Positions 1 to 25,962 of a stretch of DNA of 25,962 nucleotides are shown here, in pieces (the first letter of the stretch is position 1; each line of letters begins with the position of its first letter). The position numbers and the translations under genes were made by a program. The DNA lies in IMG/VR virus record IMGVR_UViG_3300009419_000081, positions 1 to 25,962 of that record; one strand, 5' to 3'. The DNA comes from a virus. The notes under the pieces were generated by a model, which saw nothing but the letters and a program-made list of their open reading frames with translations, was not told where the DNA came from and did not search any database.

Positions 1-809
1 CCTGTGATGCCAGTCATGGAAGTGATGTTGTCGTTTACACCAGCAATAGCCCAACTTTGGTCAATCTTCTGCCAAACAGAACCGTTATAAATTAACCAAT
101 CACCAACTTGCCAGTCAGTAATACCATTTAGGTTTGTAGAACCAGCAAAGTTAACAATGTAATAGTAACCGTTTGTCCCAACACTAGAGGTGAGAGTAGG
201 AGTGTTTGTAGACGCATTCCATGTGCCTTGGTAATCTAAGGTAATCAAACTATTAATTTGATTTTGCAGTGAGGTTAGAGTATCAAGAACAGACTGAGAA
301 GTACCGCCACCATTAGTAATGACTTTGATGCGTTCTGCAAGATCAGGAGCAACAACTTCACCAACATTGAGTTCACGACCAGAAGACAATGTAATAACAA
401 GGCTACCGTCAAAATCAATGCGAGCATCGGTAACAGACACACCGTCAACACCATCCACTCCATCACGCCCATCTTTACCAGCGTCACCTCGATCACCCTT
501 AGCGCCATCTTTGCCTGATCTTCCATCTTTACCATCTCGACCATCCTTGCCGTTGATACCGTCACGACCATCTTTGATGGATGCCACACGCTTTTCAATG
601 GAGTTACCCACATCGTCAAAGCGGGAACGAATGTCAGATTCAATCTTCTTTAGAGCCTGAACAACTAGGTCAACATTCTCACCAATCTTGCGCTTTTGCA
701 CTTCTTTTGCTTGAGCAACAGACTGCCGAACAGAATCCAAAACAGCCATCTGCTGCTCTGGAGTCATGTTTTTAAGGATTAACTCCTTGGCAAGATTTTC
801 GACATTCAT
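1..809 (-). CDS. Collagen-like fibre/structural protein, 3' end outside window
   Basis: The frame opens with ATG at 809, overlapping the portal stop codon as ATGA, and stays open to the window edge (269 residues visible). Residues about 1-60 are charged and helical. About residues 74-115 form a collagen-like Gly-X-Y tract rich in KDG, RDG and GDR triplets. After a short beta-type segment and a linker comes a domain with YQGTWN, TNGYYYIV, DWQVGDWLIYNG and VWQKID, a pattern I recognise from many phage fibre and other virion proteins. Collagen-like tracts in phage proteins usually form trimeric stalks. Its place right after the portal is unusual for a receptor-binding fibre, so it could be a head fibre or another virion decoration. 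It is a partial gene; the function is inferred from composition and position. Confidence 0.8.
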   Translation of the reverse strand, partial: MNVENLAKELILKNMTPEQQMAVLDSVRQSVAQAKEVQKRKIGENVDLVVQALKKIESDIRSRFDDVGNSIEKRVASIKDGRDGINGKDGRDGKDGRSGKDGAKGDRGDAGKDGRDGVDGVDGVSVTDARIDFDGSLVITLSSGRELNVGEVVAPDLAERIKVITNGGGTSQSVLDTLTSLQNQINSLITLDYQGTWNASTNTPTLTSSVGTNGYYYIVNFAGSTNLNGITDWQVGDWLIYNGSVWQKIDQSWAIAGVNDNITSMTGIT

Positions 810-2884
810 CGCACAATTCCTGTCTGGGAAGCATTCAATTGTTGCGTCAGTTGGTTGAGGAAGTCTTCTTCCATGCCAGCCATCTTGTTATTCTTGTCTG
901 CCATCTGCAATTCAACAATCTTAGACTTGTTCTTGATGTCTGCTTCTTTCAACATCAGTTCAGCAATCTTAACTCGCTTGTCAAACTCACGAGAAGCCGC
1001 TTCATCCTCATTTGGCAGATTCTTAGTGGTTGCGCCAAGGACTTTAGCCTGAATCTCTTGAGGCATCAACTGTGCTTCCATCGACAACTTCACAGCATTT
1101 GCCTTGTTTTCTTCGGCCTGAGTAGTCTGGACAGCAATCTGAGCCTGAGCCGCTTGCATAGCCAATTCTGCTTGCATTTGTTGCATTTGCTGTGCTTCAG
1201 GGTTAGGCTTGCTCATTTCATCCAAAGCCGCAATCAACTCATAACGGTTTGTCAGGCTAGAGTTAGACAAGATTCCCTTCAAGATGATAGGCAGGACAGG
1301 AGTATCAGGGCCGAGAGTCTGCAACAAGCCGATAAACTGCTTTTGTTCGTACTCACGAGCAATGATGCCCAAAGTGGCAGTTGGGATGAAGTTCATGTCC
1401 ACAGAGGGGTAACGCTCTGGGTCAAACTGCATAAAGCGGAAAGCAGCCTTCTTGATGAATGGAATCAGGAAGTCTTCTTGGAAGTTCACCAGTGTGCGCT
1501 TGTATTTCTTGATGATGGTGGCAACAGCCATAGACATTCCATCACCATCACGAGCAGAGTTACTGACCATTCCTTGTGAATCAAGAGTGCCAGTGGCTTG
1601 TAACAACATACGCTCAAACTCTTTGGCAGTTGCCAAGTTGTTAGGGTCTGTCTCGCCAAACTTAAATGGCATCAAAATCTCTGTTGGAGAACCGTTTACA
1701 AGGATAGCTTTTCCGGGCTTTACCTCAAACTTAGCGCCACGAGGCAAACGAGTTGCATCCATCGCAATCATGGGGCTGGTAGTCAATGCCAGTGAGTCCA
1801 AATGGCTACGAGTCTGGGCATCAATAGCTTTTTGCATATTGAAAGCCTTCTCAACCGTACCCCGACCCAACAAACGGTTAGGAATCGTGTCATCTTGATA
1901 GCTCAAGACTGGACGATCTTTCATCATGTAGGGGTTTTCTTCAGCTTTGAGCAACAAACCATCGTTGGCAATGACCACAATGGCCTCAACCATGTCTGTA
2001 TAGTCTTCAGCGGCTGAATTCTCGGGGAACAACTCAACAATCTCTTTGTTTTCTTCTAAGTTGTTTAGGTATTCACGAGGAACAAGACCGTAATAGGTCA
2101 GCAAAAGCACCTTTTCGTCCTGATACTGGCTTACCTCTTGGGTTGGCTCAAGGTCAGTGTCTTCATAGGTAGGGGTGATGTCAACCTTTCGGTAGATTCC
2201 ACGTTCAATACCTTCAACAACCTTGTGAATTGAAACGTATTTCTCGATTGCCACGCCCATACAGTCATCAATGCTTGTCCCATTGGGGTCAAACAAGAAG
2301 TTCTTGGGGTTAACAGGAACAATCTTGACCGCAATACGGTTAGTCTCAGTCACACCAATAGCTGCCTGACCTGTTTGGTTAGGAATGGCACGAGTTGTAG
2401 GGATATATTCCTTCTCAGTCTTGACGATGATCTCGCCAATACCTGTTCCATAGATTTCAGCCATCAACTCGATCTGGTCGATAGATTTTCTGATTTTGTC
2501 TTTCTTGAAATCTTCCATCAGTTGAGCCTTGATAGCTTCAACATCCAATGGATTACCGTCTACATCCTTGAGATCGTCTTGGATGTCAAAGAAATCGCCT
2601 TGACCGAAGATAGCTTCCATGATCTCAGCATGGCGGGTTTCTACGGCTTGTTGAGTAGCGGGGGTCACAATACGGCTACGCTCTGATTCACGAGTCTTGT
2701 CTTCAGATGCCCACTGACCCCGAAAGATACGCTCGTACTCTAGCCAGTCAGGGAGGAAGTTGACATCACGGTAATCACGCCAGCGTTGGCAGTGGTCAAC
2801 AACAAATGCAGTGATTTCCTTGTCAGCCTCTGTTGGCTGATAAAACTGGTTCTGTTCTAACTTCACTTGTTTGTCTGTTGCCAT
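806..2884 (-). CDS. Portal protein (P22-like size class)
   Basis: This 692-residue protein follows the large terminase directly, with an AAGGGCAAC ribosome binding site before ATG at 2884. Portal proteins form the dodecameric ring through which DNA enters the head and onto which the tail is built. The length is close to the portals of P22-like podoviruses. The N-terminal part (WRDYRDVNFLPDWLEYERIFRGQW, shown here as its opening WRDYRD and closing FRGQW) and the central segment with DDTIPNRLLGRG and VEKAFNMQKAID look like the stem and wing regions of that family. Residues about 555-640 are rich in Gln, Ala and Met and probably form a long helical barrel or coiled coil. The stop overlaps the next start (ATGA), suggesting translational coupling. 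I am confident from context and size; I cannot check fold similarity here. Confidence 0.88.
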   Translation of the reverse strand: MATDKQVKLEQNQFYQPTEADKEITAFVVDHCQRWRDYRDVNFLPDWLEYERIFRGQWASEDKTRESERSRIVTPATQQAVETRHAEIMEAIFGQGDFFDIQDDLKDVDGNPLDVEAIKAQLMEDFKKDKIRKSIDQIELMAEIYGTGIGEIIVKTEKEYIPTTRAIPNQTGQAAIGVTETNRIAVKIVPVNPKNFLFDPNGTSIDDCMGVAIEKYVSIHKVVEGIERGIYRKVDITPTYEDTDLEPTQEVSQYQDEKVLLLTYYGLVPREYLNNLEENKEIVELFPENSAAEDYTDMVEAIVVIANDGLLLKAEENPYMMKDRPVLSYQDDTIPNRLLGRGTVEKAFNMQKAIDAQTRSHLDSLALTTSPMIAMDATRLPRGAKFEVKPGKAILVNGSPTEILMPFKFGETDPNNLATAKEFERMLLQATGTLDSQGMVSNSARDGDGMSMAVATIIKKYKRTLVNFQEDFLIPFIKKAAFRFMQFDPERYPSVDMNFIPTATLGIIAREYEQKQFIGLLQTLGPDTPVLPIILKGILSNSSLTNRYELIAALDEMSKPNPEAQQMQQMQAELAMQAAQAQIAVQTTQAEENKANAVKLSMEAQLMPQEIQAKVLGATTKNLPNEDEAASREFDKRVKIAELMLKEADIKNKSKIVELQMADKNNKMAGMEEDFLNQLTQQLNASQTGIVR

Positions 2885-2893
2885 GTGTTGCCC

Positions 2894-4153
2894 TTAAAAG
2901 CCCGAAATTACGTCTAGAGGCTCCCACTCATCTTCTTGGTCATCTTGGAAGTATGAGGTGACAGCCAGTTGGTCAATGTACGATAAGGCATCAGGTAAAT
3001 CGTCATGAACACCTTGGGCGGGAAAAAGGAGAAGTTGATCTTTAAACTCGTCCCAATCTTCCTCGGAGTTCAGCACAATACGCCCATGCTCAAACCGTCC
3101 TTGAAGTGACCAAATGATACGGTCGGCTTTTTTGCGATTGCCGTGGGTCAAGTCAACTATGTGCGAATATACATTATTCTTCCGCATCAAGTCACTCAAA
3201 TACGGCAAAACTGCGTTTTTTAACGCTCCACGCTCAATTCCTACAGAAAGTGGGCGGTATTCCCGCATCTTGAGCAAAATGGTGGCGGCAGTCTCCCGAA
3301 TGTCCCACCGTCCATAAACGATCTCTTTGACGAACCATTTCCCATCGTCAGTGACCTTGACCACCGCTATGGCGGTCTGGTCTAGCCGCTTCTTGGAATT
3401 AGCCGCTTGTCTCGCAACTTCCTCAAATCCCGCTAAGTCACAGGCAATGAAGTAGCTCCCATACTCAGGCTCAACACCGTATTTCAGCCATTCTTCCTTA
3501 AAGATGTCAGAGCCAGCGTTATTGAACGAGGCAAGATATTCCTGACCAAACGCAAAGGAAGATAACGTCTTCTTGGCACTCTCAATCTCAGCCTCGTCAA
3601 TCAAAGGGTTGTCCTTGGTGGTGAAATGCCACGATTTCCAGTCCTCATCCTCCCCATCCTGACCCAAGTTGTACAGATCAAAGAACCAGTTCCGACCCTT
3701 GGGCGTACCAATGAACATGGCACGACCCTTCTTGTCGGACAAGCTGGCTCTGATAACCTGCTCCCAAGTCTCTGGCTTAATGTCTGCCACCTCGTCCAAG
3801 ACTGCGTATGTCAAACTGACACCCCGCAAGGTGTCAGGACGGTCAGAACCCCGAACATATATCTTTGCACCGTTAATCAAGGTAACTTCCATGTTATTCA
3901 CATGGCTAGACTGGATAATCTCCCGACCCACATCCAACAGCACATCCCAGACAATCTGACGAGCCTGACCTTGGGTCGGCGCAACGTAAAGCACCGCACT
4001 GCCAGCGGGACAGCTCAAGCCTTCTATCAGTAAGGTAGTCACGGCAAGTCGTGACTTACCGCACCGCCTTCCAGCCACCACGACCTTGAACCTCGTCTTG
4101 TCGGCATAGACTTCTTGTTGCCACGGCAATAGCGCAAAGTTCAAATCAGCCAT
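2894..4153 (-). CDS. terL: Terminase large subunit (ATPase and nuclease)
   Basis: This is the motor that pumps DNA into the prohead and cuts the concatemer. Counting from ATG at 4153 (419 residues), the ATPase half has Walker A GRRCGKS (28-34), Walker B YAVLDE (116-121) with the catalytic glutamate, and the coupling motif GTPKG (149-153). The RNase H-like nuclease half has ACDLAG with Asp239, a later GIERGA segment and the C-terminal HDDLPDALS cluster (382-390) supplying metal-binding aspartates. A start four codons upstream (4165) is possible, but the 4153 ATG has GAGG ahead of it and overlaps the small-subunit stop (ATGGCTGA), so I prefer it. All expected catalytic residues appear intact. 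Confidence 0.95.
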   Translation of the reverse strand: MADLNFALLPWQQEVYADKTRFKVVVAGRRCGKSRLAVTTLLIEGLSCPAGSAVLYVAPTQGQARQIVWDVLLDVGREIIQSSHVNNMEVTLINGAKIYVRGSDRPDTLRGVSLTYAVLDEVADIKPETWEQVIRASLSDKKGRAMFIGTPKGRNWFFDLYNLGQDGEDEDWKSWHFTTKDNPLIDEAEIESAKKTLSSFAFGQEYLASFNNAGSDIFKEEWLKYGVEPEYGSYFIACDLAGFEEVARQAANSKKRLDQTAIAVVKVTDDGKWFVKEIVYGRWDIRETAATILLKMREYRPLSVGIERGALKNAVLPYLSDLMRKNNVYSHIVDLTHGNRKKADRIIWSLQGRFEHGRIVLNSEEDWDEFKDQLLLFPAQGVHDDLPDALSYIDQLAVTSYFQDDQEDEWEPLDVISGF

Positions 4154-4571
4154 TCTTAGCCTCAATATCTTCTATGTCTTCAGGCTCAATTGTCGTTGTG
4201 GCGACAGTAGGTGCTCCAATGCCAGTAATAGTGATGTTGACTGCACTCCTCTGGCCTTTATCCTTCTCAAACATGGATACAGGCAATGTCCTGTCTACGC
4301 ACATCTTGATAGCCGCCATCTGAGCAGGGTGGTTGTCATTTAACGCAATGGAAATCATCTTCTCAACAACATCCTTACCACTCGACTTAATCAGCATATC
4401 CTTCAACTCTTTTAGCCGTTGATGGTCAGTCTTAGGCAAGGCCAAGGCGGGGTTCCTAGCGTATTCCTGTATCTGCCGCTTTAGGCCAAATGTGCCTTTG
4501 GGTCTACCAGCCTTCTTCTTTTGCGGCTCTGGCTGTTCATCCTGAATGTCATCAATGTGTTCTATGTTCAC
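4146..4571 (-). CDS. terS: Terminase small subunit
   Basis: This is probably the DNA-recognition subunit of the packaging enzyme. It lies immediately upstream of terL and overlaps it by a few bases. The protein has an acidic N terminus, a basic KKKAGRPKGTFG patch resembling an AT-hook-like DNA-binding motif, and helical segments (LKELKDMLIKSS, AQMAAIKMCVDR), ending in an acidic tail. I chose the GTG at 4571 because AAGGA lies about six bases before it, giving 141 residues. The in-frame ATG at 4625 would add 18 low-complexity residues, but its only AGGA sits one base from the codon, too close to work well. TerS proteins are poorly conserved, so the call rests mostly on position and on the DNA-binding patch. 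Confidence 0.8.
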   Translation of the reverse strand: MNIEHIDDIQDEQPEPQKKKAGRPKGTFGLKRQIQEYARNPALALPKTDHQRLKELKDMLIKSSGKDVVEKMISIALNDNHPAQMAAIKMCVDRTLPVSMFEKDKGQRSAVNITITGIGAPTVATTTIEPEDIEDIEAKNG

Positions 4572-4722
4572 GATTGTCCTTGTGTGTTGTGGGCGTGATG
4601 TTGGGGGATTATGGCTTTTTTTCATTTCCTATGGTAGATTTCTCTTGCTGGCGCAAAGTAACCGAACTACCTCCTTCAAGTCTTTGCTTGCTACTGTTCG
4701 GGGCTCCCTGCGTCCAGCACTA

Positions 4723-4931
4723 ACACGCATGGGGATTGGGTGTCGACCAACAAGGTAACGCCGCAAGGTAGCCCGAAGTAAACAGTCCCCAGTCGTGTTG
4801 GTGAGAAATGGATTTGTAACGGGTCGTGAACCAAAGAACCTTCCAGCAGGGCGTTCACTGAAAGAGCACGTAGCCGCCGACCAACAACCTACACGCATGG
4901 GGATTGTGCAAGTCCCCAGCCGTGTTGGTGA
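4723..4931. repeat. Pair of repeated hairpin units beside terS (possible packaging site or structured RNA)
   Basis: The 16-mer ACACGCATGGGGATTG occurs at 4723-4738 and identically at 4891-4906. A second 20-base element, GTCCCCAGYCGTGTTGGTGA, occurs at 4785-4804 and 4912-4931 with one difference. The two elements are partly complementary: ACACG pairs with CGTGT and GGGGA with TCCCC. Each unit can therefore fold into a hairpin, 4723-4798 with 46 bases between the elements and 4891-4925 with only 5. GACCAACAA is also repeated at 4745-4753 and 4879-4887. A nearby hairpin AGCGG/CCGCT lies at 4933-4949. Position just upstream of terS suggests a cos or pac recognition region; a non-coding RNA is the alternative. 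Confidence 0.6.
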
Positions 4932-5135
4932 AAGCGGTTTGGCTCCGCTGGAAGTTTGTCGTTGCTGATTTGCATCCATACCCTGCCTCATGGGAGTCAC
5001 CAACTTCTCTTTTTTTTTAAATCGGGATAGTGGTTTGTTGGGATTTTGCTGATTTGGCTTTTTCAGAACAGCGGAGGCTCCCACAATTATCACGACCAGA
5101 CCCGACCCCCTCCCCCCATCCAAAAAGTCAGGCAC

Positions 5136-5357
5136 TTATCCACAGGCACTTGTGGATAGTGTGGATAACATCTGCAAGTCGTTGATTCTATTGATGTTTT
5201 TCTGTACGCTTACAAACTGCTGACATATCTGGCTTTATACAATGTCCATTATGTTAACTAATAATATCTGAAAGCATTACACGCAATACCCGAATGAAAC
5301 GCAATCTGTAACCAATCGGCAAGATTGTGCATAACTTTGGCATTTGCCTGTGGATAA
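5136..5357. other. Putative DnaA-dependent replication origin
   Basis: Four exact matches to the DnaA box TTATNCACA lie within 222 bp: 5136-5144 on the plus strand, and 5160-5168, 5326-5334 and 5349-5357 on the minus strand. A one-mismatch box at 5151-5159 abuts the second. Between the two groups is AT-rich DNA (about 5222-5275) suited to unwinding. An IHF-consensus site lies at 5175-5187. The arrangement resembles bacterial oriC and plasmid origins. No phage DNA polymerase is visible in the window, which fits recruitment of the host replisome. Function is inferred, but the box density is far beyond chance. Confidence 0.72.
5175..5187 (-). promoter_or_regulatory. IHF-type binding site
   Basis: The minus-strand sequence AATCAACGACTTG matches the E. 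coli IHF consensus WATCAANNNNTTR at every specified position. It lies seven bases beyond the DnaA-box pair, where a DNA bend would be expected in an origin. IHF also acts at lambda cos, so a packaging role is an alternative given the nearby terminase genes. Confidence 0.5.
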
Positions 5358-5545
5358 CTCCGAATCGGCGGGTCGGCGGCTGGCGGGAGGCGGAGAGTGA
5401 AAGAAGCGGAGGGTGCTTTTTGGGGGTACTAACCAAACTTTTAGTCATAAGACTTTTAAGTAGTAACAGATTGATTTGTTAGACATTTCAGTTATTAAAA
5501 GATACAAGACTCAAAGCATCCAGATAATCCGCAAGCCAATGCCAT

Positions 5546-5788
5546 TTAAACGCCACCAAAGGGGTCAGGAACGCCATCAATAGCGTCTTGCATGGTGTAG
5601 GTTACGTCAACGCTTTCAAGCGGCATAAACGGCCTGTAGCCCAAACTCCAAACATGGACGTAAACCCGCTGAAGTTCCAGCCAGCCTTCGGTAATGTTTC
5701 CCTCACCAGCTTGAAGTAACAGCACCAACTCCTCTGGCGTTAACTTGCGCTGGAAGTACTTGGTATCTCTCTTGGTCGGCCTCGCCAT
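5546..5788 (-). CDS. Hypothetical protein, 80 residues
   Basis: I do not recognise this protein. ATG at 5788 lies two bases after the stop of the preceding gene and is preceded by GGGGAG, a good ribosome binding site. The N terminus is basic (MARPTKRDTKYFQRK) and is followed by a helical segment (TPEELVLLLQAGEGN) and an aromatic stretch (VYVHVWSLGYRPF). It ends with a short acidic/proline tail. No membrane segment or metal motif is visible. It is the last gene before the origin-like non-coding region and is co-directional with the replication genes, so a role in early DNA metabolism is possible but unproven. Confidence 0.7.
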   Translation of the reverse strand: MARPTKRDTKYFQRKLTPEELVLLLQAGEGNITEGWLELQRVYVHVWSLGYRPFMPLESVDVTYTMQDAIDGVPDPFGGV

Positions 5789-5790
5789 CT

Positions 5791-6435
5791 TTACTCCCCA
5801 ATCTTTTTGTACTTCGGCACATAGTCGCCGCCACCTTCAAAGGCGTGAAGGTCATCAGCCAAGTCCTCAAACCCTGAACCTTTGCCAAACCCTTCACCAG
5901 CCTTAAAGCTGATGACCTTGGCTGTTGGGTCAAAGGCTTTGACCTTGACGATGGCTTGCACCAACTCGTCATTGAGGATGACTTCCATTTCCTCCATGCT
6001 CCAGATGGTGAGGTCTTTGCGCTTGTTCTGTAAGTTGACCGCATCGTTAACTGTCTGACAAACCGCCATGCGGATACCCTTTTGGTTCATCCATTCCACA
6101 AACCTGATTGGAGGGTTAGGTTCAACCTCATTCTCTACAGCCCACTTCTCCAGTGCGTCATACCCTTTAATCATGCCGTTGACAGTCCGACCCAATCTCT
6201 CAATATCCTGAAAGTCCAACGAGTCCCAAACTCTACCCATCTGACCCCAAAACTTCGTCCTAAACTCACTGTCAACTAAAGTAATCAATCTATCAACACC
6301 CCATTTTTCCTCATGTTGCACCTTGCGCTTATCCAACTCAACCAAAATCGAGTTTGACGCAATCTCAAAATCCGTTGCCTTGCGCTTTGGCACTTGAACA
6401 TCCGGAACTTCCTTACGTGACAATTTTCGAACCAT
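5791..6435 (-). CDS. Hypothetical protein, 214 residues
   Basis: I do not recognise this protein. It is soluble and mixed helical, with a basic N terminus (MVRKLSRKEVPDVQVPKRK) and a central WGVDRLITLVDSEFRTKF segment. A Trp-rich part (FWGQMGRVWDSL, EKWAVENE) follows, and the C terminus is Gly-rich and charged (FKAGEGFGKGSGFEDLADDL). It lies between the TTTGTCC repeat cluster and the origin-like region. Candidate roles are a replication-initiation accessory or a repeat-binding protein, purely from position. It overlaps nothing and is tightly followed by the 80-residue gene. No clear Shine-Dalgarno precedes its ATG. Confidence 0.75.
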   Translation of the reverse strand: MVRKLSRKEVPDVQVPKRKATDFEIASNSILVELDKRKVQHEEKWGVDRLITLVDSEFRTKFWGQMGRVWDSLDFQDIERLGRTVNGMIKGYDALEKWAVENEVEPNPPIRFVEWMNQKGIRMAVCQTVNDAVNLQNKRKDLTIWSMEEMEVILNDELVQAIVKVKAFDPTAKVISFKAGEGFGKGSGFEDLADDLHAFEGGGDYVPKYKKIGE

Positions 6436-6477
6436 TTTTAACCTCTACAAAAAAAACAGACAACAGACAAACCGACA

Positions 6478-6571
6478 GTGGACAAACCTCTTGTTCATAG
6501 ACAAGAGGTGGTTTGTCCACATAAACTCGGACAGACAATTTGGACATTTGTCCGGTTTGTCCGGTTTGTCC
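6478..6571. repeat. TTTGTCC repeat cluster with a long inverted repeat
   Basis: TTTGTCC occurs at 6512-6518, 6547-6553, 6556-6562 and 6565-6571, the last three exactly nine bases apart as tandem TTTGTCCGG. Its complement GGACAAA occurs at 6480-6486. A long inverted repeat pairs 6478-6494 (GTGGACAAACCTCTTGT) with 6501-6520 around a six-base loop; the right arm carries three extra bases. GGACATTTGTCC at 6542-6553 is a near-palindrome. A one-mismatch DnaA box follows at 6572-6580. The segment fills the 158-bp gap between the primase-helicase and the 214-residue gene. Iterons, a primase recognition site or an operator are all possible. Confidence 0.6.
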
Positions 6572-6593
6572 AGTGGATAAACATACAGTAGTG

Positions 6594-8624
6594 TCATGAA
6601 CCAAACCTCTCAGAATCTGTCTTCAACCAGACGAATCCAGACCCTATTACAACCTTCTTAGCGTCAACAAGTCTCTCCCTTGCCCTTGTCCAAGCCTTCT
6701 GAAACGCCGCTTTATCGTCATCAGTGCAACCCTTCATAGACCAGAATTCACCCTTCCAGTCCTCCAAAGTCACTCCATAGCGTGTAGTACCATCTACTTC
6801 ACGATATGATGCTTTAGCCTTAATCACTTTCATCAAGGAATCCATCTCCAAACGCTGATTTCCACCGCTACCAGCATTGTTTTTAGCGTTCTTCTTTGTT
6901 GTCTGAACTATCTCAGTGTTGGCCTGAACAGCTAATGAGGTGACTGATTCAAAGCCCAAGGCTGATGTTGAGACATCAATTGCCACAACATCAAAGCCAA
7001 TTGCAATGTCATCAGAGCCATCTTTTTGCTTAGTCACGGTGATAGTTCCTGAGCCTTTAACTGATGGGTCACCAGTGTTAATGACCGAATCTAGGCGGTT
7101 AATCTCAAGTTCAGTGTCCACGGCTCCAAGCAAAGAGCTATGTCCTCGCAGTCCCTTTGTTACGTCCTTACCGCTGTGATGGATGACTAATAAGGCACAG
7201 TCGTAGAAGGCTTGGAGTTTCCCTGCTTGGGTGATGAAGCCACCCATATCTTCTGAACTGTTCTCGTTAAAGCCACCTCCAGACATCCTCATCAGGGTGT
7301 CAAGCACAATCATCTGTAGCTTTTCACCAACTGTCTCAAGTAAGTCGTTGATTGCGCTAATTAAATTGTCAAAGTCTTCCTGTGAAGACCTTAAGTTAAT
7401 TTGCGCCCTAATGACATACAAAGGCGCACCATCTGGGCTGTCGTTCTTTATCTTGCAAGCCTTAATCCTTGCGCCTAAACCTCCATGACCTTCACCTGCG
7501 ATGTACAGCACCACACCTGACTGCTTAACGGCCTTACCCATCCAGTCACGCCCTGTAGCTATCGCCTCTGCCATATCAAGGGCAATGAATGACTTGTAAG
7601 ACGCTGGTGGTGCATACAAAGCCACAAATGCCTTCTTTGGGATGATGTCCTCAATCAGCCACTCTACTGGCTCGTCCTTTATGGAATCCCAAGACTCAAC
7701 CAGAAACCGTGACTTTTGGGCAGATTCAGATTGAGATGCTTCAGATTCAGGGACATCTAACTTCAATCTTTGCGGCAACCAGACTTCATCTACCGACTTG
7801 ATGACCGTACAGGCTCTAGCACTTGAAGCCAATGTTTCCCTGTCACCACCATACTTATTGACCCACTCAAAGGCATCCTCTTTCGGGTGTTTGAGTTCTA
7901 AATCCAACACCCTGACACTCTTTGCGACTGGTAGTAGTGCCTCCACCACCTTGGTAGCGTAACTCCAGCCTGAGACATCGTTATCAGGCACGATTACCAC
8001 GTTTGCGCCTGTGAAGTACTGGTTGAGTTCAGGACTCCAATTGCCTGAACCAGCATGACTTGTGGTGGCTACAACTTTCAGACTGCCCAAGGCATCTGCC
8101 GCCTTCTCGCCTTCAGTGATGTAGACAACTCGTCCAGCGGCTGTTGCCTGTTGCAGATCGGGTAGCTTGTAGGGGACGATTCTGCAATCTCCCAATTTGC
8201 CAACCCTTGAGTTGTCGGGCATGACTCTCAGGGTCTTATATGTCTTGCCTTTAGTGTCATTGGTCTTGAATCTTTGCTTCACGAACAGGGAGACACCATC
8301 TTCATCGGTGTAATGCCACTCCTGTTGGAATGTCGGTGTCTGAATGTAGGGTAGAGGCTTGATGCTTGATAGGTATTCGGGTCTATCTTGTTGGGGTAGG
8401 GCAGGGAGGAGTCCCATGTCCTTGATCGTGTTAAAGACGGTGTGCTGATCGCATCCACCGTGGCATTTAAAGAGGTAGTTCCCATCACTTGATTCTGTGA
8501 TGGATAGGCTTGGATGCTTGTCGCCGTTGCCTTGACCGTGCGAGGGTACAGGGCAAGATGCTAAGTAACCATTCCCTACTTTCTTGGCGTTTCCAAGCGT
8601 AGTGGCTAATTCTTGTGCTGACAT
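6594..8624 (-). CDS. Primase-helicase with zinc, TOPRIM and RepA-like ATPase domains
   Basis: This 676-residue protein should prime and unwind DNA at the phage fork. The N-terminal zinc-binding domain has Cys24, His29, Cys54 and Cys58. A TOPRIM domain follows with VVYITEGEKAADALG (Glu171) and VVIVPDND (Asp214, Asp216). After an acidic/serine linker, a RecA/RepA-type ATPase domain begins near residue 318. Its Walker A is the variant APPASYKS (338-345), its Walker B is MIVLD (438-442), and ALLVIHHSGKD is the following motif. The SYKS variant lacks the usual second Gly, but the Lys-Ser remain. The last ~100 residues are charged and may bind DNA or another replisome protein. A terminator-like hairpin separates it from the SSB gene upstream. 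Confidence 0.88.
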   Translation of the reverse strand: MSAQELATTLGNAKKVGNGYLASCPVPSHGQGNGDKHPSLSITESSDGNYLFKCHGGCDQHTVFNTIKDMGLLPALPQQDRPEYLSSIKPLPYIQTPTFQQEWHYTDEDGVSLFVKQRFKTNDTKGKTYKTLRVMPDNSRVGKLGDCRIVPYKLPDLQQATAAGRVVYITEGEKAADALGSLKVVATTSHAGSGNWSPELNQYFTGANVVIVPDNDVSGWSYATKVVEALLPVAKSVRVLDLELKHPKEDAFEWVNKYGGDRETLASSARACTVIKSVDEVWLPQRLKLDVPESEASQSESAQKSRFLVESWDSIKDEPVEWLIEDIIPKKAFVALYAPPASYKSFIALDMAEAIATGRDWMGKAVKQSGVVLYIAGEGHGGLGARIKACKIKNDSPDGAPLYVIRAQINLRSSQEDFDNLISAINDLLETVGEKLQMIVLDTLMRMSGGGFNENSSEDMGGFITQAGKLQAFYDCALLVIHHSGKDVTKGLRGHSSLLGAVDTELEINRLDSVINTGDPSVKGSGTITVTKQKDGSDDIAIGFDVVAIDVSTSALGFESVTSLAVQANTEIVQTTKKNAKNNAGSGGNQRLEMDSLMKVIKAKASYREVDGTTRYGVTLEDWKGEFWSMKGCTDDDKAAFQKAWTRARERLVDAKKVVIGSGFVWLKTDSERFGS

Positions 8625-8648
8625 TTATGGCGTTTCCAATTGAGGGGA

Positions 8649-8681
8649 CAAAAAAACCAGAGTCTCCCCCGAAACTCTGGT
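8649..8681 (-). terminator. Rho-independent terminator between SSB and primase-helicase genes
   Basis: On the minus strand an 8-bp stem, ACCAGAGT with ACTCTGGT (8656-8663 and 8674-8681), encloses a ten-base loop containing five consecutive Gs. It is followed directly by a run of seven T residues. This is a textbook intrinsic terminator, 20 bases after the SSB stop. Partial read-through must supply the primase-helicase unless a promoter exists that I could not find. Confidence 0.85.
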
Positions 8682-8700
8682 GCTGTGAGAGGTGCAGTGT

Positions 8701-9285
8701 TTAGCTGAACATCTCGTCATCACTCATTGCTGGTGATGGTGCGGGTTTGGCAACTGGTGTAGGTGCTGGCTTGGCTACTGGTGCTTGGAACTCAGGCTCT
8801 GCACTCTCACCACCTGCCAATGCCGCTGGTCGTGCCACCCAACCTGTGATTTCAAAGATCGGCACTCGTGTGCTTCCCTTGCCTACCTTCTCAGGGCGTG
8901 AACCCTTGTACTCAACGACTGGCAACTTACCAGCATTGGCTGACAAACCTGAAGAAGCGATCTTGTATAGATGTTCCAAGCCCATGTTAGAACCTGCACC
9001 GTTAGCACTCCACTCTGCAACACCGATCTCTTTGTTGTAGAAAGTGACCTTGAAGCCTCGTTTGTGTTCGGGTGATGGTTGTGCGCCTTTACGACCCAAC
9101 GAGTCATCAGCCACGAATTCAAAGACACCAGTTGCAATGAGCATCCAACCTGTTTGGATGTTCTCGATGTCGAACACGAACTTACCTAGTTGGAATTCAC
9201 CATCTTGGTTTGACCATGCGTTTGCTTGTGGGCTATATCGGATGTAGTTACCGTTACCGCCGCCGCCTGAGAGATTTAAGTTCAT
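8701..9285 (-). CDS. Probable single-stranded DNA-binding protein
   Basis: This 194-residue protein begins with a Gly/Asn-rich stretch and a likely OB-fold region (FQLGKFVFDIENIQTGWMLI to RVPIFEITGWVARP, named by their ends). A proline/alanine-rich flexible linker with repeated VAKPAPTP and VAKPAPSP follows. The protein ends in the acidic tip MSDDEMFS. A flexible linker with an acidic, aromatic-ending tip is the hallmark of SSB-type proteins, which use it to recruit partners. Its location between a recombination nuclease and the primase-helicase fits. I do not see a classic E. coli SSB fold signature, so it belongs to a diverged phage type. Terminator-like hairpins lie on both sides of the gene. 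Confidence 0.72.
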   Translation of the reverse strand: MNLNLSGGGGNGNYIRYSPQANAWSNQDGEFQLGKFVFDIENIQTGWMLIATGVFEFVADDSLGRKGAQPSPEHKRGFKVTFYNKEIGVAEWSANGAGSNMGLEHLYKIASSGLSANAGKLPVVEYKGSRPEKVGKGSTRVPIFEITGWVARPAALAGGESAEPEFQAPVAKPAPTPVAKPAPSPAMSDDEMFS

Positions 9286-9308
9286 TTGATGTTTCCTTGT
9301 TTAAAGTT

Positions 9309-9329
9309 AAAAAATGTGACAGATGTCAC
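9309..9329 (-). terminator. Palindrome with T-run upstream of the SSB gene
   Basis: The minus strand reads GTGACATCTGTCAC followed by ATTTTTT (arms 9316-9321 and 9324-9329). It can form a short stem and then a U-run, as a weak intrinsic terminator or attenuator. The perfect six-base symmetry also fits a repressor operator. It lies 30 bases before the SSB start, with no promoter visible between. Confidence 0.55.
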
Positions 9330-9351
9330 GGTGGGGGATTTGGGGTTGTGA

Positions 9352-10440
9352 TTATTGCGTCAGACCTTTGTCTCTTGCAAGCGTTAATCCACTTGATATG
9401 CGGGAAGTTAACGGTTCAATAGATTGCTTCAAGTCTTTCGGTAACAGTTTCTCTGCCGCCGCAGGGGTGATGAGTTCTTGCTTGACGATCTGGTCAATGG
9501 TGAGGCCGCAAGCCAACAGTGCAGGGACAACATCTGATTCTTTTGTCCATGAACGTAATGCTCTCTTGGGCGTGAGTTGCCAGCCATCAATGACAGCACC
9601 TGATTCCATGCGTTTTAAGGCGTGATCTCTCACAGCCTTGATGTAGTCCTCAACCATGTCAAATTGCGCCAGCAAGACGCTAATCTGTTGCTCTGTAAGC
9701 ACTTCTATTGGCGGTGCATTACTCACCACTTCAACAATCTGTTGCTGTGCAGGGCAAATAGTCTTTGCGGGGCAATACTGACAGGCTGAATCCGATGGTG
9801 TTGGTGGATATGCAGGGTTCAAGGCATTCTCAATAGCAGGCGCAAGAACATAGTGCTCCCAATCAACCAACTCCTGAATTGTCATTGAGTGCTTACGCAA
9901 CTCACCATGATGCGGCTGGATAATCCACAACTCGACAGTCGAGATGTCACGAAACAAGTTATGCAAATTCAGGGCTGACAAGGCGTATAGCTTAAGTTGT
10001 TCACTGTCGGCATCAACGTAACCACGACCTGTTTTCAGGTCAGCAATGATGAGTTTGCGTTTCTCTTTTGAGATACCGATAACGTCAGTCGTGCCTCCTA
10101 CTTTGCAAACTTGTGTGTCTTGATAGGGGATGAACTGCTCAACCTGAACACTGCCAGCACCTAACTCATCTTCAATCTTCCAGATGGCTTTGAGATGCTC
10201 AAGGGCGAACTCACAATTCTCCTCAGTCATTGTGATGCCTTCAAAGACTTGGCCTTCAAACTTTGTAGGGTCTAGGTCACCTTTGAAGCAGTGTTCTGCA
10301 AGTGAATGAATTGCAGTGCCTATCTTCGCCGCTTCGCCACCTTCCACATAGGGCATTTGTGCTGACAACTTGGCAGAGGCGGGACAGGCTATCCAACGTG
10401 ATGATGCTGATGCTCTGAGGTTCAGTTGCTTTGTTGCCAT
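9352..10440 (-). CDS. Cas4/RecB-like PD-(D/E)XK nuclease (DUF2800 type)
   Basis: This 362-residue protein is probably a recombination exonuclease that processes DNA ends. Motifs run in the usual order: GTAIH with His45, GGTTDVIGI with Asp119, IIADLKTGRG with Asp134 and Lys136, and QLKLYAL with Gln148. Four cysteines are placed as in Fe-S cluster nucleases of the Cas4/AddB type: Cys19, then Cys220, Cys223 and Cys229 in ACQYCPAKTICPA. The last third is helical and may contact DNA or the adjacent SSB. Its start overlaps the previous small gene by 19 bases. No CRISPR genes are nearby, so an adaptation role is unlikely; pairing with SSB suggests a recombination module. Confidence 0.85.
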   Translation of the reverse strand: MATKQLNLRASASSRWIACPASAKLSAQMPYVEGGEAAKIGTAIHSLAEHCFKGDLDPTKFEGQVFEGITMTEENCEFALEHLKAIWKIEDELGAGSVQVEQFIPYQDTQVCKVGGTTDVIGISKEKRKLIIADLKTGRGYVDADSEQLKLYALSALNLHNLFRDISTVELWIIQPHHGELRKHSMTIQELVDWEHYVLAPAIENALNPAYPPTPSDSACQYCPAKTICPAQQQIVEVVSNAPPIEVLTEQQISVLLAQFDMVEDYIKAVRDHALKRMESGAVIDGWQLTPKRALRSWTKESDVVPALLACGLTIDQIVKQELITPAAAEKLLPKDLKQSIEPLTSRISSGLTLARDKGLTQ

Positions 10441-10646
10441 GATGCTCTCTCAATGTGATGATGGTTAATGAGTAATTGGTAGGCAAGTTGCCTTGTTTCG
10501 TTTGATACTGCATGACCTAAGTCTTCAGGGTCTAGGATTCTTTTGAGGAACACGACTGTTGATTGGTTTTGCTTGCGTTCTTGTTCAAGCTGTACTGATA
10601 ACCAAACAATATGGTCACGCATCACTTGACGTTCTTTGTCATCCAT
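10422..10646 (-). CDS. Hypothetical protein, 74 residues
   Basis: I do not recognise this protein. I chose ATG at 10646, two bases after the preceding stop and preceded by GGAG; an upstream in-frame start at 10667 would overlap the previous gene. The sequence is mostly helical and charged: MDDKERQVMRDH, then HIVWLSVQLEQERKQNQS, then FLKRILDPEDLGHAVSN and a His-rich LINHHHIERASW near the end. It has no membrane segment. It is coupled to the nuclease gene, whose start lies inside it, so a small accessory of the nuclease is conceivable. Confidence 0.65.
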   Translation of the reverse strand: MDDKERQVMRDHIVWLSVQLEQERKQNQSTVVFLKRILDPEDLGHAVSNETRQLAYQLLINHHHIERASWQQSN

Positions 10647-10648
10647 TT

Positions 10649-11473
10649 TCAATCTCCACAGAAACAAGCGATTGTTTCCTCATTAGGGTCAAACATATCT
10701 CTTTGCTCTGATGCAAATTGAATCATTGAGGCATAGGATGGACGGTCGGAACGAAACACCGCACCGCTTGGCTTGCTTGCCAGTGCCAGTGCCTCCATTT
10801 GCGCCCACCATATACCACGTTCAGGTTTTTCTGCAATTAGAGAAAGCACTTGAGAGCCGCCCTTTAGAAAGCAAAGATCGCAATTGCCGTGATATGTCAC
10901 GCCATTGATATTTGGCAATTCCAAATCAAAAGGCTGATTACGCCAAAACTCTCCAACTGTTTCCTTAGTAACGCCAGCAGTTACCAAGGTAATCCTAGAT
11001 TTATCGGCAATCTTGGCGGCTCTACGTTGTTCATCTGCCCTCATACCAATCCAGTCCATAGTTTCATTGTGGTCAGTCCATCCTGTAGATTTCAAATACT
11101 TGTGTATGGTGCGAATCTTCAATTCAGAGGTGCAAAATCTTGTCACTGGATTGGGCAAATACTGACGTTTACGAATCAAAGCCTCAAATGGTTCGCCATT
11201 TCTGCTGGCTGTTTCGTAAGTCACTACCTCAAATGCAGGGTCGGAATCACGATATTCAAGCCATGCGATAGGAACATTCCAATTTGTCCCACAATCATGG
11301 ACAAACTTGAGGGTTGCCTCATCTTCCTTTCCAGTGTTAGCAAAGCAAACTACAGCCTCATCAGGCAACTTGCCATTATTAGCCTCCAGAACACGCCAAA
11401 GCATATAGGCACTGGTACGACCACCGCTAAAGCTGATGCAGGTCGGCTCGTTAATCTCGAATGGATTAGCCAT
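10649..11473 (-). CDS. PAPS reductase-like ATP pyrophosphatase family protein
   Basis: Counted from ATG at 11473, which overlaps the RuvC-like stop and follows GGGGG, the protein has 274 residues. The PP-loop ISFSGGRTSAYML contains SGGRTS at 16-21, where classical CysH proteins have SGGKDS. VVCFANTGKEDEATLKF follows, as in adenine nucleotide alpha hydrolases, and then TRFCTSELKIR. The second half has NCDLCFLKG and a terminal ACFCGD, so several cysteines could bind an Fe-S cluster or zinc. This subgroup is common in phages but its substrate is unknown. Sulfate assimilation, nucleic acid thiolation and DNA modification are all possible. Location among recombination genes favours DNA or nucleotide chemistry, which is inference. 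Confidence 0.8.
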   Translation of the reverse strand: MANPFEINEPTCISFSGGRTSAYMLWRVLEANNGKLPDEAVVCFANTGKEDEATLKFVHDCGTNWNVPIAWLEYRDSDPAFEVVTYETASRNGEPFEALIRKRQYLPNPVTRFCTSELKIRTIHKYLKSTGWTDHNETMDWIGMRADEQRRAAKIADKSRITLVTAGVTKETVGEFWRNQPFDLELPNINGVTYHGNCDLCFLKGGSQVLSLIAEKPERGIWWAQMEALALASKPSGAVFRSDRPSYASMIQFASEQRDMFDPNEETIACFCGD

Positions 11474-11939
11474 GCTTTGACCCCCACAATGCGATGAGTG
11501 CGGCATCACTACGACCATCATCTTTGACACGTTTAAAGAGTGCAGTTTGTTCAGGGAACAACTCCATTGCTCTGGCTCTTGAGCCATCTTTACCACCTGT
11601 CATGCCAAGACCTTTCTGCCAAGTCTGTGGAGTCATGAGAGTTGTTTTGATCTTCATGGTTGTGAGGACTCCCTCGACCACGCCAAGAGAACGACCAAAG
11701 GAGAAGACAGATGTCACGCCTTGCCCTGCCATAGCAAAAACCTTCTCTACATAGGCTTCATTAGGGTCAAACTGCTTGATGATGTCTACCAGTTCAGGCA
11801 CTGACACCTGACGTTTGGCTTTGCCATTACGGTCAAGGGTGACTGTTGGCATATCTACAACACCAACAAGTTCACCATCCTGAACCAAGGCGATAGCACC
11901 GTTAAGACCAACGTCAATACCCAAGGTGCGCTTAGTCAT
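11466..11939 (-). CDS. RuvC-like Holliday junction resolvase
   Basis: This 157-residue protein has the RNase H-fold RuvC signature: LGIDVGLNGAIAL with Asp9, VEKVFAM with Glu65, and KDDGRSDAALIAL with Asp141 and Asp145. A conserved PQTWQKGLG segment typical of phage members of the family is also present. It should cut four-way junctions or branched replication intermediates before packaging. The length is near that of bacterial RuvC (about 170). The ATG at 11939 overlaps the regulator stop codon and is preceded by AAGGGGG, so it is probably translated from the regulator transcript. All four acidic catalytic residues are visible. Confidence 0.9.
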   Translation of the reverse strand: MTKRTLGIDVGLNGAIALVQDGELVGVVDMPTVTLDRNGKAKRQVSVPELVDIIKQFDPNEAYVEKVFAMAGQGVTSVFSFGRSLGVVEGVLTTMKIKTTLMTPQTWQKGLGMTGGKDGSRARAMELFPEQTALFKRVKDDGRSDAALIALWGSKHG

Positions 11940-12162
11940 TTTGACCCCCTTGGAGGGCTTGTAGGCGGCTCTGAATGAGGGAATCTACCGATTCTTCTAG
12001 CCGTTTGATACTGGTGACCAGTGGTATGGTCTTTCCAGTGGCGTAACGGCTGACCTGAGAGGGGTCAAGACCAGCTTGCCTAGCCACATCAGTGATGGTG
12101 AAGCCAGCCTTTTCAGCCTTTTCCCTAATGGAATCAATAAGTTGCATGGTTTGTGTGTTCAT
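11932..12162 (-). CDS. Small Cro/CI-type HTH transcriptional regulator
   Basis: The 76-residue protein is almost entirely an HTH domain. The segment FTITDVARQAGLDPSQVSRYATGKTIPL (about residues 21-48; core DVARQAGLDPSQVSRYATG) fits the HTH_3 (Cro/C1) pattern. A C-terminal helix (IKRLEESVDSLIQSRLQAL) is probably for dimerisation. It is the first gene of the leftward replication/recombination operon. It is divergent from the plus cassette across a 152-bp region with TTGACTA half-sites overlapping both promoters, so autoregulation and control of the divergent promoter are likely. The ATG at 12162 has no Shine-Dalgarno, and the predicted transcript start lies one to three bases ahead of it. A later ATG at 12147 also lacks a site. 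Confidence 0.87.
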   Translation of the reverse strand: MNTQTMQLIDSIREKAEKAGFTITDVARQAGLDPSQVSRYATGKTIPLVTSIKRLEESVDSLIQSRLQALQGGQND

Positions 12163-12170
12163 GGGGCTGG

Positions 12171-12200
12171 ATTCTAGAGGACTTTGGATTGGTTAGTCAA
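12171..12200 (-). promoter_or_regulatory. Leftward promoter of the HTH regulator operon
   Basis: On the minus strand, TTGACT (12200-12195) and TAGAAT (12176-12171) are separated by 18 bases, giving five of six matches to each sigma-70 box. The expected start point falls around 12164, almost at the ATG at 12162, so the mRNA may be leaderless. The -35 box lies within a TTGACTA half-site. Confidence 0.6.
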
Positions 12201-12253
12201 GTGCTAATTGATTTAATAACCCACTGGAGTGTGTGGGATTAAATGGGTGGGGC

Positions 12254-12269
12254 TTGACTAGGTAGTCAA
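12254..12269. promoter_or_regulatory. Operator-like palindrome TTGACTA-GG-TAGTCAA
   Basis: Two perfect seven-base arms flank a GG spacer. A third copy of the half-site, TAGTCAA, lies at 12194-12200 over the -35 box of the opposite promoter. The divergent HTH regulator is the likely binder. Confidence 0.65.
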
Positions 12270-12281
12270 CTCTGATATGAT
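12254..12281 (+). promoter_or_regulatory. Rightward promoter of the plus-strand cassette
   Basis: TTGACT at 12254-12259 and TATGAT at 12276-12281 are separated by 16 bases, a good sigma-70 promoter. The first gene follows at 12315 with CAGGAGA as ribosome binding site. The operator palindrome covers the -35 box, so repression by occlusion is expected. Confidence 0.7.
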
Positions 12282-12314
12282 TCACCCATCAGCAACACAA
12301 ACAGGAGATACCAG

Positions 12315-12764
12315 ATGACAAACACAACTAAACAAATTCGTGGCAACTGCCAATGCTGTGGTCGCCAACAAGCTGTTGTAGGTGGCTTGATGTCCAAGCA
12401 TGGCTACACCGTCAAAGAGGGCTGGTTTTCTGGTGTTTGCTCAGGTCGTAACTACCAGCCTATTCAAGTAAGCCGCACCATGACAGACAAAATCATTGCT
12501 GACATTAGCGCAGAAATCCCAGAATTGATTGCCAAGGCTGAAAAAGTTAAGTCTGGCGAAATGACCCCCACAACAATCAAACTGCGCTTTAACAAAGAAA
12601 CAATACCTTTTGAGCAAGGCAACTTGAAACAACAGTCAGAAGCCAGAACTAGCTTGGAATGGGCTTACCGCAATCGTGCAAGAGCAGGTCAAGATTTTGT
12701 CAAAACAATGACTGAAGTTGCTGACAAATTTCATGGTCAATCGTTAATTGAAGTAACCAAGTAA
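12315..12764 (+). CDS. Conserved hypothetical protein with N-terminal Cys motif
   Basis: This 149-residue protein is the first gene after the rightward promoter, with CAGGAGA before the ATG. The N terminus carries GNCQCCGRQQAVV and a later VCSGRNYQPI, a cysteine arrangement that could bind zinc. The rest is helical (ELIAKAEKVKSGEM, ARTSLEWAYRNRARAG). Similar proteins occur in phages and plasmids as far as I recall, without known function. As the first product of the divergent operon it is a candidate early host-takeover or regulatory protein. That role is inference; only the Cys motif and position are seen. Confidence 0.8.
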   Translation: MTNTTKQIRGNCQCCGRQQAVVGGLMSKHGYTVKEGWFSGVCSGRNYQPIQVSRTMTDKIIADISAEIPELIAKAEKVKSGEMTPTTIKLRFNKETIPFEQGNLKQQSEARTSLEWAYRNRARAGQDFVKTMTEVADKFHGQSLIEVTK

Positions 12765-12770
12765 ACCCAA

Positions 12771-12784
12771 GGGGCGCAAGCCCC
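12771..12784 (+). terminator. GNRA-loop hairpin after the first cassette gene
   Basis: GGGGC-GCAA-GCCCC forms a five-bp GC stem closed by a GNRA-type tetraloop, followed by ATCTTT. It lies 6 bases after the stop at 12764 and before the next gene's AAAGGAGA site. The short T-run suggests an attenuator or mRNA-stabilising hairpin more than a full terminator. Confidence 0.4.
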
Positions 12785-12812
12785 ATCTTTCAACCTTAAA
12801 GGAGAATTGAAA

Positions 12813-13085
12813 ATGACACGTTACACATTCACTAACAAACTTGAAGTCTTAGAGACAGTACGCCGAGCCATTCAGTTAGGCGTTAGCGACATTCACATTG
12901 TTGATTGCAGTGGTGATGGAGTTGGCTTTTGGATTGATATGGACTTGTCTTGCATCATGACAGATCAAGAACAAAAGTGGGTCACTCAATTTGCCGAACG
13001 TAAGGCAACCCCATTTGTTTACTACTCACCCTATAACGGCGAGTTCTTAGGCGCACAACCCGCTAAAGCTGGACAAGATTACTAA
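12813..13085 (+). CDS. Hypothetical protein, 90 residues
   Basis: I do not recognise this small soluble protein. AAAGGAGA (12798-12805) lies seven bases ahead of ATG at 12813, which I prefer to an in-frame TTG at 12807. The sequence alternates helices and strands: LEVLETVRRAIQLG, then SDIHIVDCSGDGVGFWIDMD, then a C-terminal part with PFVYYSPYNGEFLGAQ. It has no membrane segment. It is the second gene of the rightward cassette, and a small early protein is the natural expectation. Confidence 0.7.
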   Translation: MTRYTFTNKLEVLETVRRAIQLGVSDIHIVDCSGDGVGFWIDMDLSCIMTDQEQKWVTQFAERKATPFVYYSPYNGEFLGAQPAKAGQDY

Positions 13086-13094
13086 GGAAACCCC

Positions 13095-13247
13095 ATGCCA
13101 CTAGACGAATCAGACCTTGACTACATGAAAGCGGAGGACTTTTACCGCCGCCGCTACCAGTCAAACATTGCGGCTCACCCAGATTGCCGTGACCCTGCCC
13201 ATGATGGCTGTGAACTTTGTGAAGATGAGGAGAATGATGATGAATGA
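13095..13247 (+). CDS. Micro-protein with Cys/His motif, 50 residues
   Basis: This ORF begins at ATG 13095, four bases after the AAGGAAA ribosome binding site, and ends at TGA 13247. It has an acidic N terminus (MPLDESDLDYMKAEDF), a basic patch YRRRYQ and a putative zinc knuckle HPDCRDPAHDGCELC, then an acidic tail EDEENDDE. The His/Cys spacing is suggestive but I cannot assign a family. The next gene starts inside its end. Good initiation signals and operon placement support it as a real gene despite its size. Confidence 0.6.
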   Translation: MPLDESDLDYMKAEDFYRRRYQSNIAAHPDCRDPAHDGCELCEDEENDDE

Positions 13248-13326
13248 GAAACTTCTTGATGTCCTAGCGGCTACCGCTATCGGTATCGGCTTTGCTGTTT
13301 TGCTTGTGGCATGGTGGTCTTCATGA
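13234..13326 (+). CDS. Tiny single-span membrane protein, 28-30 residues
   Basis: Three consecutive ATG codons (13234, 13237, 13240) follow GAGGAG at 13227-13232; the third gives the best spacing. The product is MNEKLLDVLAATAIGIGFAV followed by LLVAWWSS, a short charged start and one hydrophobic helix. It overlaps the end of the 50-residue ORF, and its stop overlaps the next start as ATGA at 13323. Such micro-membrane proteins in early phage operons may act on host membranes, but no function is known here. Confidence 0.5.
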   Translation: MMMNEKLLDVLAATAIGIGFAVLLVAWWSS

Positions 13327-13526
13327 ACAACCCACCAGCATTTCCTCCTATGCACGACCCCAATACGCATGAGTTTGGCATGACATTGCGTGACTACTTT
13401 GCGGCAAAGGCTATGCAAGCGGTAATCACTGGATATGCAACACAAAATAAAGTCGGTTTGTATTCCAATTGGGCGGGTCTTGCTTATGAAATGGCAGACG
13501 CAATGTTGAAAGAGAGAGAAGCATGA
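13323..13526 (+). CDS. Conserved hypothetical small phage protein, 67 residues
   Basis: I chose ATG 13323, which overlaps the previous stop as ATGA; an upstream in-frame ATG at 13311 would lie inside the membrane micro-gene. The protein starts with a proline-rich MNNPPAFPPMHDPN. It then carries GMTLRDYFAAKAMQAVITG, a motif I recognise as recurring in many small phage proteins of unknown function, and a helical tail LAYEMADAMLKEREA. No metal or membrane motif is present. Its stop again overlaps the following start (13523). Confidence 0.75.
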   Translation: MNNPPAFPPMHDPNTHEFGMTLRDYFAAKAMQAVITGYATQNKVGLYSNWAGLAYEMADAMLKEREA

Positions 13527-13768
13527 CCGAACTCCAAGACTTCTGCCAAGAAGCCAGAACAATGGAAGAACTCGTAGAGGCAGGGTTCAAGGCTCATCAA
13601 GTCTATAACGCTGTCAAGCGTAAGGAGTTGACCAATACCAAGGCAACAGACGATTGGGGGCGCAAGATCAAGACTAAGGGCTTGTTCCTGTCAACAGTCA
13701 CCATTGCGCCTATGAACTTCACCGCCTTGCAAGTTGCATGGCATCAACCACAGGAGAACAGAGTATGA
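13523..13768 (+). CDS. Hypothetical protein, 81 residues, possible winged-helix
   Basis: The start overlaps the preceding stop as ATGA. The helical N-terminal half (MTELQDFCQEARTMEELVEA) followed by GFKAHQVYNAVKRKEL resembles the second and third helices of a winged-helix domain. The basic segment DDWGRKIKTKGLF could be the wing. I have no family name for it. A DNA-binding role is therefore a guess from shape only. The gene ends within the next start at 13765. Confidence 0.65.
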   Translation: MTELQDFCQEARTMEELVEAGFKAHQVYNAVKRKELTNTKATDDWGRKIKTKGLFLSTVTIAPMNFTALQVAWHQPQENRV

Positions 13769-14028
13769 GTATGCAAGCAGAACTTAAAGAGTTGGTGACT
13801 CGTATAGCACCATCTAAGGACATTGCTGGTGGCTTCATGTCCCGCAATGACATCATCCAACTTATCAACAAGGTGGCTGATGAAGCTGTCCTGATTGGAT
13901 GGGCAAGGGCTGAGACTTTAAGCCGCCAGCGGCTAGAAAAGAAGATCACCAGCATGGAACAAGAGATCGAGATTCTCAAAGACAGAATCAAAGACCTTGA
14001 ACTTGAAGTCATTGCATCCACAAAATGA
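13765..14028 (+). CDS. Hypothetical coiled-coil protein, 87 residues
   Basis: AGGAGA at 13752-13757 points to ATG 13765, which overlaps the previous stop; an ATG at 13738 would run deep into the previous gene. Residues 1-50 include MQAELKELVTRIAP and SRNDIIQLINKVADEAVLIG. The C-terminal half has clear heptad spacing (RLEKKITSMEQEIEILKDRI, then KDLELEVIAS), so a dimeric coiled coil is likely. Function is unknown. It ends ATGA into the next gene. Confidence 0.68.
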   Translation: MSMQAELKELVTRIAPSKDIAGGFMSRNDIIQLINKVADEAVLIGWARAETLSRQRLEKKITSMEQEIEILKDRIKDLELEVIASTK

Positions 14029-14342
14029 AAGTCTGGAATGCCATCATGATTGCAGTGCTTTGCGCCTTGGCTCTCATGTATTTTGATTCAGAAGAAAAGG
14101 AGAAATCAGATGTTGGAAACAGTGCTTTACGTCTTCTTAGCAGGGATTTTCGGCTCGATATTGGGAATTTGCGTGTGTATCGGGTTTGCGTTGTATCTGG
14201 TAAATCGGGACGAGCGGGAAGAAAGATAGTGAAATGCCCAGTTTGTGACCAGTGGGTTAGGAATAGTGCAATGCAATACAGATGCGGTAGTGACCGCAAG
14301 ATTGAAAGAATTATTCTTGTAACTGAACGAAAGAAGAAATGA
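14025..14342 (+). CDS. Hypothetical membrane plus Cys-motif protein, 105 residues (may be two genes)
   Basis: Translation from ATG 14025 (ATGA overlap) gives a hydrophobic N terminus MKVWNAIMIAVLCALALMYF, a charged middle and a C-terminal KCPVCDQWV...YRCG zinc-ribbon-like part. The middle third (about residues 30-68) lacks normal protein character and coincides with another gene in a different frame (14110-14229). A GTG at 14229 could start the Cys-rich part independently. So this frame may be a real fusion, or a short membrane ORF that reads through the nested gene because no stop intervenes. Both readings are given. Confidence 0.5.
   Translation: MKVWNAIMIAVLCALALMYFDSEEKEKSDVGNSALRLLSRDFRLDIGNLRVYRVCVVSGKSGRAGRKIVKCPVCDQWVRNSAMQYRCGSDRKIERIILVTERKKK
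14110..14229 (+). CDS. Nested single-span membrane protein, 39 residues
   Basis: AAAGGAG (14096-14102) lies seven bases ahead of ATG 14110, the best ribosome binding site in this stretch. The product begins MLETVLYVFLAGIFGSILGI, continues hydrophobic through CVCIGFALYL and ends VNRDEREER. It is a well-formed single transmembrane helix with a positive/charged cytoplasmic tail. It lies wholly inside the 105-residue frame in another register. Its stop TAG shares bases with the GTG at 14229. The strong initiation signals make it more convincing than the overlapping part of the larger frame. Confidence 0.62.
   Translation: MLETVLYVFLAGIFGSILGICVCIGFALYLVNRDEREER
14229..14342 (+). CDS. Alternative short zinc-ribbon-like ORF from GTG, 37 residues
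   Basis: The GTG at 14229 overlaps the TAG of the nested membrane gene, a common coupling arrangement. The product would start MKCPVCDQWVRNSAMQYRCG and end in a basic tail. Small phage proteins starting MKCPVC are common as I recall. GGAAGA upstream is a weak ribosome binding site. It is in frame with the larger ORF, so it could instead be its C-terminal domain. Confidence 0.45.
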   Translation: MKCPVCDQWVRNSAMQYRCGSDRKIERIILVTERKKK

Positions 14343-14587
14343 TTAACGTAGGTGTGAAGTTGACATTAAGCCAGCAAGCAAAGTGGAGAGAACTTGGTGG
14401 TGCAAAGTGGTTGCGTGAATATCTTTGCCAAAAGATTGAAGATGATCGGACTATGGAAATGGGTAGGGTGCTAGGGGTGAAGATGACTCCAAAGCCAATA
14501 CCACAAAAATCAAACAAAGAACTCATTGCGTCAGTTGAGAAGATTCTTGACGATGCAAAGGCTCAAATTAAAAAGGCGGTTGCATGA
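14339..14587 (+). CDS. Hypothetical protein, 82 residues
   Basis: The start overlaps the previous stop as ATGA. The N-terminal part, VGVKLTLSQQAKWRELGGAK followed by WLREYLCQKIEDD, looks like a compact helical domain. The C-terminal part (NKELIASVEKILDDAKAQIK) is an amphipathic helix. The Ala/Lys-rich end could bind nucleic acid or form a coiled coil. I do not recognise a family. It is one of a run of ATGA-coupled small genes. Confidence 0.68.
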   Translation: MINVGVKLTLSQQAKWRELGGAKWLREYLCQKIEDDRTMEMGRVLGVKMTPKPIPQKSNKELIASVEKILDDAKAQIKKAVA

Positions 14588-14802
14588 ACTGGCGAGACTT
14601 AACAATCAAATACGTCAAAGATTTACTCAGAGCAAAGACTCCATTGGAGGTGGCTCACAAGGAACTCATTGAGGCACAACACGCCAAGATGCAAGCTGAG
14701 ACTTCTGTGGAGTACTCACAAGCCTTGGTGAACTACAACGAACAGAGAATCTTCAGGCTCTACAAACGAATCAACGAACTACAGGAGTTTGGTCATGATT
14801 GA
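14584..14802 (+). CDS. Hypothetical helical protein, 72 residues
   Basis: The start overlaps the previous stop (ATGA). The protein is almost all helix, with TIKYVKDLLRAKTPLEVAHK and a long heptad-like stretch (ELIEAQHAKMQAETSVEYSQ, then NEQRIFRLYKRINELQEF). Similar short helical proteins with ELxEAxxxxLxAETxxEYA patterns recur in phages, as I recall, with unknown role. It overlaps the next gene by eight bases. Confidence 0.68.
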   Translation: MNWRDLTIKYVKDLLRAKTPLEVAHKELIEAQHAKMQAETSVEYSQALVNYNEQRIFRLYKRINELQEFGHD

Positions 14803-14998
14803 AGAACCAGAAGACGAGGCATTCAACGAAATTGAACGTCAAAGCCTGTGGCGTAAACGTGCTGTGCAAGCGGCAATCTCAACCAATCCATATCGTGACC
14901 AAGTGATTGAAGAAGTAGCCCAAGCCATCCTAAAGATGGAAGGGTTTGGCAAGGACACATTGCACAGCTTTGCAATTTACATTCGGGGGCTGAAATGA
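14795..14998 (+). CDS. Hypothetical protein, 67 residues
   Basis: AGGAG near 14783 and the overlap with the previous stop support ATG 14795; an in-frame TTG six bases earlier is less likely. The protein has an acidic start MIEEPEDEAFNEIE, then basic LWRKRAVQAAISTN, then helical VIEEVAQAILKMEGFGKDTL and a short end. It is soluble, with no motif recognised. It ends by overlapping the next start (ATGA at 14995). Confidence 0.67.
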   Translation: MIEEPEDEAFNEIERQSLWRKRAVQAAISTNPYRDQVIEEVAQAILKMEGFGKDTLHSFAIYIRGLK

Positions 14999-15180
14999 AC
15001 CCACCAAAAAACGCATTTGACTTCTCTGGCGCATCAATCTGGACTAAGGACAAGGAGCTTGTCCAGATCAACAATGGCAAAATCAACGGTTCAAAGCGTA
15101 GAGAGCAAATGAGACTTACTGAGACTCTAAATGTGCGTGAGAACTTCACGACTTACAGCAAGGCTAGAGCCTCTAAATGA
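14995..15180 (+). CDS. Hypothetical protein, 61 residues
   Basis: The start overlaps the previous stop as ATGA. The small polar protein has MNPPKNAFDFSGASIWTK at the start and a basic central RREQMRL segment, then ETLNVRENFTTYSKARASK. No domain or membrane segment is visible. It is coupled to the final gene of the cassette. Confidence 0.6.
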   Translation: MNPPKNAFDFSGASIWTKDKELVQINNGKINGSKRREQMRLTETLNVRENFTTYSKARASK

Positions 15181-15380
15181 TAGTAAAAATCCGCACCTTT
15201 TATGGCAGAACTAAGGGGGTCAGAGGTGACCGCAAGACTGATGTTGTAATGGGTACGGCTTGGCTATGCCAGAAGTGTGGTGAGGTGATCTTGTATGAAC
15301 ACCTCACCCCTAAACACTATTGCAAGCGTCCTCTTATGCCTGTAGTCCTTGCAAATACTGAGTCTTCCCCGCAACCTTAA
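15177..15380 (+). CDS. Small zinc-ribbon-like protein, 67 residues
   Basis: The start overlaps the previous stop as ATGA. The sequence has a basic N terminus (MIVKIRTFYGRTKGVRGDRK), then AWLCQKCGEVILYEHLTPKHYC, a C-x2-C plus H/C arrangement that could bind one zinc. It is the last gene of the rightward cassette, and its final 47 bases overlap the 3' end of the endolysin gene on the other strand. Function is unknown. A strong inverted repeat (15279-15308) lies within it. Confidence 0.65.
   Translation: MIVKIRTFYGRTKGVRGDRKTDVVMGTAWLCQKCGEVILYEHLTPKHYCKRPLMPVVLANTESSPQP
15279..15308. repeat. Nine-bp inverted repeat in the convergent region
   Basis: GGTGAGGTG at 15279-15287 pairs perfectly with CACCTCACC at 15300-15308 around a 12-base loop. 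Neither side has a T-run, so it is not a classic terminator. It sits just where rightward and leftward transcripts meet and could slow polymerase or protect mRNA ends. It lies in coding sequence, so chance is possible. Confidence 0.4.
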
Positions 15381-15798
15381 CGGCTGTCAGTTCTTGATTT
15401 TTAAGATTAGATGGGTCAAAGCTACAGTGTATCCAGCCCGAATTTGGTTGTCCTTGTGTGTAGAACTCTAGGATAAGTTGGGTGTAGTCGAGGTTATCCA
15501 TAATCCATTGCGCTACATCAGGGTTTGGAAGACCATCAATTTCAAAGTCGCAGGCTTGGCCTTTGCAATGGTCTGAGGTTGCCGAGCCTCCAGTGGCTTG
15601 GTTGACGGCTGGACACCTAAACCCAGATGAAATCTTGACAGGCTTGCCAAAGTGGTCACGCACTGGCTGTAGGATGTTTTCGCAAAGCAACCGCAATGAT
15701 TCAATCTGCTCATCATTTGGCGTATTGTCAATGTCTAAGCGTATTGCAGTCTCAGACTTTGTAAGTTCATTCAAGGTGAAGTTTTTGGACAGGTTCAT
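15334..15798 (-). CDS. Endolysin: M15-family zinc peptidase
   Basis: This 154-residue protein should cut peptide cross-links in peptidoglycan. It starts with NFTLNELTKSETA, typical of Peptidase_M15 phage lysins, and has SSGFRCPAVNQ. The zinc site SDHCKGQACDFEI supplies His77 and Asp84, and GWIHCSF supplies His124. The start overlaps the Rz stop as ATGA and is preceded by AAAGGAAA. There is no signal peptide, so release by the holin is expected. It ends the lysis cassette, and its 3' end overlaps the plus-strand cassette by 47 bases. All three zinc ligands expected for the family are visible. Confidence 0.92.
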   Translation of the reverse strand: MNLSKNFTLNELTKSETAIRLDIDNTPNDEQIESLRLLCENILQPVRDHFGKPVKISSGFRCPAVNQATGGSATSDHCKGQACDFEIDGLPNPDVAQWIMDNLDYTQLILEFYTQGQPNSGWIHCSFDPSNLKNQELTAVKVAGKTQYLQGLQA

Positions 15799-16256
15799 TT
15801 GATTTCCTTTTGTGATTCAAGTGCTTGGTTGTACAAATTGATACAAGCGTTCAGCTTGGTTATTGCTCGATCACCCTCCTCCGCTATTGCGAAAAGAGTT
15901 TTTCCAACCTCTGGGTCAAGGTCGGCTCGTGCTTCTCCTCCACTATCTCCTGCGGGAGTTGTGGAATCTGCGGGGGCTTGTATGGGGCAGGACGCTTTGA
16001 GGCGCAACTTGAGATTACCACTGTCAATAGCAAGATCACGCTGTTTTGTAACCAATTTGGCCTTTTCATTTGATACCCTCAATGCAGTTGATGTGGTGGT
16101 TACAGCGGCCACCAAAGCCGCCTCCTTTGCCCTAGCTTGTGTGTTTAGGCGGTCTACTTCTTCTTGTTGAGCCTTGGCCTCGTAGTGCTGACCAGTACAG
16201 TAGCCACCACCAAAGATCAAGACCAGAATCAACAAGCCTCCAAGGATGTTACTCAT
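15795..16256 (-). CDS. Rz-like inner-membrane spanin
   Basis: The 153-residue protein has one N-terminal membrane span (LGGLLILVLIFGGGYCTG, about 5-22). A long alpha-helical periplasmic part (QQEEVDRLNTQARAKEAALV) and a Ser/Pro/Gly-rich region follow. The C-terminal end is helical again, with ITKLNACINLYNQALESQ. This layout is that of i-spanins, which pair with an outer-membrane lipoprotein to fuse membranes in the last step of Gram-negative lysis. An Rz1-like lipoprotein ORF is embedded in it in another frame. The start overlaps the holin stop (ATGA). Confidence 0.85.
   Translation of the reverse strand: MSNILGGLLILVLIFGGGYCTGQHYEAKAQQEEVDRLNTQARAKEAALVAAVTTTSTALRVSNEKAKLVTKQRDLAIDSGNLKLRLKASCPIQAPADSTTPAGDSGGEARADLDPEVGKTLFAIAEEGDRAITKLNACINLYNQALESQKEIK
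15884..16069 (-). CDS. Rz1-like outer-membrane spanin lipoprotein nested in Rz
   Basis: This 61-residue ORF lies entirely inside the Rz gene in a different frame. It starts MKRPNWLQNS, has a hydrophobic stretch VILLLTVV and a lipobox ISSC with the acceptor Cys22. A proline-rich segment follows (PAPYKPPQIPQLPQ). These are the marks of Rz1/o-spanins. GAGGG lies about seven bases before the ATG. Nested Rz/Rz1 is the arrangement first known from lambda. Both products must be made for outer-membrane disruption. Confidence 0.88.
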   Translation of the reverse strand: MKRPNWLQNSVILLLTVVISSCASKRPAPYKPPQIPQLPQEIVEEKHEPTLTQRLEKLFSQ

Positions 16257-16579
16257 GGCTTTGGTGGCTCATCGTTGTCATTGGATTCAGCCTCTGCCTT
16301 TGCGGTAGCGTTGGCTACAGCCTTAACAGCAGTCCGACCAGCTACACCGCCAAGAACGCCAGTAATGAACACCATGATGGTGTTGATTTGTTGCAAGTAA
16401 ACAGAGTCGATTTTCGCCATCCCCGACATGGGCTGAGTTACGAACGAAACTGAGTAGAGAAACATAGCCATAGCGCCAAGCAGAATCGACACCAAGACCA
16501 CGATAACGAATGCCCATACCCTGACCTCAATCTCGTCTGATGTCAGTCGATTGTTGGTTTTATATCCAATGGTTGCCAT
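16253..16579 (-). CDS. Holin-like membrane protein
   Basis: This 108-residue protein has a polar N terminus, a first membrane span (VWAFVIVVLVSILLGAMAMF), a short loop and a second span (INTIMVFITGVLGGVAG). A charged Ala/Glu/Asp-rich tail ends NDNDEPPKP. The position directly before Rz and the endolysin supports a holin that times lysis. GGAGAAAA precedes the ATG at 16579, which overlaps the lipoprotein stop as TAATG. Two spans with both ends likely cytoplasmic would make it class II-like; the topology is inferred. Confidence 0.78.
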   Translation of the reverse strand: MATIGYKTNNRLTSDEIEVRVWAFVIVVLVSILLGAMAMFLYSVSFVTQPMSGMAKIDSVYLQQINTIMVFITGVLGGVAGRTAVKAVANATAKAEAESNDNDEPPKP

Positions 16580-16782
16580 TACTTTTTCTCCTGTTCAGGT
16601 TTGATGAGTTGATCGGGACAAGTACCAGTAGCGGTACAGATTGGGGGTTTGCATTCTGGTGTATCCCAATTCTTAGGGTCTTGGCAGGGATACCTAAAAC
16701 GATCTTCACAGCCAGCCAATAACCCGCAAAGGATACCAACACAAACAGTCAGCGCCAGCAGTTTAATTTCATGGTTTGTCAT
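16579..16782 (-). CDS. Small lysis-cassette lipoprotein
   Basis: Taking ATG 16782 (GGAG upstream) gives 67 residues; an ATG at 16806 would lie deeper in the previous gene. The signal peptide IKLLALTVCVGILCGLLAGC ends in lipobox LAGC (Cys25). The mature part has several cysteines: RYPCQDPKNWDTPECKPP and ICTATGTCPDQLI. I recall similar short lipoproteins with a YPCQDPxNW motif next to phage holins, function unknown. The cysteines could form periplasmic disulfides. Superinfection exclusion or a lysis helper are possible roles. Confidence 0.78.
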   Translation of the reverse strand: MTNHEIKLLALTVCVGILCGLLAGCEDRFRYPCQDPKNWDTPECKPPICTATGTCPDQLIKPEQEKK

Positions 16783-16939
16783 TTTTGCGTCTCTCCTGTT
16801 CAACAATTTGCCGTCTTAACCGTTCGACCTTTTCGACCTGTTCCTTGACCTCATGCTTGGCCTCCAAGATGTCGAGGTACAGCATTGCCCCCAAAGGGAG
16901 TAGGCACGCTATCAGAAAACAGCAGAATACCCATCCCAT
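16769..16939 (-). CDS. Small membrane protein with coiled-coil tail, 56 residues
   Basis: I chose ATG 16939, which overlaps the previous stop as TAATG; an in-frame ATG at 17062 would add 41 proline-rich residues overlapping the previous gene by 124 bases. The product has one hydrophobic span (MGWVFCCFLIACLLPLGAML) and a charged helix (HEVKEQVEKVERLRRQIVEQ). This resembles an antiholin or an accessory membrane protein of lysis cassettes. Its last codons contain the next gene's ribosome binding site. Confidence 0.68.
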   Translation of the reverse strand: MGWVFCCFLIACLLPLGAMLYLDILEAKHEVKEQVEKVERLRRQIVEQERRKNDKP

Positions 16940-17613
16940 TATGTCTTGCTCCAACGACTTAGTAGGGCGAACCACAGCCAAAGGTAGAGGAGGAATAGGG
17001 TAGTCACTGCTAGGTACGCTAGTTTTAGCTGGAAGCTTCTTTCTTCCTCCTTGCGTTGCCATACCTCTTGCCTCTTAAGTGATTCCTCTTTCAACCTAGC
17101 CTGAGTCTGTTCCTCCTCAATCTTGTCCTTCATCTCGTATACAGAACTGTACAAAGCACCCATCTCACTAGGTGCGTTATATACGAGACACTCTCTTATT
17201 TGAACTGTCAAACGCTCCATTTCTTGAGCCGCCATCACTCTCTTGAGTGCCGCTTCCATGTGGTTTTGATTCGGGTCGTAGACTGTCAGACTCTTTTGTT
17301 CTTCTTCTCTGATATGCGCCGCTAACTGCTCCTGAAGTTTGAAAAACTCTGTGAGGTTCTTAACTATGTCTATTTTGACTTGAGTTTCGTCAACATCGAC
17401 ATAATCCGACTTCTTAGACTTAGCGACAGGCTTTGCAACTTGAGGCTTTGGCTTAGAACCAAAGAACTTGAGAAGCTGAGTCCAGAAGCCATGTGCCTCC
17501 TTGCCAATGGCAATGATTTCTTCACCAGTTCGCTTAATCTGGATAAACTGCTCTTTACTTTGCTTCCAAAGCTCGACTCCAGCAGAAATCTGCTTAACCA
17601 GCGAACTCGCCAT
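16939..17613 (-). CDS. Coiled-coil protein with C-terminal membrane anchor
   Basis: From ATG 17613 the protein has 224 residues. It is helical and charged for most of its length (TEFFKLQEQLAAHIREEEQK; MEAALKRVMAAQEMERLTVQ; KDKIEEEQTQARLKEESLKR). It ends with a hydrophobic segment (LAYLAVTTLFLLYLWLWFAL) and a short basic tail, so it is probably tail-anchored in a membrane. There is no ribosome binding site before 17613. The frame continues upstream to an ATT at 17637 preceded by AGGAG, adding MDPITICL, an N terminus common in phage proteins. The gene lies between the ejection proteins and the lysis cassette; function is unknown. Confidence 0.75.
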   Translation of the reverse strand: MASSLVKQISAGVELWKQSKEQFIQIKRTGEEIIAIGKEAHGFWTQLLKFFGSKPKPQVAKPVAKSKKSDYVDVDETQVKIDIVKNLTEFFKLQEQLAAHIREEEQKSLTVYDPNQNHMEAALKRVMAAQEMERLTVQIRECLVYNAPSEMGALYSSVYEMKDKIEEEQTQARLKEESLKRQEVWQRKEEERSFQLKLAYLAVTTLFLLYLWLWFALLSRWSKT

Positions 17614-17634
17614 GAGGCAAATAGTGATTGGGTC

Positions 17635-17648
17635 AATTTCAGTCTCCT
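17635..17648 (-). promoter_or_regulatory. Ribosome binding site pointing to an ATT start codon
   Basis: AGGAG (17648-17644) lies six bases before ATT (17637-17635), which is in frame with the 224-residue gene and would give a 232-residue product. The annotated ATG at 17613 lacks any Shine-Dalgarno. ATT starts are rare but used, for example in infC. Confidence 0.45.
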
Positions 17649-19242
17649 ACTCTTGGACTTGCGCTTTTGAGAGCAAATTGAACATGATTGGGTAATCAAT
17701 ATCAGGGAACAAGCCGCCAACTTTCCCAGCCTGTCTAGCGCCTTGACCAGCCAAGTAAGAAGCCTCACCAACTAATCTAGGAGAAGAACCAGCCAGATAA
17801 GCGGCTGTTAATGGGTTGGAGACTTGGCTAAGCAAACCAGCAGTGCCGATAGTTCCAGCGGCTTGAATACCTCTAGGAGTCACCTTGCTTAAAGCCTGAC
17901 CAGCCAATGCTGGCGTGATTGGTATACCGCCACCGTATTGAGGTGATGTAGCCTCAAGTTGATTGACTAAATTAACTCGTTGACCATAGTTTGTGCTTGC
18001 GTTATCACGCAGTACAGTCTGCAATTTACGCAATCCAGCATCAGCACTTGCCCTCTTGCCTTGAGACAATGATCTTTCAATCTCACGAACTTGCTCTGAT
18101 GTATCAGCATAAGCCTTCATTGTTTCTGCATAAGTAGGGGCTTGCTTTTGAATAGTGGACTTGATTGAGTTGTAAATATCTCCAACAATATCCCTTGATG
18201 ATTTCTTTGTTATTGGTATGTCTGAAAGTACATCATCATAGATTTTTTGCTTGAGAATATCTAAACCTTCAGGAGTATGGAATTCTGCTGGGTCACTATT
18301 TTTCCAATCATCAATGATTTTTTGTGCTTTTGCGATATACCCTGCGGCATCTTCACTACGAACCTTGCCTTTATAGAAAACCCTATCTGCCGCATTACCT
18401 AATGAAGTATCTATGTCGCCAAAATCCAAAACAGACTTATCGTTTTTAATGTCTACCATTCCAGAACGATAATTAGCCTGTTGCTCCTGAATCATTGCCT
18501 TGAGATTTGACTTAGTATCCTCAAGAACTTGAAGCTGATCAACAGTACCACGCAAGTTTCCAGTGAATGCCTGACCTCTAGCGCCTCCTTCTTTGCCAGC
18601 CTTGAATGCTTCTTCAACAGCCATAGAGCCAGCACCAGTAGTCATTCCTAAAGTTGGGGCTACTTGTTTTGAAGTAAAAATTAGTGGTGCGGCGGCTATT
18701 CTCAATGGGTCTGTGACTTTAGCGGCTGTAGTTAAGACCTTAGATGCTGTACTTGCTTTTGGAAGAATACTAGCGCCACCAGTAAAAACCAATGATGCGT
18801 CAGACAACACACCAGCAGGGTCAGTTGCTAGTGCTGTTTTTGCACCCTCAACACTTCCATATCTGTTAGCCATAAAAGCACCAACTTGCTCAGCAGACTT
18901 CTCTCCTTTAAGCCTCATTTGCTTTGCCAAGTCAGACTCAAAGAAAGGCTCGCCAAGAACTTTAGATGTTGCCCCAACAAACAAAGTTCCCAAGTCTCTA
19001 GCTGTTTGCAAAGGGTCTGTAACAGTCTTAAATACATCAGTCGCCATGTTGTACAAAGAACTTGGAAAGTTAACAACAGCACCAGTCAACACTTCAGTTG
19101 TTGTCAAAGGCTTTTGATTCTGTGCTGTCTGCACTTGGCTTGGCTGTCTTGATGGAGTTAAACCTTGCTCACGCTCGTAAGCATCAATTTGAGCATCTGT
19201 ATACCCTGCCGCTTTAGCGGCTTGACGATTGATGGTTGCCAT
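17647..19242 (-). CDS. Probable internal virion/ejection protein, 531 residues
   Basis: This protein begins MATINRQAAKAAGYTDAQID and has an Ala/Gly/Ser/Thr-rich middle with weakly hydrophobic stretches (VLSDASLVFTGGASILPKAS; AAAPLIFTSKQVAPTLG). The second half is helical and charged (YRSGMVDIKNDKSVLDFGDI; YAETMKAYADTSEQVREIER). The C-terminal part has AGTIGTAGLLSQVSNPLTAA. Long proteins of this kind directly downstream of tail genes in podoviruses are ejected to form a trans-envelope channel. That role is inferred from position and composition; I see no catalytic motif. Confidence 0.7.
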   Translation of the reverse strand: MATINRQAAKAAGYTDAQIDAYEREQGLTPSRQPSQVQTAQNQKPLTTTEVLTGAVVNFPSSLYNMATDVFKTVTDPLQTARDLGTLFVGATSKVLGEPFFESDLAKQMRLKGEKSAEQVGAFMANRYGSVEGAKTALATDPAGVLSDASLVFTGGASILPKASTASKVLTTAAKVTDPLRIAAAPLIFTSKQVAPTLGMTTGAGSMAVEEAFKAGKEGGARGQAFTGNLRGTVDQLQVLEDTKSNLKAMIQEQQANYRSGMVDIKNDKSVLDFGDIDTSLGNAADRVFYKGKVRSEDAAGYIAKAQKIIDDWKNSDPAEFHTPEGLDILKQKIYDDVLSDIPITKKSSRDIVGDIYNSIKSTIQKQAPTYAETMKAYADTSEQVREIERSLSQGKRASADAGLRKLQTVLRDNASTNYGQRVNLVNQLEATSPQYGGGIPITPALAGQALSKVTPRGIQAAGTIGTAGLLSQVSNPLTAAYLAGSSPRLVGEASYLAGQGARQAGKVGGLFPDIDYPIMFNLLSKAQVQE

Positions 19243-19244
19243 TT

Positions 19245-20873
19245 TTATCTTACTCCGCCAGTTATGTTAGATGGATTGGTGTTTTGACCTTCAACCACAA
19301 AGTTAGACAAAGGTGGCTTTATCCCTGTAGGCTTTAGAGCATCTAGTTGCGCCTTGCTAAAACCGCCAGTACGCAAAGTTTTCTCAAGTTTTTCATAGGC
19401 TTTAGCGGCCTCCTCTGCTTGTCTCTGCAAGTTCCGTTGAGCTTGAGCAGAGTTCATCCCTTTGGTAACCATTGCTTTCTCAAACTCAGCCTTCTCTGGC
19501 GCAGTCAAAGCTGAACCAAACAAATCGTTTCTAACCTTGTTGACATTGTTTTGATAATTTTGCCACCATTGATATAGCGCAACACTTTTCTCATCGCTTT
19601 GCTTGCCAGCCGCAAAAACTGCAACTTCGCCAGCCGCATTAGTTCCATAACCAGCGTATTCTGGTTTAAATGTGTCGTAAAGATCAACAAGTTTGTCAAC
19701 TCCTGTTGCTCTGTCTGCAAGTTTTGTTGAATCGCCAAAGCTAATTGGCTTGCCATCCTTGGCTTTTTCGGCCTCATCTTGCGCTTGTTTGATTTTGAGC
19801 CTAGCCAATTCAACATTCAACTCTCTGAGAGTATTGTTTGTATATCTTGACTGATCTCTAGCACTCTTATCCGACTCATATCTTTGAGCATCGCTATTCA
19901 ACTTTGTCAACTTTTCCAGCAATCCATTTTGGTCTTCAAAGTCAAGATTCGCAAAGTTTTTGGCAAGTTGGTTAGCGTAGGGCAATATCGTTGGATGAAT
20001 TGCTTTGCTAGTAATCAATGTTTGAATTGCATTGTCAGATGTAACATTTTGAACTGGCTGACCCTCTGGAGTAATGAGTTTCCAAGTTCCATTTGGTTGA
20101 CGTTCAAGGAGTTTTTCACCCTTCTTGAGTTCCTTAGTCTCTGGCGCAAGTTTCTTCAGAACCTCACGACCAGCAACAGTTGTAGAAAGTCTTGCTTCAA
20201 CATCTTTGTCACGAGTCCCATCAGGTTTAAACAGAGTCCTAGCAAGTTGTTGAACTTGCAAAGATTCAACGCCCTGAACACTCTCAAGCCGTTGTTTAAC
20301 AAGATTTGCACCAGCTTGACCATATTGAGACACAAGCAAATTAGCGACATCTTCATTGAATGTCTTAGTTGTTGCGTCAAACAATGGTTTTGTTGGCTCA
20401 CCAGTGTCAGGGTTGATGCCGTTAGCAATGCTTAATGCTCTGGCTTCCATTCCACGCTGTTGCATACCTTGACCACGTTCAACCAAGAACTTCTCACGCT
20501 CAAAGCCACGAATCTCTGCGACTGATGCCTGTTCTCTAGCCTTCATCATCTCATTACGCAAAAGGAAAGCGGCTTCTTGGTCACCGACTTGCAATGCGGC
20601 TTGAATGCCTCTTGCATAAGAGTCTGGATTAGCAGGGTCAATCATGCCAAGGATTTGCTGACGCTGAGTAATCTTCTGCAATTGAGGGTCTGTACCACCT
20701 AAAGCACCACCAATGCCTTGACCAGCCTGATACCCTGCTTGCTGATACAGCATTCTGGCTCGGTCTAAAGGAGCCATTTCAGCACTACGAGCAAACCGCT
20801 GTTGCATAGCGGCTTCTTGTGCCGCTAAATACTGTTGTGGATTTGTAAACAATCCTAAGATGTCGCTTGCCAT
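19245..20873 (-). CDS. Probable internal virion/ejection protein, 542 residues
   Basis: A highly helical, Gln/Ala/Lys-rich protein beginning MASDILGLFTNPQQYLAAQE, with a Gly-rich part (YQAGQGIGGALGG) and long charged helices (NELMK-like and QEASVAEIRGFEREK). Further motifs include ALYQWWQNYQNNVNKVRNDL and a GSALTAPEKAEFEKAMV segment. The stop and the next start are two bases apart. Position between two other long proteins, ahead of lysis, fits ejection proteins carried in the head. No lytic transglycosylase motif (such as a clear ES...GLMQ) is seen in any of the three, so if the phage has one it is elsewhere. Confidence 0.7.
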   Translation of the reverse strand: MASDILGLFTNPQQYLAAQEAAMQQRFARSAEMAPLDRARMLYQQAGYQAGQGIGGALGGTDPQLQKITQRQQILGMIDPANPDSYARGIQAALQVGDQEAAFLLRNEMMKAREQASVAEIRGFEREKFLVERGQGMQQRGMEARALSIANGINPDTGEPTKPLFDATTKTFNEDVANLLVSQYGQAGANLVKQRLESVQGVESLQVQQLARTLFKPDGTRDKDVEARLSTTVAGREVLKKLAPETKELKKGEKLLERQPNGTWKLITPEGQPVQNVTSDNAIQTLITSKAIHPTILPYANQLAKNFANLDFEDQNGLLEKLTKLNSDAQRYESDKSARDQSRYTNNTLRELNVELARLKIKQAQDEAEKAKDGKPISFGDSTKLADRATGVDKLVDLYDTFKPEYAGYGTNAAGEVAVFAAGKQSDEKSVALYQWWQNYQNNVNKVRNDLFGSALTAPEKAEFEKAMVTKGMNSAQAQRNLQRQAEEAAKAYEKLEKTLRTGGFSKAQLDALKPTGIKPPLSNFVVEGQNTNPSNITGGVR

Positions 20874-20883
20874 GTCTTACCCC

Positions 20884-22656
20884 TTATGTTCCAAACAGTT
20901 TCAAAACTTCAGCCGCTGTATATGTCTTTTCTGGAGAGCCTACACCAAATATATTGTTTAGAGCACTCTTAAACTCAGGGCTTTTACTGAAAGCTGATAA
21001 GGCTTCACCACTTCCAGTAAACGCATTGCTTGGAGCCATAGTAGCCGCAGCACTTGTAATACCGCCACTTAACAGCTTTCCAGCCTCTGCCGTTCCAGCA
21101 GTAGTCTTAGCGCCAATTGAAGTGCCAAGATTTAATGATCGTTCTGCAAGTCCCTCAAGTCCTGCTGATGTATCCATAGCAGTAGCAAATGGAGCATAAG
21201 CGCCAGTTAGTCCTGTGTAATATCTGTTACTCAAGTTAGCACCAGTATCAAACAAGCCAGAACCAAAAGTAATGCGGTTTCTTGCTTCTTGGTCAGCTTG
21301 AGCCGCAAGAGCTAAATCTTGTTGTGCAATAGCGTTGTAGTAAGCGGCATACTCAGGGCTTGTAGCCATCAAGTTTCCACCTTGGGAAACAGCAGCACCA
21401 CCACGACCTTGTTGGAACAACTTGTTTTGCAACTCAGCTAATTGAGTTTGTCGGCTAGGACTAATCAATGCTTGTTGTTTAGAGATGTAGTCAGCCGCAA
21501 CAGCTTCTGGAGACTTAGCAAGGTAACTCTCACCAAGAGTAAACAAACTTTTTGCAGCACCAGTCAAAGGAGCATATGCGGCTCTTGCGCTTTCAGCATC
21601 AAGCAATCCTTGATCTGCAAGTTTTTTCAGTCTATCCTGATAGGCTTTGATTTCATCACTAGCCGTATAACCAGCAGTTGTGAGATTACCTTCTGCATCG
21701 TAACCAAAGTTAGATGTTCCAAATCGAGTGGTAACGCCAACAGGACGGAACTTAGCCGCATCAGCGGCAATACGAGCCGCCTCAATCTGAGCATCTGCTT
21801 GTATTTTTGCTGCGTCAGTTGCCTTATCAGCAATTTTATTTGCGCCAGCACTACTAATCAATGTCTGTACAGCAGCAACACCAAGTTTGGCTAGTGTATC
21901 TTTACTAAGTCCTGTTAATGCCGCTGCCTTTGTGAACAAAGAATCAATCGCTCCTTTATCAGTAGGCGCAATTGGCCCCATAAACTCATCAGAAGGGGTT
22001 GTATAACCACCACTAGGTGTCGCAGTAGTTGGTGCGCTAGTAGCTACAGAAGGTACGTTTGCGGCAACATCAACTGGTGGCGCAGGGCTAATCATTCCAT
22101 CTGGAGAAGTTACTATTGGTTGCGTGTAGGATGAACTTTCAAACAAACCTGTGGATGGAGGAGCAGGGCTGATTAAGCCTTCAGGTGAAGTTACTATTGG
22201 TTGTGTATAAGATGAACTCTCAAATAAACCTGTAGTTTCTGGTACAACAGGAGGAGCCATTACAGGGGCTGAAAACATACCTGATGGTGGCGGTGCAGAT
22301 GTTGCTCCAGTATATGAACTAGTGGCATTTGCAGCATCTCCAACAGGAGCCATGTCAACGCCAGTAGTAGCACCAGCCGCACCACTAGCCGCAGTTGCAC
22401 CTCTTATCGCATTTGCGCCAGCAGTAAATGTTGCAGCAAGAGCCGCATTCTTTATAATGTCTTTTGTTGAATCTCCAGCAAGTGCGCTTGCACCACCACT
22501 GAGAGCCGCCGCACCAACAACAGAAGCAGCCGCACCAGTAGCGCCAAGAGAAGAACCAATTAAAGGAATTAGTGGAGGGTAAACAATAGATGCAACTAAT
22601 GCAACAGGCTTTGCAACCTTCTTAACAAACTTTTTAAATTTTTTCCAATTTGCCAT
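20884..22656 (-). CDS. Probable internal virion/ejection protein, 590 residues, with tandem repeat
   Basis: I chose ATG 22656 (GGGAG upstream, one base after the previous stop), giving a basic N terminus MANWKKFKKFVKKVAKPVAL followed by hydrophobic VASIVYPPLIPLIG. An Ala/Gly-rich region with weakly membrane-like segments follows, then a Pro/Ser/Thr-rich linker containing a 27-residue tandem repeat (residues 142-195). A helical, Ala/Gln-rich second half (AAKIQADAQIEAARIAADAA; LAELQNKLFQQGRGG) completes it. A basic, membrane-active start with long helical parts suits a protein that crosses the envelope during DNA injection. Function is inferred. Confidence 0.72.
   Translation of the reverse strand: MANWKKFKKFVKKVAKPVALVASIVYPPLIPLIGSSLGATGAAASVVGAAALSGGASALAGDSTKDIIKNAALAATFTAGANAIRGATAASGAAGATTGVDMAPVGDAANATSSYTGATSAPPPSGMFSAPVMAPPVVPETTGLFESSSYTQPIVTSPEGLISPAPPSTGLFESSSYTQPIVTSPDGMISPAPPVDVAANVPSVATSAPTTATPSGGYTTPSDEFMGPIAPTDKGAIDSLFTKAAALTGLSKDTLAKLGVAAVQTLISSAGANKIADKATDAAKIQADAQIEAARIAADAAKFRPVGVTTRFGTSNFGYDAEGNLTTAGYTASDEIKAYQDRLKKLADQGLLDAESARAAYAPLTGAAKSLFTLGESYLAKSPEAVAADYISKQQALISPSRQTQLAELQNKLFQQGRGGAAVSQGGNLMATSPEYAAYYNAIAQQDLALAAQADQEARNRITFGSGLFDTGANLSNRYYTGLTGAYAPFATAMDTSAGLEGLAERSLNLGTSIGAKTTAGTAEAGKLLSGGITSAAATMAPSNAFTGSGEALSAFSKSPEFKSALNNIFGVGSPEKTYTAAEVLKLFGT
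22072..22233 (-). repeat. 81-bp tandem coding repeat in the ejection protein
   Basis: Two in-frame 27-residue copies, each TGLFESSSYTQPIVTSP followed by (E/D)G(L/M)ISPAPP, occupy residues 142-168 and 169-195. Only three residues differ, while the DNA shows more silent changes. It looks like an old tandem duplication in a flexible linker. Confidence 0.85.
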
Positions 22657-22657
22657 T

Positions 22658-22939
22658 TCAAGCTCCCAATTCGCCAGAGGCAATCATTTGCCTTGCCATC
22701 TCGCCAAGAGTGGCAAAAACACCAATAAGTTCATAGTCAATCTCTGTTTCCAAATCTTCAGCTTCAGCCAAGTCACTATCAATAATGGCTTGCAATAGTT
22801 GTGGATACAAAGACTTGTCTTGCAAAACACGTTCAGCCAACTTGCCAATGCTAATCAAGGTTTCAGGGCTAACACCCTCCTCTTGCATGGCCTCACGAAC
22901 CATTTGTTTTGTTTCTGCGACTTGTTGTGCTGTTGCCAT
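22658..22939 (-). CDS. Hypothetical small virion-associated protein, 93 residues
   Basis: A strong AAGGAG precedes ATG 22939. The acidic, helical protein begins MATAQQVAETKQMVREAMQE, has SPETLISIGKLAERVLQD and LYPQLLQAIIDSD, then a very acidic AEAEDLETEIDYE and a hydrophobic helix (LIGVFATLGEMARQMIASG). I do not recognise a family. Its place between a tail-domain protein and the ejection proteins suggests a virion component or a chaperone for them. An acidic surface would suit a chaperone for the basic ejection protein that follows; that is speculation. Confidence 0.7.
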   Translation of the reverse strand: MATAQQVAETKQMVREAMQEEGVSPETLISIGKLAERVLQDKSLYPQLLQAIIDSDLAEAEDLETEIDYELIGVFATLGEMARQMIASGELGA

Positions 22940-22950
22940 TGTTCTTCTCC

Positions 22951-23223
22951 TTAAATAGTGCCGTTGGCAATCACGTTGCCCAACACAGTCAAATTACCAC
23001 TAGCATCAATCTTTGCAACAGCAGTAGATGAGTTGTAGATGTACAAGACGTTAGATGTCTCTACAAACGAGAAGTTCGTAAAAGTACCATCAGCCTTGGT
23101 TGCAATGGCAGTCTGAATGTTTGTAAATTCAGTGTCAATCTCAGAACCCTTGACAACCTTACCCGCATTGCCAGAAGCCAAGGCATCTTTAGCGGCGAAA
23201 TTCGTGGTTTTTGTGTAATTCAT
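22951..23223 (-). CDS. Small tail-fibre-domain protein, 90 residues
   Basis: The sequence MNYTKTTNFAAKDALASGNA, then KVVKGSEIDTEFTNIQTAIA, resembles the N-terminal segment of podovirus tail fibres, which often carries NFAxKDxLxxGxAxKxVxGTEID. The rest (NVLYIYNSSTAVAKIDASGN, LTVLGNVIANGTI) is a beta-strand pattern like fibre trimerisation or spike repeats. A full fibre would be much longer, so this is a stand-alone module or a remnant of a longer gene split by the HNH gene. AAGGA inside the end of the HNH gene serves as its ribosome binding site, one base after that gene's stop. Confidence 0.72.
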   Translation of the reverse strand: MNYTKTTNFAAKDALASGNAGKVVKGSEIDTEFTNIQTAIATKADGTFTNFSFVETSNVLYIYNSSTAVAKIDASGNLTVLGNVIANGTI

Positions 23224-23224
23224 G

Positions 23225-23758
23225 TCACATTCCTTGCTTCATATACGCCAAAATAAGCTCAAGCTCTTCAATGGAAGAATTTGTTTTCATTCTATTTGCT
23301 TTCCAAGAAATAATTTGAATATTATCTTTTGTGTAGCCTTTTGTTGAATCAATCCTATCAATGCTAGGACTACTCTCTCTGAATCCTGCGTCACCAAAAA
23401 CTAACGGTGTTCCAAAAATTGGACACAACCCATCTTTGGGGAAAATGTCTTTGATGTCTTGAATTGTTAACTTGTTCTCTCGTGATTTCTTCTTTGATCG
23501 CTGCTTCGAAGCATTCAATAACATCTGCAATCTATATTCAAAATCTTTTCTTCGGTTCGCCTGATAGTTTCTTGAATACAACAATAACTCATCTTTGTTA
23601 TTTATGCGTCTATTTTTTTGATACTCAAGGTCACAAGGTCTGCATCTGTATTGCAAGCCATCAGAAGAAGAGCTATTCTTTGTAAAGTCGAAAAGAGATT
23701 TCGTAACCTTGCAAATATTGCATGGCTTTGTTTTTTCAACGACTTGTAGATTACTCAC
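23225..23758 (-). CDS. HNH endonuclease with zinc finger (probable homing enzyme)
   Basis: The 177-residue protein starts at GTG 23758 after AAGGAGATACA. Its N terminus has a Cys4 finger: Cys13, Cys16, Cys39 and Cys42 (PCNICKVTKS, YRCRPCDLEY). A basic helical part follows (RKDFEYRLQMLLNASKQRSK). The nuclease core is LCPIFGTPLVFGD, then SPSIDRIDSTKGYTKDNIQI and ISWKANRMKTNSS, the pattern of phage HNH enzymes related to homing endonucleases. The gene is visibly richer in A and T than its structural neighbours and interrupts them, signs of recent insertion. The next gene's start signal lies in its last codons. Confidence 0.85.
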   Translation of the reverse strand: MSNLQVVEKTKPCNICKVTKSLFDFTKNSSSSDGLQYRCRPCDLEYQKNRRINNKDELLLYSRNYQANRRKDFEYRLQMLLNASKQRSKKKSRENKLTIQDIKDIFPKDGLCPIFGTPLVFGDAGFRESSPSIDRIDSTKGYTKDNIQIISWKANRMKTNSSIEELELILAYMKQGM

Positions 23759-23767
23759 TGTATCTCC

Positions 23768-25327
23768 TTAAACCGTTTTGCCATCTTTGGCTTGAATTTC
23801 AATCTTTTGAATGCTGATTGGCGAACCATTTATCTGCACTTCATATCCAGTCTGCACAACATTACCAAATCCTGATGCTTGAGCAACCAACGTACTCAAT
23901 TGAATGCCAGAAGAATAATAAGCAACAGGAACACCATTGTCGCCATACTCAGCCCTTCCATACTCAGCAACAGTAGTCACAGGAATGTCCAATGTTGCCG
24001 AATAGTACTGACCAGAGAAGTCGTAGCCCCACTTGATAATGAAGCCTTGATTAGAGCCACCAATGACAACTACTGAAATGCGTTTGACAACAGATGTAAC
24101 CTCTGTCTCATTAAGGTTTGCGTAGTTAGTGAAGTACTGCATACGGTATGTCGTAGCATGGTCTAGATAAGTACCATACTTGCCAACATAACCATTCTTG
24201 CCAATCAGCAAGTCACCATTGCGTCTAGAGTACAGAGAAGTAGGCTCAATAGAGTCCCAAGTCGTTACTCTTGCAGAACCATCTTCCAACTGTGCCTTTG
24301 TGTCAAATACATAAGTTACCTTAGTAACAGGCAAGTTCAACAAGTAGAAACCGTTAGATTCTGAGTAAACAGCCTTGATGTTTGCCAAGACTTCAGAACT
24401 AACATTGGTCATCAAGTCATTACGCACATTCTTAGACAAGTCTCGCAAAGGTGCAGACTTCTCTTGAATAGTACGCAACAAACTACGCACACCACTGTTT
24501 GACAAGAAGATGATGTCAGTGCCAGTGGTAGCAATTGAGTCTCTAGACAAGCAACCAATCTCTGCAATGGTGTCAGCCAATGACATGGTAGATGGTGTTG
24601 TTGCACCTTGATAAACCAAGATTTGACGCTTGCCAAAGACAAAGAAGTAATTGTTATGAGCAGCTAAACCCATAATCTGATCTGCACCGTTAGGCCACAC
24701 TCTAGACACATCTAAAGTGCCTGAAGTGCCACCAGTCCATACATGACCAGCCAACAAGTCAGAGAATGTGATAGTTACATTGTCGCTAGATGTCTCAGCA
24801 ACCCACAATCGACCAAACGCAGAAACAGCAATGTTTCCAAGTGGCACAGTACCAGCATAGCCAGTCTTCTCTGAAACTCTGCGATATGTTGTGGTGCTAA
24901 CAGCAGGGTCATAGATCAAAGGCGTATGACCAAGCTGGAAGAAGTAAGTGATGCCATTCAAGGATGCACACTGCCAGTTACTAGCTGTGATGGTAGGAGC
25001 AGTACCCCCTCCCCCATAGGTCAACTCGACAACAGCATTGGTTCCATCCAACTTGAATAGCTTATTGTTGCCAGCAAAGAGGGTGGTCAAAGTACCATCA
25101 ACTTGGACTAATTCATGGATAACACCAATGTTGTTTGCACCAAGATTGCCTGAAGACGAGTTAACCCTTGACCAACCCTTGCGTGAACCAATACGCCCAA
25201 ACTGGTCAATCACGCAATTAGTGGCAATAGACGCAAAACCAGACACTAAAGTAAGCGGCGAGTCTTGTGTATTCAGCTCGAAAAAGCCGGGGGCTGAGAT
25301 GCCATAGATCATCAATGGCTTACTCAT
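23768..25327 (-). CDS. Tail protein, probable nozzle/tail-tubular-B-like, 519 residues
   Basis: The protein begins MSKPLMIYGISAPGFFELNT, then CVIDQFGRIGSRKGW. It carries many beta-rich segments typical of a propeller-like tail hub (FAGNNKLFKLDGTNAV; ASLNGITYFFQLGHTPLIYD; GRLWVAETSSDNVTITFSDL; GAADQIMGLAAHN-like NGADQIMGLAAHN). Phage nozzle proteins such as tail tubular protein B share this repeated sensor-like pattern. The start overlaps the previous stop as ATGA. It sits in the right order after the adaptor. I cannot confirm the fold without a structural search. Confidence 0.72.
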   Translation of the reverse strand: MSKPLMIYGISAPGFFELNTQDSPLTLVSGFASIATNCVIDQFGRIGSRKGWSRVNSSSGNLGANNIGVIHELVQVDGTLTTLFAGNNKLFKLDGTNAVVELTYGGGGTAPTITASNWQCASLNGITYFFQLGHTPLIYDPAVSTTTYRRVSEKTGYAGTVPLGNIAVSAFGRLWVAETSSDNVTITFSDLLAGHVWTGGTSGTLDVSRVWPNGADQIMGLAAHNNYFFVFGKRQILVYQGATTPSTMSLADTIAEIGCLSRDSIATTGTDIIFLSNSGVRSLLRTIQEKSAPLRDLSKNVRNDLMTNVSSEVLANIKAVYSESNGFYLLNLPVTKVTYVFDTKAQLEDGSARVTTWDSIEPTSLYSRRNGDLLIGKNGYVGKYGTYLDHATTYRMQYFTNYANLNETEVTSVVKRISVVVIGGSNQGFIIKWGYDFSGQYYSATLDIPVTTVAEYGRAEYGDNGVPVAYYSSGIQLSTLVAQASGFGNVVQTGYEVQINGSPISIQKIEIQAKDGKTV

Positions 25328-25962
25328 ATAGCCACAAACTCCTGATTTTCGGGGTAACGAGTGCCTTCCAGAGCAATATAGTCAGCCAACATTGCCTTGT
25401 AAAACAACATGGCCTCAGAGGAATCCAAACCACCATCTTCACCACGTTCAACCAAAGCACGAGCATAAGCATTCTGGACAACCAAAACATCAGGAACAAG
25501 CACTACAGTCTGGTCTAACGTCAATGTGGCCTGTGGCACTGACAAGCTAAATGGGATGGTATACACGCCATCAGGACGAGGATAAATATTTACCTTGGTG
25601 TCGTAGCTTCCATTAACGCCATCAAAGGCATATTCTGAAGGAATGCCACTAACAGGCGTAGAGAAATTCTGTTTGCGGTTCATTGACGCAAAGTCAATGT
25701 TCTTCATGCCAATATTGCTAGTTGTGTTCAGAACATCAATAACTTGAAACTTCTGACCAGAACCAGTCAAGGCATAGGAGTAAGTACCAGCCGATGTGGT
25801 GATGGTAATTGTTGTACCCAAGACATTCCACGAGAAAGCATCTTCAATCTGACGCTTTGCATCATTGACAAACTTGCCAATCAAAGTGGAATAGCTTGTT
25901 GCAGTAACGGTTGCTACAGTTGGTTCACGCAACCGAATTAAGACATCGTTTACAAGTTCTAA
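25324..25962 (-). CDS. Head-tail adaptor/tail-tubular-A-like protein, 5' end outside window
   Basis: The frame is open to the right edge, with visible residues beginning LELVNDVLIRLREPTVATVT and 212 residues in view. A TTG inside the window (25932) is not the likely start, since the upstream residues read as conserved protein. KFVNDAKRQIEDAFSWNVLG and NAYARALVERGEDGGLDSSE are characteristic of gatekeeper/adaptor proteins of short-tailed phages, which plug the portal and join it to the nozzle. Its stop overlaps the next start (ATGA at 25327). Only a few codons should be missing. Confidence 0.75.
   Translation of the reverse strand, partial: LELVNDVLIRLREPTVATVTATSYSTLIGKFVNDAKRQIEDAFSWNVLGTTITITTSAGTYSYALTGSGQKFQVIDVLNTTSNIGMKNIDFASMNRKQNFSTPVSGIPSEYAFDGVNGSYDTKVNIYPRPDGVYTIPFSLSVPQATLTLDQTVVLVPDVLVVQNAYARALVERGEDGGLDSSEAMLFYKAMLADYIALEGTRYPENQEFVAI

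Follow-up and report, generated by a model that had tools for sequence, protein, structure and literature searches.

The divergent intergenic region of a 25,962-nt phage record (IMGVR_UViG_3300009419_000081, positions 1-25,962) was analysed computationally, and this whole stretch of DNA is referred to below as the window. At the locus, 152 bp separate the leftward gene of a 76-aa regulator (11932-12162) from a rightward gene encoding 149 aa (12315-12764), and a divergent pair of sigma-70-like promoters, predicted PL and PR, flanks 53 bp. The features are as follows, with O1 and O2 denoting putative operators.

6594-11506, minus strand: remaining genes of the leftward operon (PAPS-reductase-like, small ORF, DUF2800 exonuclease, unknown 194-aa protein, primase-helicase)
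11466-11939, minus strand: RuvC-type Holliday junction resolvase, overlapping the regulator gene by 8 bp
11932-12162, minus strand: regulator gene, 76 aa, HTH_3 (XRE), Pfam E 1.1e-8
12200-12171, minus strand: PL, predicted leftward promoter, TTGACT-18-TAGAAT, 10/12 match (promoter scan)
12171-12176, minus strand: PL -10 box TAGAAT, 8 nt from the regulator ATG
12195-12200, minus strand: PL -35 box TTGACT, doubling as the near half of O2
12185-12200, minus strand: O2, putative operator TTGAC-TAACCA-ATCCA, a degenerate 16-bp copy in the same register as O1
12209-12242: central conserved blocks TTTAATCCCnCACA and TATTnAATCA (minus strand), between O1 and O2
12254-12269, no strand assigned: O1, putative operator TTGACTAGGTAGTCAA, an inverted repeat free of mismatches, with arms of 7 bp, beginning on the PR -35 box
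12254-12281, plus strand: PR, predicted rightward promoter, TTGACT-16-TATGAT, 10/12 match (promoter scan)
12315-12764, plus strand: first PR gene, 149 aa, phrog_17208 (unknown function), with a normal Shine-Dalgarno sequence
12813-15380, plus strand: remaining genes of the rightward operon, small and for the most part of no known family

Relatives of the regulator were encoded at 56, then 98 places in IMG/VR, and 73 distinct intergenic sequences from uncultured relatives were compared. Seven groups (A, A2, A3, B, C, D and E) were set by eye from regulator and promoter sequence rather than from a tree. Two of the records carry two diverged copies of the region, in the same orientation 33 kb apart in G003 (L058-L060) and inverted about 10 kb apart in G020 (L145-L146); both are probably assembly chimaeras of strains.

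In none of 2000 dinucleotide shuffles of the intergenic region were 10/12 promoters obtained on both strands, and over 7 kb the promoter scan returned sites not above shuffle level (6 vs 8.2). A TG preceding the PR -10 box was also flagged by the scan. This -10 box was near-invariant among relatives, and the spacing between the PL -35 and -10 boxes was 17-18 across the 73 intergenic sequences.

The heptamer TTGACTA, reported in an earlier note on this DNA to overlap both -35 boxes, was indeed found at 12194-12200 on the minus strand and at 12254-12260 (plus) and 12263-12269 (minus). These are three of the seven copies in the window, where the heptamer alone was not enriched (7 found vs 3.96 expected, 9 of 100 shuffles reaching 7). 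The window contains one exact copy of the palindrome TTGACTANNTAGTCAA, at 12254-12269; allowing up to two mismatches gives 2 sites vs 0.16 expected. The perfect palindrome described over the rightward -35 box was thereby confirmed, while the leftward site, previously taken as a half-site, proved to be a full degenerate 16-bp operator. Across relatives the conserved half-site is the 5-mer TKGAC, not the heptamer. The common operator pattern spans 16 bp, TTGAC-N6-GTCAA, with each -35 box forming one half. A second perfect TTGAC-N6-GTCAA at 9482-9497 lies inside a coding gene and was taken as chance.

When the consensus was built on O1 alone, the O2 far half scored 3.76/5 (mean of group means) at a spacer of 6 and at most 2.57/5 at other spacers, a result equalled in 3 of 5000 joint column permutations. 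O2 was perfect in L033 and L005, and clade E carries near-identical twin promoters, both sites reading TTGAC-N6-GTCCA and most of a 30-bp stretch being shared. Most of group B has far halves TTAAC or TTAAT. The two putative operators are, on this comparison, one motif, and the O1/O2 pattern was mostly kept across the 73 distinct versions. O1 is not universally kept because it is degraded in the clade B relatives L027, L041 and L048, in which the PR -35 box is weak, and clade A, to which the window belongs, has a weak O2 with 3/5 matches to the O1 far half. The order of sequence match also varied by clade, O1 being better in A, O2 better in L005 and the two equal in E, and this shift between groups speaks against a finely ordered switch. 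The predicted promoter-operator layout is conserved across the whole phage group.

Relative to the predicted transcription starts, the operators are centred at about -30 (O2) and about -27 (O1). This placement in the core promoters is that of a repressor and, because O1 and O2 both lie inside core promoters, repression of both promoters would be expected. Between them, many columns of the central blocks reached 1.9-2.0 bits in a clade-balanced alignment; these blocks could be UP-element-like or a site for another protein. The motif ATTAAAT sits 9-10 nt upstream of both the PL and the PR -35 box in the window. A hairpin formed by the central inverted repeat (12211-12244) was considered and dropped because the palindrome is lost in clade B.

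The mRNA of lambda cI, transcribed from PRM, is leaderless. A similar arrangement was suggested earlier for the regulator studied here, with a predicted PL start close to the ATG and no ribosome binding site, and the sequence bears out both parts. The last base of the PL -10 box is 12171 and the first of the ATG is 12162, with 8 nt between them, so a start 7-9 nt beyond the -10 box would leave a leader of 0-2 nt. Predicted anti-Shine-Dalgarno pairing was 0 kcal/mol for the regulator vs a median of -5.8 for 36 ORFs, some of whose start codons are approximate. The gap from -10 box to ATG was 8-11 nt in all 73 distinct relatives, despite changing discriminator sequence. Leaderless expression of the regulator is strongly predicted because this distance is kept in 73/73 and a Shine-Dalgarno sequence is lacking. 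A -10-like signal some 10-12 bp ahead of the start codon is a recognised mark of leaderless genes (PMC3160421), and the regulator combines such a TANNNT signal with the lack of a Shine-Dalgarno sequence. Its first codons are CA-rich (ATGAACACACAAACC), and CA repeats in the first codons enhance leaderless translation (PMC9031893). In the more distant relative L056, upstream of 10001, a regulator of 39% identity directly precedes a RuvC of 70% identity; a possible -10 box, TAACAT, lies 7 nt before the regulator ATG and a shorter TTAAC-N3-GTCAA site adjoins its start codon, the start codon itself being uncertain.

The regulator matched the HTH_3 profile (PF01381) at 35.5 bits vs a curated cut-off of 23, which places it in this family. 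In its confident AlphaFold2 model (mean pLDDT 89.8), helices 23-30 and 34-42 form the HTH and a long C-terminal helix is present. Solved XRE proteins neighbouring the model include C.Esp1396I, C.AhdI, HipB, DdrO, P22 c2 and Aca10; no Foldseek neighbour had E <0.01 and the fold therefore gives class, not family. In VIA-align, eukaryotic HNF-1 and POU domains are among the hits with top Z values, and the fold match is thus generic. A PDB sequence search with the regulator returned designed and unrelated proteins only, and NCBIfam identities (RstR and others) were discarded at scores far under cut-off. The regulator is predicted to bind O1 and O2.

The regulator is the first gene of the replication operon and is read in the same direction. 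The Shine-Dalgarno sequence of RuvC lies inside the end of the regulator gene and is the strongest of the 36 ORFs (some starts approximate). RuvC follows the regulator directly in 64 of 70 assessable relatives, and six relatives had no RuvC match directly after it. Of six DnaA-box matches (TTWTNCACA) in the window, four fall within about 220 bp at 5136-5357, between two operons. This cluster is a possible origin, the total box count being not above chance, and the DnaA-box region held no operator-like site at up to one mismatch.

On the other side, the first PR gene falls into 25 mutually dissimilar families among 69 relatives, many of them common to several groups, and PHROGs assigned no known function to any first PR gene tested. 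Several pairs taken across groups shared first genes of 92-100% identity while their regulators were 76-79% identical (98% vs 76% for L002/L022, 100% vs 79% for L050/L086). Judged by these identities, the PR-proximal genes are recent exchanges between phages. The PR leader and first gene (12282-12764 in the window) swap between groups as cassettes, and about half a dozen types of initial transcribed sequence recur across groups. In the group E region L145, the right operon includes an additional 79-aa XRE protein (11637-11876, minus strand).

The absence of an integrase, stated previously for the window, extended to the relatives: the tyrosine integrase family PF00589 was absent from 17/17 related records and the serine recombinase family PF00239 from 13/13, most of which may be fragments. 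The record G008, which has 32,011 bases and a perfect terminal repeat of 126 bp, looks complete, and its ORFs of at least 100 aa in the part missing from the window included no integrase-like protein in the same searches; by eye, these ORFs are structural and HNH-like. The partition ATPase family PF13614 (AAA_31/ParA) was found in 0/10 records. With the HTH_3 profile, no second HTH_3 protein was detected in the window and seven other single-genome records, and the extra XRE protein of G020 (L145) was not matched by the HTH_3 search in other records. No relative of the regulator was found among cultured phages or the genomes of 84,980 bacterial and archaeal species, 72,556 plasmid records gave no match to regulator or portal, and the nearest phages by portal were <26% identical.

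In these integrase-less phages, the two divergent early operons are probably under the control of a small Cro-like autorepressor, which would produce an early burst followed by shared feedback. The promoter and operator geometry with its conservation, the operon order, the cassette exchange and the integrase absence in the searched records were read from sequence, and the course of infection would be as follows. Host RNA polymerase would fire PR and PL just after infection. PR would yield a variable set of small early proteins, and the PL mRNA, predicted to start at or within a few bases of the AUG, would yield the regulator and then the replication and recombination proteins. As the regulator rises, we infer that its dimers would occupy the 16-bp O1 and O2 and block polymerase at both promoters. 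The predicted outcome is an early burst and then negative feedback on the accessory operon and the replication genes, with no choice between lysis and lysogeny. The central conserved blocks count against this dual-repression model in that another, equally important regulator could bind there. The degraded O1 of some clade B relatives, the weak O2 of clade A and the six relatives with no RuvC match right after the regulator count against it as well.

The arrangement had been interpreted before as a genetic switch, serving timing or a plasmid-like state. A lambda-like lysis-lysogeny switch, with the regulator as maintenance repressor of an integrated or plasmid-like temperate phage, is nevertheless very unlikely. 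Plasmid prophages such as PY54 do have divergent promoters, shared operators and leaderless repressor transcripts (PMC4488713), and the DnaA-box cluster at 5136-5357 is in keeping with such a state. Keeping the regulator on would however also express the replication genes behind it, and which of O1 and O2 looks stronger by sequence differs between clades. The lack of PF00589, PF00239 and PF13614, of a second HTH_3 protein in the eight single-genome records and of relatives in sequenced species and plasmids argues in the same direction. A switch in the lambda sense was given up on the grounds that the regulator heads the replication operon, that no second HTH_3 protein was found in eight single-genome records and that the order of O1 and O2, judged by sequence, varies. 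The plasmid-like state gained no positive support from the PF13614 and plasmid searches; of the roles suggested in the earlier note, timing or feedback fits best. A lysis-lysogeny or ordered bistable switch is accordingly unlikely, and shared negative feedback of the Cro, Aca or C-protein kind fits better.

Two further explanations accept a regulator at this locus and differ in what it does. It could first activate and later repress its own promoter, as the C proteins of restriction-modification (R-M) systems do. C.Esp1396I and C.AhdI rank near the top of the solved folds matched to the model, O1 contains GACT-N4-AGTC, and C-protein genes are commonly leaderless with C boxes of the form GACT-tat-AGTC (PMC4824078). 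We find this improbable, as each promoter has a single operator, placed over the -35 box and not upstream of it, PL comes close to consensus unaided (10/12), the half-site spacer is one base longer, no restriction genes were recognised and the fold match is generic (Foldseek E >0.01). Little more credence than to the lysogeny switch is given to action on one promoter only, with the other site being just a -35 box and the central blocks binding the real co-regulator. In its favour, TTGAC is by itself a -35 consensus, clade A has a poor O2, and the central blocks are conserved as much as the promoters. Against it, the O2 far half follows the operator from clade to clade, matches perfectly in L033 and L005, and in clade E is the same as in O1.

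If repression of both promoters by the regulator is true, one small protein couples shut-off of the early island to replication control without lysogeny. More tentatively, PR may be a conserved docking point for fast-exchanged anti-defence genes, with the regulator as an Aca-like governor that also throttles replication in strictly lytic phages; since it would govern both the PR island and replication, both needs would be tied to one feedback loop. The conserved PR promoter-operator could thus be used as bait for early, possibly anti-defence, genes, and PR with its leader would give a search string for new ones, as conserved promoters have done in archaeal viruses (PMC11065993). The 73 promoter variants would also be a natural set for how leaderless genes keep their -10-to-AUG distance.

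A literature search found no useful precedent for Cro-like repressors in virulent phages. In lambda, Cro is encoded at the head of an operon that also carries replication genes. The Cro autorepressors of lambda and PY54 are likewise small HTH proteins with operators in or beside divergent core promoters, and PY54 has leaderless mRNAs from its intergenic region (PMC4488713). Unlike in Cro systems, no partner CI repressor or integrase was found here, and the promoter facing the other way leads into a variable accessory operon instead of a lysogeny repressor. Aca proteins are small HTH autorepressors whose inverted-repeat sites sit inside the core promoter that drives early accessory genes (PMC9410906); O1 and O2 are similarly inverted repeats overlapping -35 boxes within core promoters, with repression predicted. 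In contrast to Aca, the regulator here is transcribed away from the accessory genes, at the head of a replication operon, and no anti-CRISPR was recognised. R-M C proteins share similar size and fold class, a leaderless gene (predicted here) and GACT...AGTC operator symmetry (PMC4824078). Their C boxes are GACT-N3-AGTC in tandem pairs, whereas O1 has a single GACT-N4-AGTC overlapping the -35 box, and no R-M genes were recognised beside the regulator, whose neighbours are a resolvase, an exonuclease and unknowns. Each element is thus known from other systems, and what sets this locus apart is that a single operator pair is predicted to control both a replication operon and an exchanged early cassette.
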